Positions 1 to 64,000 of a DNA stretch of 64,000 nt are shown here, piece after piece (the stretch's first letter is position 1; every line of letters starts with the position of its first letter). The position numbers and the translations under genes are program-made. The stretch is from Candidatus Electrothrix rattekaaiensis (lineage in GTDB: Bacteria > Desulfobacterota > Desulfobulbia > Desulfobulbales > Desulfobulbaceae): assembly GCA_032595675.1 (NCBI GenBank), contig JAVQMD010000002.1, positions 682,001-746,000 of the forward strand, in the 5' to 3' direction. The notes under the pieces were generated by a model that made no database searches, was not told the DNA's origin, and was given only the letters and a program-made list of their open reading frames with translations.

Positions 1-1254
1 TTACAGGCACCATCAAAAAATTTCTGGTCAACCTCAAGCGGCATCATAAAGACGAGTTCAATGACCTTGACCAGAATTTGCGTGATCGCTACCTGAAAAA
101 AGAAGAGGAAAGTGCCTTTGCTATGGTCAAACCATCCCAATCTGCCAAAACTCTTCAGATAGTTGCCGACGACCTTTTCTTTCTTATTGAGAGGTTTCGT
201 TCACATCACAAGATCCCGTCAATGGATTCGTATCGACTTATGATACGCGTTCTTAAAGAACAGTGCATCACGAAGCAGGACGAAAACACTCATGAAAAAC
301 GCATAATCTTGAAGGAAAATAAAGATATCCCTTCTGACTCTTTGCAAAATCCGTCTGATCCTGATGCCAGTTATGACGGCCATAAAGGCAAAGGATATCA
401 GGTGCAAATCGCTGAAACATACAGCACAGAGGAAGGAAAAGATGTCAACAAACTTTCCCTTATTACCCATGTTGCTGTTCAAGCGGCTCATGAAAGCGAT
501 GTCGATGCTGTGATACCGTATATTGAGGCAACAGAGCAACGGGGCATAAAACCGGAACAAGCCTTGGCCGATACGCTTTACGGGAGTGACGAAAATCACG
601 AAGCGACAAAAGAACAAGGGGTTAATCTTATTGCTCCCACTCTGGATAAACAAAAAGACCTCTTCTGCACTCTGACTGATTTTGCGTTTTCTGACAACGG
701 TTTTGTTATCTCCTGTCCTGAGAACTGCCAACCTGTTAAAACGTCAAAGAAAAAAGATAGATTTGTCATAGCCTTTTCATCGGAAAAATGTTCTATCTGC
801 CCAAGAGCTGGTCATTGCCCTGTCAAGTCGGGTAAAAAAGACTTGAGTTATCTGCGATATAACGAAAAAAATGTCCGCCTCTCCAAACGAAGGCAATACG
901 AACGAACCGATGATTTTAAAAATAAGTATCGGTTCCGGGCCGGGGTCGAGGCGACTATGTCGCAACTTGATCGACGCACAGGAATCAAGCATCTCCGGGT
1001 CCGAGGAATGAAAGCGGTGCGGTTTGCAGCAACCATGAAGGCAACAGCACTCAATATTATACGGGCAGCTGCGTACAAAAAACGACAAAACAAGGGGAAA
1101 AAACCCTCATCACCCTCCTTCGGAGGCTTGATTGGCCTGATTTTGGTTATCAAAGTACGATTTTTTAAAAATTTTGGCAAAATCGCAAAAGTTGAAGCTG
1201 CAATGGCCCGATTTTGATTTTTTCACCCTCAAACTCCGGTGGACTTTTTGCCTA
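1..1254 (+). mobile_element. Right part of an IS1182-like insertion sequence
   Basis: This stretch holds the transposase C-terminal part plus about 37 bases downstream of its stop. The right boundary is placed near 1250 because the downstream A+T-rich reading frame opens just after a TAG at 1253-1255 and base composition changes there. The left terminal inverted repeat lies outside the window, so the ends and any target-site duplication cannot be confirmed. Confidence 0.5.
3..1217 (+). CDS. IS1182-family-like DDE transposase, 5' end outside the window
   Basis: The frame is already open at base 3, so the gene begins left of the window and only about the last 404 codons are seen. The visible part has a DPDASYDGH-type segment in the DDE catalytic core, a Cys cluster (CSICPRAGHCP, about residues 235-245 counted from base 78) and a C-terminal stretch with ERxxxF, EATMSQLDRRTG and LRVRGMKAVRFAATMKA-like motifs. 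These are typical of IS1182/DDE_Tnp_1_6 transposases that cut and paste an insertion sequence. No frameshift is seen in this part, so it may be intact. The next gene appears truncated at the point where this element ends. Confidence 0.85.
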   Translation, partial: TGTIKKFLVNLKRHHKDEFNDLDQNLRDRYLKKEEESAFAMVKPSQSAKTLQIVADDLFFLIERFRSHHKIPSMDSYRLMIRVLKEQCITKQDENTHEKRIILKENKDIPSDSLQNPSDPDASYDGHKGKGYQVQIAETYSTEEGKDVNKLSLITHVAVQAAHESDVDAVIPYIEATEQRGIKPEQALADTLYGSDENHEATKEQGVNLIAPTLDKQKDLFCTLTDFAFSDNGFVISCPENCQPVKTSKKKDRFVIAFSSEKCSICPRAGHCPVKSGKKDLSYLRYNEKNVRLSKRRQYERTDDFKNKYRFRAGVEATMSQLDRRTGIKHLRVRGMKAVRFAATMKATALNIIRAAAYKKRQNKGKKPSSPSFGGLIGLILVIKVRFFKNFGKIAKVEAAMARF

Positions 1255-1300
1255 GCCATCAAGTGATCGAATAAAAAGTATACTGTTTTATGTATTTAAC

Positions 1301-1771
1301 TTGATTGGTGATGAAACAAGAATAGCAGTATCGTATAGGAAGTTCCGAAAGATTCTGAACAAAAATAAGTCTGAGTTAAATATTGAAATTGAACAATTAC
1401 CTGAGAATGAATTACAAATTTTAAATGATTTTAACCAACACCGTAATTGGGGACTTCATATACCAGAATCACTATTAAGACAAAAACGTGAATTTTTAAA
1501 AATAGATGAAAAAGTTATAGAAAAATATAAAAATAATGTTGTTGTTCCCTATTACGACTATTTTGAAATAAAATATTTGGAAATGTTAAATTCTGAAGTT
1601 AAAGATGTTTTATCAGGGATTAATATAATTGAACAAAGAATATTCAAGGATTACAGTGCTTTAATCGGTGAGAAATTCTCAGTCGAGATAGAGCAACAAC
1701 AAGTAAAACCATACGCCCTTATGAAAATTGCAGAAGCATCATTTAATGTACAGCGTGGTAAAAGCACATAA
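1301..1771 (+). CDS. A+T-rich hypothetical protein, probably truncated at its N-terminus by the IS
   Basis: The 156-codon frame begins at a TTG without a good ribosome site. The same frame stays open upstream to 1256, directly next to the IS end, coding plausible hydrophobic sequence (ILFYVFNLIG). This suggests the original start was lost when the insertion sequence entered. The protein is Lys/Glu/Asn-rich and probably helical, with a FNQHRNWGLHIPES segment. Such an N-x-H-R-N-x-G pattern is seen in some HEPN-like helical bundles, but no family can be named with confidence. Codon use is far more A+T-rich than in the metabolic genes, pointing to horizontal origin. It is followed by an attC-like hairpin. 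Confidence 0.55.
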   Translation: MIGDETRIAVSYRKFRKILNKNKSELNIEIEQLPENELQILNDFNQHRNWGLHIPESLLRQKREFLKIDEKVIEKYKNNVVVPYYDYFEIKYLEMLNSEVKDVLSGINIIEQRIFKDYSALIGEKFSVEIEQQQVKPYALMKIAEASFNVQRGKST

Positions 1772-1833
1772 CAAATCAATTAACCTGACTAAAAAAGCTG
1801 CGCTTTTTTAGCATGTTATCTCAAGTGTTAGCA
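1767..1833 (+). other. attC-like imperfect palindrome
   Basis: The stretch begins at the stop codon of the upstream gene and shows nested complementary boxes. ATAACA near 1769 faces TGTTA near 1826. TTAAC at 1780-1784 faces GTTAT at 1815-1819, with six-base spacers (AATCAA and CTCAAG) on both sides. The centre is the perfect hairpin CTAAAAAAGC-TGC-GCTTTTTTAG. This R''-L''/L'-R' layout, ending in GTTAGC, is what integron attC sites look like. No integrase is in the window. A plain transcription terminator hairpin is the alternative. Confidence 0.4.
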
Positions 1834-1970
1834 GCAATTCGCAGGGTGCATAAACTGCATCGCTATTATGCCGAATGAATCAAACCGCCCCTGAATCCCC
1901 CATCAACTTCAGGGCATTCCTTTACCCTCCCCGCCATTCACCTTGCCCCGTTTTCCCGCATCAGGTAATA
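1828..1970 (+). repeat. Dispersed ~140-bp repeat, copy 1
   Basis: Begins TTAGCAGCAATTCGCAGGG and runs through ...CGCTATTATGCCGAATGAAT... to ...CCCGCATCAGG. It matches 3516-3655 with only scattered substitutions, and its last ~50 bases match 2849-2900. It lies immediately downstream of the attC-like hairpin and upstream of a toxin-antitoxin-type operon. It holds no convincing gene of its own, although short frames cross it. Confidence 0.8.
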
Positions 1971-2104
1971 TGTGCCTATGGACAACCGCTTGCAGCGGAT
2001 CACCATTTTACAAGCCTGCTCATGATGCAATTCGGAGGTTTGAAAAGGAAAATGCCGAGCTGTTCGACAGGGTACATAATCAATCGGACGTGAAAAACAC
2101 ATGA
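1970..2104 (+). CDS. Candidate 44-aa antitoxin or antitoxin remnant upstream of a PIN protein
   Basis: A short frame from an ATG at the end of the repeat codes a charged C-terminal part (PAHDAIRRFEKENAELFDRV) and stops with a TGA that overlaps the ATG of the PIN gene (ATGA). That is the usual coupling of toxin-antitoxin genes. The first ~15 residues (MCLWTTACSGSPFY) look unnatural. In another frame the same DNA from 1978 reads MDNRLQRITIL, so an ancestral start may have been lost by a frameshift. No family is recognised. Confidence 0.4.
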   Translation: MCLWTTACSGSPFYKPAHDAIRRFEKENAELFDRVHNQSDVKNT

Positions 2105-2595
2105 AGCAATCGGTTTATATAGAAACATCAATCCCAAGCTATCTTACGGCCAGACCGAGCCGAGATATCAGAGCCGCAGCATGGCAGCAGATCACCGGGC
2201 AGTGGTGGGATGAGGTTCGCCCGGCTTACGAACTTTTCACCTCGGAGTTGACTGTTGTCGAGGCATCAGCCGGGCATCCAGAAGCGGCTGCACGACGACT
2301 CGAAGCGATAGCCGATCTTGGCAGACTGCCCATTGATGATGAGGCCAAGGAACTTGCTGAATTGTTGATAACGAAGGGAGGAATCCCCGCTGCCGCCGAA
2401 GCCGATGCGTTGCACGTCGCAGTCGCGGCGGTTCATCATATTGATTATCTGCTTACATGGAACTGCCGACATATTGATAATGCTGCCAATAAGCCGATTA
2501 TCCGAAAAATTTGTGCGGAAGCCGGGTATATATGCCCGGAAATCTGCACCCCGATGGAACTCATGCCGGAGGATAAAAATAATGTACCAGGATGA
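2101..2595 (+). CDS. PIN-domain protein (VapC-like putative toxin)
   Basis: 164 residues beginning KQSVYIETSIPSYLTARPS, the start typical of a PIN-domain subfamily of Mg-dependent ribonucleases. Acidic residues expected in the active site are visible: E9, then E50/E54 in the ELTVVEAS segment, and D102 in AAEADALHVAVA. The C-terminal ICTPMELM tail is typical of this subfamily. It is flanked by a short overlapping gene on each side (ATGA overlap upstream, 14-base overlap downstream), so it probably acts as the toxin of a type II module. Target RNA is unknown. The gene looks intact. Confidence 0.8.
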   Translation: MKQSVYIETSIPSYLTARPSRDIRAAAWQQITGQWWDEVRPAYELFTSELTVVEASAGHPEAAARRLEAIADLGRLPIDDEAKELAELLITKGGIPAAAEADALHVAVAAVHHIDYLLTWNCRHIDNAANKPIIRKICAEAGYICPEICTPMELMPEDKNNVPG

Positions 2596-2773
2596 AATTA
2601 TAACTGAAGTCTGGAAGAATCGTGATTCTTATACCGCAAAACATCATCACAGTCTGGCCGAGATAGTCGCCGACCTACAGACTCGGCAGAAAAGACCGGG
2701 TTGCAGGATTGTGGACAGACGGGGTCAAAGAAGATCTTCCGACCGATCTTCTTCCGTGGCTGCCGAAGCCTGA
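2582..2773 (+). CDS. Small antitoxin-like protein paired with the PIN gene
   Basis: Starts MYQDEIITEVWKNRD, continues TAKHHHSLAEIVADLQTRQ and reaches CRIVDRR. This is a recognisable small-protein type found next to PIN proteins of the preceding kind and probably the cognate antitoxin or an accessory protein. The start overlaps the end of the PIN gene by 14 bases. After VDRR (about residue 47) the sequence becomes low-complexity Arg/Ser, while another frame becomes coding-like. The natural end may therefore have been lost in a fusion or deletion. Confidence 0.65.
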   Translation: MYQDEIITEVWKNRDSYTAKHHHSLAEIVADLQTRQKRPGCRIVDRRGQRRSSDRSSSVAAEA

Positions 2774-2909
2774 TCTGCTTCTGTCTGTCAAGCGGAAACA
2801 AAATCGGATACTTTCACGTCTTGCTTCTGTGGAATATGAAAGCAAGGCGTTACCCTCTCCGCCATTCACCTTGCCCCTCCTTCCCGCATCAGGTAATATA
2901 TCCATCTGA
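2697..2909 (+). pseudogene. C-terminal fragment of an unidentified gene
   Basis: In the frame running through 2709, readable protein-like sequence appears (VAGLWTDGVKEDLPTDLLPW, then LPKPDLLLSVKRKQNRILSR) until it runs into the partial repeat at 2849. There is no start codon or ribosome site, and it begins inside the tail of the small antitoxin gene. It looks like the remnant of a gene fused to its neighbour by a deletion. Function unknown. Confidence 0.3.
2849..2901 (+). repeat. Dispersed repeat, partial copy (3' third only)
   Basis: GTTACCCTCTCCGCCATTCA and the following bases to CCCGCATCAGG match the last third of the repeats at 1828-1970 and 3516-3655. The 5' part is absent, replaced by the broken coding sequence before it. 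This suggests loss by recombination or deletion. Confidence 0.75.
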
Positions 2910-2988
2910 TGGAAAATGAACGCCCCCCTGATCATCGCGGCAATGCGACGGCGGGCGGGTGAGCTTTGTGGTATGCGCAGGAAAAGAA

Positions 2989-3228
2989 ATGAGTCCAACC
3001 GTATTTAGAAAAAGCGGATATAGATTTTTCTTTTTCTCAAGAGAAGAAGGAAGAATGCATGTTCATGTGATTTCAGGTGATGGTGAAGCGAAGTATTGGC
3101 TGGAACCAGAAATTGAACTGGCAAAAAATCACAAACACACAAGAAAGCAATTGAAACAGATCGAAGCATGAATAGAGGCGCACTACAATGATCTCGTTAG
3201 CTCATGGCAAACACACTTCGAAAGTTGA
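2989..3228 (+). pseudogene. DUF4160-family gene with an in-frame TGA
   Basis: The product starts MSPTVFRKSGYRFFFFSREE and contains the HVHVISGDGEAKYWLEP core of the small DUF4160 family (about 80 residues, often next to DUF2442 and suspected to form a toxin-antitoxin pair). Codon 61 is TGA (3169-3171). The same frame then continues as IEAHYNDLVSSWQTHFES to a second TGA at 3226-3228, giving exactly the usual family length and C-terminus. A single base change thus interrupts an otherwise intact gene. The DUF2442 gene overlaps its end by 41 bases, as expected for an ancestral operon. Confidence 0.8.
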
Positions 3229-3475
3229 AATAGGAAATATATCAGCCCATGGGATTTGGCTACTTACTCACGATAAAGAGCTCTTTATGTCATACGAAAA
3301 CTTCCCATGGTTCAAAGAGCAAACGGTAAATTCAATTATAAATGTCGAGGAGCAAGGCCCGGGCCACTATTATTGGCCTGACCTGGATATTGACCTAACT
3401 GATGAAATCATTGAACATCCAGCACGCTTTCCTCGTATATCAGCAAAGCGCATAAACTCGCACCAACAAAAGTAG
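3188..3475 (+). CDS. DUF2442-family protein
   Basis: 95 residues with the DUF2442 hallmarks: ISAHGIWLLTHDKELFMSYE, then NFPWFKEQTVNSI and the PDLDIDLTDEIIEHPARFP C-terminal half. The family is usually encoded next to DUF4160 genes and is thought to be a partner (antitoxin or toxin component) in a type II-like module; this is inference. Here the DUF4160 partner carries an in-frame stop, so this gene may be an orphan. It is followed by a second attC-like hairpin and repeat copy 2. Confidence 0.75.
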   Translation: MISLAHGKHTSKVEIGNISAHGIWLLTHDKELFMSYENFPWFKEQTVNSIINVEEQGPGHYYWPDLDIDLTDEIIEHPARFPRISAKRINSHQQK

Positions 3476-3522
3476 CGCAACGAAAGGCACGCCGCTTTTG
3501 TGGTCCGGTTGCTTGGCGTCAG
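3474..3522 (+). other. Second attC-like hairpin, weaker
   Basis: Directly after the DUF2442 stop, GCGCAAC at 3475-3481 faces GTTGC at 3508-3512. The stretch ends CTTGGCGTCAGC, resembling the L'-R' end of an attC site with one mismatch in GTTAGC. The repeat copy starts exactly at this end, just as copy 1 starts at the end of the hairpin at 1767-1833. The pairing is imperfect, hence low confidence. Confidence 0.3.
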
Positions 3523-3655
3523 CAGCAATTCGCAGGGAGCATAAAGTGCGCCGCTATTATGCCGAATGAATCAAACCGCCCTGCATCCCCCATCAACTTC
3601 AGGGCATTCCTTTACCCTCTCCGCCATTCACCTTGCCCCTCCTTCCCGCATCAGG
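3516..3655 (+). repeat. Dispersed ~140-bp repeat, copy 2
   Basis: Nearly the same sequence as 1828-1970: AGCAGCAATTCGCAGGGAGC, GCTATTATGCCGAATGAATC, CCCCCATCAACTTCAGGGC and CTTCCCGCATCAGG all align. It follows an attC-like hairpin and precedes another antitoxin-type gene. This placement makes it look like the leading part of a mobile gene cassette. Confidence 0.8.
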
Positions 3656-3732
3656 GCGTTGACTCCCCCCGATACCTTTATCTATCCTGCGGCCTGATCA
3701 TCCCCAAAATTCCTGTGCCGCCTCGGAACTGA

Positions 3733-3762
3733 TTGACGCAACACACATCCTGCTGCTACACT
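3733..3762 (+). promoter_or_regulatory. Predicted sigma-70 promoter for the UPF0175 gene
   Basis: TTGACG (3733-3738) and TACACT (3757-3762) are separated by 18 bases and lie about 75 bases before the ATG of the UPF0175 gene. This is a sequence match only. Confidence 0.4.
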
Positions 3763-3837
3763 GTCGATTAAAAAGTTTATCAACATACAAACAGGAAACG
3801 TAACCTTCCGATTTTCTCACAACACAGGAGCACCTGA

Positions 3838-4125
3838 ATGGAAGTAACAGTGAACATCCCGGAGAAATACGTTGTCAGCCGCTCTCCTGACGAGTTGAGA
3901 TTACTGCTCAAACTAAACACTGCCATAGACATGTACAGGTCAGGACAAATCTCTTCCGGTGCAGCCGTTGAATTCATAGGAGAAATAGACCGTGCTGAAT
4001 TTCTCTATGAATGTCAAAAAAGAGGTGTTGAACCTCAAGGCTATGAAAATACCGAAGAGCTGGAAGCTGAAGTAGCCATGCTTGATCATGCTCTAAAAAT
4101 GGCAAACGAAGTTGCAGACGAATGA
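3838..4125 (+). CDS. UPF0175-family antitoxin-like protein
   Basis: 95 residues. The order is a short N-terminal strand (MEVTVNIPEKYV), a helix, then AIDMYRSGQISSGAAVEFIG and IDRAEFLYECQKRGVEP. This matches UPF0175, a small helix-turn-helix family that usually acts as antitoxin to PIN-domain or related toxins. No toxin gene lies next to it: downstream is pgm on the same strand after 30 bases, upstream is the repeat. It is therefore an orphan, or works with a toxin elsewhere. A predicted promoter is at 3733-3762. Confidence 0.75.
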   Translation: MEVTVNIPEKYVVSRSPDELRLLLKLNTAIDMYRSGQISSGAAVEFIGEIDRAEFLYECQKRGVEPQGYENTEELEAEVAMLDHALKMANEVADE

Positions 4126-4155
4126 AGCTGGTACCCTTAAATAACACAAAAAAAT

Positions 4156-5823
4156 ATGAGCACACATCCTCTGGCAGGAGAACCTGCCCCGAAATCCATC
4201 TTAGTCAATGTCCCGGAGCTGATCTCCGCCTATTTCACCCGGCAGCCTGATGTTCAGCAGGCCACCGAGCGCATTAGCTTCGGCACCTCGGGTCATCGCG
4301 GCAGTTCGCTAAAGCGCAGCTTCAACGAGGCCCATATCCTGGCTGTGACCCAGGCAGTTTGCGAGTATCGGCAAGAGGCAGGCATTGACGGTATCCTCTT
4401 TATGGGTATGGATACCCATGCCTTGTCCTGGCCTGCCCAGCTGACCGCAGTCCAGGTGCTTGCGGCCAATGGAGTTGCAGTTCGCATCGCTGCGGGTTCC
4501 GGTGCTGATCAGTTCGGGTACACACCGACACCGGTGATCTCCCATGCCATCCTCACCCATAATCGCATCGACGATGATGGCGATAACAAGAGAAAGCTCT
4601 GTGACGGCATAGTTATCACCCCGTCCCATAATCCACCGATGGATGGTGGGTTTAAGTATAATCCCCCGCACGGCGGCCCGGCTGATACCGATGTCACCCA
4701 GATTATCGAGGCCCGTGCCAATCAGATCCTTGAAGAAAATCTTGCTGCGGTAAAAACGGTTTCGCTTGAGGACGCACTCAAGGCGGAAAGCGTGCAGCTG
4801 TACGATTACATCACCCCCTATGTGAATGATCTGGAACAGGTGATTGATATGGAAGCCATTGCGCAGTCCGGTATCCGTATCGGTGCCGACGCAATGGGTG
4901 GAGCAGGCATGGCCTATTGGCAGGCTATTAAAGAGCGGTACGGTCTCAACATGGAAATTTTCCATGACAACCTGGATTCCACGTTCTCCTTTATGCATTG
5001 CGATAAGGACGGCAAAATCCGGATGGATTGCTCCTCGCCCTATGCTATGGCGGGCTTAGTGGCGATGAAGGAAGATTTTGATATCGCCTTTGGCAATGAC
5101 ACCGACTTTGATCGGCACGGCATTGTCACCAAGAGTGCGGGCCTGATGAACCCGAACCATTACCTGAGCGTGGCTATTTCCTACTTGGCCCAAAACCGCC
5201 CCCAATGGAAGAATGATCTCGCCATAGGCAAGACCTTGGTCAGCAGCTCCATTATTGATCGGGCAGCGGCCCATCTTGGTCGGAAAGTGGTGGAAGTACC
5301 CGTGGGCTTTAAGTGGTTTGTGGATGGCCTGCTCAAAGGAACGGTCTTTTTCGGCGGCGAGGAAAGCGCAGGAGCCAGTTTTCTCCGCAAGGACGGTACG
5401 GTCTGGAGTACGGACAAAGATGGTATTATCCTCAACCTGCTGGCAGCAGAAATCACCGCGAAAACCGGACGCGATCCGGGAAAACATTACCAGGAGCTGA
5501 CCGAGCAGTTCGGCGCACCCATCTACGCCCGCATTGATGCCCTGGCCAGCCCGGAACAAAAGGCGGTGCTCAAAAATCTCAAACCAGAAGATGTACAGGC
5601 GACCTCTTTGGCCGGAGAACCTATCACAGCGGTACTCACTAATGCACCGGGCAATGATGCGCCCATCGGCGGCCTGAAGATCGTGGCGGAAAATGGTTGG
5701 TGCGCCTTGCGGCCCTCTGGTACCGAGGATATCTACAAAATTTATGCGGAGAGCTTTATTGACGAGATCCACCTGAGCCGAATTCAGGAAGAGGCTAAGG
5801 CTATGGTGGCGGGGTTGCTGTAA
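4156..5823 (+). CDS. pgm: Phosphoglucomutase (alpha-D-glucose phosphate-specific)
   Basis: 555 residues, the usual length of the bacterial Pgm that interconverts glucose-1-phosphate and glucose-6-phosphate, linking glycogen and cell-wall sugar metabolism to glycolysis. Visible features include [10 protein letters not shown] near residue 42, the phosphoserine loop [20 protein letters not shown] (about 153-172), the metal-binding DTDFDRHG loop (about 315-322), the sugar-binding [10 protein letters not shown] segment (about 398-407) and the C-terminal phosphate-binding [12 protein letters not shown]. It is intact. The start follows the UPF0175 gene closely, without a strong ribosome site. Confidence 0.95.
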
Positions 5824-5844
5824 ACTGATATCAGAGGAGCTATT

Positions 5845-8004
5845 ATGGCAACGATCATACAAGGCACTAGTAAGAAACCGGTTTCTGCGCAGCGATTAGC
5901 AGATTTTTTTACCCGTCACACCAAGTACGACGGTTTTTTGTACATCGGTTATCCGATTATTGGTACAGCTGAAGGGCCTTATCCAATTGATGCAATCTTT
6001 ATCTCAAAAAACAAGGGGCTTGTTGTTTTCAGTCTTGTGGAAGGACGAGATATGGATGGTATTCAAGATGCCCAAGATGATAGCTATAATAAGCTGGAGT
6101 CAAAACTCAGAGCATATAAAAATTTGATGAAGGGCCGCTCGTTGCAAGTGTTGATTAGTCCGGTAACCTTTGCTCCTGTGCGTGAAGATGCGTCAAATTT
6201 ATCTCAGGAAGAATATCCTGTATGTAACGAATCAAATCTGGAAGAATGGCTTGATAGTTGTGAATGGGATGATCCAAGTTGTTTTGAAGACTTGGTGGCT
6301 GTTATTCAGGCTATTTCCACCATTCGTAAGGGCCGAAAAAAACGGGAAGTACAAAAAACCGATTCACGAGGGGCAACATTAAAGCAATTGGAAGATTCCA
6401 TTGCAAACCTTGATAATCTTCAAGGTCGGGCCGTTATAGAGACCGTCGAAGGTGTACAGCGCATTCGAGGGCTAGCTGGTTCAGGAAAGACTATCGTGTT
6501 AGCTTTGAAAGCGGCATACCTGCACGCCCATCACCCAAATTGGAAGATAGCGGTAACTTTCAATAGTCGTTCGCTCAAGGCTCAATTTCGACAACTGATC
6601 AACACATTCGTTATTGAACAAACGAATGAAGAACCGGACTGGGATAATATTCAAATTATTCATGCCTGGGGAGCACCAGGAGGCGGCGATCGAAATGGAC
6701 TCTACTATAGCTTCTGTCAATCTCATGGCTTAGAATATTATGATTTTGGTTCAGCTAAACGCAAGTTTGGAAACAAGAAAGAGTTCGAAGGAGTCTGTCA
6801 GGAGGCACTTGACAAATGTGCCAATCCATCGGGCAACTATGATGCTATCCTTATAGACGAGGCTCAGGATTTTCCCCCGTCATTTTTACGGATATGCTTC
6901 GAAATGCTAACATCAGAAAAACGCTTGGTATATGCATATGACGAGCTACAAAATCTGAATTCTCAATCTCTTCCTTCTCCAGAAGAAATTTTTGGCAAAA
7001 ATCCAGATGGATCTCCAAGAGTCCAATTTAATCAGAATCAGCCCGGCAAACCGCAGCAGGATATTATCCTTGAAAAATGCTATCGGAACTCTCGTCCCAT
7101 ACTTGTTACAGCACATGCATTAGGGTTTGGTATTTATAGAACAAAAGATACGGAAGCTGGCACAGGACTAGTGCAGATTTTTGACCATCACCAACTTTGG
7201 GAGGAAGTTGGCTATAAAGTAACTGATGGCAAATTGGCCGATAATTGTAATGTAAAACTTGAACGGACGGAAGATAGCAGTCCTCTCTTTCTGGAAGACC
7301 ATTCTCCTCTTGAAGATCTGATCCATTTCCATTGCTTTAACTCCAAAGAAGAACAGGCTAACTGGCTTGCAGATGCCGTTAAATCTAATTTAACAGAAGA
7401 CGAGCTGCGCCCGGATGACATTGTTGTTATTAACCCTAACCCTTTTTCAACAAAATCTGAAGTAGGCTTTCCTAGAAGACTGCTTTTTGAACATGGAATC
7501 AACTCTCATCTGGCCGGAGTTGATACTTCACCTGATGTTTTTTTTGATACAGACAATGAATCCGTTACCTTTACCGGCATATATCGAGCAAAAGGGAATG
7601 AGGCAGGCATGGTTTATATCATTAATGCTCAAGACTGTTATTTTTCATTAGGAAACTTGGCCGGTGTACGTAACCGATTGTTTACCGCTATCACAAGGAG
7701 CAAAGCATGGGTTCGTGTTCTTGGCGTAGGCAAAGACATGCAACATCTTATGAACGAATTTGATCAAGTTAAAGAAAATGAATTCAAACTAAATTTTCAT
7801 TATCCTAACAAAGAACAGAGAAAATATCTTAATATTGTCAATCGCGATATGACGGACGCTGAACATCGTAGAGTAGAAAAAAAGAAAAGTGATGTTGCAC
7901 AGCTCATTGAAGATCTCGAATCGGGTCGCGTTTATCCAGAAGACTTAGGAGCGGATAAAATTAAACGTCTTAAAGAGTTACTGGGGAAGCTGGAGACGGA
8001 TTGA
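5845..8004 (+). CDS. UvrD/superfamily 1-type helicase with a nuclease-like N-terminal domain
   Basis: 719 residues with a clear ribosome site (GAGGAGC, 8 bases before ATG). The N-terminal ~160 residues contain PYPIDAIFISKNKGLVVFSL, which resembles the beta-strand core of NERD/PD-(D/E)XK-like domains, but the expected E-x-K is replaced by LVEG, so nuclease activity is doubtful. The helicase part has Walker A GLAGSGKT (209-216), motif II ILIDEAQDF (about 336-344), and C-terminal motifs GIYRAKGNEAGMVY (about 575-590) and RNRLFTAITRSK (about 609-620). A charged coiled tail ends the protein. The stop overlaps the start of the DUF2290 gene (TGATG), so the two are co-translated. The role is unknown; a DNA-processing or defence role is inferred from the family and pairing. 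Confidence 0.85.
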   Translation: MATIIQGTSKKPVSAQRLADFFTRHTKYDGFLYIGYPIIGTAEGPYPIDAIFISKNKGLVVFSLVEGRDMDGIQDAQDDSYNKLESKLRAYKNLMKGRSLQVLISPVTFAPVREDASNLSQEEYPVCNESNLEEWLDSCEWDDPSCFEDLVAVIQAISTIRKGRKKREVQKTDSRGATLKQLEDSIANLDNLQGRAVIETVEGVQRIRGLAGSGKTIVLALKAAYLHAHHPNWKIAVTFNSRSLKAQFRQLINTFVIEQTNEEPDWDNIQIIHAWGAPGGGDRNGLYYSFCQSHGLEYYDFGSAKRKFGNKKEFEGVCQEALDKCANPSGNYDAILIDEAQDFPPSFLRICFEMLTSEKRLVYAYDELQNLNSQSLPSPEEIFGKNPDGSPRVQFNQNQPGKPQQDIILEKCYRNSRPILVTAHALGFGIYRTKDTEAGTGLVQIFDHHQLWEEVGYKVTDGKLADNCNVKLERTEDSSPLFLEDHSPLEDLIHFHCFNSKEEQANWLADAVKSNLTEDELRPDDIVVINPNPFSTKSEVGFPRRLLFEHGINSHLAGVDTSPDVFFDTDNESVTFTGIYRAKGNEAGMVYIINAQDCYFSLGNLAGVRNRLFTAITRSKAWVRVLGVGKDMQHLMNEFDQVKENEFKLNFHYPNKEQRKYLNIVNRDMTDAEHRRVEKKKSDVAQLIEDLESGRVYPEDLGADKIKRLKELLGKLETD

Positions 8005-8675
8005 TGCCAAGCCCGGAAAAAACTCGCCAACAAATGGAAAGACTCACAGCGGAATTAGTAGGATTGAGCCTATGTAATCGGCAAAACTTTCCAGCGATGC
8101 GAAATTTAGGACAAGGCTGTTGCGAGGTTGGAATTGGTACCAAAGGAACTCTCAGTTATGCGCTGAAAAATATTTCTTACCGAGACATCTACACGGAACT
8201 TGACCGTATGCATTCCTATAATATGCGGATGCTTGACGGCGCACTCATTCATATGATGTACCGCTTTAGAAATAACCAGCTTGAGGCCCACCGGCTGGCA
8301 TTCTTCCCGTCACCGTTCTTAGGCGAATTTCAGAACAACCCGGAAATATATCTTGAAGATGAAATTTATGCAGAAGTAATCATGCGAAATATTGTACCAT
8401 TTCCTCTGCGATTTGATTTTGACTGTAGGGAAGAAGTAGTTGTCGAAATGTATCATCCGAAATCACATCTCACCTTGGGGCAATATCAGAACTGCAGAAT
8501 CCCGGTCAGCTCCCCCTTGACTCCTCATCATTTTATCGGATTCGTTTTGCGAAATTTTTATAATACAGCTTACCGGAAATACTCAAACAAGATATCTGCT
8601 TTTACAGATCACTTTGAAACATCAATAACTGAACGAGAAAAAGAATTGCTTTATATTCAGTCACCTAATAACTAA
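8004..8675 (+). CDS. DUF2290-family protein, partner of the helicase
   Basis: About 223 residues with features of DUF2290: an early EKTRQQMERLTAELVGLSLC helix, NISYRDIYTELDRMHSYNMR, FRNNQLEAHRLAFFPSPFLG and a C-terminal PLTPHHFIGFVLRNFYNTAY. DUF2290 has no established biochemical function. The start overlaps the stop of the preceding helicase (TGATG), strongly implying one operon and a shared task. The pair sits between two housekeeping genes (pgm and nadC), as an inserted unit would. It looks intact. Confidence 0.75.
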   Translation: MPSPEKTRQQMERLTAELVGLSLCNRQNFPAMRNLGQGCCEVGIGTKGTLSYALKNISYRDIYTELDRMHSYNMRMLDGALIHMMYRFRNNQLEAHRLAFFPSPFLGEFQNNPEIYLEDEIYAEVIMRNIVPFPLRFDFDCREEVVVEMYHPKSHLTLGQYQNCRIPVSSPLTPHHFIGFVLRNFYNTAYRKYSNKISAFTDHFETSITEREKELLYIQSPNN

Positions 8676-8745
8676 CGAACTTTTCAGTAAAAAACAACGC
8701 CCCGCAATAAGATCTCACATTTTCTGAAACTCCACCCAAAAAAAT

Positions 8746-9579
8746 ATGGATACCTTTCTCCTTGACGACCAACTCCGCAACTTTTTGCGGGAAGACCTGG
8801 AACACGGCGACATCACCACTGATGCCATCTTTTCTGATCAGGAAACCGCCACGGTAATCCTCCGGGCCAGGGAACCGCTGGTCGCTGCCGGCATGGAGCA
8901 GATAGCGGCCAGGGTTTTCCGTTTGCTTGATGAGCGCGTGACTTTTTCCCGACCAACAGCGGACGGTGAGCGGGTAAACGCCGGTGAAGTGCTGATGACC
9001 GTCAGCGGTTCGGTGCGCAGCCTGCTCCGGGGTGAGCGCGTGGCCCTGAATCTGATTCAACGCCTCTGCGCCATCACCACCCTGACCCGACAATATGTGG
9101 ACGCTGTGCAGGGACTCAAGGTCAGCATTGTTGATACCCGCAAAACCACACCGGGCCTGCGAATGTTGGAAAAATATGCTGTCCGAGTCGGCGGGGGCAG
9201 GAATCACCGCTACAGCCTCAGCGACGGGGTTCTGATCAAGGATAATCACATTGCTGCCTGCGGTTCCATCCGTCAAGCTGTGGAAAAGACACGAGCCGCA
9301 GTGCCGCATACCATCGCCATTGAGGTGGAGACGGACACGCTGGAACAGGTGCAGGAATGCCTGGAATGCAGAGTTCAGATCATCATGCTGGATAATATGG
9401 ATTGCAATACCATGCGGCAGGCCGTCAGCATGATCAACGGGAAGGCCTTGGTCGAGGCCTCTGGCGGGGTAAGTCTGGACACGGTACGGGGAATCGCTGA
9501 AACCGGGGTGGATATCATCTCTGTCGGCGCATTAACCCACTCTGCTCGCTCCTGTGATATCGGACTTGATTGGCAGTAA
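8746..9579 (+). CDS. nadC: Nicotinate-nucleotide pyrophosphorylase (quinolinate phosphoribosyltransferase)
   Basis: 277 residues, usual length for NadC, which converts quinolinate and PRPP to nicotinate mononucleotide, CO2 and PPi in de novo NAD synthesis. Diagnostic segments: REDLEHGDITTDAIF near the N-terminus, ALNLIQRLCAITTLTRQYVD, the substrate-binding VDTRKTTPGLRMLEKYAVR (about 126-144), GGGRNHRYSLSDGVLIKDNH (about 146-165) and SGGVSLDTVRGIAETGVD (about 236-253). It is intact and reads as a single gene after the helicase/DUF2290 pair. Confidence 0.95.
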   Translation: MDTFLLDDQLRNFLREDLEHGDITTDAIFSDQETATVILRAREPLVAAGMEQIAARVFRLLDERVTFSRPTADGERVNAGEVLMTVSGSVRSLLRGERVALNLIQRLCAITTLTRQYVDAVQGLKVSIVDTRKTTPGLRMLEKYAVRVGGGRNHRYSLSDGVLIKDNHIAACGSIRQAVEKTRAAVPHTIAIEVETDTLEQVQECLECRVQIIMLDNMDCNTMRQAVSMINGKALVEASGGVSLDTVRGIAETGVDIISVGALTHSARSCDIGLDWQ

Positions 9580-9871
9580 CCTCCTTCATTGTCCCTTTGC
9601 CCCTTCAGCCTACCCGAAGGGTGGAAAATCCCTGGTGTAAACCGCCAGCTTCCAACCGATGGCAGTTTGGTTCTCATCTCACTAATTTTCAGGTGATCTT
9701 TTTATTTTTTCTTCTTTTCCATTTATCAAAAGCATGGTACAATAAACAATACTAGGGGTTCTAATTTTACAACATCCACCCTTAACCACCTACAATTAAC
9801 ATAATAGCACTTGAGACATAATGCTAATTTTGTTATGAGGAGAATAAAATAAGGGTATGAGAGGAGGAAAT
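9580..9871. other. Intergenic region between nadC and a small protein gene
   Basis: About 290 bases without a convincing gene. The second half is strongly A+T-rich (T tracts at about 9700-9720) and contains TTGAGA followed about 17 bases later by TATGAG close to 9812-9840, a weak promoter-like arrangement upstream of the small protein gene. No riboswitch or clear terminator hairpin was recognised. Confidence 0.5.
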
Positions 9872-10060
9872 ATGTTTGTCTGCATTGTTGAACAACACGA
9901 TATTGTCGATCCCTCCGGTGTCCGAACCGGCGAACAAGAGCTGCTTGCCACTCATGCTATTGATCTTGAAACCAACAACATCCTTTCCCTTCCGCGAATT
10001 TCGCTCTCTCAACTTAATGCTGTGTATTCGGCCTCTTTGGGCAGCTGGGTCATCAAATAA
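9872..10060 (+). CDS. Small conserved-looking hypothetical protein (62 aa)
   Basis: The ATG at 9872 has a near-perfect ribosome site (GAGGAGG about 5 bases upstream), which decides this start. The product begins MFVCIVEQHDIVDPSGVRTG and ends NAVYSASLGSWVIK. Composition is balanced and there is no signal peptide or membrane segment. A longer minus-strand frame covers the same DNA but lacks any ribosome site and is Phe/Ser-rich, so the plus strand is preferred. Function unknown; it lies 100 bases before the J-domain gene and may be co-transcribed with it. Confidence 0.6.
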   Translation: MFVCIVEQHDIVDPSGVRTGEQELLATHAIDLETNNILSLPRISLSQLNAVYSASLGSWVIK

Positions 10061-10159
10061 GAATGGAATCACTTTGCTGAAAAAAAGAGAGAAAATATCA
10101 GCCTGAGGTGATTTTAAAGTACGCCGCAAGCAGCGGGGCATCAAACCCAGAGCTTCGCA

Positions 10160-10477
10160 ATGAATAAAAAAGACTGGCAGGCCGTTGAACAGGCCCGAGA
10201 ACTGTTCAACCTGGGAGAGCAGGCAACAGCCGAGGAAATGAAGCATGCCTATCGTCGGATGTGCAAAAAATACCATCCAGATAGGGCCGAAGAGGCGGAT
10301 AAAAAAAGGTATGCCGAAATTATGTGCCGCCTGACAGAATCCTACGAACTGCTCATGCGCTATATCAAACAGTACCGTTTCCCTCTGAAACCGGATAAAG
10401 AGAGCCTTTATGATCCTGAAGACTGGTGGATGAATCGTTTCGGTGACGACCCGCTCTGGGGAAGAAAAAAACGTTAA
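10160..10477 (+). CDS. J-domain (DnaJ-like) protein
   Basis: 105 residues. The first ~70 form a J domain: AEEMKHAYRRMCKKYHPDRA carries the HPD tripeptide (about 40-42) needed to stimulate DnaK ATPase, followed by the YAEIMCRLTESYELLMRYI helix. The tail (DPEDWWMNRFGDDPLWGRKK) has no glycine-rich or zinc-finger region, so this is a type III J protein, probably directing Hsp70 to a particular client. It is convergent with the minus-strand cheR gene. Confidence 0.85.
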   Translation: MNKKDWQAVEQARELFNLGEQATAEEMKHAYRRMCKKYHPDRAEEADKKRYAEIMCRLTESYELLMRYIKQYRFPLKPDKESLYDPEDWWMNRFGDDPLWGRKKR

Positions 10478-10533
10478 GCAGAGTTAAGCAGAACCGACAA
10501 GGGGTTACGTCTACTGTATAACGGCCACGGCCT

Positions 10534-11361
10534 TCACAAAGTCTTTTTTTGATAAATCCGGGCCTTCTCGTCAATAACCTTCATTTCTTTTTCCAGGCCA
10601 GAAAATCTGAGACTCTCTGTACTGCCGAGACAGAAAAAACCGTCAAAAACCAGACTGTCCCGAAAAATATTCAGCACCCGCTGCTGCAAAATCTTATTAA
10701 AATAGATAAGAACATTACGGCAAAGAATCAGATGCATCTCACCGAAGATATTATCTGTCACCAAATTATGATTGGCAAAGGTGATATTTTTTTTCACCTC
10801 GTCTTTCACCGCACATCCGGCTTTTGACAGGGTAAAATAATCCGTTAACGCGGATCTCCCGCCAGCCTGCTGATAATTTGCACAAAATGCCTCCATGCGC
10901 TCCGGGGAATAAACGCCTTTCTTTGACTGTTCCAAAGCAATATCGTTAAAATCTGTTCCATAGATAACCGCACGATCATACAAGCCCTCCTCCATGAGAA
11001 GGATAGCTATGGAATAGGCTTCTTTCCCGGTGGCGCAACCCGCAATCCAAACCTTGATATAGGGATAGGTCTTCAACATCGGCACCACCTGCTCCCTGAT
11101 ACGTTGATAGACAAAAGGATCGCGGAACATATCTGTGACGGTTACGGAGAACTCCTTGATAATCTTTTCCAGAAAAGAAGTATTTCTCAGGAGTTCCGGC
11201 AGTATTTCGGAAAAATAACGATAGTCGCCGCGCTGGCATAAACTGCGAACCCGACGTTCGATAGAGGCACGGGCATAATTTCGGAAATCATAACCGTATC
11301 GCTGCAAAACAGCGTCCAGCAAAAGATTGATCTCTATCTGTTCAATATCCGACTCATCCAT
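10534..11361 (-). CDS. cheR: CheR-type protein-glutamate methyltransferase
   Basis: 275 residues. There is an N-terminal helical CheR domain (LLDAVLQRYGYDFRNYARAS, then ERRVRSLCQRG) and a Rossmann SAM-binding domain with IKVWIAGCATGKEAYSIAIL (about 101-120), YGTDFNDIALEQSKKGVYS and the LCRNVLIYFNK motif (about 220-230). It would methylate glutamates of chemoreceptor-like proteins. No receptor, CheB or CheW is nearby. It follows the hybrid kinase on the same strand by only 23 bases, so it is probably the second gene of that operon and works with a kinase pathway rather than flagellar chemotaxis; this is inference. Confidence 0.93.
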   Translation of the reverse strand: MDESDIEQIEINLLLDAVLQRYGYDFRNYARASIERRVRSLCQRGDYRYFSEILPELLRNTSFLEKIIKEFSVTVTDMFRDPFVYQRIREQVVPMLKTYPYIKVWIAGCATGKEAYSIAILLMEEGLYDRAVIYGTDFNDIALEQSKKGVYSPERMEAFCANYQQAGGRSALTDYFTLSKAGCAVKDEVKKNITFANHNLVTDNIFGEMHLILCRNVLIYFNKILQQRVLNIFRDSLVFDGFFCLGSTESLRFSGLEKEMKVIDEKARIYQKKTL

Positions 11362-11384
11362 AATAAGAAGAAACCACCGCCTGA

Positions 11385-14300
11385 TCAGGAATACAACCAG
11401 AGCCGTAACAGGGCAAGAAGACGCTCTGTATCCATGGGCTTGGCAAGATAATCATTGGCTCCCACAGCAAGACAGCGGCGGCGATCATCCTGCATGGCTT
11501 TGGCGGTCAGGGCGATAATGGGCAGGTCATCATATTGCGGCTGCTCTCTGATCTTTGTTATCGTCTCATAGCCGTCCATAACCGGCATCATAATATCCAT
11601 CAATACTAGGTCAAACTCCTCCTGCTCAAGCATTTCCAGTGCTCTGATACCGTCTTCCGCTTTAACCGTTATCATACCTCTGTCCCGCAAGACCTTGGCC
11701 AGAGCGAAAACATTGCGCATGTCATCATCAACCAGCAGGATACGTTTTTCCTGAAAAATAGCGTCATCCTCATGAAGATTCCTGATCATACGCTGTTTCT
11801 TTTCCGGGAGCCTGCTGATCATACGATGGAGAAAAAGAGACTCTTCGTCAAGCAGGCGTTCTTGAGACATCAATCCCTTAATAATAATGGAAACAGCATA
11901 TTGACGGAGTTCTCCGGTCTCTTCCCGGGAAAGCTTTCTGTCGGTGTAGATAATAACCGGGGGCAGAGCCGCCTTATCCGCCTTGAGTTCGCCCTTGAGT
12001 TGTTGCAACAGAGCCAGACCGGACATATCCGGGAAATCAAGCCCCATGACCAGACAATCATAACGATGTTGCTTCAACCGCTCAAGCACCTCCTGTCCCG
12101 ATCCTGCCTCTTCGCTTTCCACATCATTATGATCTATCAGAGCGATGGCGGACGTTCTCTGCTCCGCATCCGGGTCCGCAACAAGCAGTTTTCTAATACG
12201 CTGTCGGGAGGTCTCCCGGATATTGACAAAGGCGATCTCAAGCTGTTCCTGACTGACAGGTTTCTGTAATGCAACAACCCCTTTATTCCGGGCAGCTGCT
12301 TCATCAACCTCGGCAGCAGAAATTATATGCACCGGAATATGACGGGTTTCCAATTGATTTTTCAGCGTTTCCAACACCTCCCAGCCGGAAATGCCGGGCA
12401 GCTTTAAATCAAGGATAATCGCTGCGGGTACATATTCTTCTGCCAGCTCCAGGCCGTCTTCACCGCTCGGACTGACAAGGCATTTCAAGCCCTTTTCATG
12501 GCATTCCCGAACAAGCAATTCGGCAAAACAGGCATCATCCTCAACAACCAGAACCGTTCTGTCGTTTTCCTGAAGATTTTCCCGATCATCGGCAATATAC
12601 GCCTGCGGTTTTTTGTCTTTGTCCTGTCCCCTCGCTATCTCTTCTGATATTGATTGGATGGGCAAGGCCGCCCTTGCCGAATATCGTCCTGAATACCTTT
12701 TCAAATACTTATCCTGCTCTCTTCTTTTCTCCTGTTCCGGCATCAACACCGGAAGGTACAGGATAAAGGTCGCCCCTTCCCCTTCCTTGCTCTCCATCCG
12801 AATCTCACCGCCCAGCAGTTCAGCCAGCTCTCTGGAGATAGACAGTCCGAGTCCGGTTCCCCCGTATTTTCGAGCCGTCCCGCCATCGGCCTGCTGAAAT
12901 GCCTCAAAGATAATCTTCTGTTTATCCTGAGGAATCCCGACCCCGCTATCCTGAACAGATAGAGCTATAATATCTTGCCCTATGATATCTGGAAAAGTGG
13001 AAGGATCTATGCATAACGAGACGGAAACGGTTATCGCTCCGTGCTCAGTGAATTTCAAGGCATTGGAAAGAAGATTCTTCAAAATCTGGTCAAGCCGTGT
13101 TCTATCCGACCTGATGACCTCCGGCACATCCTCTGCCAAGGTAAAATGCAGGGCCAGGCCTTTTTCCTCTGCTAAATGAAGAAAAGTTCTTTTCAACTCC
13201 GCCAATACTTCAGCCATCGCAATATCATCGCGGATCAGGCTCATCCGACCGGCCTCTATTTTTGAAAGATCAAGAATATCGTTAATCAGAGACAGCAGAT
13301 CCTGACCGCTTTTGCGGATAATTGTGATCGACTCGACATCGTCCTCTGTCAGATTCCCTTTTCTGTTTTGCTCCAAGGTTTGAGCGAGCAACAGCAGACT
13401 GTTCAGCGGGGTACGCAATTCGTGGGACATATTTGCCAAGAATTCCGATTTGTATTTACTGGCCCTAGCTACTTCTTCGGCCTTGCGTTCAATCTCTCTT
13501 CTGGAAGACTTGAGCTCCTTATTGGCCTGCTCTATTGTCTCTTTTTGCCGATTGAGCGATCGGTTTTTTTCTTCGAGCTGTTCATTGGTTGCCACCAACT
13601 CATCCTGATTGACCTGCAATTCCTCCTCTGAAGCCCGCAGACGTTGCGTCTGCTCTTCTAATTCTTCATTAGACGCCCGCAGCTCATCCTGCTGGGATTG
13701 CAGAATATTCGTCTGTTCCGTCGTCATTACCAAGGCATCCTGCAACTGATTTCTGGCCTGGGCACCGTTAATCGCAACAGCGAGTTTCTCGCCGACGTTC
13801 TCAAGAAAAGAAATTTGCAGCTCTGTAAAATCGGTAAAGGCACCAAGCTCCAGCACCGCCTTGACACTCTCATTATAAACAAAAGGAACCACGATGAGAG
13901 TATCCGGTTTTCTCTTGCCCAAACCGGAACGAACCCAAAAATAATCATCAGGCACCTTTCGCATAATGATGGTCTTTTTTTCCAGAGCGGCCTGTCCCGC
14001 TATGCCCTCGCCAAGGGCGAATTCATCGGGAAAATTCTTTTTGACCGTGCAGGCATAACCGGCCTGCAAATGCAGAACCTCTTTATCATAAATATACAGA
14101 GCACCTATCCCGGCCTCAAGATAGGTGGCCAAATAATTGATGATCCGCTTGGATAATTCACCCAGTGACTGATCGCCGCGAAGCTGATCGTCAAGTTCCA
14201 GCTGGCCGGTCTGAAGCCAATTATACCGCTTATTTTCTTCTGCCGCCTGTTGCAGGGATATAACGGTTTGGCGAAAACTCCTGTTCAGCTGCCCTATCTC

Positions 14301-15482
14301 ATTCGACGGCGTTGAAATATCAAGAAGACTCAGATCACCGTCGGCAACCTGCTCGGACCATCGAGTTAGCTGACGCAGAGGAGAAACAAGACGTGCCGTG
14401 ATAATCCAGGAAAGCAGTAGCACAATTCCGGCAGTGGAGACCAACAGAGTGATGACGATGTACTTCAAAGCCGCTGCCGAAGCAAAGGCTTCCTTTGCAT
14501 TCACTTCCGCAACAAGAACCCAGTGAATCCCCCATTTGTTGAGAAACTCCAAAGAGCTGTACATGCCGAGCACCGGGATTCCCTGATAATTGGCATAGAT
14601 CGTTTCTTTTGTCGAACACAGAGCGGACAAAGGACTCCTCGGGAGCAGCGTATTCATACGATGCCATTTCTCATGTTCTTCCATCCAATTATGGAGCAGG
14701 GCCGTTTCTATCCCAGTTTGCAGAATCACGGATTCATCTGAAAAACGAAGACGTGAACGAATAAGAAGGTCTGTGCCCACAAGATAGGTCTCGCCGGATT
14801 CTCCAAGGCCGAAATGGACCTGCATATATTCATCCAACTGTTTATACGGCAATTCAAAAACCAAGACTCCGATCTTCTCCCCGGTCTCCTCGTCGTTAAG
14901 GGATCTGGCCAGAAAAAAAGATATTTTTTCTTGGTCACTCGTCTGCAAACTGTAGTCTGAAAGCGCAGATTTCCCTGTCTCCAAAGCAGTCTGATAAACG
15001 GAAGTCAACCTCCGAAGTCCGTATTCCTCAGGTAATATATTATCTCCGACATGCTGCTCCGAGGCGGTATATAATATGTTCCCCATTATATCAATCAGGT
15101 AAATATCCAGATAGGCATGGGCATCCTGATAGGCACGCAAAGATTTTCCATCCTCCGTATTGATACTCTCCCAATCAGCAGTGTTAATAAACTCGGGTAA
15201 AAGCAGGCCGCTTTTCTTCAAGGCCGCACTTAACCTCTTTAGCATATTACTATTGGAGGAGAGTTCCGCCTGAATATTGATATCGATATTTATTTCGGTA
15301 AAATATTTTTCTATCAGATCACGTTTGTACTCCATTGCCGCCCGCAGAGCTTCGGTTGTCTCATGCCGGAGACTTTCCGTGGCATTCTGATAGCTGATAT
15401 AGCTGACAATGGACAAGGGGCACAGGGCGAGCAACAGGAACGTCCAAAAGAGTGTTCCGGCAAGCCCACCGGTAATTTTCAT
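11385..15482 (-). CDS. Large membrane-bound hybrid histidine kinase with three receiver domains
   Basis: 1365 residues from the ATG at 15482, chosen because AAGGAAAG lies upstream and a signal-anchor follows at once; an ATG 11 codons earlier lacks a ribosome site. Order: TM1 (about 9-30), extracytoplasmic Cache-like sensor (31-340), TM2 (341-364), HAMP (about 364-415), GAF (about 440-575), coiled coil rich in ELxxxxEEL repeats (580-675), HisKA with SHELRTPLN (His687), HATPase_c with DQILKNLLSNALKF, DSGVGIP and GGTGLGLSIS (755-911), then receivers near 977-1090, 1097-1215 and 1246-1365. Receiver 1 (D1025) and 3 (D1296) keep the phospho-Asp; receiver 2 has Gly1147 there. cheR follows, likely in the same operon. 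Confidence 0.92.
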   Translation of the reverse strand: MKITGGLAGTLFWTFLLLALCPLSIVSYISYQNATESLRHETTEALRAAMEYKRDLIEKYFTEINIDINIQAELSSNSNMLKRLSAALKKSGLLLPEFINTADWESINTEDGKSLRAYQDAHAYLDIYLIDIMGNILYTASEQHVGDNILPEEYGLRRLTSVYQTALETGKSALSDYSLQTSDQEKISFFLARSLNDEETGEKIGVLVFELPYKQLDEYMQVHFGLGESGETYLVGTDLLIRSRLRFSDESVILQTGIETALLHNWMEEHEKWHRMNTLLPRSPLSALCSTKETIYANYQGIPVLGMYSSLEFLNKWGIHWVLVAEVNAKEAFASAAALKYIVITLLVSTAGIVLLLSWIITARLVSPLRQLTRWSEQVADGDLSLLDISTPSNEIGQLNRSFRQTVISLQQAAEENKRYNWLQTGQLELDDQLRGDQSLGELSKRIINYLATYLEAGIGALYIYDKEVLHLQAGYACTVKKNFPDEFALGEGIAGQAALEKKTIIMRKVPDDYFWVRSGLGKRKPDTLIVVPFVYNESVKAVLELGAFTDFTELQISFLENVGEKLAVAINGAQARNQLQDALVMTTEQTNILQSQQDELRASNEELEEQTQRLRASEEELQVNQDELVATNEQLEEKNRSLNRQKETIEQANKELKSSRREIERKAEEVARASKYKSEFLANMSHELRTPLNSLLLLAQTLEQNRKGNLTEDDVESITIIRKSGQDLLSLINDILDLSKIEAGRMSLIRDDIAMAEVLAELKRTFLHLAEEKGLALHFTLAEDVPEVIRSDRTRLDQILKNLLSNALKFTEHGAITVSVSLCIDPSTFPDIIGQDIIALSVQDSGVGIPQDKQKIIFEAFQQADGGTARKYGGTGLGLSISRELAELLGGEIRMESKEGEGATFILYLPVLMPEQEKRREQDKYLKRYSGRYSARAALPIQSISEEIARGQDKDKKPQAYIADDRENLQENDRTVLVVEDDACFAELLVRECHEKGLKCLVSPSGEDGLELAEEYVPAAIILDLKLPGISGWEVLETLKNQLETRHIPVHIISAAEVDEAAARNKGVVALQKPVSQEQLEIAFVNIRETSRQRIRKLLVADPDAEQRTSAIALIDHNDVESEEAGSGQEVLERLKQHRYDCLVMGLDFPDMSGLALLQQLKGELKADKAALPPVIIYTDRKLSREETGELRQYAVSIIIKGLMSQERLLDEESLFLHRMISRLPEKKQRMIRNLHEDDAIFQEKRILLVDDDMRNVFALAKVLRDRGMITVKAEDGIRALEMLEQEEFDLVLMDIMMPVMDGYETITKIREQPQYDDLPIIALTAKAMQDDRRRCLAVGANDYLAKPMDTERLLALLRLWLYS

Positions 15483-15535
15483 GCTGTTTTCTTTCCTTAT
15501 TTCCCTTATTTCCATGACGGACTTCCTGCGTTTTT

Positions 15536-17350
15536 TTACTTCCTCTCCGAATTCCAGGATTCTTTATGAAATTTTTCGATCCTGTTCTGATAATAGGCAC
15601 GGTTGTCCGGGTCAAGCTCAACAGCTTTTTTCTCTGCGACCACGGCCTCATCCACCCTTCCGTTGGCCCATAAGGCCGTGGCCAAGGTATCGAGAATATA
15701 GCCCTGCTCGGAAAATCGGGCTGCGGAACGGGCTAGGTCCAGTGCTCTGACAGGATCACGCAGACTGCGGTCTTTCGCTGTCAGGAGCAGCCAGGCCATA
15801 TTATTGGCAAGTTCCGAAGAAACAGGAAGATTCCCCAACGCCTTTTCATAGGCATGGAGGGCTGCTGTTTCCTTACCCTGTCCCAGCATCAGATCACCGA
15901 ACAACTTGAGCCATTTGCTATTTTCCGGGTCCTGTTGCATTTTTCCCTCAAGCACGGCCTTGACATAATGCTCCTGAGAGCCAGCAGAGAGGCTCTCCGT
16001 ATCCAGATGATGCAGAGACCAGGAACCCGCACCGATCAGGAAGAAATACACGGCAAGACTGCACCCTACCTTCCAGTCGTGCAGTCGGATCTTTCGTGGA
16101 TCACGCTCACATTTTTCCAAAAAATCAATCCGTTCTCCGATTCCGAAATGATGCCAGTTCTTCTTGTCACGGATATTGCCGCTCATGGCTGCGATCTTTT
16201 CAAAAGAACGAATCAGGGGAAAGGCCGTCTTTTGCGCTTTGAACACATAGAGATCCGCCTGTCGTTCAAAATTCCTGATAAAATAGCCGAATAAAAAACG
16301 GAAATAAAGAATCATAAGGAGAAAAACAATTGCCGCTTCAAAAAAAGTTAGCAGCTTTACTCCAGAAATCTGCGACCAAATCAGCAGGTGATAAAACCAG
16401 TCATTATTGAGCAAAAGGAGATGAAGCGGCTCGGCCATTGCCTCGGCAAGCAGGCTGAAACCGAGAAAAAGCAGGAGATAAAGAATCAGATGATATTTTT
16501 TTACATGGCCGATTTCATGGGCAAGAACCGCTTCCAGTTCTTCCTGATCCAGAGCGGATAATAAGGCTGGCGTCAGGAGAAGATATCTGAATTTCGGCAC
16601 AATCCCCATGACCCCGGCTGTCACCATTTTTCCTTCAAATAAAGGCCAATACAGGATCTCGGAAGAAAAATCCTGACTGCGGCAGAATCGTTCAATGGCC
16701 TTACGCAGTGGCCCGTGCTCCATAGGAATACATCCCCAGAGACGGCGTATAACAGGAGGAAAGAGCAGGATCAGCAACACCAGGAAGAACAAAAAAATAA
16801 GCAACTCTCCCCAAAGGGTTCCTTCCCAATTTTTCATCCCGGCCGGAGCAATTATATTCAGCAGATCGAAAAAAAGAGAGAGGATCAGCCAGGGAAGAAT
16901 AATGGTCAGATTCGTTCGTATATTATTGAGGACAAAATCAGTCGGAGCAACAGAACTGTTGAAGATACGCTGATAGCTGGGCAGAGCACGGAGCCACATC
17001 AAGATGAGAAAGACGAAAAAAATCACCAGACCCAGCAGGTTTGTCAGAACAGGCAGGGTATTATTAAAGGACAGGGGCTGTGTATAATACTTCAGATCAA
17101 AAATAAAAAATGCGGCGATGAACAGAGCCGTCGCCAAAAGAGAAGCCTTTTTTTCCGCAGCAAAATATCGTTTGGAACTGACAGAGCGGTGCGACCCGAA
17201 GAGTTTGCTGGCAAGCAGAGAAAAGGCGAGCAGTAGCAGGGCGAACAGCGGCAGACCGAACCAGGGCGGCAGCCTAGGTTGTTCCGGTGCTGCAGCGGTG
17301 GCAACAACAAAGATGACCGCCAAAAAATATATCAGATTATTATAGATCAT
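15536..17350 (-). CDS. M48-family membrane zinc metallopeptidase with C-terminal TPR-like repeats
   Basis: 604 residues. Multiple membrane segments occupy the first ~200 residues. The catalytic zinc motif HEIGH is at 278-282 inside AVLAHEIGHVKKYHL, and the third ligand lies in the NFERQADLYVFK segment near 365. A further membrane segment (SLAVYFFLIGAGSW) precedes about 150 residues of helical repeats (KLFGDLMLGQGKETAALHAY, then ALWANGRVDEAVVAEKKAVE), which fit TPRs. It resembles CAAX-protease/HtpX-like quality-control enzymes of the inner membrane. AGGGAAGG precedes the start. It ends 54 bases upstream of the kinase gene on the same strand. Confidence 0.88.
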   Translation of the reverse strand: MIYNNLIYFLAVIFVVATAAAPEQPRLPPWFGLPLFALLLLAFSLLASKLFGSHRSVSSKRYFAAEKKASLLATALFIAAFFIFDLKYYTQPLSFNNTLPVLTNLLGLVIFFVFLILMWLRALPSYQRIFNSSVAPTDFVLNNIRTNLTIILPWLILSLFFDLLNIIAPAGMKNWEGTLWGELLIFLFFLVLLILLFPPVIRRLWGCIPMEHGPLRKAIERFCRSQDFSSEILYWPLFEGKMVTAGVMGIVPKFRYLLLTPALLSALDQEELEAVLAHEIGHVKKYHLILYLLLFLGFSLLAEAMAEPLHLLLLNNDWFYHLLIWSQISGVKLLTFFEAAIVFLLMILYFRFLFGYFIRNFERQADLYVFKAQKTAFPLIRSFEKIAAMSGNIRDKKNWHHFGIGERIDFLEKCERDPRKIRLHDWKVGCSLAVYFFLIGAGSWSLHHLDTESLSAGSQEHYVKAVLEGKMQQDPENSKWLKLFGDLMLGQGKETAALHAYEKALGNLPVSSELANNMAWLLLTAKDRSLRDPVRALDLARSAARFSEQGYILDTLATALWANGRVDEAVVAEKKAVELDPDNRAYYQNRIEKFHKESWNSERK

Positions 17351-17402
17351 GCCTTCCCTGTCTTCTGGTTATACCGCTCACCGTTACAATCCGCAATTTA
17401 CA

Positions 17403-18587
17403 TCAGCCCGTCCAGTGCGATGAGTCCTCTCTCTCGTCCTTGTTTCCCTGCAATTCCGGAAAAGGCCTTATTGAATCCGCGTGGACACTCCGTAATAATT
17501 CTTCAGGGTGATAGAGAAAATCTTCCTCCAGGGTATCTGCAAAAAATTCGTTTTTAAAGCGGGTGATTAGATTGAGATGGCCCCAGCGGGTCAGATAATA
17601 GACAACCAGACTGGGCAATCGGGTATAAATATTTTCTTCCGGTGCAGGATCAACAAAGCTTGATTGCGCCAGTTTTTCGTCAGACAAGACCTGGGACAGG
17701 TAAAAATCTTTAAGAAACATATATTCTGGAGGCAGACGGGCGGCAATGCCGAACCAATTGAGAAAACCGGCAAGCCGTTCTAAAAAAAATTTCCCGATTC
17801 TCACAAAAGGATAGGGTATATATATTTCTCTTGGTTTTTTCAACTCAAGATAGGCCCTGATCGTCAAAATGAGATCATCAAGTGCCACCGGCTCCTTATC
17901 GACAAAATGATAAGTCTGTCGGGAGAACTCCTCTCGATGTGTCAGGATATGATGAACAAGATAAGGGAGTTTATTGGCATTACTGTATGAATGCCTGACA
18001 TCTCTCTTGGTGAAGAGAAAGGGCATGGATTCGTCGGCAACAGTAAAGAGCAGACGATGGAAGCCCTGGATTTTATGATCGTGCTCACCGTAAACAATAG
18101 CAACCCGAATAATCGTGTAATCAAGCCCCTGGGTTTCTCCCATATATTCCAATGTGGTTTCTGCCATGAGTTTGGATTTGGCATAATTCGTCATATTGGA
18201 TTTCAGGCACAGCCGGTCTTCTTCAGTAAGATTTTTCCCATGCGGCAGAACAGCAGCAGAACTCAGGTGGATGTAGGAAATATTTAGTGCGGTACAGGCC
18301 CGAGCTATGTTCACACTGCCGAGATAATTGGTTTCAAAGGCCAACTGGGCATCTGAGTCCAAGGAAGCCATAGCGGCATTAATAACAAAGTCCGGTTGCA
18401 CCCGTTGCAGGTAAGCGACAATGTCCTGTGAGTTCCTGATAGAGAGTTTTTTGGAGCTCGGAGCCCGGATATCAAACTCGTCCGGGGTTTTGGTCTTAAA
18501 ATAATGGGCAAGGGTACCGCCGATCAAGCCGGACCCGCCGATAAGCACGCCGAGATGACGTTGTTTTTTCTGTGATTCCTGCGTCAT
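17403..18587 (-). CDS. NAD-dependent epimerase/dehydratase (extended SDR)
   Basis: 394 residues with a Rossmann start LIGGSGLIGGTLAHYF (glycine motif about 16-25), D and NAAMASL strands, and the YAKSK catalytic motif (about 154-158) with a conserved upstream Ser (HLSSAAVLPHG). Such enzymes act on nucleotide sugars or related alcohols; the substrate cannot be told from sequence. The C-terminal ~130 residues are longer than in a minimal SDR. GAGG lies upstream of the ATG. A divergent acyltransferase gene starts 160 bases away, so both may serve cell-surface polysaccharide modification (inference). Confidence 0.85.
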   Translation of the reverse strand: MTQESQKKQRHLGVLIGGSGLIGGTLAHYFKTKTPDEFDIRAPSSKKLSIRNSQDIVAYLQRVQPDFVINAAMASLDSDAQLAFETNYLGSVNIARACTALNISYIHLSSAAVLPHGKNLTEEDRLCLKSNMTNYAKSKLMAETTLEYMGETQGLDYTIIRVAIVYGEHDHKIQGFHRLLFTVADESMPFLFTKRDVRHSYSNANKLPYLVHHILTHREEFSRQTYHFVDKEPVALDDLILTIRAYLELKKPREIYIPYPFVRIGKFFLERLAGFLNWFGIAARLPPEYMFLKDFYLSQVLSDEKLAQSSFVDPAPEENIYTRLPSLVVYYLTRWGHLNLITRFKNEFFADTLEEDFLYHPEELLRSVHADSIRPFPELQGNKDEREDSSHWTG

Positions 18588-18747
18588 TTCGCCTCATGTT
18601 GAATGTAGATGGTTTGAGTGCGCACAATATCCCAATTTTACAACATGTATCCTATATAGCATATATAACCGCAAAAATCATCTTTTTTCCAGAACATAAC
18701 TGTGCAGTTTCATTGACGGGCAGGGAGTAATCGGCTATGCTTTCCGG

Positions 18748-20700
18748 TTGTTAAAATTTGGCCTGCTCGAATTTAAGGACAAAATCGACACTTCTGAAGC
18801 TGTAAACATGGTGAAAGCTCGGTGTTGTGATCGAGATGGCATCGTTTGTTTTTTTGGTGCTCAGAATGAAAATAAAAATTTAAAAGGATATCTCTTGCTC
18901 AACCATATAACAATTATGAGATCAGTTGCAGTAGCAATTGTGCTTATATTTCATTTTAACAATAAACTTTTAATATCAGGACACATTGGAGTTGATATCT
19001 TTTTCGTTATATCAGGATACCTTATATCTTTAATATCTTTAAAAAGAATAAATGGAGTTCAAAGCTTAAAAAAATTCTATATAAAAAGAATAATGAGAAT
19101 ATACCCAGCGCTTCTCTTTGTTGCGTTAACAGTAATATTTTCTCTTTCACTCATTGAATACCTTGAAGTAGAAACATTACAAATGTTTAGAGATACTATA
19201 GCCTTCACCTCAAACTTTAAAGCAGAAAAAATCAACTTAGATTATTTCGGAGACAATAAAAATAATTACTTACTTCATTTTTGGAGCATTGCAATAGAGC
19301 TTCAGTTTTATATATTTTTTCCATTGTTAATATTAAGCAATAAAATCAAAAAATATATTCTTCCTGTTACTATAGGATTAGTAGCTCTTTCCACACTAAC
19401 ACTTTCATTACATTTAAGTTATTATCACTCATTAGGACGAATACTGGCATTTAGCACTGGAGCCTTAGCTTACCTCTTAAGTGGTAAAGTAAAATCAAAT
19501 AACTCTATATTTTTCATATCATTATTATCTCTTGTAATATTGAGCTCTGTTGATATGGACATAACAACATATCCAAATTATCACAATATTACAGTCGTAT
19601 CTTTAACCATGATAGCACTTCTTTTTGGTGACATAGGCACTGAAAAAAGATATAAACCATTTATACTTATAGGCTTGATATCATATTCAATTTACCTGTG
19701 GCACTATCCATTATTTTTATTTTTTCATCATTGTGGCACGGAATCCAATATTCTCAATATCAGTATCTTAATAACTACTGTATTGGCATTATCATTCTTT
19801 TCATACTATGCAATAGAGAGAAAATTCGCGCCAAAAGACTATGGGAACTATACAATATTATTAATAATATTTCCTTTGATATTTTCACTACTCATTGTAT
19901 ATTACAAGAAGAATCGAACAATTAATATTCCAATTATCAATTCATTTTATGCAAAAATGACCCTAAACCCTTTGTTATATTATTCAGATATGGCAAACTT
20001 AAATGTTAGTAACAAGTACAAAGGGTGCTTAAATCGGAAAGGAGAACTGTTAACAAACTGTTCCAGTACAGAAACAAATAACAAGACGAGAACTGCTTTA
20101 GTACTCGGCAATTCCTTTGTTCGTAGTGGCGGGCTTATTTTTCTCGATCAAATCACCGCTCGCTACAATGTAAGATCTTCTTTTTACTACGTTTTCGGAG
20201 ACAGAATAAAAACTGACAAGCTCTATCAAAGCATTATAGAAGAAAAGTATCATTATTTAATATTATATTATCCATGGCTGGGTGCAAACAGAGATAATCT
20301 TATCGAAGAATATAAAGAACTTTCCGAGCATACCCAAATTATTTTTGTAAAAGGAGCCAAATATAACAATACAATCGATAAAAAACAAATCTTTAGGTTT
20401 AATAATCTTTTTATCGATGACAAGGAGAATGCATTTAAATGCGTAGTTCAAAAACCATATACTACAGACAAAGGATATGCAGTCATTGATAGTGTCCTCA
20501 AAGAGTTAAACGCTAAAAGCATAAACATTTATGAACTTCAAAAAAATAACAATGGTGACTATATATGTTCCCATGACAACATTGCTTTATTTCTTGATAC
20601 GTTTCATATAAATAACTATGCAGGAGAATTTTTTGCACAACGATTTATCAAGGCTGATTTGGGACGAGATATTTTCAGCAATCCGGTAGATCTTTTGTAA
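18748..20700 (+). CDS. Acyltransferase 3 (OafA/YrhL-type) with C-terminal SGNH-like domain
   Basis: The 650-codon frame starts at TTG; the true start is unclear because the family normally begins near the segment ITIMRSVAVAIVLIFHF (about residue 56), so ATG at 18808 or 18916 are alternatives. The first ~390 residues hold about ten membrane segments with GVDIFFVISGYLIS (about 76-89), RIYPALLFVA and the HFWSIAIELQFYIFFPLLI motif. The last ~240 residues form a soluble SGNH-hydrolase-like part (ALVLGNSFVRSGG carries the GxS block). Such enzymes O-acetylate lipopolysaccharide or exopolysaccharide. Codon use is much more A+T-rich than in flanking genes, indicating recent transfer. Confidence 0.85.
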   Translation: MLKFGLLEFKDKIDTSEAVNMVKARCCDRDGIVCFFGAQNENKNLKGYLLLNHITIMRSVAVAIVLIFHFNNKLLISGHIGVDIFFVISGYLISLISLKRINGVQSLKKFYIKRIMRIYPALLFVALTVIFSLSLIEYLEVETLQMFRDTIAFTSNFKAEKINLDYFGDNKNNYLLHFWSIAIELQFYIFFPLLILSNKIKKYILPVTIGLVALSTLTLSLHLSYYHSLGRILAFSTGALAYLLSGKVKSNNSIFFISLLSLVILSSVDMDITTYPNYHNITVVSLTMIALLFGDIGTEKRYKPFILIGLISYSIYLWHYPLFLFFHHCGTESNILNISILITTVLALSFFSYYAIERKFAPKDYGNYTILLIIFPLIFSLLIVYYKKNRTINIPIINSFYAKMTLNPLLYYSDMANLNVSNKYKGCLNRKGELLTNCSSTETNNKTRTALVLGNSFVRSGGLIFLDQITARYNVRSSFYYVFGDRIKTDKLYQSIIEEKYHYLILYYPWLGANRDNLIEEYKELSEHTQIIFVKGAKYNNTIDKKQIFRFNNLFIDDKENAFKCVVQKPYTTDKGYAVIDSVLKELNAKSINIYELQKNNNGDYICSHDNIALFLDTFHINNYAGEFFAQRFIKADLGRDIFSNPVDLL

Positions 20701-20806
20701 TTTTTGGTGCGGAGACCGGCACCTACATATTTTCTGATCGCAGAATTACACTGCGTAACCCGCGAACAAACAAAACCTTTTAGTATATACAACCATCGGA
20801 GGAATA

Positions 20807-22021
20807 ATGAGTAAAATTCAAGTAAAAAACCCCATCGTAGAGCTCGACGGCGACGAGATGACCCGAATCATCTGGGCTTTTATCAAAGAAAAACTGATTC
20901 TGCCCTATCTGGACGTTGACCTGAAATACTATGATCTCTCTGTGCAGAAGCGCGACGAGACCGACGACCAGATCACCGTGGATGCGGCTGAGGCCATTAA
21001 AAAATATCGCGTTGGCGTAAAATGCGCCACCATCACCCCGGACGAGGGCAGGGTCGAAGAGTTCGACCTCAAAGAAATGTGGAAATCGCCCAACGGCACC
21101 ATCCGCAATATCATCGGTGGCACCGTGTTCCGCCAACCGATCATCTGTAATAATATTCCCCGTCTTGTGCCGGGCTGGACCAAGCCCATTGTCATTGGTC
21201 GTCATGCCTTTGGTGATCAGTACCGGGCCACGGATTTTCTGGTTCCCGGACCAGGAAAACTGACCATGAAATTTGAGCCTGCCGACGGCGGTGAAGCGCA
21301 GGAGTACGAGATCTTTGATTTTCCGTCTTCCGGCTGCGCTATGGGTATGTACAACCTGGACGACTCCATCCGGGGCTTTGCCCGTTCCTGCATGAACTAC
21401 GGCCTCAACCTGGGCTGGCCCGTGTACCTGTCCACCAAGAACACCATCATGAAGAAGTACGACGGTCGTTTTAAGGATCTGTTCCAGGAGGTTTTTGAGG
21501 CTGAGTTTGCTGAGCGTTTTGCCGAAGCAGGCATCACCTACGAGCATCGCCTGATCGACGACATGGTCGCTGCGGCCATGAAATGGGAAGGCGGCTTTGT
21601 CTGGGCCTGTAAAAACTACGACGGTGATGTCCAATCCGACACGGTTGCGCAGGGCTTTGGTTCTTTAGGTCTGATGACCTCAGTGCTTATGACCGAAGAC
21701 GGTCAAACCGTGGAGGCTGAGGCCGCCCACGGCACCGTGACCCGCCATTATCGGGAGCATCAAAAGGGTAATGCCACCTCCACCAACCCCATTGCCTCCA
21801 TCTTTGCCTGGACCCAAGGGCTGAACTATCGCGGTGTCTTTGACAACACCCCGGATGTGGTCAAGTTTGCTGAGACCCTGGAAAAAGTCTGTGTGGAGAC
21901 TGTGGAATCCGGCTTCATGACCAAGGACTTAGCACTGTTGGTGGGTGGAGATCAGGGCTGGCTGACCACAGAGGAGTTCCTGGCAAAACTGGACGAAAAC
22001 CTTCAGGCCGCTATGGCTTAA
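20807..22021 (+). CDS. icd: NADP-dependent isocitrate dehydrogenase, eukaryote-like type
   Basis: 404 residues with GGAGGAAT upstream of the ATG. The sequence [20 protein letters not shown], then [20 protein letters not shown] and [20 protein letters not shown], is that of the homodimeric subfamily related to mitochondrial/cytosolic IDH rather than the E. coli Icd type. Further sites: [20 protein letters not shown] (metal-binding Asp) and the NADP-binding [17 protein letters not shown] (about 305-321). It oxidatively decarboxylates isocitrate to 2-oxoglutarate, or works reductively in CO2-fixing relatives. It looks complete. Confidence 0.95.
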
Positions 22022-22068
22022 TTCTCTCAGGAGCGAGACAACCCGTCAACCGCTCCCTCATAGATCCT

Positions 22069-22827
22069 ATGTCCTTCCTCCACGAAGGCATACAGGCTCT
22101 GCAAGAGCTGCTCTTTCCGGCCCGCTGCCTGGGTTGCACAGAGCAGCTCTCTTCTTCCAGCCCTCCCTTGCTCTGTCCAAATTGCCATCATGGTACCAGT
22201 GAAATTTCTCCACCTTTCTGCACCTGCTGCGGTAGGCCTCTGCCGTCTGGTGATAACCATCTCTGCCTCAGCTGCCTTGACCACCCCCTGCTCCTGACCA
22301 AGGCCCGCTCAAGCTTTCTCTACCAGGAACCGATAAGCACCTTGGTGCGCCAACTCAAATTCAACGGTAATCTCAACGGTCTTGCCACCCTTGCTGTCTT
22401 AGCAAAAAAAACAGCAGCCTTTGCAGATCTCAACACACCTGATCTTATTCTGCCTGTTCCTCTCCATATCCAACGTTTACGGGAGCGAGGTTTTAATCAA
22501 TCCCTGCTCTTGGCCAGAGCCTGCTTTCCTCAATGGCGAGAAAAAATCCGTTTTGATCTGCTGCAACGTCAACGGGCAACGATCCCCCAAACCCGACTCA
22601 ATGGCAAGGCCCGACGTAGCAACCTGCATAATGCCTTTTGCATCAAAAAATCCGCTGAGATTTCAGGAAAAAGCATTCTCTTGGTGGATGATGTCTTTAC
22701 CACCGGCTCAACTTTGCATGAATGTGCCAAGGTGTTATTGAAGGCAGGGGCAAAAGAGGTGGAGACGTTTACTGTGGCGAGAAGCGGGAGCACTGGCACA
22801 GGTGGACTATCCGTATCGCGCCGATAA
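22069..22827 (+). CDS. comF: ComF-family phosphoribosyltransferase-like protein
   Basis: 252 residues. N-terminal zinc-ribbon cysteines (FPARCLGCTEQ, LCPNCHHG, FCTCCGRPL, CLSCLDH) are followed by a phosphoribosyltransferase fold: LILPVPLHIQRLRERGFNQS (about 125-144) and the PRPP loop ILLVDDVFTTGSTLHECAKV (about 204-223). In transformable bacteria ComF acts with the ComFA helicase in DNA uptake; elsewhere its role is unsettled. It starts 47 bases after icd on the same strand and is intact. Confidence 0.9.
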   Translation: MSFLHEGIQALQELLFPARCLGCTEQLSSSSPPLLCPNCHHGTSEISPPFCTCCGRPLPSGDNHLCLSCLDHPLLLTKARSSFLYQEPISTLVRQLKFNGNLNGLATLAVLAKKTAAFADLNTPDLILPVPLHIQRLRERGFNQSLLLARACFPQWREKIRFDLLQRQRATIPQTRLNGKARRSNLHNAFCIKKSAEISGKSILLVDDVFTTGSTLHECAKVLLKAGAKEVETFTVARSGSTGTGGLSVSRR

Positions 22828-23127
22828 AATACAAAAAGAGCCGCTATGGCGGGATGAGGATTCCTGAAAAGATGCTGGGGTGCAGAAGGGTCAACTTTCT
22901 GTATTGTCTCTACTTTTTTCTATGATGGTGGATTGCAGCAAGGGGCGACCGGTTTTCGGGGGCATAAAAAAAGGGCGATCACAAGGATCGCCCGTACATC
23001 ATAAGAGCCTGTTTAAAAACTTTTTGAAGCTTTATTTTTGACCCACATTCGGGCTTGGTTCTAAGTTCGGCCAATTTGGGTGAAGTAAATTTGTTCAGCC
23101 GCTTCTTATTCTGACTTCCTCAAAATT
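22828..23127. other. Intergenic region after comF
   Basis: About 300 bases without a convincing gene. It contains one REP-like/terminator palindrome (22967-22997) and then an A+T-rich stretch with GCCTGTTTAAAAAC-type sequence around 23008-23030 leading to decayed antitoxin DNA. Nothing else recognised. Confidence 0.5.
22967..22997 (-). terminator. REP-like palindrome that can act as a minus-strand terminator
   Basis: On the minus strand, GTACGGGCGATC-CTTGT-GATCGCCC is followed by seven T, a strong rho-independent terminator shape. It also fits the window-wide REP-like consensus (GTAGGGG...GTG...GCCC) with one change (GTACGGG), so it may be a repeat element reused as a terminator. On the plus strand it has no T run, so it is only a hairpin after comF. 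Confidence 0.6.
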
Positions 23128-23285
23128 TTATTTACCACCATTAACCTCAATGCGGATCGTCTTGCCGAACGCCTGCGCATGGTTTTCAATCCGGGAGACA
23201 GCGGTTTTCTTGGTATGCAGCTTTTCCGCCACCTGCTCCTGTGTCATCCCATCCCGGCTTCTTTCCTTGCCGCCTTCTTGAGCAT
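23128..23285 (-). pseudogene. Decayed Xre/HigA-type antitoxin gene
   Basis: From the ATG at 23285 the first frame reads MLKKAARKEAG, then a frameshift is needed to reach MTQEQVAEKLHTKKTAVSRI, a typical Xre helix-turn-helix. After SRIENHAQ the usual segment between helices 4 and 5 (about a dozen residues) is missing and the family C-terminus (FGKTIRIEV) follows directly. The gene therefore carries one frameshift and one small internal deletion. No toxin gene is recognisable next to it. Confidence 0.65.
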
Positions 23286-23500
23286 GGCCCCTATTTTGAA
23301 CAGCGCAAGGAATGATCAGAGCAGGCAGGGCGGTATTTCTGTTTTTAAAGGGGAATTCAGCAGGTTGTTTTTTTCGCTGCGCCCTGCCTTCTCTTCTTGC
23401 CAAGAACAAAAAAAGTGATTACTCTTGAAGAATCGTACAGGAAACAAATGGAACATTTTTTGATCACCAGCGGAATATGGCCTGAGCAATACACTGAGCA

Positions 23501-23950
23501 ATGAAGATTGTCTGCAAAAATAAAAAGGCATTTCATGATTATCATATCGATAAAACCATGGAAGCTGGGATGGTCTTAACCGGACCAGAGGTCAAGTCTT
23601 TAAGAGGGGGCCGGGCCAATATTAAAGACGGTTATGCCCAGCTTAAAAACGGTGAAGTATTTTTGTATAATATTCATATTTCACCCTATGCCTTTGCCGT
23701 CCATTCTGCCACAGATCCTCTGCGGGTACGCAAGTTACTGCTGCACAAGCGAGAAGTGCGAAAACTGATCGGCAAGCTGAATGAAAAAGGAGTTGCGCTT
23801 ATTCCGCTCAAGATATACTTTATAGATAATGGAAAGGCCAAAATAGAACTTGGCTTGGCCCGAGGAAAAAAGCTCTATGACAAGCGGGCCGCCTTAAAAG
23901 AGAAGCAATCAAACCGTGATGTTCAACGATCATTGCGGCAGCAAGACTAG
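23501..23950 (+). CDS. smpB: SsrA-binding protein SmpB
   Basis: 149 residues with the SmpB fold segments [59 protein letters not shown] and the [19 protein letters not shown] tail that enters the ribosomal mRNA channel. It binds the tRNA-like end of tmRNA and drives trans-translation rescue of stalled ribosomes. Its RNA partner lies directly downstream (45 bases), so the whole rescue system is encoded together. Confidence 0.97.
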
Positions 23951-23995
23951 TATAATTTCCATCCCTCCCCTTGGGAGAGGGATAACAAAACATAT

Positions 23996-24356
23996 GGGGG
24001 TGAAACGGATTCGACGGGGATATGAAAGCTCAACGTTGCATGCCGAGTGTTCTGTCAGCTCGTAAACTTGATGGAAAATTAATATAATCGCAGACGATTA
24101 TAATTTCGCAGTAGCAGCGTAAGCTGCTTTGCCGCTTTCCCGGTCCGCGCCCGTAAGGCCGGAGTAAAGCGTCGACTCTTCGGGCTGGTCTAACCGATGT
24201 GCCTCTCATTGGAAAGACGAGAATCTAACAGGCTGGTATTCAGCAATCCACCGTTCCGGGTGAGAGCTGAATACGAGATTTTTACTCGGAACTAAGCATG
24301 TAGATACGTGAGGGGAGTATTTTCGGACCCGGGTTCAACTCCCGGCACCTCCACCA
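23996..24356 (+). ncRNA. ssrA: Transfer-messenger RNA (tmRNA)
   Basis: The 5' end GGGGGTGAAACGGATTCGAC pairs through GGGGGTG with CACCTCC just before the encoded CCA (ACCA at 24353-24356). The T arm GGGTTCAACTCCC is at 24331-24343. The tag reading frame at 24090-24122 encodes ADDYNFAVAA followed by TAA; the hydrophobic AVAA end is the usual proteolysis signal. Length is 361 bases, single-piece form. smpB lies immediately upstream and a terminator immediately downstream. Confidence 0.97.
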
Positions 24357-24390
24357 TTAGCAAGTCCAAAGAAAACCAAGAAAGCCCATA

Positions 24391-24426
24391 AGCCCGCAAC
24401 CTGACAAGGTTTGCGGGCTTTTTTCT
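24391..24426 (+). terminator. Rho-independent terminator of ssrA
   Basis: AGCCCGCAACC - TGACAA - GGTTTGCGGGCT, followed by TTTTT, 35 bases after the tmRNA CCA end. Strong stem plus T run. Confidence 0.9.
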
Positions 24427-24459
24427 GGAAACACCTTCTTTTTCACCCGAGCTGCCGGA

Positions 24460-24768
24460 CTATCCGGCAAACTGCCGGATGCGGATATCACCTGCGGGCA
24501 TGTGGGCGATGATCTCCAGTTCACCGCCGAGCGCATTGACAATCTTGCGCAAGGTACTGATCTGCATATCATCCTGCGATTCCAATTTCGACAACTATGG
24601 TTGTCTGATACCAAGAACTTCAGCAACCTGCTCCTGTGTAAAGCCGGCTTCCCTGCGGATCTCGCTGATCAGCATTTCAGCTATCATTTCACGAGCCTTG
24701 AGTGTCGCACGCCTGCGGGCTTCCGGTGTCATGCCTTTGCGCAATTTTTGAATCGATGTGTGTGCCAT
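24460..24768 (-). pseudogene. Xre-family antitoxin (HigA-like) with an in-frame TAG
   Basis: The frame from the ATG at 24768 reads MAHTSIQKLRKGMTPEARRR, then IRREAGFTQEQVAEVLGIRQP, a TAG at codon 58 (24595-24597), then LSKLESQDDMQISTLRKIVN and ALGGELEIIAHMPAGDIRI to the stop at 24460. The expected residue at the TAG is Ser (RQPSLSKLE), so a TCG-to-TAG change explains the lesion. The rest is a complete 102-codon antitoxin of the HTH-with-C-terminal-strand type. Its start codon overlaps the stop of the toxin gene (TGATG). Confidence 0.8.
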
Positions 24769-25128
24769 CAGAGTAATCCCTCCCTGCGGAGTTCTTCCAA
24801 GTAGTTATTATATAGCCGTTCGGCCAGAGGAATCATGCGTTCGTAAAACCTCTTGTCACCTGTCTTGTCGCCGCCTATCAGCAGAATCGCTGTCCGGCGC
24901 GGATCAAAGGCAAAAAAGGTTCTCAGAGGTCGCCCCTGGCATTGGGTACGTAGTTCCTTCATATTGGTATGCCTTTGTACCTTGAATCGTATCGCAATGC
25001 GGACGACCGAGGCTGGGACCGAATTCCTCCAGCAACTGAACGCTCGCATCCAGCTCAACCTGCTCATCCTCGGACAGGCTTTGCCACCACGTCCCGAATG
25101 CATCTGTGTATTCTACGCTCCAAGTCAT
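24768..25128 (-). pseudogene. RelE/HigB-like (Gp49/DUF891) toxin gene with a frameshift
   Basis: The first half from the ATG at 25128 reads MTWSVEYTDAFGTWWQSLSE and LEEFGPSLGRPHCDTIQG. The second half, in another frame, reads HTNMKELRTQCQGRPLRTFF, AFDPRRTAILLIGGDKTGDK and RFYERMIPLAERLYNNYLEE. Both halves belong to one Gp49-type toxin of about 118 residues, with a frameshift near 24960-24980. With the downstream antitoxin also interrupted, the whole module is dead, or both breaks are sequence errors. Confidence 0.8.
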
Positions 25129-25328
25129 GCGATATATTATATACCCTCAAAGCTATATTTATCAAGAGTGCATCACCCTTCAGTAAAGCCTGCATCGAAA
25201 AGATGCACAGCGTCCCTTTGGGACGGATTATCCTCTCGCTGCACCGGGTAAGGAAGCGTTCCACATCCAACCTACCGGTCTGCTCAATCAATCGAGTCTG
25301 ACTCCATTGATCCGGGGCGGCGGCTGAT

Positions 25329-25560
25329 CTTTTAAAATCCAAGCCTCTCCTTTTTAAAGTAAGCCCTGACTTTTAAAAAGTTATGACCTTGTTTTAAAAA
25401 ATGAGGTCTCAACTTAAAAAAGAGAGACCTCTTCTTTTAAAATATAGTGCCCACCTTTTAAAATATGGCGTCCACTTTTTAAAGATGAGAGCTTACCTTT
25501 AAAAATATAGTGCCCACTTTTTAAAAGTAAGTCCCCTTTTTTAAAAAATAGGCCCGCATT
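25329..25560. repeat. Tandem array of ~11 degenerate 21-bp units centred on TTTTAAAA
   Basis: TTAA centres occur at 25332, 25354, 25373, 25394, 25414, 25437, 25458, 25479, 25499, 25521 and 25541, a mean spacing of 20.9 bases (range 19-23). The unit is roughly CTTTTAAAATATAGTGCCCAC. Near-identical units occur at 25434-25454 and 25497-25517. A 21-base period equals two helical turns, so the A/T tracts face the same side of the helix. On the minus strand part of the array codes heptapeptides such as GHYIFKG, GRHILKG and GHYILKE. Confidence 0.85.
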
Positions 25561-25677
25561 TTCTTTTACTGGCAGCTCGCTATGAAAAGGTATACAGCCG
25601 CTGTTTTCTTGCAGAGACATGCTGCAAAACAGTTCGGAGGCAATCCGAGATCTTTCATCGGGAGAATTTTTACGCAT
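25414..25677 (-). CDS. Possible short protein ending in Lys-Gly heptad repeats
   Basis: An 87-codon frame begins MRKNSPDERSRIASELFCSM, has a plausible N-terminal half and then runs into the 21-bp array, where it becomes LLLKSGHYIFKG-type heptads and stops when one repeat unit is 20 bases long. No good ribosome site is seen. It may be a real gene whose end was replaced by repeat expansion, or just an open frame through a 3n repeat. Function unknown. Confidence 0.3.
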   Translation of the reverse strand: MRKNSPDERSRIASELFCSMSLQENSGCIPFHSELPVKENAGLFFKKGDLLLKSGHYIFKGKLSSLKSGRHILKGGHYILKEEVSLF

Positions 25678-26064
25678 TCAATCGGAAGAGGCCGGGAAGG
25701 CATGAGGACACTGAAAACAAGAAGGCCCGACCGTGATACAGATCATGTCTGTAACAGGGGGGCGGGCACGATTAAGAAAATAATACACTAAGAGGTTGTT
25801 TTGTCAATACTTGAAATCCGAGCACCGGGTCGTTGGAATTGAGACGGTGAAGAAAAGAAAGCATGGGTGGTGTGTGCTCAGGGTAACCGGGTGGCTTTGC
25901 CCTAGCAAGTCGTTTTTGATGGTCTGTGTTGATTGTGGCCGGGTGGTGTTTGGGTGAATGAATCGGGCGGCTGCCGGTAGAGGTTGACCGGGTGGCGAAT
26001 CAGAGGTATTTTAATTTCAAAAATTAATAATTAGCATTTTTTAATCAATAGCCGAGAACGAAAA
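25678..26064. other. Intergenic stretch with recurring CCGGGTGG words
   Basis: No convincing gene. The word ACCGGGTGG or close variants recurs at about 25879, 25938, 25966 and 25987, separated by G/T-rich sequence. The last 50 bases are A+T-rich (TTTTAATTTCAAAAATTAAT) and probably hold the promoter of the following gene. Confidence 0.4.
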
Positions 26065-27342
26065 ATGATTTTATCGAACGAGCAAAAAATTGATTACTTA
26101 TCGAATGTTATATCTGTAGCCTATGCCGACGGAAAAATTGCACCTCAAGAAACCGAAGCCATAGCGGTTATTCAAAAGGCTATTGGAGCAAGAAAAACTG
26201 AACTCAACAAAGCATACAAACAGGTAGACACGAATAATTTTGCTGTTTCTCCTGTCGGTTATTGGTCGGACAAGATAAAAAATCTTGAGCATATAATTTA
26301 TGTTTCACTGATTGACGGTGAAATTGACCCTAAAGAAAAGGAACTTATCCTGAACTTTGCCAAGAAAGTTAATATTAATCAGGATCAGCTCAACCTGATA
26401 ATTAACGATGTCAAAAACGCTGTATCAAGTTCGGAAATAGAAATTTCATGCCTGAACTGTAAGGCAAAAATACCTGACTCAGCCAAGTTTTGTCCCAAAT
26501 GCGGTCAACAAGTCAATAAGTCAGCAGGCTCTCAACCTATTGCTGTGTCATATAAAATACCAGAGAGCGGAATTGCTGTTGAATTTGCCGAGTCTACCGC
26601 CGCTAATTTTTTCTCAGCCGTTAAAGTGATGGAAAATGCACCTGTCAGCAGGAAATGCGTTAAAGGAAAGAAACAGTGGTATCTTGCTTGCTGGCCTTCA
26701 GAAAACATTTTAGACGCTTTAGAGTTAATTGAAAACGTGGATAGAATGCGAAACAAGAAAGTATACTTTGACGGCGAAGAAAGTCAGTGGAATGATATTT
26801 TCGGTTTCGTGAAATGTGCTGCTTCACGTAATTCAGCATATCGGCCAGTTGAATACTGTTTTGGCCTTGATGATAATCGATTTAATGTCTGGGGCTGCAA
26901 AAAAGCAAGAATGGGTTGGAACGAATGGGCTGACTGGTTCGGCTATGGTGCATTTCAATCTTCTGACAGAGGCGAAAAGGTATCATTTGTTTTTGATAAA
27001 AAAAGAATTCGGCATGAATTGGAGTCGAATTTATATACTTGTCGATTGTGCCCTTACTTGCAACTTGATCTTATCGAAGCGATTCTTGAAGTATTTCCAA
27101 ACAAGGTAACACCTCGTGACAAAGGGAATTGGAAATACAAAAGAGACTTCACTGAAACACCTAATTCGATCATTGTCAAAACAGGTACAGATTTCGGCCT
27201 TGCTTATCTTGATGAATACTATTCTTCCGGGGTTCTTCCTTCTTCAATTGACGTTGGAATAAATTTACTCAGAAAAGCTCTCAGGAAATGCAATCGCCCA
27301 TCTAATGATATTAAAGGGGTATTGGAGTATCAAGCTCCATAA
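26065..27342 (+). CDS. TerB-like/zinc-ribbon protein of unknown function
   Basis: 425 residues. Residues 1-130 look like a TerB/DjlA-like acidic helical domain in two halves (ISVAYADGKIAPQETEAIAV and VSLIDGEIDPKEKELILNFA, each with the A-D-G-x-I-x-P-x-E metal-binding-like turn). Residues about 133-150 form a zinc ribbon (CLNCKAKIPDSAKFCPKCG). The remaining ~270 residues are rich in Trp, Tyr and Cys (KKQWYLACWPSENILDALEL, WGCKKARMGWNEWADWFGYG) and match no family I can name. It is isolated between debris regions and A+T-rich. Confidence 0.6.
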   Translation: MILSNEQKIDYLSNVISVAYADGKIAPQETEAIAVIQKAIGARKTELNKAYKQVDTNNFAVSPVGYWSDKIKNLEHIIYVSLIDGEIDPKEKELILNFAKKVNINQDQLNLIINDVKNAVSSSEIEISCLNCKAKIPDSAKFCPKCGQQVNKSAGSQPIAVSYKIPESGIAVEFAESTAANFFSAVKVMENAPVSRKCVKGKKQWYLACWPSENILDALELIENVDRMRNKKVYFDGEESQWNDIFGFVKCAASRNSAYRPVEYCFGLDDNRFNVWGCKKARMGWNEWADWFGYGAFQSSDRGEKVSFVFDKKRIRHELESNLYTCRLCPYLQLDLIEAILEVFPNKVTPRDKGNWKYKRDFTETPNSIIVKTGTDFGLAYLDEYYSSGVLPSSIDVGINLLRKALRKCNRPSNDIKGVLEYQAP

Positions 27343-27394
27343 TAACTACCTGTTGCGTCCCCCATCATCCGCAATCAGGTATTCTTCCGGCACC

Positions 27395-27465
27395 TTTTCC
27401 GGAATAAAAGGGGTCAGAGCAAAATTAAGTAATAATTTCCCCTGACCATCTTTATCGGTAATTAC
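27395..27465. repeat. GGGGTCAGAG-type border sequence
   Basis: AAAAGGGGTCAGAGCAAAAT, followed by TTAAGTAATAATTTCCCC and TGACC, resembles the short GGGGTC(A/T)G-type sequences found in many proteobacterial genomes at the edges of small mobile or REP-associated elements. A related sequence (CAGGGACAGACCCCTATTAA) lies at 27695-27715 in opposite orientation and coincides with the break of a truncated gene. Confidence 0.35.
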
Positions 27466-27516
27466 AACATGTTACAGGTAGAGATTTTATAAGTGCCCCG
27501 CGCACCAAGTATAGAA

Positions 27517-27548
27517 AAGGCCCCAAGCATTAAGACGGGGCCTTTTTA
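27517..27548. terminator. Bidirectional rho-independent terminator
   Basis: AAAAGGCCCC - AAGCATTAAGAC - GGGGCCTTTTT has A and T runs on both sides, so it can work in both directions. It lies 170 bases after the TerB-like gene and immediately after the stop of the minus-strand gene fragment. Confidence 0.75.
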
Positions 27549-27705
27549 TTTTCCAAATAGTCTATTCTTAAAAAAGAGGTCGAATTTTTCTTTGTCACCA
27601 TCAAATAATTTTTTGTAGTCTTCATCTATAATTATTTTTTTTATGATTGTACGCAGGTAATTATCGCACTTTTTACTTAATTCAGTGAGTAAATCAGGGA
27701 CAGAC
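27546..27705 (-). pseudogene. 3' fragment of an A+T-rich gene
   Basis: On the minus strand a frame without start codon reads VPDLLTELSKKCDNYLRTII, then KKIIIDEDYKKLFDGDKEKF and DLFFKNRLFGK to a TAA. The composition is coding-like, but the frame begins abruptly at the GGGGTCTGTCCCT border sequence, with stops just upstream. It is the C-terminal ~50 residues of a gene cut by a rearrangement. Family unknown. Confidence 0.5.
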
Positions 27706-27954
27706 CCCTATTAAATACCGCGATTTCAATTTACAAAAATACATGTTGAATTGAAAACGTCAATAAAAAAGTATTTATATCGGTATCACAAGGTGAAATC
27801 AAACCGCGCAGCCGGGCGAGGCCACAGGTTCGAATCCCAATCTCCGGGCAAAAAGAAACCGGGTCACGCGCTGCGCACGTACCCGGCTGGGACAATCACT
27901 TGAGCATATACATCAATCAGCAGCGGACATTGTTGCGACCATCTCTTTTAAGCA
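27706..27954. other. Non-coding stretch with a tRNA-3'-like fragment and a hairpin
   Basis: No gene is seen. ACAGGTTCGAATCCC at about 27826-27840 resembles a tRNA T arm and is followed by CTCCGGGCA, like an acceptor end, but no full cloverleaf can be drawn upstream, so at most this is a remnant or attachment-site scar. Downstream, ACCGGGT and ACCCGG at about 27860-27890 can pair across CACGCGCTGCGCACGT. Confidence 0.3.
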
Positions 27955-28377
27955 TCAGGCAATTTCTTTCGCTACCTTGCTGATCAGATCTCTGAATTCA
28001 CTATCAGTTGCAACAGTCATGTCCTCTACCAAGTCATCCCAGTCCGTCAGTATCCTCCTGACGAGCTTGCCTGTGAAAAAGTCTACAACAACAAGCTGTG
28101 TTATTGCATCGGACAGAGTTATAAGTCGATCCCGAACAGACGTGACTTTATCAATGTCTACGCAGTCAACTGTCGGGCAGGAATTGTCGCATTTTTCAAA
28201 TGTCCTTCTGACATTTCTCAGCAGGAAGATCCCAGAAATTGACATGACAACAGTGATAATTATCGCACGGACATGAAGAATGGACAAGGTGCCAGCTACT
28301 TTGAGCTTTTTTATAGTATCTTCAAGCTTGTTGGAGAAAGAAACGCAGTCTCTTGTTACTACAGCGCAGGCAGGCAT
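27955..28377 (-). CDS. Hypothetical protein with one membrane segment
   Basis: 140 residues; GGGGGTGA precedes the ATG at 28377. The sequence has an N-terminal SFSNKLEDTIKKLKVAG segment, a single hydrophobic stretch (AIIITVVMSISGIFLL, about 38-53) and a soluble C-terminal part with CDNSCPTVDCVDIDKV and LISKVAKEIA. It would be a single-pass inner-membrane protein. No family recognised. Confidence 0.6.
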   Translation of the reverse strand: MPACAVVTRDCVSFSNKLEDTIKKLKVAGTLSILHVRAIIITVVMSISGIFLLRNVRRTFEKCDNSCPTVDCVDIDKVTSVRDRLITLSDAITQLVVVDFFTGKLVRRILTDWDDLVEDMTVATDSEFRDLISKVAKEIA

Positions 28378-28578
28378 GAGGTCACCCCCTTTTTTATCAT
28401 TTTATCAGTTAACGAAAATCGATAAGATCAGGTCTGGAAAAGGCTTACAGACTCTCTCTGTGAATATCTGTTACTTATACCGTAATCCGGTAGAACAAAG
28501 TATACAAGTTTAAAAATCTGGAACTCCGGCAGAATAGTTCGAATGGAAATACCCGCTGAAGAGCATGGAGAAACAGGC

Positions 28579-28616
28579 AAAAAAAAACCCGCGAACCAAT
28601 GAAGGTCGCGGGTTTT
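28579..28616 (-). terminator. Rho-independent terminator after tRNA-Leu
   Basis: On the minus strand AACCCGCGA - CCTTCATTGGT - TCGCGGGTT is followed by nine T. It lies about 35 bases beyond the CCA end of the tRNA gene and probably ends the whole pgk-tpiA-secG-tRNA transcript. Confidence 0.88.
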
Positions 28617-28648
28617 ACTGAACTACTCTCATACTACAATATAAAAAA

Positions 28649-28734
28649 TGGTGCCGAAGGCCGGAGTCGAACCGGCACGGGCGTAACCCACTACCCCCTC
28701 AAGATAGCGTGTCTACCAATTCCACCACTTCGGC
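28649..28734 (-). tRNA. tRNA-Leu (GAG)
   Basis: The minus strand starts GCCGAAGTGGTGGAATTGG with the leucine-type D arm. The anticodon stem-loop is CTATC-TTGAGGG-GGTAG (anticodon GAG), there is a long variable arm of a class II tRNA, a T arm GGTTCGACTCC, and the acceptor end CTTCGGC-A-CCA. Length 86 with CCA encoded. Confidence 0.95.
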
Positions 28735-28756
28735 ACACAAGGTATATTTTATTTTT

Positions 28757-29419
28757 TTACTCAGCCTGTTCTTGTTCCGGGGCTGTTTCCGTTTCCTGCT
28801 CAACCGGAGCAACTTGCTCTTCAGTAGCAGGGATAACTTCCATGTCTTGCATTTCAGCTACTGGCTCTTCTTCCATTGCTGGAAGTTCAGGAAGTTCAAC
28901 CTGAGCAGCTTCGCTCTCCTGAATAGCCGGGGAACCACCGTTTTCTTCAGAAAGAGCTTCCTGAACAGCAGGAGAGGCTTCAACAGCGGATTCGGTCTCC
29001 TGAACAAAGGGAGAAGCTTCTTCAGGGGCAACTTTCTCGCCATCTACAGTAGGAGCGGCTTCCGGTGCAGGCTTTTCAACCTGATCCACTGACGGGCTTT
29101 CCGTTCCCGGCATGGGAATAGTAACCGGTGCTTCCTTTTGTGCCGGAGCAACTTCCTGAGCTGGCAGATCCTTCATAATCGAGTTGCTGTGCTCATTCGC
29201 CGACATATAGGCCAAAGAAATAGAGGTGCCCATAAAAATAATCGCTGAAAAAGTAGTTATCTTGTTCAGCAGAGGCACCGGGCCTTCTGATCCAAAAACT
29301 GACTGGCCGGAACCGCCAAAGGTGGCTCCAATATCAGCTCCTTTGCCGTGCTGCAACAGCACAATGGCAATCAGGAAGAGAGAAACCAGAACATGTATTA
29401 TGATAAGTAAGGTCGTCAT
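28757..29419 (-). CDS. secG: Preprotein translocase subunit SecG with a long acidic tail
   Basis: 220 residues. The first ~75 are a normal SecG: two membrane segments (TLLIIIHVLVSLFLIAIVLL and ITTFSAIIFMGTSISLAYMS) flanking QHGKGADIGATFGGSGQSVF. SecG normally ends soon after the second segment. Here about 140 further residues follow, low in complexity and rich in Glu, Pro, Ala, Val and Gln (PAPEAAP, VEQETETAPEQEQAE). The ATG overlaps the tpiA stop (ATGA), so translation is coupled. Confidence 0.93.
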   Translation of the reverse strand: MTTLLIIIHVLVSLFLIAIVLLQHGKGADIGATFGGSGQSVFGSEGPVPLLNKITTFSAIIFMGTSISLAYMSANEHSNSIMKDLPAQEVAPAQKEAPVTIPMPGTESPSVDQVEKPAPEAAPTVDGEKVAPEEASPFVQETESAVEASPAVQEALSEENGGSPAIQESEAAQVELPELPAMEEEPVAEMQDMEVIPATEEQVAPVEQETETAPEQEQAE

Positions 29420-30177
29420 GTAAAATTGATTATCCTTGCAAAAGACTCGGCTTGTAGAGCTGCGCCGCCCACGAGAGCGCCGTCAATATCGGGCTGAGCC
29501 ATGAGGCTGTCAATGTTTTCAGGTTTGACCGAGCCACCATACAATATCCTGATAGAGTCGGCAAGTGTTTTTTCATACAAATCAACAAGAGTGTTACGAA
29601 TAAAGGCATGCACTTCCTGAGCCTGCTCTTTGGTCGCGGTTTTTCCGGTCCCAATGGCCCAAACAGGCTCATAGGCAATCACCACTTCTTGCATCTGCTC
29701 AGTCTGAACGCCCTTCAGGCCTTGGCTGAGTTGTTCCTCAACCACCTTGAAGGTATTGCCCTGCTCCCGTTCCTCCAAGGTTTCACCGACACAGAGAATA
29801 GGGGAGAGGCTGAATTGCAGAGCACCCAGTAGGCGTTGATTGACCATGTCATTATCTTCGCCAAAGACATGGCGACGCTCTGAATGCCCGAGAATGACCA
29901 TGTCTACCCCGACATCCTGAAGCATGGGTGGTGAAATTTCACCAGTAAACGCGCCTTGTTTTTCCCAGGCTACATTCTGGGCCGCAACCTTGATCGGCGC
30001 ATCCGCACCGGATACAGCTTCGTTAACTGCTGCCAAGGAAGTAAAGGCCGGGGCGATCATCACCTCACGATCAGTCAGGCCCTTGCAGGAAGCGGCAACC
30101 GCCGAAGCAAGTTTCACAGCCTCGGCTCTGGTCAGGTACATTTTCCAGTTTCCGGCGATCAGTGGTTTTCGTGTCAT
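29416..30177 (-). CDS. tpiA: Triosephosphate isomerase
   Basis: 253 residues from the ATG at 30177, chosen for the GGGAGAA ribosome site and because MTRKPLIAGNWKMYLT is the standard TIM start. Catalytic residues are visible: Lys in AGNWKMY, His in VILGHSERRHVFGE and Glu in IAYEPVWAIGTGKTA; the phosphate loop IRILYGGSVKPENID is present. It interconverts dihydroxyacetone phosphate and glyceraldehyde-3-phosphate. The operon order pgk-tpiA-secG is common in bacteria. A REP-like palindrome lies between pgk and tpiA. Confidence 0.97.
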   Translation of the reverse strand: MTRKPLIAGNWKMYLTRAEAVKLASAVAASCKGLTDREVMIAPAFTSLAAVNEAVSGADAPIKVAAQNVAWEKQGAFTGEISPPMLQDVGVDMVILGHSERRHVFGEDNDMVNQRLLGALQFSLSPILCVGETLEEREQGNTFKVVEEQLSQGLKGVQTEQMQEVVIAYEPVWAIGTGKTATKEQAQEVHAFIRNTLVDLYEKTLADSIRILYGGSVKPENIDSLMAQPDIDGALVGGAALQAESFARIINFT

Positions 30178-30192
30178 ATTGTATTCTCCCGA

Positions 30193-30220
30193 GTAAGGGC
30201 ACGGCACGCCGTGTCCTTAC
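30193..30220. repeat. REP-like palindrome between pgk and tpiA
   Basis: GTAAGGGCACGGCA-CGCCGTGTCCTTAC is a 28-base near-perfect palindrome that fits the window-wide consensus with A for G at position 4. It sits 16 bases upstream of the tpiA start, inside the presumed operon, where a hairpin could affect mRNA stability or expression ratio. Confidence 0.7.
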
Positions 30221-30241
30221 GGCATTCTTCAAAATAAGTTT

Positions 30242-31420
30242 TCAACCTTCCAGCGCAACTACTCCGGGCAGATCCTTGCCTTCCATGAGCATGAGAAAGG
30301 CACCGCCACCAGTGGACATATAGGAAATATTATCTGCCTCTCCGGATAAACGCACAGCAGCATTGGAATCCCCGCCACCGGTGATGCTCAGGGCATGGGC
30401 CGAAGCCACGGTATGGGCTAAGGCCATTGTTCCTCTGGCATAGGCATCCATCTCAAAGGCACCCATCGGGCCGTTCCAGATGATGGTTTTAGCATCGGCC
30501 AGTACTTCGGAAAAACAAATTACTGAAGCCGGGCCGATATCCAGGGCCATCCAGTTCTCCGGGATATCCTGGATCGTGACCTGCTTGCACACAGCGTCTG
30601 GGGCAAATTGGTCCGCAGCAATGACATCCACGGGCAGGTAGATCTTCACGCCTTTTTCCTTGGCATCAACCAAGAGTTGGCGGGCATTATCCAGCAGATC
30701 ATCCTCCACCTTGGAGGCACCCACGGAATATCCTTGGCTCTTGAGAAAGGTATTGGCCATAGCCCCGCCGATGAGCAGGCAGTCCACCTTGTTCAGCATA
30801 TTGGTCAGGGCTTCCAGCTTGCCTGATACCTTGGCCCCGCCGATAATGGCGACCAAGGGACGCTGAGGATCATCAACAGAGCGATGAAAATACGACATCT
30901 CTTTGTCCAGCAGCAGGCCAGCAGCTTTTTCTGTGCAGTTTTCTGGAATTCCGGTCACCGAGGCATGGGCTCGATGGGAGACGGCAAAAGCATCGTTGAT
31001 ATAGACATCGGCCAGTGCAGCCAGTTGTTTGGCAAAGGCAGGGTCGTTGGCCTGCTCTTCGGCATGGAAACGGAGATTCTCCAGTATCAGGATATCGCCG
31101 TTGTTCATGGCAGAAACGGTTTTTTCTGCTTTTGGGCCTACGCAGTCCTGAGTCATGCAGACAGGTTTGTCGAGAATACCGGACAGGTATTCGGCAACCG
31201 GTGCCAAGGAATATTTCTCCACCCGTTGCCCTTTGGGCCGTCCCATATGCGAAGCAAGGATAACTTTTGCCTCCTGCTCCAAGGCGTATTGGATGGTGGG
31301 CAGAATGGTACGGATGCGCAGGTCATCGGTGATTTCGCCCTGCTCATTCATGGGCACGTTGAAATCTACCCGGATCAGAACCCGTTTTCCGGTGATATCA
31401 AGATCACGAATTGTTTTCAT
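30242..31420 (-). CDS. pgk: Phosphoglycerate kinase
   Basis: 392 residues with AGGAGC before the ATG. Diagnostic segments: KRVLIRVDFNVPMNEQGEIT at the N-terminus, LASHMGRPKGQRVEKYSLAP, ILENLRFHAEEQANDPAFA, the hinge VAIIGGAKVSGKLEALTNML, the nucleotide-binding WNGPMGAFEMDAYARGTMAL and the C-terminal GGGDSNAAVR. It transfers phosphate between 1,3-bisphosphoglycerate and ADP. It is between gap and tpiA in the minus-strand glycolytic cluster. Confidence 0.97.
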   Translation of the reverse strand: MKTIRDLDITGKRVLIRVDFNVPMNEQGEITDDLRIRTILPTIQYALEQEAKVILASHMGRPKGQRVEKYSLAPVAEYLSGILDKPVCMTQDCVGPKAEKTVSAMNNGDILILENLRFHAEEQANDPAFAKQLAALADVYINDAFAVSHRAHASVTGIPENCTEKAAGLLLDKEMSYFHRSVDDPQRPLVAIIGGAKVSGKLEALTNMLNKVDCLLIGGAMANTFLKSQGYSVGASKVEDDLLDNARQLLVDAKEKGVKIYLPVDVIAADQFAPDAVCKQVTIQDIPENWMALDIGPASVICFSEVLADAKTIIWNGPMGAFEMDAYARGTMALAHTVASAHALSITGGGDSNAAVRLSGEADNISYMSTGGGAFLMLMEGKDLPGVVALEG

Positions 31421-31460
31421 TATTGCTCCTGTCAGAAAATTTCAATTCGAATTTCAATAC

Positions 31461-31487
31461 GTAGGGGCAGATCTGCGTGTCTGCCCT
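31461..31487. repeat. REP-like palindrome upstream of pgk
   Basis: GTAGGGGCAGA-TCTGCGTG-TCTGCCCT: the GGGCAGA and TCTGCCC arms pair. One of the clearest members of the repeat family. It lies in the 110-base spacer between gap and pgk. Confidence 0.75.
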
Positions 31488-31505
31488 GAAATATCGCGGT
31501 TTCCT

Positions 31506-31533
31506 GTAGGGGTGCGGCACGCTGTGCCCCTAC
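31506..31533. repeat. REP-like palindrome overlapping the gap stop codon
   Basis: GTAGGGGTGCGGCA-CGCTGTGCCCCTAC is a 28-base palindrome. The last bases on the plus strand are the complement of the gap stop codon, so the TAG that ends gap is part of the element. It is paired with the copy at 31461-31487, 19 bases away. Confidence 0.75.
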
Positions 31534-32750
31534 ACCATCCGTTCAGCCACGGAAACCGTCAGGTCGCCGAGCATATTGGTGTAACTGCCCAGCTCGTTAT
31601 CGTACCAGCCGTAGATCACAGCCTGGGTCATCGGAATTTCCAGGACATGTGGAACTTGCCCCGGCTCAAAGTTACAGCTTTTTAGATGCTCCAGGTTTAC
31701 CTTCAGAGAGGCGGTCCGGGTATGGGTCTCTGTGGATTCGATGACCGCAGCAGCTTCCGGGGTTCCGATAATATCGGAGGAAACATTCTGGCCCGCTGAA
31801 TATTTGAGATAATGATTTGATTCTGCGTAATCTTTATAGATGCTGTTGATCAGATTGCGCTTGATTGGGTTTTCCAGCTCATCCTGAAGATTGAGCACTA
31901 GGATGATCAGGGAGCCTGTGGATGTGGGGATCCGGACAGACTCGGCAATAAAACCGATTCCTTGCATCTCCGGGATAACGAGGCTCAAGGCCTTGGCTGC
32001 ACCGGTGGTGGTCAGGATGATATTATTGAGAATGGAACGATTTTTACGCAGATCAGTAGCACCGGCAGCAGGCACGGCATCCAGGACTTTCTGGCTGCCT
32101 GTGGCGGCATGCACCGTGACCATAGAGGCGGTGAGCATCCGGTCTGCGCCGAAATGATCCATGAGCGGCTTGATCATGTAGGACAAGCAGGTGGTGGTGC
32201 AGGAAGCAGCGGAGATAATAGAGTGCTGCTCTGGCTTGTAATCGTCGTCATTAATGCCCATGACCGTGGTGATCGCATCCTCGGGCATATCAATCCCCTT
32301 GGATTTGATCTTAAAGGGAGCAGAAACCATGACTTTTTCCGCTCCGGCCTGAAGATGCCCACGCACTGAGCCCCAGCCTTCCTCTGCATCGGCGGTAGGA
32401 TCTTTGAACACGCCGGTGGTATCGACCACCATGCGAACATTATTTTCCTGCCATTTAATATCCTTGGGGTTACGGGCTTCGCGGAGCACAGTAACCGGAA
32501 TGCCGTTCACGGTCATGGTGCCTGCGGCCTCGTTCAGGTTTTCAATAACCCGACCACCCTTATGGCCGTGAAGATAGGTGGACAGCCTGCCGTAGGAGGA
32601 GTCCTTTTCAATGGTTGCAGCGATGTCTTCCAAGCCGCTGCCGACCTGACGTCCAAGGTTGACAACAATCTCTGAGAAAAATTGTCGGGAAACATGATGC
32701 CAGAGTGAAAGTTTACCGATTCGTCCGAGGCCGTTGATTCCAATTTTCAT
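31530..32750 (-). CDS. gap: Glyceraldehyde-3-phosphate dehydrogenase, long variant
   Basis: 406 residues, about 70 more than ordinary GapA. It starts MKIGINGLGRIGKLSLWHH (Rossmann motif). The catalytic Cys is in IISAASCTTTCLSYMIKP, substrate-binding Arg near RSILNNIILTTTGAAKALSL, and YGWYDNELGSYTNML closes the fold. The residue after the second strand is in VVNLGRQVGSG rather than the N-D/N-G-x-D usual in NAD-specific enzymes, so coenzyme preference may differ. Extra length lies in the cofactor domain (EDIAATIEKDSSYGRLSTYL, and EGWGSVRGHLQ). It is the first gene of the minus-strand cluster gap-pgk-tpiA-secG. Confidence 0.93.
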   Translation of the reverse strand: MKIGINGLGRIGKLSLWHHVSRQFFSEIVVNLGRQVGSGLEDIAATIEKDSSYGRLSTYLHGHKGGRVIENLNEAAGTMTVNGIPVTVLREARNPKDIKWQENNVRMVVDTTGVFKDPTADAEEGWGSVRGHLQAGAEKVMVSAPFKIKSKGIDMPEDAITTVMGINDDDYKPEQHSIISAASCTTTCLSYMIKPLMDHFGADRMLTASMVTVHAATGSQKVLDAVPAAGATDLRKNRSILNNIILTTTGAAKALSLVIPEMQGIGFIAESVRIPTSTGSLIILVLNLQDELENPIKRNLINSIYKDYAESNHYLKYSAGQNVSSDIIGTPEAAAVIESTETHTRTASLKVNLEHLKSCNFEPGQVPHVLEIPMTQAVIYGWYDNELGSYTNMLGDLTVSVAERMV

Positions 32751-33329
32751 AGTATATTCTCTCCTTTTTTTGTCCGGTAGTCCGCAGGGCCGTCATCGGT
32801 TCAGTATTGATGAATACTGCTGTGTGAACTGGCCTGCGCTGGCTCATTGCGTGTGGACATTTTAACAAATGGAAGTATGATATTCTGAATAAGATTTCTA
32901 TATATGGTATAAAAGCATTTATTTCAATCGAAAACCGTTGTCCAGAAAAAACAATTTTGTTGCTCTTCTGGATTCTTGAGAACAATATACGGTTCTGCAA
33001 AGAGTCTTTTTTGTAGTGTCAAGATGCTGATGTTTTGTTTGAAAAAGCGTTTTTTGCTCGTGCTTTTGAGTACGTGCTCTTGTCGATTCAGAGCGAGGTT
33101 GCATGTATTCTGTGAAGACATGGGGCAACTGGCTTCAAATAAATGACTTTGAACAATGGACAGGAACATGATAAGAAAGACGTAACGGAAAGTGACTCCG
33201 TTGTATAATTAACTTTTATCCACTTTTTAACCATAAATATTCTGTCAGGACAGGGCCGGTCTGCTCGGCGCAATATTTGCGCCTGCCTCTCCTGTTTGAT
33301 ACAGTATCTTCAACGGAATAGAACGCCAC
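32751..33329. other. Divergent intergenic region between gap and the carboxylase gene
   Basis: About 580 bases. No frame with coding character was found on either strand; the short open frames are rich in rare codons and lack ribosome sites. It must hold the divergent promoters of gap (minus) and the biotin carboxylase gene (plus). No riboswitch, palindromic operator or repeat was recognised. Confidence 0.5.
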
Positions 33330-35324
33330 ATGTTTACCAAAATTCTTATAGCAAATCGGGGTGAAATTGCCTGTCGAATTATCAGGACAGCACGGGCAAT
33401 GGGCATTAAAACAGTTGCTGTGTTTTCCGATGCTGACAGATCTGCCCTTCATGTTCGGATGGCCGATGAAGCGGTCCATATAGGGGCTTCGGCACCGACA
33501 GCAAGTTATCTGGATGTTGAAAAAATACTTGCTGCCTGCAAAAGCACGGGTGCCGAGGCCGTGCATCCGGGCTATGGTTTTCTTTCTGAAAATGATACCT
33601 TTTGTCGACGGCTGGGAGAGGAGGGCATAGTTTTTATTGGTCCCCCGGTTGCGTCCATAACCAGTATGGGAGATAAGATCACCTCCAAGCAGATTGCCGA
33701 ACAGGCTGGCGTGAATACCATACCCGGCTATGACGGTATCCTGGAAGATGTTGAGCAGGCCGTGGAAAAAGCGGCTGAAATCGGCTACCCGGTTATGCTT
33801 AAGGCAACTGCTGGTGGTGGTGGCAAGGGGATGCGAATTGCCCGCAATGAGCAGGAATGTCGGGATGGATTTGAGCGGGCAGCTGGTGAGGCCCGATCCA
33901 GTTTTGGCGATGACCGCCTCCTGATTGAGAAATATATTGAGCAGCCCCGTCATATCGAAATCCAGGTGATGGCGGACCAGCACGGCAATATTGTCTATCT
34001 CGGTGAGCGGGAATGTTCACTGCAACGGAGGCATCAGAAGATTATTGAAGAAGCCCCGTCGCCCTTTTTGACCCCAGAGACCCGCCAACAGATGGGAGAG
34101 CAGGCGGTTATGCTGGCCAAAGCAGTGAATTATACCTCCGCCGGAACCGTGGAGTGCATTGTTGATCAGGAGCAGAATTTTTATTTTCTGGAGATGAATA
34201 CTCGCCTCCAGGTGGAACATCCCATCACCGAGATGGTAACCGGCTATGATTTGGTGGAGTTGATGATCCGGATTGCAGCAGGTGAGCCCTTGCCCATATG
34301 CCAGGAAGATGTCCAGCTCAAGGGATGGGCCGTTGAGTGTCGGGTGTATGCGGAAGATCCGGTGCGTGATTTTTTTCCATCCACTGGCAGGATTACCCTG
34401 TATCAACCGCCCTATGAAGATATGAAGACAGTTCGCTTGGACAGCGGTGTTGTTGATGGGAGTGAAATTTCGGTCTATTATGATCCCATGATTTCCAAGC
34501 TGGTGACCAAGGGAGAGTCCAGGGAAGAGGCTATCTCTGCTATGCAGGATGCCTTGGACGAGTACGTTATTCGGGGGGTGGCTACGAATATTAATTTTCT
34601 CTCTGCATTGATCGCGCACCCGAGGTTTCAGCGGGGGGATCTTTCCACCGGTTTTATTGACGAGGAATTTGCCCACGGCTTCCGCGATACCGAAACAAGG
34701 GTAGATGCCCCGGATATCCCCATTGTGGTGGCTGCTATTGTCCATCGACTGTACATGGATCGGGCCGCCAAGATCAGTGGTCAGATGACGGGATATGAAC
34801 GCCGGGTGGCAGATTCTTGGGTAGTGGCTATCGGAGACGTGCATAAACCCCTTTCTGTTAAAACCTTTCAGGCTGATTGTGGCTATCGGGTGGATTATAA
34901 GGGGACGAACTATCGGGTAAAGACGGACTGGCAGTTTTCCCAGAAAGTCTTTCACGGCACCATCAATAACCAGCGTTTTTGTTTGCAGGTGAGCAGGCAG
35001 GGGCTCGGGTATTCGATCCTCTATCGAGGCTTGAGAATTAATGCCCTCGTGATGACTCCGAGAGTGGCTGAGCTTCATCGGATTATGCCCACCAAGGCAG
35101 CTGTTGATCTGTCCAAATTCTTGCTCGCGCCCATGCCGGGCTTGCTGGTGAAGCTTACTGTCCAAGCCGGGCAGGAGGTTAAGGTTGGGGAGGAGCTGGC
35201 GGTTATTGAGGCTATGAAAATGGAAAACGTTCTCCGGGCACCGGCAGACGGGAAGATCGCCAGTGTTCCAGTAAACCTGGGTGATTGCCTGACTGTTGAC
35301 CAAGTGATTCTTGAATTTGCCTGA
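33330..35324 (+). CDS. Biotin-dependent acyl-CoA carboxylase alpha subunit (biotin carboxylase + biotin carrier)
   Basis: 664 residues with the layout of propionyl-/acetyl-CoA carboxylase alpha chains. Biotin carboxylase domain: KILIANRGEIACRIIRTARA at the start, the Gly-rich ATP loop LKATAGGGGKGMRIARNEQE (about 153-172), ERECSLQRRHQKIIEEAPSP and EMNTRLQVEHPITEMVTGYD. A linker (BT-like) domain covers about 450-585, and a C-terminal biotinyl domain contains EAMKMEN with the biotinylated Lys (about 629). It carboxylates biotin with bicarbonate and ATP. The carboxyltransferase beta subunit is not in the window, so the acyl-CoA substrate cannot be fixed; pccA/accC-like. Confidence 0.9.
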   Translation: MFTKILIANRGEIACRIIRTARAMGIKTVAVFSDADRSALHVRMADEAVHIGASAPTASYLDVEKILAACKSTGAEAVHPGYGFLSENDTFCRRLGEEGIVFIGPPVASITSMGDKITSKQIAEQAGVNTIPGYDGILEDVEQAVEKAAEIGYPVMLKATAGGGGKGMRIARNEQECRDGFERAAGEARSSFGDDRLLIEKYIEQPRHIEIQVMADQHGNIVYLGERECSLQRRHQKIIEEAPSPFLTPETRQQMGEQAVMLAKAVNYTSAGTVECIVDQEQNFYFLEMNTRLQVEHPITEMVTGYDLVELMIRIAAGEPLPICQEDVQLKGWAVECRVYAEDPVRDFFPSTGRITLYQPPYEDMKTVRLDSGVVDGSEISVYYDPMISKLVTKGESREEAISAMQDALDEYVIRGVATNINFLSALIAHPRFQRGDLSTGFIDEEFAHGFRDTETRVDAPDIPIVVAAIVHRLYMDRAAKISGQMTGYERRVADSWVVAIGDVHKPLSVKTFQADCGYRVDYKGTNYRVKTDWQFSQKVFHGTINNQRFCLQVSRQGLGYSILYRGLRINALVMTPRVAELHRIMPTKAAVDLSKFLLAPMPGLLVKLTVQAGQEVKVGEELAVIEAMKMENVLRAPADGKIASVPVNLGDCLTVDQVILEFA

Positions 35325-35325
35325 T

Positions 35326-36627
35326 ATGGACATGATGATGCAACCGGTGATGAGACAGGTGATGAGACAATCGATACAATCACGAAAAAACTATCTTGTA
35401 ATTCTTACGATTTTTTTTCTTTGTTTGAGCGGGATGGTCAGCGCGGTACATGCAGAAGTCGCAAAACTCGCAGAATCCGCCGAAATAAACCCGGCCTTTC
35501 AGGCTTGGCTCAAGGAATTTTATCCCCAGGCAGCAAAGCAGGGCATCAGCAAGAAGTTGTATCAGCAGGCCTTTGCCGGGATAACAGCACCAGACCAGGA
35601 GGTGTTGCGTAAAGCAGCCTATCAACCGGAATTCACCACCGAGATCTGGGATTATCTGGATACAGCGGTAAATGCGGCATCAGTTGCCCGAGGCCGGGTT
35701 ATGGCAAGGAAACATCGGGCTTGGCTGGATAAGATTTCTGCACGTTTCGGTGTGGAAGCACCGGTGCTGCTGGCGATCTGGTCCATTGAAAGCCGTTACG
35801 GTGCAGTGCTGGAGCTTACAGGCCGTCTCCATTACGTACCTCAGGCCCTGGCTACCTTGGCCTATGGGGACAAAAACCGTCGTAATTTTGGCGAGCAGCA
35901 GTTGGTCGCGGCCTTGCAGATTGTTCGGGATGGTGATGTCGGCTTTGCCCAACTCTACGGCTCTTGGGCCGGAGCAATGGGGCATACCCAATTTATCCCA
36001 ACCAGTTACCAAGCCTATGGGGTGGATATGGATAAGGACGGACGGCGTGATATCTGGAATTCCGTGCCTGATGCTTTGGCCACAGCGGCAAATCTCCTCC
36101 ATAAAAACGGCTGGCGGACCGGTAAGTCCTGGGGGTATGAGGTGCGGGTGCCAAAGAACGGCGTGCAATATCGGGGGGAAACCAAGACCCTTACCCAGTG
36201 GCGGCAGCTTGGTTTTACTCGGCCTAACGGAAGCGTTTTTCCTGAACCAGGTACTAAGGCTGAGCTCAAAATGCTGGCTGGTGCCCGTGGGCCCGGTTTT
36301 CTGGTTCAGCGCAATTTTTTCATTATCAAGCGCTATAATGCCTCGGATTTTTATGCCTTGGCAGTGAGCCTGCTTGCTGACCGCTTGGCTGGCAAAGAGG
36401 GGATGGTGCAGCTCTGGCCCAGACCGGCGGATGCGCTTTTTCCTGAAGAAAAATTTCAGTTGCAGGAATTATTGCAGGCAAAGGGCTTCTACGAGGGGGC
36501 CATTGACGGGGATCTCGGGGCTGGAACCCGCAAGGGAATCAAGGCTTTTCAGAGCAGGATAGGGGTGCCCCCTGACGGGAAGCCGACCCGTGCGGTGCTG
36601 GAGGCGTTGCGGAAGGCCGGGAAGTAG
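35326..36627 (+). CDS. mltB: Membrane-bound lytic murein transglycosylase B with peptidoglycan-binding domain
   Basis: About 433 residues from the ATG right after the upstream stop. A signal sequence (NYLVILTIFFLCLSGMVSAV) is followed by the SLT_2/MltB domain: APVLLAIWSIESRYGAVLEL contains the catalytic Glu, and QLYGSWAGAMGHTQFIPTSY, AYGVDMDKDGRRDIWN and AANLLHKNGWRTGKSWGYEV are family hallmarks. The last ~60 residues form a PG_binding_1 domain (LLQAKGFYEGAIDGDLGAG, TRKGIKAFQSRIGVPPDGKP). It cleaves glycan strands in the periplasm to 1,6-anhydromuropeptides. Four bases separate it from the carboxylase gene. A lipobox Cys is not evident. Confidence 0.93.
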   Translation: MDMMMQPVMRQVMRQSIQSRKNYLVILTIFFLCLSGMVSAVHAEVAKLAESAEINPAFQAWLKEFYPQAAKQGISKKLYQQAFAGITAPDQEVLRKAAYQPEFTTEIWDYLDTAVNAASVARGRVMARKHRAWLDKISARFGVEAPVLLAIWSIESRYGAVLELTGRLHYVPQALATLAYGDKNRRNFGEQQLVAALQIVRDGDVGFAQLYGSWAGAMGHTQFIPTSYQAYGVDMDKDGRRDIWNSVPDALATAANLLHKNGWRTGKSWGYEVRVPKNGVQYRGETKTLTQWRQLGFTRPNGSVFPEPGTKAELKMLAGARGPGFLVQRNFFIIKRYNASDFYALAVSLLADRLAGKEGMVQLWPRPADALFPEEKFQLQELLQAKGFYEGAIDGDLGAGTRKGIKAFQSRIGVPPDGKPTRAVLEALRKAGK

Positions 36628-36745
36628 CGGCGTTCCGCAGCTTTTCCTTTAACCTTTCTCCGCCCAAGGCAAGGCATAACCGCCGCAGCTCACTTGTTTT
36701 TTTCAGCCGAGCCGTGACGGCCTGCGGACTCATGTCAGTCTTCAT
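36539..36745 (-). CDS. Small partner protein of the nucleotidyltransferase
   Basis: 68 residues starting MKTDMSPQAVTARLKKTSEL with RRLCLALGGERLKEKL. The first ~40 residues match the small proteins that often accompany MNT-type nucleotidyltransferases. The start overlaps the end of the nucleotidyltransferase gene by 11 bases, implying coupled translation. The C-terminal third overlaps, antisense, the end of mltB, and is Pro/Ser-rich (SRPSATPPAPHGSASRQG), so the natural end may have been changed. Function unknown; an antitoxin-like role is inferred from context. Confidence 0.55.
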   Translation of the reverse strand: MKTDMSPQAVTARLKKTSELRRLCLALGGERLKEKLRNAATSRPSATPPAPHGSASRQGAPLSCSEKP

Positions 36746-37199
36746 GTAACATGCTCCGTAGGTTCATAATATCATCTTGATCCTGACCGCTCAGTCGTTT
36801 TGATTTTAATTCGATCAGGCCCTGTGGAGAAACCACTGGCAGTTCTCCTCCTTCCCAAGCTACCCTTTGCCTACTCTTCCAGATGGTTTCCATTTCTGGA
36901 GTCACCAGCAGCATGTCCAGCATTAAGGTGTCACCCTCATCCTGTAAAATTTTCGTCAGTCGGTATATCTGTACTGCATCTCCGCTCAAACGCATCAACC
37001 CGGCATCAAAGTCAAATCCAAGTCGCTTGGCAACCCTCTTGGTTTGTTCCAAGCTCTCCGGCTCAATCAGGATATCAATGTCGAGCGTGGCGCGGGGGAA
37101 TGCATATACCGCCATGGCAAGGCCACCGCAGAGGGCATAGTCCACCTGCTCTTTGTTCAGTTCTTTGACAAGTTGCGAAAATTCTGCAAACAATTCCAT
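36735..37199 (-). CDS. MNT-type nucleotidyltransferase (AbiEii-like fold)
   Basis: 154 residues. The segment YALCGGLAMAVYAFPRATLD followed by IDILIEP shows the GG...DxD signature of nucleotidyltransferase-superfamily proteins (catalytic Asp pair about 38 and 40). The rest (LMLDMLLVTPEMETIWKSRQ, VVSPQGLIELKSKRLSGQDQ, DDIMNLRSML) is typical of the short family found beside small helical proteins in toxin-antitoxin-like units. Such enzymes transfer nucleotides to protein or tRNA targets. Its partner lies downstream with an 11-base overlap. Confidence 0.8.
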   Translation of the reverse strand: MELFAEFSQLVKELNKEQVDYALCGGLAMAVYAFPRATLDIDILIEPESLEQTKRVAKRLGFDFDAGLMRLSGDAVQIYRLTKILQDEGDTLMLDMLLVTPEMETIWKSRQRVAWEGGELPVVSPQGLIELKSKRLSGQDQDDIMNLRSMLHED

Positions 37200-37426
37200 A
37201 GAGCGTGCCGGAGTTTATTTTTTGGTTGTTGGATACTGCCGTAGGATGGCATTCGAGGGAGAAAAAGGCAAGCAGTTTTTCCGAGGAATGGGGGCATGAG
37301 ATGCAGGGGATCGGATATATATTTTTCTTTTGTTGTGTCGGGAAGCCATCGAAGAAAAACACGACAATTTTTACCTGGAGGAAAGAATTGTCATGACTTT
37401 TTTTACCTTTGGTATAAAATAGTCAC

Positions 37427-38599
37427 ATGAAGAAACGTTATCTTACAGAAGCCCTTTATGAAGATGTGCAGAAAAAAATGGTGTTTATCGGCGGCCCCCG
37501 TCAGGTCGGCAAAACCACTCTGGCCCGCTATCTTGCCGAAGGATATGAGCACTATCTGTACCTGAATTGGGATAATCCCAAACATAAGATGCAGATAACA
37601 GGGCAGCAATGGCCCCCGACTACAGAATGCCTAGTCTTTGACGAACTTCATAAATATGAGAAATGGAAAAGTCTAATCAAAGGAATCTGGGACACAAGAA
37701 CCAGTCAGGAAAAAATTCTGGTGACTGGCAGTTCCCGTCTGGATATTTTCCGAAGATCCGGCGATTCTCTGCTGGGACGCTATCATTATCACGTCCTCCA
37801 TCCCTTCACCCTGAGAGAGCTGAACCGTAATGCGCCTGAGCTGCATATGCCGCAGCTCTGCCATGAACTTGACTGTACCCAGTCGGGCGACGGCCTGAAA
37901 ACACTCTTTCGGTTCGGCGGTTTTCCGGACCCCCTGCTCGAAGGGTCCGAGCGTACTCTGCTTCGCTGGCAGAATGCGCGTTTTGAACGGATTTTTCGGG
38001 AAGATATCCGTGACACGGAAAATGTGCGCTCCCTTTCGCAGGTCGAGCTGCTCGGTGCCCTTCTGCCCAAGCGGGTTGCCTCTCCCCTGTCCCTGTCGTC
38101 CATGTCCGAGGATGTGCAGGCCAGCCCGAAATCCGTCATCGCCTGGATGGATCTCCTCTGTCGCAACTACTATTGCTTCCGCGTTATGCCCTATCATCAA
38201 CGTCTGGAAAGGGCTTTGAAAAAGGAGTCGAAATACTATCTCTGGGACTGGTCCGAGGTGGAGTCGGAAGGGGCGAGGTTTGAAAATATGATCGCCTCTC
38301 ATCTGCTCAAGTTCTGTGATTGGTACTATTACGTGTTTGGCATCAAGGCTCGGCTTTGGTATATCCGGGATAGGGAAGGACGGGAGGTGGATTTCCTGGT
38401 CACCTGGGGTGAAACGCCTTGGTTTATGGTGGAATGCAAATTGACCAAGGGAGCGGCCAAACCGCTCAGTTATTTTGGTGAGCGGCTTGATGTTGCACAA
38501 CGGTTTTTGGTTACCCTAGATGAGGGGCACCATTATCTGGATCGGAAGACCAGGGTTCTGGTGGTGCCTGCACGGCGTTTTTTGATGGGGTTGGTTTGA
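37427..38599 (+). CDS. AAA-family ATPase with DUF4143 domain
   Basis: 390 residues. There is Walker A in FIGGPRQVGKTTLARYLAEG (about 17-36), Walker B-like CLVFDELHKYEKWKSLIKGI (about 67-86), sensor LVTGSSRLDIFRRSGDSLLG, then a C-terminal DUF4143 part with FENMIASHLLKF and DREGREVDFLVTWGETPWFM plus VECKLTKG, a PD-(D/E)XK-like E/D...D...ECK arrangement. These ATPases are widespread in accessory regions; their role is not established. No ribosome site is obvious. The gene stands between the nucleotidyltransferase pair and the Fic gene. Confidence 0.88.
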   Translation: MKKRYLTEALYEDVQKKMVFIGGPRQVGKTTLARYLAEGYEHYLYLNWDNPKHKMQITGQQWPPTTECLVFDELHKYEKWKSLIKGIWDTRTSQEKILVTGSSRLDIFRRSGDSLLGRYHYHVLHPFTLRELNRNAPELHMPQLCHELDCTQSGDGLKTLFRFGGFPDPLLEGSERTLLRWQNARFERIFREDIRDTENVRSLSQVELLGALLPKRVASPLSLSSMSEDVQASPKSVIAWMDLLCRNYYCFRVMPYHQRLERALKKESKYYLWDWSEVESEGARFENMIASHLLKFCDWYYYVFGIKARLWYIRDREGREVDFLVTWGETPWFMVECKLTKGAAKPLSYFGERLDVAQRFLVTLDEGHHYLDRKTRVLVVPARRFLMGLV

Positions 38600-38615
38600 G
38601 GGGATTCTACGCACC

Positions 38616-39587
38616 TTATGAGGCGGTTATCAGATTAACCACCAACCGGATAAGCAGGTCTTTTTGCTCCGGTGCGCTGGAGGCGATAAGCAGGGTCAGG
38701 GCGACCAAGGCCTGATCATCAGGGAGCGACCGGTGCTCGTTGCTCTGGAGAAACAGGAGAAAAAGGAAGGAGCCGATGCGTTTGTTGCCGTCCGTGAACG
38801 GATGATCCTTGATGACAAAATAGAGCAGATGAGCTGCTTTTTCCTCTATGCCGGGATAGAGATCCTGTCCGGCAAAGCTCTGGCCTACAGCCCCGAGAAT
38901 CCCGGCCAAGCCGTGCCCGCGCTCCTGACCAAAGATTTCAGTGGCCTCGCCACGTTCCAATAAATTCAGGCGCAGGGAAGCTATAGCTTCCCGCACCTCC
39001 GCAGCTTCAGGCACCCTGCCGTTTGTCTCCGCTTTGGGAAGAGGCAACGAATCCTCATCATACTGCCAAAGCAGTTGCCAAGTGCGGGCATAGTTCCTGA
39101 CCAGCGTCAGCACAGTCCTGCCGTCATCACTGACCAGATCGTGGCTTTCCAAGGTGTTGCTCAATAAGTCCAGCACCTGCCTGATCTCGGTAGCACCCTT
39201 TTCCGCCAGCCGTTTCTGATGTAACGTGTACCCCTGAACTAGGTGCTGTTTGAGCACGGTGGTCGCCCAGATACGGAATTGGGTGCCACGCTTGGAGTTA
39301 ACCCGATAGCCTACAGAGATAATGGCATCAAGGTTATAGTAATCGACCTGATAGGTTTTGCCGTCTGCGGCAGTTGTTGCATTTTTTGCAACAACTGCTG
39401 AACGCTCCAGCTCCTCAGACTGAAAGATATTGCGAAGATGTCTTGAGATTACTGACTTATCGCGCCCGAAAAGCTCAGCAATCTGATTTAAGGTCAACCA
39501 GACTGTCTCATCCTTCAGCCGTACATCAATCCCGGTTTGGCCGTCGTCGGTTTGATATAAAATGACTTCACTTTGCGTAGGTGACAT
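38616..39587 (-). CDS. RhuM-Fic fusion (putative death-on-curing/AMP-transferase protein)
   Basis: About 323 residues from the ATG at 39587, selected for AAGGAAGGAGC upstream. N-terminal half: RhuM domain (VWLTLNQIAELFGRDKSVIS, RHLRNIFQSEELERSAVVAK, YYNLDAIISVGYRVNSKRGT, QFRIWATTVLKQHLVQGYTL). C-terminal half: Fic/Doc domain with the active-site loop HPFTDGNKRIGSFLFLLFL (about 270-288), matching HPFx(D/E)GNxR, so nucleotidyl-transfer activity is plausible. An inhibitory (S/T)xxxE(G/N) motif was not clearly identified. It is one of several toxin-like genes in this island. Convergent with the DUF4143 ATPase gene. Confidence 0.88.
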   Translation of the reverse strand: MSPTQSEVILYQTDDGQTGIDVRLKDETVWLTLNQIAELFGRDKSVISRHLRNIFQSEELERSAVVAKNATTAADGKTYQVDYYNLDAIISVGYRVNSKRGTQFRIWATTVLKQHLVQGYTLHQKRLAEKGATEIRQVLDLLSNTLESHDLVSDDGRTVLTLVRNYARTWQLLWQYDEDSLPLPKAETNGRVPEAAEVREAIASLRLNLLERGEATEIFGQERGHGLAGILGAVGQSFAGQDLYPGIEEKAAHLLYFVIKDHPFTDGNKRIGSFLFLLFLQSNEHRSLPDDQALVALTLLIASSAPEQKDLLIRLVVNLITAS

Positions 39588-39694
39588 TTGTTTGCTCCTT
39601 CCTTGTTTTTTGTACAGCACCGGGTTATGGAACCCGTGCTTCATTCTCCACAGCCTTCTTGCTCATAGTGTCATAACGTGCTACCATATTTATC

Positions 39695-39946
39695 ATGAAA
39701 GGGAAACACCGGAAAACATTGGCAGCCATCTTTGCCAAACCAACACGGGCAAATATCAGGTTCAGCGATATTGAATCGTTGATCAGGGCCCTTGGCGGTG
39801 AAGTTCGCGAGGGAGAAGGTTCACGGGTGGTTTTAGAATTGTTCGGATCACGAGAATATGCGCACAGGCCGCCAGGTAAAGAAGCAAAAAGGTATATGGT
39901 TGAGAAAATTCGTGACTGGCTGAAAGAACTGGAGGTAACACCATGA
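39695..39946 (+). CDS. hicA: HicA-family mRNA interferase toxin
   Basis: 83 residues, KHRKTLAAIFAKPTRANIRF then IESLIRALGGEVREGEGSRV and EYAHRPPGKEAKRYMVEKIR. This is the double-stranded-RNA-binding-like HicA fold, with the catalytic His in the YAHRPP segment where G-S-H-x-x-F is more usual. The gene overlaps the following hicB by 4 bases (ATGA), the normal hicAB arrangement. Confidence 0.85.
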   Translation: MKGKHRKTLAAIFAKPTRANIRFSDIESLIRALGGEVREGEGSRVVLELFGSREYAHRPPGKEAKRYMVEKIRDWLKELEVTP

Positions 39947-40290
39947 ATATTATGACCTATAAAGGCTATTCTGCTAAAATCAATTTTGACGGAAGGGATA
40001 ATATATTCTGGGGAAAGGTGATCGGGATAAAGGATAGTATTACCTTTGAGGGAGAGACGGTTGTGCAGCTTACTGAAGATTTTTACAGCGCGGTTGACCA
40101 TTATCTTGCCGACTGCAAAAAGGAAGAGCGCACTCCGGACAAACCCTATTCCGGAAAACTGACCTTGCGTATTGCACCCTCTGTTCATGCCGAACTTTCC
40201 GCTGCCGCAGCCCATGCTGGGAAAAGTCTGAATAAATGGGTGGCGGATACCTTGGAACAGGCTGTTCATTCTTCGTCGGTGCGGTGCTGA
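39943..40290 (+). CDS. hicB: HicB-family antitoxin
   Basis: 115 residues. The N-terminal RNase H-like HicB part reads TYKGYSAKINFDGRDNIFWG and KVIGIKDSITFEGETVVQL, followed by the C-terminal DNA-binding HicB_1/ribbon-helix-helix segment (SGKLTLRIAPSVHAELSAAA, HAGKSLNKWVADTLEQAV). It neutralises HicA and represses the operon. It begins inside the hicA stop and ends 2 bases before the convergent vapC. Confidence 0.9.
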   Translation: MNIMTYKGYSAKINFDGRDNIFWGKVIGIKDSITFEGETVVQLTEDFYSAVDHYLADCKKEERTPDKPYSGKLTLRIAPSVHAELSAAAAHAGKSLNKWVADTLEQAVHSSSVRC

Positions 40291-40292
40291 TA

Positions 40293-40679
40293 CTACTCCC
40301 ACGCCTTGTGGACATTCACCTCCGGCATGGGGTAATGTTTGATGTTGAGGGTAAAGATTCTGCCGCCGGTTCGTATGGCTGTAGCGGCAAGAATTGCGTC
40401 ATGCACATCAATGCCGTGACTCGGTTGCCATTTACGGTAGAGTATGCCCGCAGCATCAACAAGTTCCTGATCAACAGGCTCGGTTTTGAACTGAGATAAA
40501 AACAACGCTGTCGCTTCCTCCTCATCAGGCCGCATGAAGAAGACCACTTCAGCACGTTGCAGGGCACCAATGGAGAGTTCATAGGCATCCTGGTCTCTGA
40601 GGCTGATGAGAAAGTCCCGTGCCTTTTTTTCTCCACGGAGATGCCAGATCAACACGTCCGCATCAATATAGGCCCTCAT
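40293..40679 (-). CDS. vapC: VapC-type PIN-domain ribonuclease toxin
   Basis: 128 residues: MRAYIDADVLIWHLRGEKKA gives the first PIN aspartates (D6/D8), LSIGALQRAEVVFFMRPDEE the central Glu, and HGIDVHDAILAATAIRTGGR the later Asp pair, ending FTLNIKHYPM, as in VapC toxins that cleave tRNA or rRNA. The ATG overlaps the end of the antitoxin gene by 4 bases. Confidence 0.9.
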   Translation of the reverse strand: MRAYIDADVLIWHLRGEKKARDFLISLRDQDAYELSIGALQRAEVVFFMRPDEEEATALFLSQFKTEPVDQELVDAAGILYRKWQPSHGIDVHDAILAATAIRTGGRIFTLNIKHYPMPEVNVHKAWE

Positions 40680-40933
40680 AGCTGGTGTCGCTCCATTGAT
40701 CCCCGGAAGGCGGATCGGGCCTGATGCACTGTTTCCTCAGGGGACTCAGAACGATTCCAGCTGCCGCAGGTGGTTTTAAATACGTCGATTTTTTTCTTCA
40801 GACCGCTTTGCTCTGAATAGAGCCTGATCGCGCTTTCAATGATCGCCTTTTTCGTGGTCTTCAGTTCCCGTGCTAACAGGCCGATTTGTCGGATGACAGT
40901 TTCATCAACTCGTGCAGAAAGTACCTTGTCCAT
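40676..40933 (-). CDS. VapB-type ribbon-helix-helix antitoxin
   Basis: 85 residues. The N-terminal half MDKVLSARVDETVIRQIGLL and LKTTKKAIIESAIRLYSEQ is a ribbon-helix-helix DNA-binding domain. The C-terminal half (KTTCGSWNRSESPEETVHQA) would bind the VapC active site. GGAGG lies upstream of the ATG. The region just upstream holds repeated GTATAC half-sites, probable autoregulatory operator. Confidence 0.82.
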   Translation of the reverse strand: MDKVLSARVDETVIRQIGLLARELKTTKKAIIESAIRLYSEQSGLKKKIDVFKTTCGSWNRSESPEETVHQARSAFRGSMERHQL

Positions 40934-40953
40934 TTGTTCCTCCGTTGTTTTTC

Positions 40954-40997
40954 TTGTGTATACGTCTTTATGTAAGTATAGAGTGGGGTATACTTTT
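40954..40997 (-). promoter_or_regulatory. Predicted operator of the vapBC pair
   Basis: TGTATAC at 40954-40960 and GGTATAC at 40986-40992 are inverted half-sites (both contain the palindrome GTATAC), with GTATAG and TATA-type words between them. They lie 20-60 bases upstream of the antitoxin start, where toxin-antitoxin complexes usually bind. Confidence 0.4.
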
Positions 40998-41086
40998 CAG
41001 CAAGGAGAATTTTGGAAGGCACCTCCATCGCCGAAGAATTGCTCCAGTTTGTTGAGCAGGGCCGGGTAAAATGTGTTTGCTATGTA
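40997..41086 (-). repeat. Remnant of a small repeated coding element (PALLNKLEQFFG type)
   Basis: On the minus strand the stretch codes NTFYPALLNKLEQFFGDGGA and a short tail, without a start codon. The core matches the two other small frames at 42576-42686 and 43453-43551 (LLTALxNKLxQMxGA). It lies in the divergent spacer between vapBC and the relE-like gene. Confidence 0.5.
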
Positions 41087-41103
41087 ATCATAAATTGATT
41101 ACA
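41083..41103 (+). promoter_or_regulatory. Palindromic operator upstream of the RelE/Xre pair
   Basis: TGTAATC - ATAAATT - GATTACA is a perfect 7-base inverted repeat with a 7-base spacer, ending 8 bases before the toxin start. It is a likely binding site for the Xre antitoxin encoded next. Confidence 0.6.
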
Positions 41104-41111
41104 ATGGAAAT

Positions 41112-41378
41112 ATGAGTTACCGAATCATCATCAAGAAGAAGGCGATAAAGAATATCAGAAAGCTGCCCACTCATGTTCAAAAGAAATTGGTTCTTCTGAC
41201 GGATGACCTGAAGGAGAACGGTCCGGTTGCGCACAACTGGCCCAACTACAGCAAGCTTTCGGCTGACGAATACCATTGTCATTTGAACAGAAAATGGGTG
41301 GCATGCTGGAGAATGGAACAGGGAACCATTGAAATAGAGGTGTATTATGCAGGCTCTCGTGAAAACGCCCCGTACTGA
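41112..41378 (+). CDS. RelE-family toxin
   Basis: 88 residues, MSYRIIIKKKAIKNIRKLPT then HVQKKLVLLTDDLKENGPVA, NWPNYSKLSADEYHCHLNRK and WVACWRMEQGTIEIEVYYAG. This is the RelE/ParE fold, closest in style to cytotoxic RelE-like proteins with a downstream Xre antitoxin. It probably cleaves ribosome-bound mRNA. The antitoxin gene begins inside its last 32 bases. Confidence 0.85.
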   Translation: MSYRIIIKKKAIKNIRKLPTHVQKKLVLLTDDLKENGPVAHNWPNYSKLSADEYHCHLNRKWVACWRMEQGTIEIEVYYAGSRENAPY

Positions 41379-41718
41379 CATCCGCATTCAGGGGGAAATT
41401 TCGCCACGTCTCCTTGATATATTGCAGAGTGAATACGGCGGCAGTCTGAAAATTTATGACGGGGACGAGGAATATGTCGAGCTGACGGAAACCGATTGGT
41501 ACAGAGAAACCAAGGCCAAGACTGCTCCCGGTGATGCAATGCGTATTTACCGAAAAAATAAGCAGATGACCCAGGCGGAACTCGGTAAAAGGTTGGGGAA
41601 TGTACCTCGTCAGCTTGTTTCCAATATGGAACGAGGAAAACGGGCGATCAGTCTGGCCACGGCGAAAAAACTTGCCGCCATCTTCAATGTCCCGGCCAGC
41701 CGCTTTCTTGATATTTAA
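41347..41718 (+). CDS. Xre-family antitoxin
   Basis: 123 residues. The N-terminal half (EISPRLLDILQSEYGGSLKI, then YDGDEEYVELTETDWYRE) likely binds the toxin. The C-terminal half is an Xre helix-turn-helix: MRIYRKNKQMTQAELGKRLG and QLVSNMERGKRAISLATAKK. It overlaps the toxin gene by 32 bases, and a perfect palindromic operator precedes the pair. It is intact, unlike three other Xre/HigA genes in the window. Confidence 0.88.
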   Translation: MQALVKTPRTDIRIQGEISPRLLDILQSEYGGSLKIYDGDEEYVELTETDWYRETKAKTAPGDAMRIYRKNKQMTQAELGKRLGNVPRQLVSNMERGKRAISLATAKKLAAIFNVPASRFLDI

Positions 41719-41737
41719 CAATACGCTCTCTACAACA

Positions 41738-41760
41738 GGGCGACCGCCAGTCCCCCCTAC
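41738..41760. repeat. REP-like element, shortened
   Basis: On the minus strand GTAGGGGGGACTGGCGGTCG and CCC follow the family consensus (GTAGGGG...GCCC). It lies 20 bases after the antitoxin stop; flanking ACAACA is shared with the copy at 43420-43442. Confidence 0.5.
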
Positions 41761-41800
41761 CCAGACATCATCCTTTGGCGGTGCTGAATCGTTCTCACCT

Positions 41801-42165
41801 TGTCAATCATGACAGAATACAAGATTTTTGCCATCCTGCGATAGGTCAGCATGATTCTTTTCTGGTGCAGGACGATGCTGAATCTGTTTCGTGCCATTCT
41901 GCACCTCCTCCGAATCATTCAGAGGCAGGGGATCATGACGGTGCGCTATAATTTTGTCATCATTCAGTAGTGTTTTGTCATGATTTGATACAAATTTATC
42001 ATCATTCACAAGGGGACGGTCATTCTTCGATAGTGCAGAGCCGTTCAGCACAGGAGGATGATGATTATCCCCTTGTGACGGGAGACAATCCCCAAGGGGA
42101 TAACCCTTCGCCCCCTGTGACGCAGGATAATCCCCTTGGGGAGAATGCCTCGGATGCAGGGGAGG
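41801..42165. repeat. 21-bp-periodic degenerate array (about 17 units)
   Basis: The array is contiguous. Clear units are AATTTTGTCATCATTCAGTA+G (41950-41970), TGTTTTGTCATGATTTGATA+C, AAATTTATCATCATTCACAA+G and GGGACGGTCATTCTTCGATA+G. Further on, GATTATCCCCTTGTGACGGG+A and GATAATCCCCTTGGGGAGAA+T recur every 42 bases. On the minus strand one frame stays open through the entire stretch and codes heptads such as VNDDKFV, SNHDKTL and LNDDKII. An ATG-initiated frame covers 41803-42051, but the open frame extends further upstream into the end of the coiled-coil gene. Confidence 0.8.
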
Positions 42166-42185
42166 AAGGGGCGGAGAAGGGAAAA

Positions 42186-42497
42186 CTAGCTGCGGAACTT
42201 GCGCATCTTCTTCACCAGCTCGTTGTCCTTGCCCAACAGGCCGGAAATCAGGTCGGCAACGTCGGAGGCATCCTTGTAAGCATCGGTCAAGGTCTCGTTG
42301 GCCTGGGTCGTGGCCTCCTGCGCCTTGGTAGCCGCTTCCTGCTGGGCTATTTCCGCACTATCCGCATCCTGCTTTTTTACCTTGAGGCTGTCCAGCCGAT
42401 CAGCCGGGTTGAAGCCCTTGTCTTTCAGGGTGTCCTGTGCTTCTTGGACAAGCGAGATCATCTGCGCGATAAAGTCACGTTTTTCTGCTTCAGTCAT
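42186..42497 (-). CDS. Small coiled-coil hypothetical protein
   Basis: 103 residues: MTEAEKRDFIAQMISLVQEA, KGFNPADRLDSLKVKKQDAD, an Ala/Gln/Glu/Thr-rich helix (SAEIAQQEAATKAQEATTQA), and LISGLLGKDNELVKKMRKFR at the end. GGAGAG precedes the ATG. Almost all helix and coiled coil; cytoplasmic. Function unknown. Downstream, the 21-bp array begins 20 bases after its stop, and the neighbouring frame remains open into that array, so a longer ancestral protein is conceivable. Confidence 0.7.
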   Translation of the reverse strand: MTEAEKRDFIAQMISLVQEAQDTLKDKGFNPADRLDSLKVKKQDADSAEIAQQEAATKAQEATTQANETLTDAYKDASDVADLISGLLGKDNELVKKMRKFRS

Positions 42498-42575
42498 TGT
42501 GCTCTCCTTGGTTTGAGGTTTTGGGTTGTGCGAACAGGGGGTATCCCTGTTGTGTTGATGTAATGTATTTCCGGC

Positions 42576-42686
42576 TCATCCTTCCCCCGCTCCGAACATC
42601 TGCTCCAGTTTGTTGAACAGGGCGGTGAGCAGGTTGAAGTCTGTCGATTTTGGCGTGTGATACCCGGCTTGCAGCGATGCAGTCAT
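42576..42686 (-). CDS. Small 36-aa protein of a repeated type (LLTALFNKLEQMFGA)
   Basis: A complete frame, MTASLQAGYHTPKSTDFNLL followed by TALFNKLEQMFGAGEG and TGA. The C-terminal 17 residues match the frames at 43453-43551 and 40997-41086. It lies 79 bases upstream of the coiled-coil gene on the same strand, so both could share a transcript. Function unknown; could be a tiny gene or a decayed repeat. Confidence 0.4.
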   Translation of the reverse strand: MTASLQAGYHTPKSTDFNLLTALFNKLEQMFGAGEG

Positions 42687-42707
42687 TTAATCAATTTGGG
42701 CATAAAA

Positions 42708-43268
42708 TCAGACTTTCGCTCCCAGCCCGCGTCGTAATGTTCCATCCTTGTCAATTATATGGTGCTTTAATACTCCAACAGTATGAAGGATGACTGCGAT
42801 AATAATGCTGTAGCCAGCTATCTCGTGGAGTTCATGCGAAATACCTGCAATTGACCCGTTAAATGGAACTACTTTCATCGGATTGACTGGATCAGGATTT
42901 CTGGGTACAAGTTCCAAGCCGAACAACTCAACACCATGACCACCCATTGCTGACATCATGAAACCGGAAATCGGCAGTATCACCGTACCGATTATCAGAA
43001 GATAATGGATAAACTTTGAAAGTATTTGTTCTGACTTTTTGTATTCACGAACAGGAGGAGGCCAACCGCTTTTTAACCTCCAGAGCACTCGGAGAAGGAC
43101 AGGCAGTATAATCAATACGCCAAATGCCTTATGCCACGGATACAGCGCATACGTTTCTGTCTCTTTCATGAATACACCTGTTGCCAATAACAGTATCATC
43201 ATGATGCCTACTACCCAGTGTAATATCAATGTATTGCCACCGAGCTTGGATTTGGTATCAACTTGCAT
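42708..43268 (-). CDS. Cytochrome b561 family protein
   Basis: 186 residues with four membrane segments (LILHWVVGIMMILLLATGVF, AFGVLIILPVLLRVLWRLKS, FIHYLLIIGTVILPISGFMM and SIIIAVILHTVGVLKHHIID). Haem-ligand histidines are visible in ILHWVVG, PWHKAFG, GISHELHE and ILHTVG. The protein would move electrons between quinone and a periplasmic or membrane acceptor. GGAGAAAAGC precedes the ATG. It is the only clear respiratory-type gene in the toxin-antitoxin island. Confidence 0.9.
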   Translation of the reverse strand: MQVDTKSKLGGNTLILHWVVGIMMILLLATGVFMKETETYALYPWHKAFGVLIILPVLLRVLWRLKSGWPPPVREYKKSEQILSKFIHYLLIIGTVILPISGFMMSAMGGHGVELFGLELVPRNPDPVNPMKVVPFNGSIAGISHELHEIAGYSIIIAVILHTVGVLKHHIIDKDGTLRRGLGAKV

Positions 43269-43419
43269 GCTTTTCTCCTTGGTTTTTCATTTTTTTAAAG
43301 TTGTATGGGTTTGTTTCCCTGCTTCATGTCTGCACTTTAGACAATGTAGACAATGAATGTAAAGGGAATGTCTTTTATCGGTGGCACTATCCCCATGCCT
43401 TATGGAGATTCTTACAACA

Positions 43420-43442
43420 GGGCGAGCACCGCTGGCCTCTAC
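43420..43442. repeat. REP-like element, decayed
   Basis: On the minus strand GTAGAGGCCAGCGGTGCTCG and CCC match the family consensus with mismatches. The flanks ACAACAG and CTACCCAG are shared with 41733-41764, so the two stretches are paralogous beyond the palindrome. Confidence 0.4.
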
Positions 43443-43452
43443 CCAGCAGGAA

Positions 43453-43551
43453 TTATCCTCCGGCCGCCCCGAGCATCTGCGCCAGCTTGTTGAGCAGGGC
43501 CGTGAGTAGTTTGGAGTCTGCCGGTTTATGCTCACAATCAGGAAACGCCAT
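43453..43551 (-). CDS. Small 32-aa protein of a repeated type (LLTALLNKLAQMLGA)
   Basis: A complete frame: MAFPDCEHKPADSKLLTALL then NKLAQMLGAAGG and TAA. It shares LLTALxNKLxQMxGAxxG with the frame at 42576-42686. It begins 14 bases after the TumE-like gene on the same strand. Whether it is translated is unknown. Confidence 0.4.
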   Translation of the reverse strand: MAFPDCEHKPADSKLLTALLNKLAQMLGAAGG

Positions 43552-43564
43552 TTGCCGGTGTTTG

Positions 43565-44008
43565 TTACAGTTGTTCAGTCTCCTCTAAAAGGATCAGCTT
43601 TTCGATTTCCTCAATCAAAGCTGGCAGGTTTGGCTGCTCAAAGCTCATATTCGGTGCCGGAATGCGGTTTCGTTTGATGTTCGGAGGAATATGTTTGTGG
43701 TGAGGATGTGTACTTGCCAGAGATGTGCTGTTTGGATGAGGCTGGGAATCGTACCAATACAACTTCTCATCATCCTTCCATACTTCGTAGCCGTACCAGT
43801 CGGTTACAATGGGAATGTAACCGAACAGAACACGCTCGCGCAGTACCAGCCTGAATCCATGCGCAAAGTGCAGTTCTCCTGAAACTCGTCCCAGTGTTGA
43901 ACCGCGCCGAACGAAGACCAGACTTGAACGCTGCACTGAGGGAAACTGTTCCGTAATCGTGTAAAGGAACAGTTCGTAATCTTCAGGGGTACGAAACGGG
44001 GTGCTCAT
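43565..44008 (-). CDS. TumE/DUF6516-like toxin
   Basis: 147 residues: FRTPEDYELFLYTITEQFPS and QRSSLVFVRRGSTLGRVSGE form the first half, followed by VLRERVLFGYIPIVTDWYGY, EVWKDDEKLYWYDSQPHP and the HKHIPPNIKRNRIPAPNMSF segment with the PHxHxxP-like motif typical of DUF6516. Members are toxins of two-gene systems. The start overlaps the stop of the partner gene by 4 bases. Confidence 0.75.
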   Translation of the reverse strand: MSTPFRTPEDYELFLYTITEQFPSVQRSSLVFVRRGSTLGRVSGELHFAHGFRLVLRERVLFGYIPIVTDWYGYEVWKDDEKLYWYDSQPHPNSTSLASTHPHHKHIPPNIKRNRIPAPNMSFEQPNLPALIEEIEKLILLEETEQL

Positions 44009-44274
44009 GCGGCGACCTGAATAAGACCTTTCAGGCTTGGCACTTCTCTGTTTTGCCGCTGAACTTCATTGCGATATTCAGCTAATCGGGTAAGCCAGGT
44101 TTTGTACACACTGCCCCACTCACCGAAATCAAGTACCCAGGTATCATTCTCCGGTTCTTCACCACTGACATAAGCGGCATAAAAAACATCGGAGCGTACT
44201 CCGTATTTTCGTTCAAATGATAACAGGTCTTCTTCCAGGGCATGAATATCCATCAGGATGTCGCGTAGTTTCAT
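44005..44274 (-). CDS. Antitoxin-like partner of the TumE-like protein
   Basis: 89 residues: MKLRDILMDIHALEEDLLSF, ERKYGVRSDVFYAAYVSGEE, then VLDFGEWGSVYKTWLTRLAE and YRNEVQRQN. It is acidic and helical and lies immediately upstream with a 4-base overlap, the usual antitoxin-first order for this family. CGGAGATAC precedes the start. Confidence 0.7.
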   Translation of the reverse strand: MKLRDILMDIHALEEDLLSFERKYGVRSDVFYAAYVSGEEPENDTWVLDFGEWGSVYKTWLTRLAEYRNEVQRQNREVPSLKGLIQVAA

Positions 44275-44304
44275 AATGTATCTCCGACTTGCGTCTTTTG
44301 CTCT

Positions 44305-45375
44305 TTAATCCATCGGCGTTACAGAAATCGAATAGATAAAATCTTTATCTCTTTTTATACCACTTACGCTCGCCTTGTCTATGGTGTCAACGTCAACATT
44401 TTGCAGAGCTACAAATGAGTTGTTAAGATAGAATCTTGCAATTCCGTCTGAGATAGCAATTTTAAATTCGTTTGGGAAGTCGTCTCCTTTATAATCTAGT
44501 TCTTTAGAACTCTTGGTATAATCACCGAAAATTAAAGTATAGTAACGACCCAATTCAGTTCCAGAAGCCCCAAGGCCAACAGAAATAAATTCCTTATTAT
44601 CACTCCATAAGGATATCTTTTCAGTCGCAGGTTCCCCATTGGTATCCATTTTAACAATTAACTCAATATCACCTTGGTAGGAAAAACCAGACAGAGTAAC
44701 CATAGCTGGGGAGGAAGAGGCACCGGTGAGGGCCAGTCCACGAGTAGTTTTTACAATCATGTTGTGATTACCGAGTTCTGGAACAACAGATCCTTCTTGA
44801 TATGAAGAAAAAGAATAATTGACCGGAACTATCTTTCGTTGCACCATTTTCTTCTCCACAAGAGCAGAGCAGACCTGGTCTGCCAAGGCTTTCATGCTCT
44901 CCTCACGACTCGCCGCATCAGACAGTTTGCCGCGCGAAAACCTGACACGTTGCTTTATCAAACTCTTGCCTGTAAAGTCCTGGACAATGACACTAACCTT
45001 CACCTCACCGCTTGTCACATCATCGTAGACCTCGCCGAAAATAACAGCACCGGCTTCAAGGGTTTTCAGGGTGCCCACACTGGCATCAGCAATACCGTCA
45101 ATGCTCATCACGGCTTGTTCATTCTCTTTCTGCTGCATCAACCGGTCATAATTTCTCCGTTCCAAAACAGTACAGCACTGGGTACCGATAAATGCCGTTT
45201 CAAACTCCTGCGTTATATTCCGCGTCGCTTCATCTCTAGTCCCGTTGCGGTTCCCGAACTCCCAGATATACACATTAAAAGCTGTTTCCGCCTGAACGGG
45301 CAAAGCGGCACCAAGGAAGATTACACTGTAAAATATGGCTGCAAGAATGGATATGCAATGTCCTGCTCTCTTCAT
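44305..45375 (-). CDS. CsgG/LpoB-like secreted protein with a C-terminal jelly-roll-like part
   Basis: About 356 residues from the ATG at 45375 (GAGGGGAAAGAGTG upstream). A signal peptide (HCISILAAIFYSVIFLGAAL, cleavage after VQA) has no lipobox Cys. Residues about 30-180 fit the CsgG/FlgO/LpoB fold: VYIWEFGNRNGTRDEATRNI, VLERRNYDRLMQQKENEQAV, LEAGAVIFGEVYDDVTSGEV. The remaining part (LSGFSYQGDIELIVKMDTNG, FKIAISDGIARFYLNNSFVA) looks like a beta-sandwich ligand-binding domain. An outer-envelope sensor or assembly role is likely. It is 22 bases downstream of the PEGA-like gene, same strand. Confidence 0.72.
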   Translation of the reverse strand: MKRAGHCISILAAIFYSVIFLGAALPVQAETAFNVYIWEFGNRNGTRDEATRNITQEFETAFIGTQCCTVLERRNYDRLMQQKENEQAVMSIDGIADASVGTLKTLEAGAVIFGEVYDDVTSGEVKVSVIVQDFTGKSLIKQRVRFSRGKLSDAASREESMKALADQVCSALVEKKMVQRKIVPVNYSFSSYQEGSVVPELGNHNMIVKTTRGLALTGASSSPAMVTLSGFSYQGDIELIVKMDTNGEPATEKISLWSDNKEFISVGLGASGTELGRYYTLIFGDYTKSSKELDYKGDDFPNEFKIAISDGIARFYLNNSFVALQNVDVDTIDKASVSGIKRDKDFIYSISVTPMD

Positions 45376-45397
45376 CACTCTTTCCCCTCTGTTGTAA

Positions 45398-45808
45398 TTA
45401 TTGGCATGGATGTATGATAACGTTGTTTTCCCGGATAAGCTGCGGCGGCTGTGTACAGACCGCTTCTCCTTTCCTGACAGTGAACTGATGACCGATAGTT
45501 TTTTGTTCAACTTGGACTGTTATAACAGTAGAAGCTTGATCTGTAACGGTGGCGGGCTGACCATCAACAAAAATCTTTGCTCCGCTCATCCGGGCCGGGA
45601 GCAGGAGCTTTACTGTATAGAAGGTCGCTGAAGGTGTTTCGGCTTCCGATGAATTGTCTTGCTCAAGATCGCTCGGAGCCGCCTCTTTCTTTTCATAATG
45701 ATCGAAAAGAGTTATGAGGCTCGCAATAAAACCAATCACAACAGCAGTTCCGGTGAAAATCCATTTGTATTTCAGGATGAGTTCTTTCAGGCGACAAAGG
45801 TTGTTCAT
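45398..45808 (-). CDS. Single-pass membrane protein with a PEGA-like domain
   Basis: About 136 residues from the ATG at 45808 (GGAG five bases upstream); an ATG ten codons earlier is possible. After a short cytosolic start comes one membrane segment (WIFTGTAVVIGFIASLITLF), an acidic linker (EKKEAAPSDLEQDNSSEAET), and a beta-rich domain with VKLLLPARMSGAKIFVDGQP typical of PEGA-like modules. It probably works in the envelope together with the CsgG-like protein encoded next. Confidence 0.6.
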   Translation of the reverse strand: MNNLCRLKELILKYKWIFTGTAVVIGFIASLITLFDHYEKKEAAPSDLEQDNSSEAETPSATFYTVKLLLPARMSGAKIFVDGQPATVTDQASTVITVQVEQKTIGHQFTVRKGEAVCTQPPQLIRENNVIIHPCQ

Positions 45809-46066
45809 ACTGGCTCCATGAAGCGATTGAGAAGGCATGGCGTTCTTCTGATTGAGGAAATATTTGCCGGAAGAAGAGAAGTATCCTGAAAAGATACCCA
45901 ATAATCAGCATCGGTTCAACAGGCTTCTTCTAAATCTTTTCGAGCCGGAAAAGCAACAAAATGATATGATGGAACGAGATAACCGGCTGTTTTGTTGCCG
46001 CTGTCATGGAAGAAAATGCCTTGAGGAAATGTGTTTGCCCGGAGGGTGACGACGGAGCTGTTCATT

Positions 46067-47407
46067 GTGTCTGATATCAGAAAAGAAATAAATAAGCTAA
46101 CCCATGAACGCGATGCTTGTCGCGAGCAGGCGCAACGCCTTGAACGCGAGAATCTTTGTTTGCAGGAAGAGTTGGGCAAAGTCCGGCAGGAATTGCAACT
46201 TGCTGCGGAAGTTTTTGCTGGCAGCGTTGAGGGGACCATTATCACAAATGTCGATTTTCAGGTATTGCGAGTCAACTCTTCGTTTACCCGAATAACCGGG
46301 TATCAGCCGGATGAGGTCGTCGGCAGGAAACTCTCTTGGCTGGAAGATGAGGATTTTGCCCGAGAAGTGCTCGTTAGTTTGGATGAGCAGGATCATTGGA
46401 GGGGGGAATTCCGAGATATCACTAAAAGTGGTGCCGCCTACGTGAGTTGGTTGAATATCAGCAGTGTAAAAAATCATCAAGGCGAGGTAACAGACTATAT
46501 TGTGGCTTTTCTCGATATTACGGAGGAGAAATATCGGGAGGAGGAAAACGACCGTTATCTTGAAGAGCTGAATACGGCCTATCGTCGTTTTGTGCCGCAG
46601 CGCTTTCTTGAATATCTGGAAAAACCGAGCATTCTTGATATTGAGCTGGGCAATCATGTGGAGCGATCCCTGACAGTCCTTTTTTCTGATATTATCAATT
46701 TTACCCGGCTCTCGGAAAGCATGAGTCCTACTGAGAATTTCAGGTTTATTAATTCTTATCTGAGCATTATGGAACCCATTATTGCCGGTCATAACGGGTT
46801 TATTGATAAGTATATCGGTGATGCGGTCATGGCTTTGTTTGATGGCAAGGCCGATGATGCGGTCAGGGCCGCAGTTGCCATGCAGCGTATGCTGGTTTCG
46901 TATAATCAGGGCAGGCACAGGGCTGGCTATAAACCGATAGATATCAATATCGGCGTGAACACCGGAACCCTGATGCTGGGTACCATAGGTAGTCCAAATC
47001 GTATGGAAGGCACGGTTGTCAGCGATTCCGTGAACGTTGCAGCACGCATTGAAGGGGTTAATAAAATATACAAAACCTCCTTACTGATAGGTGAGGAGAC
47101 CTATACCTCTCTGGAAAACCCTGGTGATTTCGCGTTGCGCCGCATCGACCAATTCAAAGCAAAGGGGAAATCCAAGACCGTGACAGTGTATGAGGTCTTT
47201 GAAACCGATGCCCCGGACGTCAAAGAGGCCAAGCTGGAATCCCTGCATGTTTTTGTTGAGGCGGTTAATCTGTATCATTCTGGACGATTCGCAGAGGCAA
47301 AACAATTATTTGATGAATGTACCGTCAAATGCAGACAGGATCAGGTTGCCCGGTATTATACCAAATGCTGTCATCGCCATCTGAATATTGAGGAGACACG
47401 ATGGTAG
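46067..47407 (+). CDS. Adenylate/guanylate cyclase with PAS domain
   Basis: About 446 residues from a GTG at 46067 (GGAG 9 bases upstream); a GTG at 46031 with GAGG is an alternative. There is an N-terminal coiled coil, a PAS/PAC domain (IITNVDFQVLRVNSSFTRIT, GYQPDEVVGRKLSWLED, YIVAFLDITEEK) and a class III cyclase domain: LTVLFSDIINFTRLSESMSP (first metal Asp), FIDKYIGDAVMALFDGKADD (second Asp), INIGVNTGTLMLGTIGSPNR and VSDSVNVAARIEGVNKI. A helical TPR-like tail follows. It would make cAMP (or cGMP) in response to a PAS-bound signal. Efflux genes follow directly. Confidence 0.9.
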   Translation: MSDIRKEINKLTHERDACREQAQRLERENLCLQEELGKVRQELQLAAEVFAGSVEGTIITNVDFQVLRVNSSFTRITGYQPDEVVGRKLSWLEDEDFAREVLVSLDEQDHWRGEFRDITKSGAAYVSWLNISSVKNHQGEVTDYIVAFLDITEEKYREEENDRYLEELNTAYRRFVPQRFLEYLEKPSILDIELGNHVERSLTVLFSDIINFTRLSESMSPTENFRFINSYLSIMEPIIAGHNGFIDKYIGDAVMALFDGKADDAVRAAVAMQRMLVSYNQGRHRAGYKPIDINIGVNTGTLMLGTIGSPNRMEGTVVSDSVNVAARIEGVNKIYKTSLLIGEETYTSLENPGDFALRRIDQFKAKGKSKTVTVYEVFETDAPDVKEAKLESLHVFVEAVNLYHSGRFAEAKQLFDECTVKCRQDQVARYYTKCCHRHLNIEETRW

Positions 47408-47484
47408 ATCCCTGTATGCTGGAGGCGTACTCAAAAATCGTGTACCTTTTCATCCCCTGTAATTCTTTGACAGGAACGTCCATT

Positions 47485-48990
47485 ATGTATTTCCTGAAAT
47501 TATATAAGGTAAAACATCGTCCCCCAATGCCCCTTATTTGGGTCATCCTCGTTGCTCTCCTTTTTACCATGAGCTGCGGAAGCGCGGTTGCTGCCTCTTC
47601 CAAGGAGGAGGTGCAAAATATGACCCTGGCAGAGGCTGTTACGCTGGCCTTACGGCATAGCCGTACTGTGGAAAGTGCCTACCTTGATCGTCTTGTGCAA
47701 AAATTTGATCTGCAAACAGCACAGAATAAATTTTTCCCTGATTTTGCCTTTACCTCTTCTGCTTCGCAGGAACAAACAGCCGGGAAATCAGCCCATAGCA
47801 CTGATGTCGGCGGAGAGGCTGTGCTCAAGGTTCCAACCGGCGGAGAGTTCAGCCTGAGCTGGACCCAGCCTGTTCATACCTCGGAGGATGAGCAATGGCT
47901 TGGTGATTTCGGCAATGATATCGCCTTGTCTTTCACCCAGCCTCTTCTCAAAGGAGGCGGGGTACAGGTGAACAGGGCTGATCAGATTCTTGCGGAATAT
48001 AAGGAACACAACAATGTCCTGACATTACAAACAACCTTGATGGACACAATCACGCAGGTTGTTCATGCCTACCGGAGCCTTCTTCTGGCCCAGCGTGGAT
48101 TGGAGATTGACCGTTTATCTCTTGAGCGATCCCAAGGACTGTTGGAAAGCGACCAAATGCTGGTCAAAGAAGGGCGCAAGGCCAAGGTGGACCTTATTGA
48201 GAATGAGGCGAATGTGGCAAAACGGGAATTAGGTTTTATGACCAGTCAGAACGATGTTGAAACAAAGAAGCTGGACTTGCTCAAGTTATTGGATATTGAC
48301 CGACATACCTTAATAGAACCAAGTGATTCCATCAAGGCAGAGCCTGTTGAACTGCACCTGGAGACCTTATTAGACCTTGTTTTTACAAACCGGTCAGAGT
48401 ACCAGCAGGCTCTGAACACGTTAAAGATGGCTGAAACCAACATGTTGTTGGCAAAGAATAAACAGCTTTGGCAATTGGATCTTGAGACCCGATACAATAT
48501 GACGGATTCCGGCAGCTACACGATTGATACCTTAGAAGAGGAAAGTTCCGGGGCAGGAGATTATTCTGTTGCAATGAAATTAAAAATACCCTTTGGTATT
48601 GAATCAATAGAACGTGAATTGGTCCAGGCCAAGGTAACGTACCGCAAGGCAAAGATTGCTTTGCAGGAGTTAAGGGAGAACCTGCAAATATCAGTACAGA
48701 ATACGTATCGGGATATTGGCATGCAGTGGAAGCAGGTTGAACTTTCTCAAAAGGCACGGGCCTTGTCCCAAAAACAACTTGATATTGAGTTGGAAAAATT
48801 GAAAAGCGGCCAGTCAAGTAACTTTCAGGTGATGACCTATCAGGACCGTTTAATTACGGCGCAATATGATGAAAACAGTAAAAAAATCGACTACCTTAAT
48901 GCCTTGACTGATTTGGATAAGTTCTTAGGGACAACCCTGGAGCACTGGGGAATTGATCTTAAAAATGCCGAAAAAGTGGAGCTGCCATGA
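47485..48990 (+). CDS. TolC-family outer-membrane efflux protein
   Basis: About 501 residues from the ATG at 47485 (AGGA upstream); a frame-open ATG at 47401 overlaps the cyclase stop, but its first 28 residues are unlike a leader. A signal peptide (MPLIWVILVALLFTMSCGSA) precedes the OEP repeats: MTLAEAVTLALRHSRTVESA, YNMTDSGSY, and helical pairs (LEIDRLSLERSQGLLESDQM; KQLDIELEKLKSGQSSNFQV). It forms the trimeric outer-membrane channel of a tripartite pump. Its stop overlaps the adaptor start (ATGA). Confidence 0.88.
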   Translation: MYFLKLYKVKHRPPMPLIWVILVALLFTMSCGSAVAASSKEEVQNMTLAEAVTLALRHSRTVESAYLDRLVQKFDLQTAQNKFFPDFAFTSSASQEQTAGKSAHSTDVGGEAVLKVPTGGEFSLSWTQPVHTSEDEQWLGDFGNDIALSFTQPLLKGGGVQVNRADQILAEYKEHNNVLTLQTTLMDTITQVVHAYRSLLLAQRGLEIDRLSLERSQGLLESDQMLVKEGRKAKVDLIENEANVAKRELGFMTSQNDVETKKLDLLKLLDIDRHTLIEPSDSIKAEPVELHLETLLDLVFTNRSEYQQALNTLKMAETNMLLAKNKQLWQLDLETRYNMTDSGSYTIDTLEEESSGAGDYSVAMKLKIPFGIESIERELVQAKVTYRKAKIALQELRENLQISVQNTYRDIGMQWKQVELSQKARALSQKQLDIELEKLKSGQSSNFQVMTYQDRLITAQYDENSKKIDYLNALTDLDKFLGTTLEHWGIDLKNAEKVELP

Positions 48991-50408
48991 GTAACGCGCA
49001 CGAGTCTCTTGAACAGGAAACCGATCTTGCGAAAAAATATCATCAACTCCAGGCGAATCATTATCAGCTTGAAGATGAGCATTTCGCTGTACAAAACCAG
49101 CTTAGGCGTAGCAAACGATGTTATAGGCTTTTCTTCCTGTTGCTGATTATTCTTGGCATCGGGATGGGTGGGTATTTCTGGCGCGGGGAGTTGGCCTCCT
49201 TGCTTCCTGGTGAAGCAGGGATAAAAGATGAGCTTTCTCAAGAGAAATTTATAACGGTTAAGCAGGAGACCCTGCGCAATACCCTTTCTCTGACAGGGAA
49301 GATTGAGCCGCTTGGACAGGTTGATGTTGTTGCGCCTCTGGAAGGCAAGGTGCTGGAGAAAAATTTTCAATACGGAGATTTTGTTGCACAAGATACACTG
49401 CTGTTGCTCATTGATACGGAGAAGGAAGAGGCTAACTATCAGGAAGCGCAGGCAGCGTATCTGGAAGCTGAGGATACATTGAAGTCCTTAAAAAAATGGG
49501 AAAAGAGTTTAGATGTTGTACGGATACGGCATAATTTAAAAAAACAGCAGTATGGCCTGAAAATAATCCAAAGAGATCTTAAAAAAACTCAGCGATTGTT
49601 AAAAAAAGGCATTGTGTCAAGCTCAGAAGGAGAAAGACTGGAAGAGGAGTATCAAAAACAGCAACGTGAAATTGCCTTTCTCCAACAAGAACTTGCTTTG
49701 ACCTTAGAAAAAGGTAGTGAAGAGAAAATACATGTAGCTGAGTTGAAAAAGAAAAATGCTCTGCTCAAGATGAAGGCGATTAAGGATCGCATTGCCAAAG
49801 CACGCCTAGTCAGTCCTCTTAATGGCGTTATTTTACTTCCTGTCAGCCGTCAGGAAGACGCTCCTTTTGAGATTCAACCGGGCAGTTTCGTGAAGCAGGA
49901 TCAGGTACTGTTCACCATTGCCGATCTGAGCGGGTTCAATATTCGAGCAAAAGTGGATGAAAATGATATCCTGAAGCTCCAGCTGGGGCAGGATGTCACT
50001 ATAACGGGAGATGCCTTTCAGGATAAGCTGACCCTGAAAGGGACCGTGCAGTATATTTCCTTTCAGGCGGATCAACAAGTGCCGGGAAGAGCCTCTTTCT
50101 TTTCTGCTCGTATCGCTGTCAACTCTCCCACTGATGAACAGCGAACACGTCTCCTGCTGGGCATGTCAGCAGATATGGAAGTGCTTATTTCTGAAAAACC
50201 TGATGCCATTATTATTCCCTTTGCCTTTGTTACTGTTGATGAGAAAAGAGAGGCATGGGTAAGAAAGGTTGTTGAAGAAAGCGGCAAATCAAAAAAGGTT
50301 CCGGTGAAAATCGGTGTCACAGAGGCCAATACAGTGGAGATTCTTGAAGGGCTTGAAGCCGGTGATAAGATCATGCGGGAGCCTCTGTCGCCTTTGATGG
50401 ATCCTTAG
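48987..50408 (+). CDS. HlyD/MacA-type periplasmic adaptor protein
   Basis: 473 residues. A cytosolic ~45-residue start with coiled-coil character (KKYHQLQANHYQLEDEHFAV), one membrane anchor (LFFLLLIILGIGMGGYFW, about 48-65), the first lipoyl half (GQVDVVAPLEGKVLEKNFQY), a long helical hairpin (about 145-260), the second lipoyl half (KARLVSPLNGVILLPVSRQE) and beta-barrel/MP domains ending IEILEGLEAGDKIMREPLSP. It links the ABC permease to the TolC channel. Translation is coupled to the tolC gene by ATGA overlap. Confidence 0.9.
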   Translation: MSNAHESLEQETDLAKKYHQLQANHYQLEDEHFAVQNQLRRSKRCYRLFFLLLIILGIGMGGYFWRGELASLLPGEAGIKDELSQEKFITVKQETLRNTLSLTGKIEPLGQVDVVAPLEGKVLEKNFQYGDFVAQDTLLLLIDTEKEEANYQEAQAAYLEAEDTLKSLKKWEKSLDVVRIRHNLKKQQYGLKIIQRDLKKTQRLLKKGIVSSSEGERLEEEYQKQQREIAFLQQELALTLEKGSEEKIHVAELKKKNALLKMKAIKDRIAKARLVSPLNGVILLPVSRQEDAPFEIQPGSFVKQDQVLFTIADLSGFNIRAKVDENDILKLQLGQDVTITGDAFQDKLTLKGTVQYISFQADQQVPGRASFFSARIAVNSPTDEQRTRLLLGMSADMEVLISEKPDAIIIPFAFVTVDEKREAWVRKVVEESGKSKKVPVKIGVTEANTVEILEGLEAGDKIMREPLSPLMDP

Positions 50409-50422
50409 GAGGTACAGATGCA

Positions 50423-51085
50423 ATGCTGAAAATACGAGATCTGTATAAATCTTATCAGGTCGGTCATACCATGATGCCTGTTCTCAAGGGGATTAACCTT
50501 GATGTTGAGCAGGGGGATCTGCTGGCTGTAACCGGTTCGTCAGGAAGCGGCAAATCCACCCTGATGAGTATTATTGGCCTGTTGGATAAACCAACACGCG
50601 GGCGGTATTGGCTGGATAAGAAAGAAGTGCTGCATTGTAGCGATGATGAACTGGCAGCCATGCGGAATCAGAAAATCGGTTTTGTCTTCCAGTCCTTTTA
50701 TCTTCTGCAACGCCTGACCGCTGTTGAAAATGTTGGCTGTCCGTTGCGCTACAGCAAGGTTCCTCCCAGGGAAATACATCGCCGTTCTCTGGCAATGTTG
50801 GAGAAAGTGGGGTTGGCTGATCGTTCCACCCATCGTCCTGATGAGTTGTCTGGTGGGCAGCAGCAGCGGGTGGCTATTGCCCGTGCCCTGATCGGTAAAC
50901 CGGCAATCGTTTTAGCTGATGAGCCCACCGGTGCTCTGGATTCCCATGTGAGTAAAGAGATAATGGATTTGTTCATAAGCCTTAATCAGGAAGAGGGGAT
51001 TACCATTATTATCATCACCCATGATGAAAAGATTGCTCAACAATGCTCCCGGCATGTGATGATGGAAGATGGGGTGTTGAGGTGA
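50423..51085 (+). CDS. MacB-type ABC transporter ATP-binding protein
   Basis: 220 residues with all ABC motifs: Walker A VTGSSGSGKSTLMSIIGLLD (about 34-53), Q loop GFVFQSFYLLQRLTAVENV, signature DELSGGQQQRVAIARALIGK (about 138-157), Walker B IVLADEPTGALDSHVSKEIM, and H loop IIIITHDEKIAQQC. LolD/MacB subgroup. AGGAGG lies upstream of the ATG. It powers the adjacent permease. Confidence 0.95.
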   Translation: MLKIRDLYKSYQVGHTMMPVLKGINLDVEQGDLLAVTGSSGSGKSTLMSIIGLLDKPTRGRYWLDKKEVLHCSDDELAAMRNQKIGFVFQSFYLLQRLTAVENVGCPLRYSKVPPREIHRRSLAMLEKVGLADRSTHRPDELSGGQQQRVAIARALIGKPAIVLADEPTGALDSHVSKEIMDLFISLNQEEGITIIIITHDEKIAQQCSRHVMMEDGVLR

Positions 51086-51098
51086 TATTGAGGTCATC

Positions 51099-52259
51099 AT
51101 GTTTCTAACCTACGTGCGAGAAGCGGTCCGCAGTTTGTATACCGCGAAACAGCGAACCCTGTTGGCCTTACTCGGTATCAGTGTTGCTATCGGTTCCGTT
51201 ATTGCCCTGGTTTCTATAGGTATTATATGGGGCGAGGAATCTATGAAGCGTTTTTCTGAGTTAGGCCCGGATATTTTGCAGATCGAAGCTCCTTGGAGTC
51301 GAGGAGATGAGGAAGGTATCACTGTACAAGATGCTTTTTTGTTGCTTGATAGTAGTCAGACGCTTGCCGATTTGGTGCCTCTAATAATCGATAGTGGCGG
51401 GTATTTTTTTGGTGGTGAGAATGGGTGGGCTCTGATTACAGGAACAACAGTAAAGTATAAAGAAATGAATAGACTGCGACTTAAATCCGGGCGGTTTCTT
51501 TCAATACTGGACAAAAATAAGCCCTATGTGGTCATAGGAACAAGATTGTTAAATAAACCCGAATTTAAGGGGTTCACCGGCTCCTTGATTGGCTCCACAG
51601 TTAAATTGCAAAATAAGCCGTACACGATTATTGGAACGCTTGAAGAGAGTGCTGGTAATTGGGAGGCTAATTATTCGATTATACCGATTTCCACAGCAAT
51701 TCGTTTTTTTGGTAAAAAAAATATTAGTAAAATTACCGCCCGAATGAAACCGGGTATAGACTTCCGAGTTGCAGAGAAGGAAATTCAACGATATTTCAAA
51801 CAGAGAAACAATATAGAAATCACAGTGAAGGCGAATGTGCAAGCGATTAAAGCTGCTAAAGAACAAGCCGCCATGAAAACCGTGTTGTTGGGTGTTATCA
51901 GCAGTATCTCCCTTTTAGTCGGTGGGGTCGGCATCATGAATGTCATGCTCACTTCCGTGATGGATCGACGGCGGGAAATCGGCATCCTCCGGGCCATCGG
52001 CGCACGGCAGCGGGACATCCGCCGTCAATTTTTAACCGAGGCTGTTATCCTTTCTTTGATCGGGGGCGTTCTGGGAGCTGGTTTGGGAATCCTGTCCTGC
52101 TATATTGTCTGTTCCATTAATGAATGGACATTCTTTATCCCCAAGATGGGACTCTGGCTGGGACTGGGCGTGTCATCCCTGGTTGGCATTTTCTTTGGTT
52201 TTTATCCTGCCCATAAGGCAGCTAAGCTGGACCCTATCACGGCCTTGCGTTCTGAGTGA
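51099..52259 (+). CDS. MacB-type ABC transporter permease
   Basis: 386 residues. The N-terminal membrane helix (TLLALLGISVAIGSVIALVS) is followed by a MacB_PCD periplasmic domain (about 45-245) and a FtsX-like C-terminal set of three helices: LLGVISSISLLVGGVGIMNV, MLTSVMDRRREIGILRAIGA, RQRDIRRQFLTEAVILSLIG. It completes a MacAB-TolC-like exporter with the three genes upstream. Substrate (peptide, antibiotic, lipoprotein or signal molecule) is not evident from sequence. Confidence 0.92.
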   Translation: MFLTYVREAVRSLYTAKQRTLLALLGISVAIGSVIALVSIGIIWGEESMKRFSELGPDILQIEAPWSRGDEEGITVQDAFLLLDSSQTLADLVPLIIDSGGYFFGGENGWALITGTTVKYKEMNRLRLKSGRFLSILDKNKPYVVIGTRLLNKPEFKGFTGSLIGSTVKLQNKPYTIIGTLEESAGNWEANYSIIPISTAIRFFGKKNISKITARMKPGIDFRVAEKEIQRYFKQRNNIEITVKANVQAIKAAKEQAAMKTVLLGVISSISLLVGGVGIMNVMLTSVMDRRREIGILRAIGARQRDIRRQFLTEAVILSLIGGVLGAGLGILSCYIVCSINEWTFFIPKMGLWLGLGVSSLVGIFFGFYPAHKAAKLDPITALRSE

Positions 52260-52303
52260 TTGTGGCGGCAGCTTCTCACTGCGCCACAAGAGAGGCACCT
52301 TGG

Positions 52304-52609
52304 TTATGCTAATTCAGAAGACACGTTGATGGAGGAATACCCATTCTGGGTTTCAATTCCTTTCAATTTGACTTCTTGGTAGCCATTTCGTACTTCCTGT
52401 CCTCGTTCTCTGATTTCTTGTTTGCCATTTGTAGTTTCTTGACCAGCAATTGTATACTCAGTATGTTGAGGTGTGAGGTCCTTTTGCAGTGAAAATACCT
52501 CATATTGAGATTCCATTGACACGACTGAAAAAGCATATATCGCCAAGACAGAAAATGAGAATATGCAGAGGTAGTTATGCTGCTGAAAGAGCAGATTCGA
52601 GTGTTTCAT
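52304..52609 (-). CDS. Small secreted or membrane-anchored heptad-repeat protein
   Basis: 101 residues with AGGAGG upstream of the ATG at 52609. An N-terminal hydrophobic segment (YLCIFSFSVLAIYAFSVVSM) could be a signal peptide or anchor. The C-terminal half is a run of seven-residue units: GQETTNG, KQEIRER, GQEVRNG, YQEVKLK, GIETQNG, YSSINVS. The matching DNA is periodic at 21 bases. No family is recognised. A palindromic operator-like site lies between its promoter region and start (52628-52650). Confidence 0.6.
   Translation of the reverse strand: MKHSNLLFQQHNYLCIFSFSVLAIYAFSVVSMESQYEVFSLQKDLTPQHTEYTIAGQETTNGKQEIRERGQEVRNGYQEVKLKGIETQNGYSSINVSSELA
52322..52450. repeat. 21-bp-periodic repeat inside a coding region
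   Basis: Plus-strand units such as GCCATTTCGTACTTCCTGTC+C (52382-52402) and GCCATTTGTAGTTTCTTGAC+C (52424-52444) lie 42 bases apart, with related 21-mers between (TTTCAATTTGACTTCTTGGT+A; TCGTTCTCTGATTTCTTGTT+T). It codes the heptads of the small secreted protein. Period equals that of the two non-genic arrays in the window, though the sequences are unrelated. Confidence 0.65.
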
Positions 52610-52627
52610 AATATTGCCTCCTATTGT

Positions 52628-52650
52628 ATACCCATTAGGGCGTATTTATC
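52628..52650. promoter_or_regulatory. Operator-like palindrome shared with the site at 61366
   Basis: TACCCATTAGGGCGTATTTATC on the plus strand matches TACCCATTGGGG-TATTTATC at 61369-61388 except for one substitution and a small gap. It lies about 20 bases upstream of the start of the secreted heptad-repeat protein, between promoter region and ribosome site. Confidence 0.5.
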
Positions 52651-52782
52651 TTTTTGCAGTTAGTTCTCTTTATTAAATTAAAGCTGGTTGTATATAGCCT
52701 TGTCAAGATGATTTTATAATACGCAGTAATCAGTACGATAAATGCGTAGGGAGGGGAAGATCGGGGCAACCGCAATCAGGCT

Positions 52783-53229
52783 TCACAACCTGTCATGAAT
52801 CCATTGCTGGATCTTTGCTTCAGCAGGATCATGGGAGAATGTTCCGTTGTTGACCAGACGGGCAAAGATTTTATAAGGATCGTTTTTGTCCCCCTGCTTG
52901 CGTAGATGCTTTGCTTCGTTCAAATACAGATAGAGAATGATCGGAGGGGCACTTGAAAAACAGAAGAACAGGCGATACCGTTTCAACCCTTGCTTATAGC
53001 GTCGGAATTTTTTCAGATCGCCCTTGAGGCGGTATTCCTGTTTGTTGGGATTTTCCGGGATAATCTCCTGATCGGCCTTTCGGATTCGTGCCGCGAATTT
53101 TACCAACTCATGCTGCACATATTCTTCATGGGGCAGGGTTGCCTTTAACTCTTTCAGACGCTCTTTCAGTTTGAGGATTCGTTGAAAATAGCAGTCATGG
53201 TACTTCAGGAGGTAGTCATTCTGCTTCAA
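52783..53229 (-). CDS. YhaV-type ribosome-dependent mRNA interferase toxin
   Basis: 148 residues; the start is a TTG inside the end of the antitoxin gene. Sequence KYHDCYFQRILKLKERLKEL, HELVKFAARIRKADQEIIPE, KGDLKKFRRYKQGLKRYRLF and YLYLNEAKHLRKQGDKNDPY, then FARLVNNGTFSHDP, follows the YhaV family (RelE superfamily). It would cleave mRNA or rRNA when free of its partner. Complete. Confidence 0.88.
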   Translation of the reverse strand: MKQNDYLLKYHDCYFQRILKLKERLKELKATLPHEEYVQHELVKFAARIRKADQEIIPENPNKQEYRLKGDLKKFRRYKQGLKRYRLFFCFSSAPPIILYLYLNEAKHLRKQGDKNDPYKIFARLVNNGTFSHDPAEAKIQQWIHDRL

Positions 53230-53515
53230 TGTCTACTCCTTCCAGCAGATCAGCCCATTCTTCATCCCAAACGTCCTCGACATCATGCAGCTTTTCAGGA
53301 TGCTTCATCGCATGGATGCCCAGAGCCCGGACAAACTGGCGGAAGAGCGGGTCTTGTTCCATTGTGTCCAGCTCGTTTTTCGGTCGTATCAGGAGTCCTT
53401 TGGGAGAGGTTTCAATGACAACACTTTGGTTATCCAGTTTTTTTGCAAATTGCATGGGGAGATCCACAGCCCAGCTTCCACCGTGTTTGAATATTTTTTT
53501 CTCTGTCAATTCCAT
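53216..53515 (-). CDS. AbrB/PrlF-type antitoxin of the YhaV toxin
   Basis: 99 residues. The N-terminal swapped-hairpin AbrB-like domain reads EKKIFKHGGSWAVDLPMQFA and SVVIETSPKGLLIRPKNELD. The C-terminal part is acidic (EKLHDVEDVWDEEWADLLEG), as expected for a toxin-masking tail. The toxin gene begins within its last 14 bases. Confidence 0.82.
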   Translation of the reverse strand: MELTEKKIFKHGGSWAVDLPMQFAKKLDNQSVVIETSPKGLLIRPKNELDTMEQDPLFRQFVRALGIHAMKHPEKLHDVEDVWDEEWADLLEGVDIEAE

Positions 53516-53733
53516 GAGATCACCTGTATGTTTTTTAGTCGTTTTTTTTGATCGACAAAACAGTTGTTTATTTTAATGTACACAAAAGTATATATTTTTT
53601 CAAGAGAGGTATTGCCGAGGTAAGCTAAGTGGGAAATAATGCGGAGAACGCACTCTGTCGGGCTGGAGAAAGGTGAGAAGGAGTTGATCCCCGGTCGGAG
53701 CAGATCCGACCGGGTTTTGAACAGAACGAAAAC

Positions 53734-54945
53734 TCAGCCCTCAAGCACAGCCAAAGCCTTCTTGATCCGTTCCATTCCTTCTGTAATAACCTCCATAGAG
53801 GTGGCAAAAGAGAAGCGGACAAAATCATCTGAACCAAAGGCGACACCCGGCACGGATGCAACCTTGGCCTGATCCAGGAAGTAGGCGGCCATGTCTGTGG
53901 AGTTTTTCAGCGTCGCCCCGTTAAAGGACTTGCCGTAATAGGCGGAGAAATTCGGGAACACGTAAAAGGCACCGCTGGGATTCACGCAGGTAACGCCTTC
54001 GATGGACTCTAAATCACTGACAAAGAAATCACGGCGGGGCAGGAAGGCTTCTTTCATCACACCGGGGAAGTCCTGCGGTCCGGTCAGAGCGACCAAGGCC
54101 GCATACTGCGACGGCGCAGCAGGATTGGAAGTGGACTGGCTCTGTATCTTGTTCATGGCCTTGATCAGATGCAGAGGCCCGGCAGAGTAGCCGATCCGCC
54201 AGCCGGTCATGGCAAAAGACTTGGAAACCCCGTTCAGGACAATGGTCTGCGCCTTCAGGGCAGGCTCCACATCCAGGATATGGGGCAGCTTGCCGTCAAC
54301 GTAGGTGACGGTTTCATAGATATCATCGGTAACGATCAGCCAGCCGTGTTTCAGGGCCATCTCGGCCACTGCCTTGAGGGCGGTGATGGAAAAGACAGAA
54401 CCTGTGGGATTGGACGGGCTGTTGAGAAAAATGGCACGGGTCTTATCGGTTGTCTTTGCTGCCAGGGTTTCCGGGTTCAGGTCAAAGTTCATGGACTCAT
54501 CCAGAGGAACAATGACCGGGACACCGCCTGCCAGTTGGACCATGGGCGGATAGGAAACCCAGTACGGAGCCGGAATCAGCACCTCGTCACCGGGATTGAG
54601 CATGGCCTGAAAGATATTATACAGTCCGTGCTTGCCGCCGCAACAGACCTGGATCTCGTCCGGGGTATACTCCCAACCGTGATCTTCCTTAAAACGCATA
54701 CAGACAGCCTCCCGCAGTTCCGGGATGCCGGGGACAGCTGTATAGCGGGTATGCCCGTCGTCGATGGCCTGTTTCCCGGCTTCGCAAACATGCTTCGGAG
54801 TATCGAAATCCGGTTCACCAACGCTAAAATTCAGAATATCCTCACCTGCCGCTTTCAGTGCCTTGGCCTTGGCATTGATCGCTAAGGTCGGGGAGGGCGG
54901 TACCTGGAGTACACGATCAGCGAGAGTGATTATTTCCTGAGACAT
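53734..54945 (-). CDS. Class I aminotransferase, aspartate aminotransferase type
   Basis: About 403 residues from the ATG at 54945 (GAGG upstream). It starts LADRVLQVPPSPTLAINAKA; FSVGEPDFDTPKHVCEAGKQ, NSPSNPTGSVFSITALKAVA, DDIYETVTYVDGKLPHI and the PLP lysine in GVSKSFAMTGWRIGYSAGPL (about 237) are those of subgroup I-gamma enzymes (AspB/AatA). It transfers the amino group between aspartate and 2-oxoglutarate. Single gene; the upstream spacer to the next plus-strand region has no clear partner. Confidence 0.93.
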   Translation of the reverse strand: MSQEIITLADRVLQVPPSPTLAINAKAKALKAAGEDILNFSVGEPDFDTPKHVCEAGKQAIDDGHTRYTAVPGIPELREAVCMRFKEDHGWEYTPDEIQVCCGGKHGLYNIFQAMLNPGDEVLIPAPYWVSYPPMVQLAGGVPVIVPLDESMNFDLNPETLAAKTTDKTRAIFLNSPSNPTGSVFSITALKAVAEMALKHGWLIVTDDIYETVTYVDGKLPHILDVEPALKAQTIVLNGVSKSFAMTGWRIGYSAGPLHLIKAMNKIQSQSTSNPAAPSQYAALVALTGPQDFPGVMKEAFLPRRDFFVSDLESIEGVTCVNPSGAFYVFPNFSAYYGKSFNGATLKNSTDMAAYFLDQAKVASVPGVAFGSDDFVRFSFATSMEVITEGMERIKKALAVLEG

Positions 54946-55230
54946 GATTTTTTTCCTCTTCAAGGGGGTTATATAAGAATGTGCTTGTGATTCATAAGGG
55001 AAATTCTTCCCTGCTCTAGCAGGTTCCGCCTTTTTTATCAAGAGCAATCGCGTCTATTCTGCGGAATTTTTGTTTGATGCGGTATGCAGGAGATCGTTCA
55101 GGGGATGCCTCCTTTTACTGAGGAGAGAGATTCAGGAACGAGATTATCAAAACGAGCTTGGAGGCAGGGAGTGGTCATACGGAACTCTGCATATCGGCGA
55201 AACGGCGGGTGCGGAAGCCGCACCCTGTTC

Positions 55231-55368
55231 TTATCTGCCTTTCTTGGAAGGGGTTAACCGCTTGGGCGGTGGCGGCGGGACATAACCTCCGGCCTTGCCT
55301 TTTTTTTGTCGTCCTAACGACGGTATCGGACGCAGCGGAGTTGTTGCAGGCGTTTTCTTTTCGTTCAT
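55231..55368 (-). CDS. Possible 45-aa Pro/Lys-rich small protein
   Basis: ATG at 55368 with GAGGAGC eight bases upstream, an excellent ribosome site. The product MNEKKTPATTPLRPIPSLGR then GGYVPPPPPKRLTPSKKGR is basic and proline-rich, with no family match. The same frame is open upstream through the decayed higA, so the good ribosome site is the main reason to call a separate gene. Confidence 0.4.
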   Translation of the reverse strand: MNEKKTPATTPLRPIPSLGRQKKGKAGGYVPPPPPKRLTPSKKGR

Positions 55369-55439
55369 GTACTGCTCCTCTGGTGAATATTGAGATTCTG
55401 TTCCGGCAAGTATACGTTGCTGGCGGCGGATCACAAGTA

Positions 55440-55630
55440 AATAAAACAGCATTGCGCAGGCAGGACAGTCGTCAGGCGTAACCGAAGACTTCCCTTTGAT
55501 GATTTTATTCAGACGGGAATAAGGGATGTCCAGATGCCGGGCAAGTTCGGTCTTGGTAATCTCCAGCGGCTTGATGAATTTTTCAGCAAGCATTTCGCCT
55601 GGATGGGTCGGAGGATGGTGCCTGGGTAGC
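55440..55630 (-). pseudogene. HigA-type antitoxin remnant
   Basis: The minus strand codes HHPPTHPGEMLAEKFIKPLE, then ITKTELARHLDIPYSRLNKI and IKGKSSVTPDD, which is the start and helix-turn-helix of HigA (usually ~100 residues). No start codon lies in this frame before HHPP, and after TPDD the sequence departs from the family (CPACAMLFYLLVIRRQQ). Both ends are damaged, and no HigB gene lies nearby. Confidence 0.65.
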
Positions 55631-55708
55631 CGTTGTCTGGCATTAATGATTGTTTTTGTATTTTTGAAAAGGGAGTATGTATGTATAATGCATGTCAGCT
55701 AAAGTTTT

Positions 55709-55785
55709 TCAAATCCTGTGGCAACCAATGGCATTGCCAGAGAAGGAAGGCCCGCTTCGGGTGGGGGATCATGGCCAGACGGCTG
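55709..55785 (-). pseudogene. Duplicate fragment of the purL 3' end
   Basis: CCAATGGCATTGCCAG and the following ~50 bases match the purL 3' region at 57064-57124 with about ten substitutions. On the minus strand it still reads PHPKRAFLLWQCHWLPQ against PHPERAFLPWQCHWLPQE in PurL, with two or more amino-acid changes, and lacks the rest of the gene. The orphan gene at 55809-56897 lies between this fragment and the real purL end. Confidence 0.75.
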
Positions 55786-55808
55786 TATTTTTTTTGCATA
55801 ATTAACAT

Positions 55809-56897
55809 ATGGACACTTTAATACTCTTAAAGAATTTGCCGATCACAATAGACGAATTGCTTGGTCTTGCCAAGATGATGCGTAGTCATGATATCCTCAC
55901 TGCTAGTTTTGATATGGAGCAAGAAGACCCCTATGTTCCAGAAACATATAGGCTCCAGAAGGCGGTGCATGATACCAAGACAATTTTGGTTGCTGACCGG
56001 AACTTGATGACTAGGTGGGTTAATCTTGTGAAATCGTGTCGAATTACAGAAAAACATAGAGTTGCGGCAGCAACGCTTGCCTTTTGTCAATGTTCCGGGA
56101 TATTGATAGATCCCGCTATTGCACTCTATGAACTTGCAGCTACATCAGGAAATGAAAAAGCAATCGCTGAAGAAAATATTTTTCGGTTAGTTGACAACAC
56201 TAATCCACGAGTTTTGACAGATATAGCTCTCGGTTATCATGAAGGTTCCCCTTCTTTTTTAACAGAGCAAGGTCATAATTTCAAGAAGAAGCAGATAGAC
56301 TTTTGTGTTTCATTGCAAGATTGGCAACGTATATATGTGGTTGTTTTGAAAATTGCTGCTCTTTCTTTGAGAGGAGGCAAGAGTCATAAGGTTGTAATAG
56401 ATTTATTTGACTGGATGTATTCGGATTACTTATTCCTCGCAACGGCAACTATGTTAGGGCTTTGTTATTTTTCCCCAAATAGCCCCAAAAAGGGATTATT
56501 AAAGCAACTTCGATCTAATGATCGTGAATTAGCTTTGGCAGGGATCAGAAATGCAACATGGGATATGACTCTAATCCACAAGTGGTTACAAATGGCTCGT
56601 AGGCAGCCTGAAAATAATACGTTGAATTTGTTGGGTTCATTTGATAAAAAAATGCATGCTATCGTAAGGAATATATTGGTGTTCCCAAATTCTGATGAGG
56701 CATCTGAAGCAAAATGGCATGATATTCTTCTCGAATTTTGGAAAAGTGATAAAGGCGCATATTTATATAGAAAAACTAGGAAGTATTTTCGAGATGCCGA
56801 GAATCCTTCGAGATTATGTAATAAAAACGATACGCAGTTTTCGTTTGATAAGTTGATTAGCGATGGGGAGAGGGCGATTCGAGAATGGCATCCGTAA
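55809..56897 (+). CDS. Orphan A+T-rich gene with a PIN-like N-terminal region
   Basis: 362 residues starting MDTLILLKNLPITIDELLGL. Residues 56-130 (TKTILVADRNLMTRWVNLVK ... HRVAAATLAFCQCSGILIDP, then AIALYELAATSGNEKAIAEE) have the spacing of a PIN-like nuclease core (D62 after a hydrophobic strand, then E107), but the match is by eye only. The C-terminal ~200 residues are helical with a hydrophobic VVIDLFDWMYSDYLFLATAT stretch. Codon use differs strongly from purL. It is flanked by a duplicated purL end on one side and purL on the other, which suggests arrival by recombination at purL. Confidence 0.7.
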   Translation: MDTLILLKNLPITIDELLGLAKMMRSHDILTASFDMEQEDPYVPETYRLQKAVHDTKTILVADRNLMTRWVNLVKSCRITEKHRVAAATLAFCQCSGILIDPAIALYELAATSGNEKAIAEENIFRLVDNTNPRVLTDIALGYHEGSPSFLTEQGHNFKKKQIDFCVSLQDWQRIYVVVLKIAALSLRGGKSHKVVIDLFDWMYSDYLFLATATMLGLCYFSPNSPKKGLLKQLRSNDRELALAGIRNATWDMTLIHKWLQMARRQPENNTLNLLGSFDKKMHAIVRNILVFPNSDEASEAKWHDILLEFWKSDKGAYLYRKTRKYFRDAENPSRLCNKNDTQFSFDKLISDGERAIREWHP

Positions 56898-56947
56898 AAG
56901 GATGGTTACAGCAACATGGGGTGTTGTTTTCGGGGCCCCTCATTGCG

Positions 56948-56973
56948 AAGGCGGAGATGCTCTCCGCCTTTAT
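56948..56973. terminator. Hairpin between convergent genes
   Basis: AAGGCGGA - GATGCTC - TCCGCCTT, then TAT, with A on the 5' side and a short T run on the 3' side. It sits between the end of the orphan gene (56897) and the purL stop (56984) and can end transcription of both. Confidence 0.6.
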
Positions 56974-56983
56974 CTCAATGTTG

Positions 56984-59900
56984 CTACTTCGTACACCACG
57001 CATAAGCATTACGGAACATCTTCAACCAAGGCGAAACTTCCAGCCCCTGCATCTCCTGCGGCAGCCAATGGCATTGCCAGGGCAGGAAGGCCCGTTCCGG
57101 GTGGGGCATTAGAGCCAGATGGCGACCGTCCGGCGAGCAGAGTCCGGCAAAACCATCCGGGGAACCGTTGGGATTAAAGGGGTACTGCTCCGTGGCGGCA
57201 CCGCTGTCGTCGGTATAGACCAGCGGTACCAGATTTTTTCCGATGACCTCAGCCCGCACTGCCGCATCCGGGAAATGCAGTTTGCCCTCGCCGTGATCCA
57301 CATGAATACCGAAAACCAGCTCGGACATCCCTTGCAGCATAATAGCCGGGCTGTCCTGCACCCGCACCGTGGCCCAGCGGGATTCAAAGCGACCTGAGTC
57401 GTTATGGATGAAGCGGGGTTGGGCCTCGGCCTCCAGACCCTGCCAAGGCACCCAGCCCAGCAGGCCGAAGAGCTGGCAGCCGTTGCAGATGCCCAGCGTA
57501 AAGGTGTCGGACCGGTTGTAGAACTCGGTAAACATGTCCTTGAGCCGTTCATTGAACAGGATGGTGGCGGCCCAGCCCTTGGCCGATTCCGGCACATCGG
57601 CGTAGGAAAAGCCGCCCACTGCGGCGATGCCCCGGAAGCCTTTCAGGTCGATGCGCCCGGCCAGCAGGTCGGTCATGGTGATATCCCAGGGTTCGAACCC
57701 GGCAGCGTAAAAGGCGGAACTCATCTCCCGGTCCGAGTTGGAACCCTCATCGCGGAGGACAGCCACCCTGGGTTTGTTCGCGGCGGTCAGCAGCGACTGA
57801 GGCGCAGGTTCCGGCTGAAAGGGCAGGTGATAGGCCGGGGCTGTGCGGTCGTAGATGGCCGCCTTTTCCGCATCAGCACAGGCCGGGTTCATCTGGAGGC
57901 GTTCCAGCTGATAGCCGGTTTCCTCCCATTCCTGCCGCAGGACGCGCATGTCCTCATTCAGGACAGGCTGTCCGTTATACCGGATATGAATCTGTTGCGC
58001 CGCAGTCGTGTTTCCCAAGAGGCGGTTGGGCACATCGGCCTTGCCGAGAAGATGTCTGACCTGCGCAATATCCGCCTGTCTGCATTCCAGCACCAGGCCC
58101 AGCTCTTCATGAAACAGGGCCGGGACGGTCTCGGCTTTTCCCTGCATTGTCATTTCCAGACCGCAGTTGCCGGCAAAGGCCATTTCCAGCAGGGTAGTGA
58201 TCAGGCCACCGTCGGAGCGGTCATGTCCGGCCAGGATCAGCCCCTGATCAATCAGCTCCTGCACGGCGGCAAAGGCCCGTCGCAACAGGGCAGGATCGTC
58301 CATATCCGGGCTTGCATCGCCAAGACTGCCCAGGGTCTGTGCCAGGGCGGAACCGCCCAGCCGTGCCTTACCCGGTGCCAGCTCAATAAGCAGCAGAGCC
58401 GAACTCGGCTCCTTGATATCCGGGGTGATGACCTTTCGGATATCGCTCATGGCTGCATAGGCGGAGATGACGAGCTGGCGCGGGGATTTCACGGTCTCCT
58501 CGCCGACCTTGGTCGCCATAGAGAGCGAGTCCTTGCCGCCGTCCACAGCCATGCCCGTGGCGATCATGGCATCGCGCATGGCCCGGGCCGCATCGTTCAT
58601 AGCCGCGCCTTCGCCGGGCAGCTTGGGCGCCCACATCCAGTTGGCCGAGCATTTCACCTGGTCCGGGTCGTCAATCCTGGCCCAGACCAGATTGGTCCAG
58701 GCTTCACCCACGGCCATGCGTGCTCCGGCAGCCGGATCAACCAGCATCTTGATCGGCTGCTCACCGATGGCCGTGGCCCCGCCGGTCAGTCCGAAATGAG
58801 ATTGCGCCACCACGGCCACATCCGCCATAGGCAGTTGAAGCGGGCCGCAGCATTGCTGCTGGACAATCAGGCCGGTGACGGCCCGGTCCACCTTATTGGT
58901 CAGGAAGCGTTTGGACCCGACCGAGACCAGACGGAGGACATTGCGGAGGTGATCGCGTACCGTAGGGGCGGCTCCCCGTGGCCGCCCTCCCTGTGCCTGC
59001 CCTTGCTCATCATTGGCAAAAGGGTAGACACAGGGGGCTACCCCTACAGGTATCCGGTTGTCCTCAAAGGTCTTCTGCGGGATATCACCCAGCACCTCGT
59101 TCAGTTCCACATCCACCGGGGTGGTGCCGTCCTGCTCATCATGGACGATGAAACGCAGATCACCGGTGACCTCGCCCAGGACTTCGCAGCCCACCTTTTC
59201 CCGCTCACAGAGAGCCTGGAACTGTTCGATATTCTCCGGGCTGATCAGGAAGCCGTTGCGCTCCTGATACTCGGCCACGTAGATCTCCAGCACCGACATG
59301 GTGGGGTCGCCGACCCGGATCTTGCGGATCTCGATCCGCCCGCCGGAATGCTCCACCAGCTCCTTGAGCACGTTGGCCGGGCCGCCCGCACCCTGGTCGT
59401 GAATCACCTCGATCAGGGTTTTATCGCCCATCTCGTTGCAGGCCCGGATAACCCGGTTCATTTTCTGCTCCATCTCGGCATCGCCGCGCTGGACCGCGTT
59501 GAAATCCAGCTCCTCAGCGTTTTCGCCCTGGAGCATGGATGAGGCAGCCCCGCCGCCGAAGCCGACCCGATAGGCCGGCCCGCCCACCTGGACAATGAGC
59601 ATCCCCTTTGCTTCCTTTTCCTTTTCCGTGTGCCGGTCATCAATCTGGCCGATACCGCCGGTGAACATGATCGGCTTGAGAAAGCCCCAGCGTTCGCCGT
59701 TGTCCAGGCGTAGGTCAAAGGAGCGGGTGAAGCCCTGGATCAGCGGCTCGCCGAACTTATTGCCATAATCCGAGGCCCCGTTGCTGGCTTCAATTTCGAT
59801 AGTCAGGGCTGAAGCTAGGTTGGAAGGGCAGGGGAGATCGGCTTCCCACGGCAGGTCGTAACCGGGAATGTGGAGGTTGGCCACGCAATAGCCTGCGGTG

Positions 59901-60826
59901 CCAGCCATGACAAAACCGCCTTTACCCGTGCCCTGCACGTCACGGATACGACCGCCGGTACCGGTCTCTGCACCGGGGAAAGGGGCCACGCCGGTGGGGA
60001 AGTTATGGGTCTCGGCAGTGAGCAGAGGATGATAGACAGCCTCAGTGGCTTCCAAGGGCGAGGGCTGCCCCGGCTCTTTCGGCAGCAGGGTGGTGATCTT
60101 GTGCCCGGCCACCACGCTGGAGTTGTCCTTAAAGGCGATCAGCGATCCCTTGGGGTTGGCAATCAGGGTTTCTTTGACCACCTGAAACAGGGTGCCTTCC
60201 TGCTCCTCGCCGTCTACCACCTGCCTGCCGCCGAAATACCCGTGCCGGGAATGCTCGGAGTTGGCGTTATTGAGATCCATGATTTCGACAATGGTGGGAT
60301 TGCGCTGATGCTTCTGCACGAAATACTCGTAGTAGAAGTTGCGATCCCGCTCATCCATCGAGATACCGGGCAGATCCAGCAGGGCATCCGTGCCCTTGCC
60401 CATGAGATCAACCTCGTAGACCGGCTCCGGCTTGACTCCGGTTGCAAAGGTGGTCAGCGGCTCCGGGTAGGGGCATTCGGTCATCCGGTCGTGGTGCGCC
60501 GCGATAAAGGCGGTCATGTCCTCACTTTCCGGCACCAGATAACGGCGGGATCGCTCGGCCCGGCTGACGCAGTCCAGTCCAATGGCCCGGCAGATCGAGA
60601 CCATGTTGGAGGACCAGGCCGTGGCAAAGTTGAGCCTCGGCCCGACCTCGACCACCCGTTCGCCTGCCAGGATCGGGGTCGGGGAAACAGTGTCGATCAG
60701 GAAACCGTCGGCCAGCAGCAGGCGCAGCTGGTGCAGTTCCTGGTCAGTCAGGGTGCGGGAGGATTCTATGTTAAAGCAAAAGGCGCGGCTTGCGTCGATG
60801 CGGCGGTATAAGCGGTTGATAGGCAT
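56984..60826 (-). CDS. purL: Phosphoribosylformylglycinamidine synthase (large single-chain form)
   Basis: 1280 residues, the single-chain FGAM synthase combining PurL and PurQ functions. Visible: N-terminal linker and AIRS-type domain with SEHSRHGYFGGRQVVDGEE, TAETHNFPTGVAPFPGAETG (about 272-291), GFGGGAASSMLQGENAEELD, HDQGAGGPANVLKELVEHSG; the second half ADVAVVAQSHFGLTGGATAI, ANWMWAPKLPGEGAAMNDA and AVDGGKDSLSMATKV; and a C-terminal glutaminase with GICNGCQLFGLLGW (nucleophile Cys about 1152). A REP-like doublet codes residues about 594-622. It makes FGAM from FGAR, ATP and glutamine in purine synthesis. Confidence 0.96.
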   Translation of the reverse strand: MPINRLYRRIDASRAFCFNIESSRTLTDQELHQLRLLLADGFLIDTVSPTPILAGERVVEVGPRLNFATAWSSNMVSICRAIGLDCVSRAERSRRYLVPESEDMTAFIAAHHDRMTECPYPEPLTTFATGVKPEPVYEVDLMGKGTDALLDLPGISMDERDRNFYYEYFVQKHQRNPTIVEIMDLNNANSEHSRHGYFGGRQVVDGEEQEGTLFQVVKETLIANPKGSLIAFKDNSSVVAGHKITTLLPKEPGQPSPLEATEAVYHPLLTAETHNFPTGVAPFPGAETGTGGRIRDVQGTGKGGFVMAGTAGYCVANLHIPGYDLPWEADLPCPSNLASALTIEIEASNGASDYGNKFGEPLIQGFTRSFDLRLDNGERWGFLKPIMFTGGIGQIDDRHTEKEKEAKGMLIVQVGGPAYRVGFGGGAASSMLQGENAEELDFNAVQRGDAEMEQKMNRVIRACNEMGDKTLIEVIHDQGAGGPANVLKELVEHSGGRIEIRKIRVGDPTMSVLEIYVAEYQERNGFLISPENIEQFQALCEREKVGCEVLGEVTGDLRFIVHDEQDGTTPVDVELNEVLGDIPQKTFEDNRIPVGVAPCVYPFANDEQGQAQGGRPRGAAPTVRDHLRNVLRLVSVGSKRFLTNKVDRAVTGLIVQQQCCGPLQLPMADVAVVAQSHFGLTGGATAIGEQPIKMLVDPAAGARMAVGEAWTNLVWARIDDPDQVKCSANWMWAPKLPGEGAAMNDAARAMRDAMIATGMAVDGGKDSLSMATKVGEETVKSPRQLVISAYAAMSDIRKVITPDIKEPSSALLLIELAPGKARLGGSALAQTLGSLGDASPDMDDPALLRRAFAAVQELIDQGLILAGHDRSDGGLITTLLEMAFAGNCGLEMTMQGKAETVPALFHEELGLVLECRQADIAQVRHLLGKADVPNRLLGNTTAAQQIHIRYNGQPVLNEDMRVLRQEWEETGYQLERLQMNPACADAEKAAIYDRTAPAYHLPFQPEPAPQSLLTAANKPRVAVLRDEGSNSDREMSSAFYAAGFEPWDITMTDLLAGRIDLKGFRGIAAVGGFSYADVPESAKGWAATILFNERLKDMFTEFYNRSDTFTLGICNGCQLFGLLGWVPWQGLEAEAQPRFIHNDSGRFESRWATVRVQDSPAIMLQGMSELVFGIHVDHGEGKLHFPDAAVRAEVIGKNLVPLVYTDDSGAATEQYPFNPNGSPDGFAGLCSPDGRHLALMPHPERAFLPWQCHWLPQEMQGLEVSPWLKMFRNAYAWCTK
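58962..59047. repeat. REPIN-like inverted doublet inside purL
   Basis: Two family members in inverted orientation. GTAGGGGCGGCT-CCCCGTG-GCCGCCC at 58962-58988, and on the minus strand GTAGGGGTAGCC-CCCTGTG-TCTACCC covering 59022-59047, are separated by about 33 bases. Both are themselves imperfect palindromes. The 86 bases are read through in frame as part of PurL (VGVAPCVYPFANDEQGQAQG and GRPRGAAPTV). Confidence 0.8.
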
Positions 60827-61430
60827 GGTAATATCCTTTGCTTGCGGATCAGTCAGGGATTGTTTTCCGGGCTTGACCGGTTTGGTTCGGTATACGGCAG
60901 TCAGCCGGATTGTCGATTAATTGAGAAGAACAGGAACGATAACATGGCGGAAAAAACGTTGTCAACGTATTCCGGCTGCTCTTTTAGCAAGAATGCCTAA
61001 GGCAGGCACCACTCCGAATGAATAGGGTCTTCCGACAGAGGGTTAAGAGGCGTACACGGCGGGCTGCTCGGACGATGGGGTGAGAGGTAGGTTTTGTGCG
61101 TCATCTGAACGCGTTGTTGCGCCTGCGCATCGCCGCATTGTTCGCTTCGACATAATTCGCGTGGATATTTGACTCCCTTTTGGTTCCGGTTTTGCCGGGT
61201 TAGGTGTTCTTGAAGAAGGATTGACCCTCTGAAGATATCTTGAGATTAAAAGGGGTTAACGGCTGAGTCAAGCGGAACCAGTGCCTGCTGGTACGTTTTG
61301 ATAAAAAACAAAATGATATTTCCATAGCTTGCTATGCCTTAAAATATATGTCACAATGAAAAAATAAATACCCATTGGGGTATTTATCATTAGGGTGAAA
61401 GAATATATAATTGACCGGCGAGAGATACAT
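60827..61430. other. Divergent intergenic region upstream of purL and the lipoprotein gene
   Basis: About 600 bases. No coding frame with convincing composition was found. It must hold the purL promoter on the minus strand and the lipoprotein promoter on the plus strand. The last 70 bases contain the AAATACCC/GGGTATTT palindrome. A purine riboswitch was looked for by eye and not recognised. Confidence 0.5.
61362..61391 (+). promoter_or_regulatory. Palindromic operator-like site upstream of the lipoprotein gene
   Basis: AAATACCC - ATTG - GGGTATTT (61366-61385) is a perfect 8-base inverted repeat with a 4-base spacer, about 45 bases upstream of the start codon. Its right part continues ATCATT. 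The same word family occurs at 52628-52650 upstream of another secreted protein gene. Confidence 0.6.
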
Positions 61431-64000
61431 ATGAATCTAATTAAATTGTTTTTTTTGATTTTCTCCATGCTGTTGATTCTGGCATCAGCAGGATGCAGAG
61501 AAGAAGACAACGGGAAGCAAGATCCTTCGGGAGAACCTGCTGAGTTAGATGGCGGGGTGGCAACGGCAACACCTCTTCCAGAACTCTCTATTGTCGATTA
61601 TTCCATCACTGAAGGTGACGAAGGAACGAAAAACATCATTTTGACGGTTACATGCTCAAGCAAACCCCTTAGGAGGAAAGCCGTTACGGTCAATTGGTCA
61701 ACATCCAATGCAACAGGTTCGAGCGATGCTCTTGCTAGTGCAGGCGAAGATTATACATCGGCCAGCGGAACATTGACCTTTAAAAGAAGACAGAGTTTGC
61801 AAAAGAAGATAACTATAACTGTTAAGGGAGATGTTAAGGTAGAAGAAGATGAACTGTTTTTAGTGACACTGGAAAACCCTGTTAACGCGACCTTATCGAA
61901 AAGTGTGGGTGAGGTATTGATAGTAAATGATGACAGTGGTGGTTCTCCTGAAATTTCCAATGAAACGAAATATGCAAATCTTCCGAACGGCACTGTTATC
62001 GCGGATCATTTTAATGATTTTTCTCGGAATGATTATGATGGGGATGCTGCCTATGAGACAATATCGGTTTCCGGCCAAGAATTTACCGAGGCTGTACAGG
62101 TCGAAATCAAAAAAGCCCCTTCTGCAGATTCTCGCGTCAATATGACGATTAACTCACCGATACAGCTCCGTCAGGATGATATTATTCTTGTATCATTCTA
62201 TGCTAAAACAGTGACAGCAAGTTCAACGGGAGCCGGACATCTTGAGTTCCTTTTGCAGCATAATGGTGAGCCATGGACGGAATATGTTTCGTGGCCTTTG
62301 GATCTTGGAACTGAATGGAAAAGATATTATATCCCCTTTACTGTCCAGACCTGGAGAGCGAAAAGGGGAGAATACTATGTTCCTCCTCCATCAGGTGGAG
62401 ATGACAACACCTTTGGGGCAGGAGAGGTTCGGTTTCGTTTTTCTCTCGGTTATCACCCCCAGAAACTTCAGTTTGCAGATATGCGGATAGTCAATTATGG
62501 CTCTTCTATAGCTGGAACTCAGTTGCCGGTTACGTCTCTTTTACCAAAGGGAAATAACATTATTATATCAGAAAGCTCTCCGAGTACTGGTGGTGGAACC
62601 TGGAGACCTGATTTGCTCGCCCAAGCCGATGCGGGAAATATGTATCTCCCGGATTTTAGTTATGCCGGGTATCATAGCGGCGAAGAACCTTTGCCAAATG
62701 GTGAGGGGTGGAAAACAATTAATGTCCTTGATTACGGAGCAACTCCTAATGACGAAACTAATGATACCAAAGCAATAAAGAATGCTATTACAGCGGCAGA
62801 AAATATTAGCGAGCCGGTAATACTATCTTTTCCACCAGGGAAATTCATTGTTAGGAATGTGTTGATAATAGATAAGGAAAATTTTATTTTGCGGGGGGCT
62901 GGAAGTGGAATAGGCGGGACAGTGTTGGCAGTATTAAGACCAATGAAGGAAATGACCAAGCCTAGTTTGATACAAGACCTTGAGGAAGATATTGTTTCAT
63001 CAAATAGGCGTACTGACAATGGAGACCTGTTTTCACCTTTCTCTTGGTCTGGTGGTGTTATCTGGCTGGGGAGCACTGAGTTCAGAGGTGCGACTGGGAC
63101 AGCAGCAGAGACAATGGGAACGGCTCTTCGAGGTTCGCATACCCTATCCACTAAGGATGCGAGTAATGTTACATCTGGAGATACTGTTCAGTTAAGATAT
63201 AACGACAATTCCACTACAAACCCTTTACACGATCATGTGTATGGTTGTTCCTCTGCTGACTTACCAGAAGGATTTGGGGGGAGTTTATCGAAGAATCCAG
63301 AGGTTTGGCAGAATATTACCGTGGAGAGCGTGTCGGGAAATGTGGTGAAATTTAAAGAGCCCTTGAATCATGACATCCAATCGGGTTGGAGTGGTCAATT
63401 GAAAACAAGGGCATGGTTCCCTGAGATGGGCGTAGAAGGCATTGCTATAGAGTTTCCCAATGTGCATTATGCGGGGCATCATATAGAGGAAGGTTATAAC
63501 GGCATATTTATTAAGGATGGTTTGAATTGCTGGGTGAGAGATGTTAAAATTACAAACAGCGATTCAGGAATTATCATTGAAACCAGTAAAAATGTAACTG
63601 TACAGAATGTTGTTATTGATGGGCGTGGAGGTCATTATGCCTTGATGACTGCGGATTCCGATCAGGTCTTATTTCGTGATTTTCAATCAGATACTCAGAC
63701 CTGTCACAGTTTGAGCTTTAATACTGCTTCCAGAACTGCGGTGTATACGCACGGGAGGGTGAATGCGGTTTCCTTTGATCAGCATAACGGGATGAACCAT
63801 CAGAATCTTATGGAAGATCTTGATGTCGTTGGGGAAACACGGGATATCTGGGTTCACGGAGGTAATGATTCTGAGCGACCAACCCACGGTGCCTTCAATA
63901 CCTTTTGGAACTTGCGCTTCAGTCCAGCCGGGCAGGTGCCGGTGCAGGGTACCTCAATTAAAGATGGACCGAATGCATATATGATTGGGCTTTCTACTGA
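61431..64000 (+). CDS. Large lipoprotein with Calx-beta domain and pectate-lyase-like beta-helix (3' end outside window)
   Basis: The frame from ATG 61431 (CGAGAGATACAT upstream) stays open for 856 codons to the right edge. Signal peptide LIKLFFLIFSMLLILASAGC ends in a lipobox, lipid-modified Cys about residue 23. A Ser/Pro linker leads to a Calx-beta domain (about 45-165; YSITEGDEGTKNIILTV, AGEDYTSASGTLTFKRR, KVEEDELFLVTLENP, VGEVLIVNDD), then a beta-sandwich region with carbohydrate-binding-like FLLQHNGEPWTEYVSWPLDL (about 200-375). From about residue 420 comes a Pectate_lyase_3-type right-handed beta-helix: INVLDYGATPNDETNDTKAI, ILSFPPGKFIVRNVLII, DVKITNSDSGIIIETSKNVT. Likely a cell-surface polysaccharide-binding or -cleaving protein. 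Confidence 0.85.
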   Translation, partial: MNLIKLFFLIFSMLLILASAGCREEDNGKQDPSGEPAELDGGVATATPLPELSIVDYSITEGDEGTKNIILTVTCSSKPLRRKAVTVNWSTSNATGSSDALASAGEDYTSASGTLTFKRRQSLQKKITITVKGDVKVEEDELFLVTLENPVNATLSKSVGEVLIVNDDSGGSPEISNETKYANLPNGTVIADHFNDFSRNDYDGDAAYETISVSGQEFTEAVQVEIKKAPSADSRVNMTINSPIQLRQDDIILVSFYAKTVTASSTGAGHLEFLLQHNGEPWTEYVSWPLDLGTEWKRYYIPFTVQTWRAKRGEYYVPPPSGGDDNTFGAGEVRFRFSLGYHPQKLQFADMRIVNYGSSIAGTQLPVTSLLPKGNNIIISESSPSTGGGTWRPDLLAQADAGNMYLPDFSYAGYHSGEEPLPNGEGWKTINVLDYGATPNDETNDTKAIKNAITAAENISEPVILSFPPGKFIVRNVLIIDKENFILRGAGSGIGGTVLAVLRPMKEMTKPSLIQDLEEDIVSSNRRTDNGDLFSPFSWSGGVIWLGSTEFRGATGTAAETMGTALRGSHTLSTKDASNVTSGDTVQLRYNDNSTTNPLHDHVYGCSSADLPEGFGGSLSKNPEVWQNITVESVSGNVVKFKEPLNHDIQSGWSGQLKTRAWFPEMGVEGIAIEFPNVHYAGHHIEEGYNGIFIKDGLNCWVRDVKITNSDSGIIIETSKNVTVQNVVIDGRGGHYALMTADSDQVLFRDFQSDTQTCHSLSFNTASRTAVYTHGRVNAVSFDQHNGMNHQNLMEDLDVVGETRDIWVHGGNDSERPTHGAFNTFWNLRFSPAGQVPVQGTSIKDGPNAYMIGLST

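Follow-up and report, generated by a model that had tools for sequence, protein, structure and literature searches.

REPs are short, non-autonomous elements that presumably depend on RAYT transposases for their movement. D. alkenivorans, one of the hosts named below, is presumably Desulfatibacillum, a sulfate reducer. Members of the GTAG superfamily are defined as palindromes of 20 to 40 bp with a GTAG tag at one end and, in the portions of the source considered here, are listed in D. alkenivorans and G. uraniireducens (PMC3733652). The same portions of that paper (Di Nocera et al. 2013) describe GTAG REPs, many of them dimers, that lie in frame within conserved genes and amount to 20 to 30 residues; the targets include recB-type and RNA helicase genes, flexible linkers or loops are suggested as the sites, and recB of two Xanthomonas species carries different REPs at about the same site (PMC3733652). 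Among openly licensed papers, we found no report of in-frame REPs in cable bacteria. The excerpts considered from cable-bacteria genome papers make no mention of palindromes, transposition, purL or MITE, and the excerpt on a closed Electronema genome mentions unspecified "genomic repeats" (PMC10030654).

The window, i.e., the whole stretch of 64,000 nucleotides that was analysed, belongs to a genome of 4.48 Mb in five contigs that is 96% complete. By sequence, the closest named genome is that of a Desulfobulbaceae MAG (93%), and Candidatus Electrothrix gigas comes next among the named members of the genus (89%); the host is therefore regarded as a cable bacterium of the genus Candidatus Electrothrix. 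In the following, labels with G denote the genomes compared (G000 is the window genome and G002 is Electrothrix gigas), and labels with L denote individual loci. The purL gene of the window and the parts of its insert are as follows.

56984 to 60826, minus strand: purL, phosphoribosylformylglycinamidine synthase, 1280 aa, with the ORF open through the insert; assigned from Pfam and solved relatives
58962 to 59047, no strand: REPIN of two GTAG-type REPs with the tags outward; 86 bases, corresponding to PurL residues 594-622
59022 to 59047, minus strand: REP 1 in the gene direction, X-left arm, GTAGGGGTAGCCCCCTGTGTCTACCC, encoding VGVAPCVYP; pattern match
59003 to 59021, minus strand: spacer TTTTGCCAATGATGAGCAA, with the core GCCAATGATGA[AG]CAA
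58989 to 59002, minus strand: GGGCAGGCACAGGG, the apparent leftover of an Electrothrix gigas-type right REP (X-right), compared by eye
58962 to 58987, plus strand: REP 2 in the gene direction, Y-right arm, encoding GRPRGAAPT, with letters identical to those of G003 and G006

The original prediction had placed two head-to-head REP palindromes inside purL, read through as about 29 residues between two conserved blocks, and each of these points was borne out. Each arm fits the tagged pattern GTAGGGGYRRNYCCNNRTGNYYRCCC without a single mismatch, the REP-encoded peptide of residues 594-622 is VGVAPCVYPFANDEQGQAQGGRPRGAAPT, and the flanking blocks are EDNRIP before the insert and VRDHLRNVL after it. 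When up to 3 mismatches are allowed, the window holds three REP matches, whereas 100 shuffles gave 0.04 on average and 1 at most. Each purL arm is a palindrome of 20-40 bp with the GTAG tag at one end, as in the definition of the GTAG REPs, and the arrangement of two opposed REPs at a short distance makes the segment a REPIN. In terms of Pfam best stretches, the insert is located between AIRS_C (ending at residue 561) and the FGAR-AT PurM_N-like domain (starting at 638). Solved relatives of the enzyme include 9n9w and 1t3t, and the best PDB relative, chain 9n9w_A, has 16 residues fewer at the insert position. The AlphaFold model of residues 200-1000 is of low confidence overall (mean pLDDT 66.5, with 253 of 801 residues below 50), and the pLDDT is 41-46 over the REP part and 75 and 87 in the adjoining blocks. 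The surface loop that had been proposed has indirect support from the position between Pfam domains, and the structure model is weak at this place.

The REP family had been described as local and is better called genome-wide. The window has one further match (31461-31486), and the genome search that had been suggested, run with up to 3 mismatches, returned 96 + 89 = 185 matches over the 4.48 Mb, against 0 + 1 for the reversed pattern, so that the doublet has many relatives at high, dispersed copy number. At up to 2 mismatches, there are 40 to 247 matches per genome in seven other members of the genus, 4 to 37 in three genomes of the sister genus and 0 to 7 in five other members of the family. 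A second REP type, the perfect palindrome GTAGGGGCRRTTCRYGAAYYGCCCCTAC, is present in 38 copies in the window genome and 48 copies in G016 (up to 2 mismatches). Among the matches listed, the window genome has 132 clusters (133 sites if the second HrpA site described below is counted separately); they are mostly extragenic, with 111 outside any ORF of at least 150 aa and 21 inside, and the plain +- doublet is the commonest form (41 of 132). A search for a RAYT, likewise suggested, yielded three ORFs above the 80-bit cut-off of the NCBIfam family NF047646, namely L068 (202 bits), L065 (84.5 bits) and L066 (83.9 bits), and L067 falls below it at 69 bits. A REP with 2 mismatches is located about 120 bases past the open frame of L066, and no REP at up to 4 mismatches was found in the stretches around L065, L067 and L068. 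As separate observations, the REP at 31461-31486 of the window, which has 1 mismatch, extends across the end of an ORF of 201 aa in the same reading direction, and a perfect GTAGGGGCGACCGGCCGGTCGCCCCTAC palindrome is situated some 0.3 kb upstream of an ORF for an IS200/IS605-type transposase (L064, 1131-1935).

The linker between the two PurL blocks was compared across relatives. A PurL-type match was present in 54 genomes, and the linker reading covered 30 loci and 8 further stretches; the matches outside the reading were mainly of 28-41% identity, of another PurL type, or partial, and the comparison excludes G005, which does not cover the linker, and L145, in which the linker pattern was unmatched. 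Of the best 80 named PurL loci, 79 had readable linkers, with 54 residues in 61 and 53 residues in 15, compared with 70 residues in the window; the short connector expected in orthologues is therefore the rule (76 of 79). The three longer linkers among the named loci (55, 57 and 65 residues) are all REP-bearing and come from Electrothrix or close kin, which agrees with an insertion particular to a lineage, albeit one that extends beyond a single species. REPs occur in the PurL linker of five of the seven genus genomes with a readable linker, the window genome included. In the sister genus, they occur in G016 and in each of the two purL copies of G026. Doublets are found in the window, G002 and G006, and three consecutive REPs are found in G003, where the stretch measures 78 residues (74 from a start four residues later). 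G001 has the perfect palindrome GGTTCGCGAACC, G016 and the complete purL of G026 have the perfect palindrome AATTCATGAATT, and the second, 5'-truncated purL of G026 has another doublet; i.e., at least four REP forms occupy one PurL linker across Electrothrix and the sister genus. The single-REP linkers exceed the normal length by only 1-4 residues, which indicates that the REP occupies the place of the native linker. The proposed in-frame entry of a mobile repeat is thus supported, but not as the simple addition of a loop, because the native linker is replaced.

The PurL linkers of G004 and G007 contain no recognisable REP (best match 17/26), and the letters of G007 are those of G004 as far as the next conserved block. 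An origin of this linker from a decayed REP was considered but is not significant, with 30 and 13 of 300 shuffles as good. In G034 (L157, 1-220), the same linker passes into tandemly repeated palindromic units of 23 bases (CTTGGTG...CACCAAG) that are not of the GTAG type, and the array is cut off by the contig end.

Since assemblies tend to fail at repeats, we considered whether the insert marks a pseudogene or an assembly error. Some purL debris is indeed present: positions 55714-55783, downstream of purL, are a 70-base copy of its 3' end (57054-57123) with 84% identity, a similar remnant occurs in G005, and G026 has its 5'-truncated second purL, all of which makes an old tandem duplication of purL likely. 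Because of its truncation, the second G026 copy may have an open frame that is not under selection. The frame of the window gene, on the other hand, is unbroken through all 1280 aa, and no other full-length purL match occurs in this genome, which is 96% complete; full-length relatives in the genus are 88-94% identical, and related inserts are also found in the separate assemblies G001, G002, G003, G006, G016 and G026. We therefore give this explanation hardly any credence.

The position of the insert is shared to the nucleotide. In seven of the eight REP-bearing purL copies, the GTAG tag starts 21 bases past the same Phe codon and in the same frame. The exception is G001, in which the tag is at 28, i.e., 7 bases further, in another frame and with a different REP. 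The spacer core GCCAATGATGA[AG]CAA was found, among the loci compared, only in the purL genes of the window species, G002 and G003. In a PurL tree calculated with the linker removed, the sister genus (G016, G026) adjoins Electrothrix, within which (G004, G007) stand against G002, (G000, G001) and (G006, G003); the latter five are moderately supported, and the G003 row covers 26% of the columns. When the letters are compared by eye, G002 has one REPIN (X) and G006 another (Y), in G003 the left arm of X and its spacer precede the whole of Y, and in the window the same left arm and spacer are succeeded by 14 bases from the right arm of X and then by the right arm of Y. The insert in the window purL looks like a mosaic of two REPINs, and these letters suggest a joined X-Y ancestor that was trimmed by recombination between like arms.

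We consider it very probable that a REPIN entered purL in frame at a domain joint, replaced the native linker, and has been carried as a tolerated passenger that was exchanged over time. A GTAG REPIN would have inserted in frame at the joint between AIRS_C and the second PurM-like domain, and the REP would have taken the place of the native linker before Electrothrix and the sister genus split. Exchange, nesting or trimming would then have occurred several times, with a second REPIN presumably joining the first and recombination between like arms yielding the mosaic of the window. The frame would have been retained because PurL is needed, the peptide itself being a tolerated passenger, i.e., selfish DNA. 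The identical start nucleotide in seven of eight copies from two genera implies that one REP was probably there before the split, and its presence in the common ancestor requires a loss in G004 and G007, which have none. G001 is the sister of the window species on the PurL tree, yet has a different REP at another position and in another frame, which is compatible with either a separate insertion or a wholesale replacement. As regards mobility, the observations consist of differences between species.

The same exceptions could point to several independent insertions at one spot, either through a target preference of the transposase or because only this spot is tolerated. The number of REP forms at the linker, the deviating position and frame in G001 and the REP-less linkers of G004 and G007 fit such a history, whereas the identical start in seven copies with differing REP types and the private spacer common to G000, G002 and G003 argue against it; a strict target preference could likewise produce common boundaries. 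We regard repeated insertion as possible but doubtful, and an early REP that was later exchanged as the better account of the linker.

Purine biosynthesis is not the only conserved function with such an insert. Among the matches listed, at least 8 in-frame internal REP sites are found in at least 7 Pfam-supported conserved genes of the window genome: purL, a nadE-type NAD synthase, an hrpA-type helicase (twice), recB, hypF, a CobD-CobQ fusion and an AAA helicase, where the names nadE and hrpA were assigned from the Pfam content. Three REP-spanning ORFs without a Pfam family (L160, L189 and L197) are excluded from this count, as are further ORFs of at least 150 aa with REPs (L014, L167, L169, L170, L173 (twice), L185, L191, L265, L281 and the one at window 31461), in which most of the REPs are near the ORF end. 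Seven of the eight sites in the matches listed lie outside Pfam stretches, where 2.2 are expected (P = 1.8e-4), and six of seven do so when the poorly covered helicase is omitted (P = 2.1e-4); the test is restricted to Pfam-family genes and to the best Pfam stretches, without the second AIRS_C stretch of PurL, and since these stretches were taken from the very proteins that bear the REPs, an insert may shorten the domain match. Six of these eight sites are flanked by two Pfam domains, and the helicase site is ahead of the first Pfam stretch of its protein. The exception is the CobD-CobQ fusion, which has a single REP within the aminotransferase part. Peptides of the type RGE..CS...GQ..G.APT occur in four unrelated proteins. 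For the nadE, hypF and hrpA types, the linkers at these places are shorter in orthologues from other genera of the family, and also in NadE of G004, G007, G016 and G034 and in HypF of G016; no match to NadE, HypF or HrpA was found in the G026 genome. As a side observation, the REP part of NadE has translated matches at dozens of places in G001, G002, G004, G006 and G007, some of them 62-75% identical and within open frames that span 1409 to 2077 codons; further in-frame REPs are therefore probable.

Site 1 of HrpA repeats the pattern of the purL linker. The window species, G002, G003, G006 and G034 have a REPIN there, G016 has a single palindrome, and G001, G004 and G007 have decayed tags; in all six of the compared copies that retain GTAGGGG, the tag starts at base 2 of one and the same Cys codon. 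With respect to independent insertions, the REPIN of Electrothrix and G034 against the single palindrome of G016 would be in their favour, but the common base in the Cys codon argues against them. We tentatively propose, somewhat short of even confidence, that the domain joints of conserved enzymes are lasting docking sites of REPINs in cable bacteria, at which a REP, once resident, offers a pad for the landing or recombination of unrelated REPs that arrive later; the different palindromic repeat of G034 at the PurL joint would suit this view. If so, the linkers of PurL and HrpA have been repeatedly rewritten by mobile DNA, and the linkers of the genus are partly selfish DNA.

The tolerance of these inserts is consistent with their reading frames. 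Among the matches listed, the 41 doublets are open in 31 (phase 0), 30 (phase 1) and 1 (phase 2) cases on one strand and in 29, 28 and 4 cases on the other; in the third phase, which is nearly closed, the GTAG tag reads TAG. Persistence would rest on two conditions, namely that a REPIN usually has no stops in two of the three frames per strand and that it occupies a domain joint; this filter also accounts for most of the remaining in-frame REPs in the window genome. The pN/pS values of the REP parts are 0.58 (HrpA site 1), 0.75 (HrpA site 2), 0.96 (HypF) and 0.71 (PurL), with intervals that include 1, and those of the strongly constrained flanks are 0.06 to 0.19; the segments are short, the intervals are wide, the bootstrap ignores relatedness, and the REP parts of HypF and HrpA site 2 contain some non-REP residues. 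Codons that are nearly neutral fit a passenger in a joint of low importance to the protein. A function of the peptide was considered and is disfavoured by pN/pS values near 1, although the intervals are wide. Separately, silent differences between species are fewer in the REP parts than in the flanks in all four sets (0.14 compared with 0.41 for PurL), which could reflect recent exchange or constraint at the DNA level.

The insert might instead be useful, e.g., as a strong mRNA hairpin that, at a domain border, slows the ribosome and aids the folding of the two halves, or through a role of the peptide. The RNA of the purL insert folds strongly (-47.4 kcal/mol, z -3.3), as do five further REP-bearing linkers (z -4.2 to -9.5), compared with z -0.3 for the ordinary linker of G027, and the preponderance of sites between two Pfam domains, with one more outside any, would suit such a role. 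However, the G004 linker, shared by G007, folds in no special way (z -0.4), the codons of the REP parts are nearly neutral, and the tag at HrpA site 1 has decayed in G001, G004 and G007 while the gene is still open; the placement is moreover explained by the tolerance of linkers without any function. We consider a useful insert improbable, and the tolerated passenger remains our reading.

The purL insert is a clear case of mobile DNA that has become a portion of a conserved biosynthetic enzyme and that takes varied forms among living relatives. It suggests a survival filter for mobile DNA in genes that consists of stop-free frames and a domain joint, and the genus provides a natural test set for the tolerance of domain linkers and for exchange between REPINs inside coding DNA. 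It also calls for caution, as odd loops in cable-bacteria proteins may be REP-derived rather than adaptive.

Compared with described systems, the purL segment shares with REPINs the inverted REP pair, the short spacer, the many copies and the presence of a RAYT in the genome. REPINs are known mainly between genes, and that of purL differs in being translated. In-frame REPs in cable bacteria and serial turnover at one linker nucleotide appear to be new, and purL, the nadE type and hypF are new targets as far as the literature was compared, which includes the intragenic GTAG REPs in part. Like the palindromic elements of Rickettsia (RPE), the REPs are translated in frame inside genes that are likely to work, but the host group is another one, and the intragenic RPE-4 and RPE-6 of R. 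conorii are, in the portions of the source considered, of the CGTC rather than the GTAG type (PMC3733652). The intragenic GTAG REPs are the closest relatives: in the same portions of that study, they are the same tagged palindromes, form dimers, lie in frame and target recB-type and RNA helicase genes, and neither cable bacteria nor, among the named genes, purL, nadE or hypF are mentioned (PMC3733652). The present analysis goes beyond those portions (PMC3733652) in that several REP forms share one nucleotide position across two genera, two REPINs appear to be combined in a mosaic, and the native linker is replaced; a test of domain placement and the rates of codon change are added as well.
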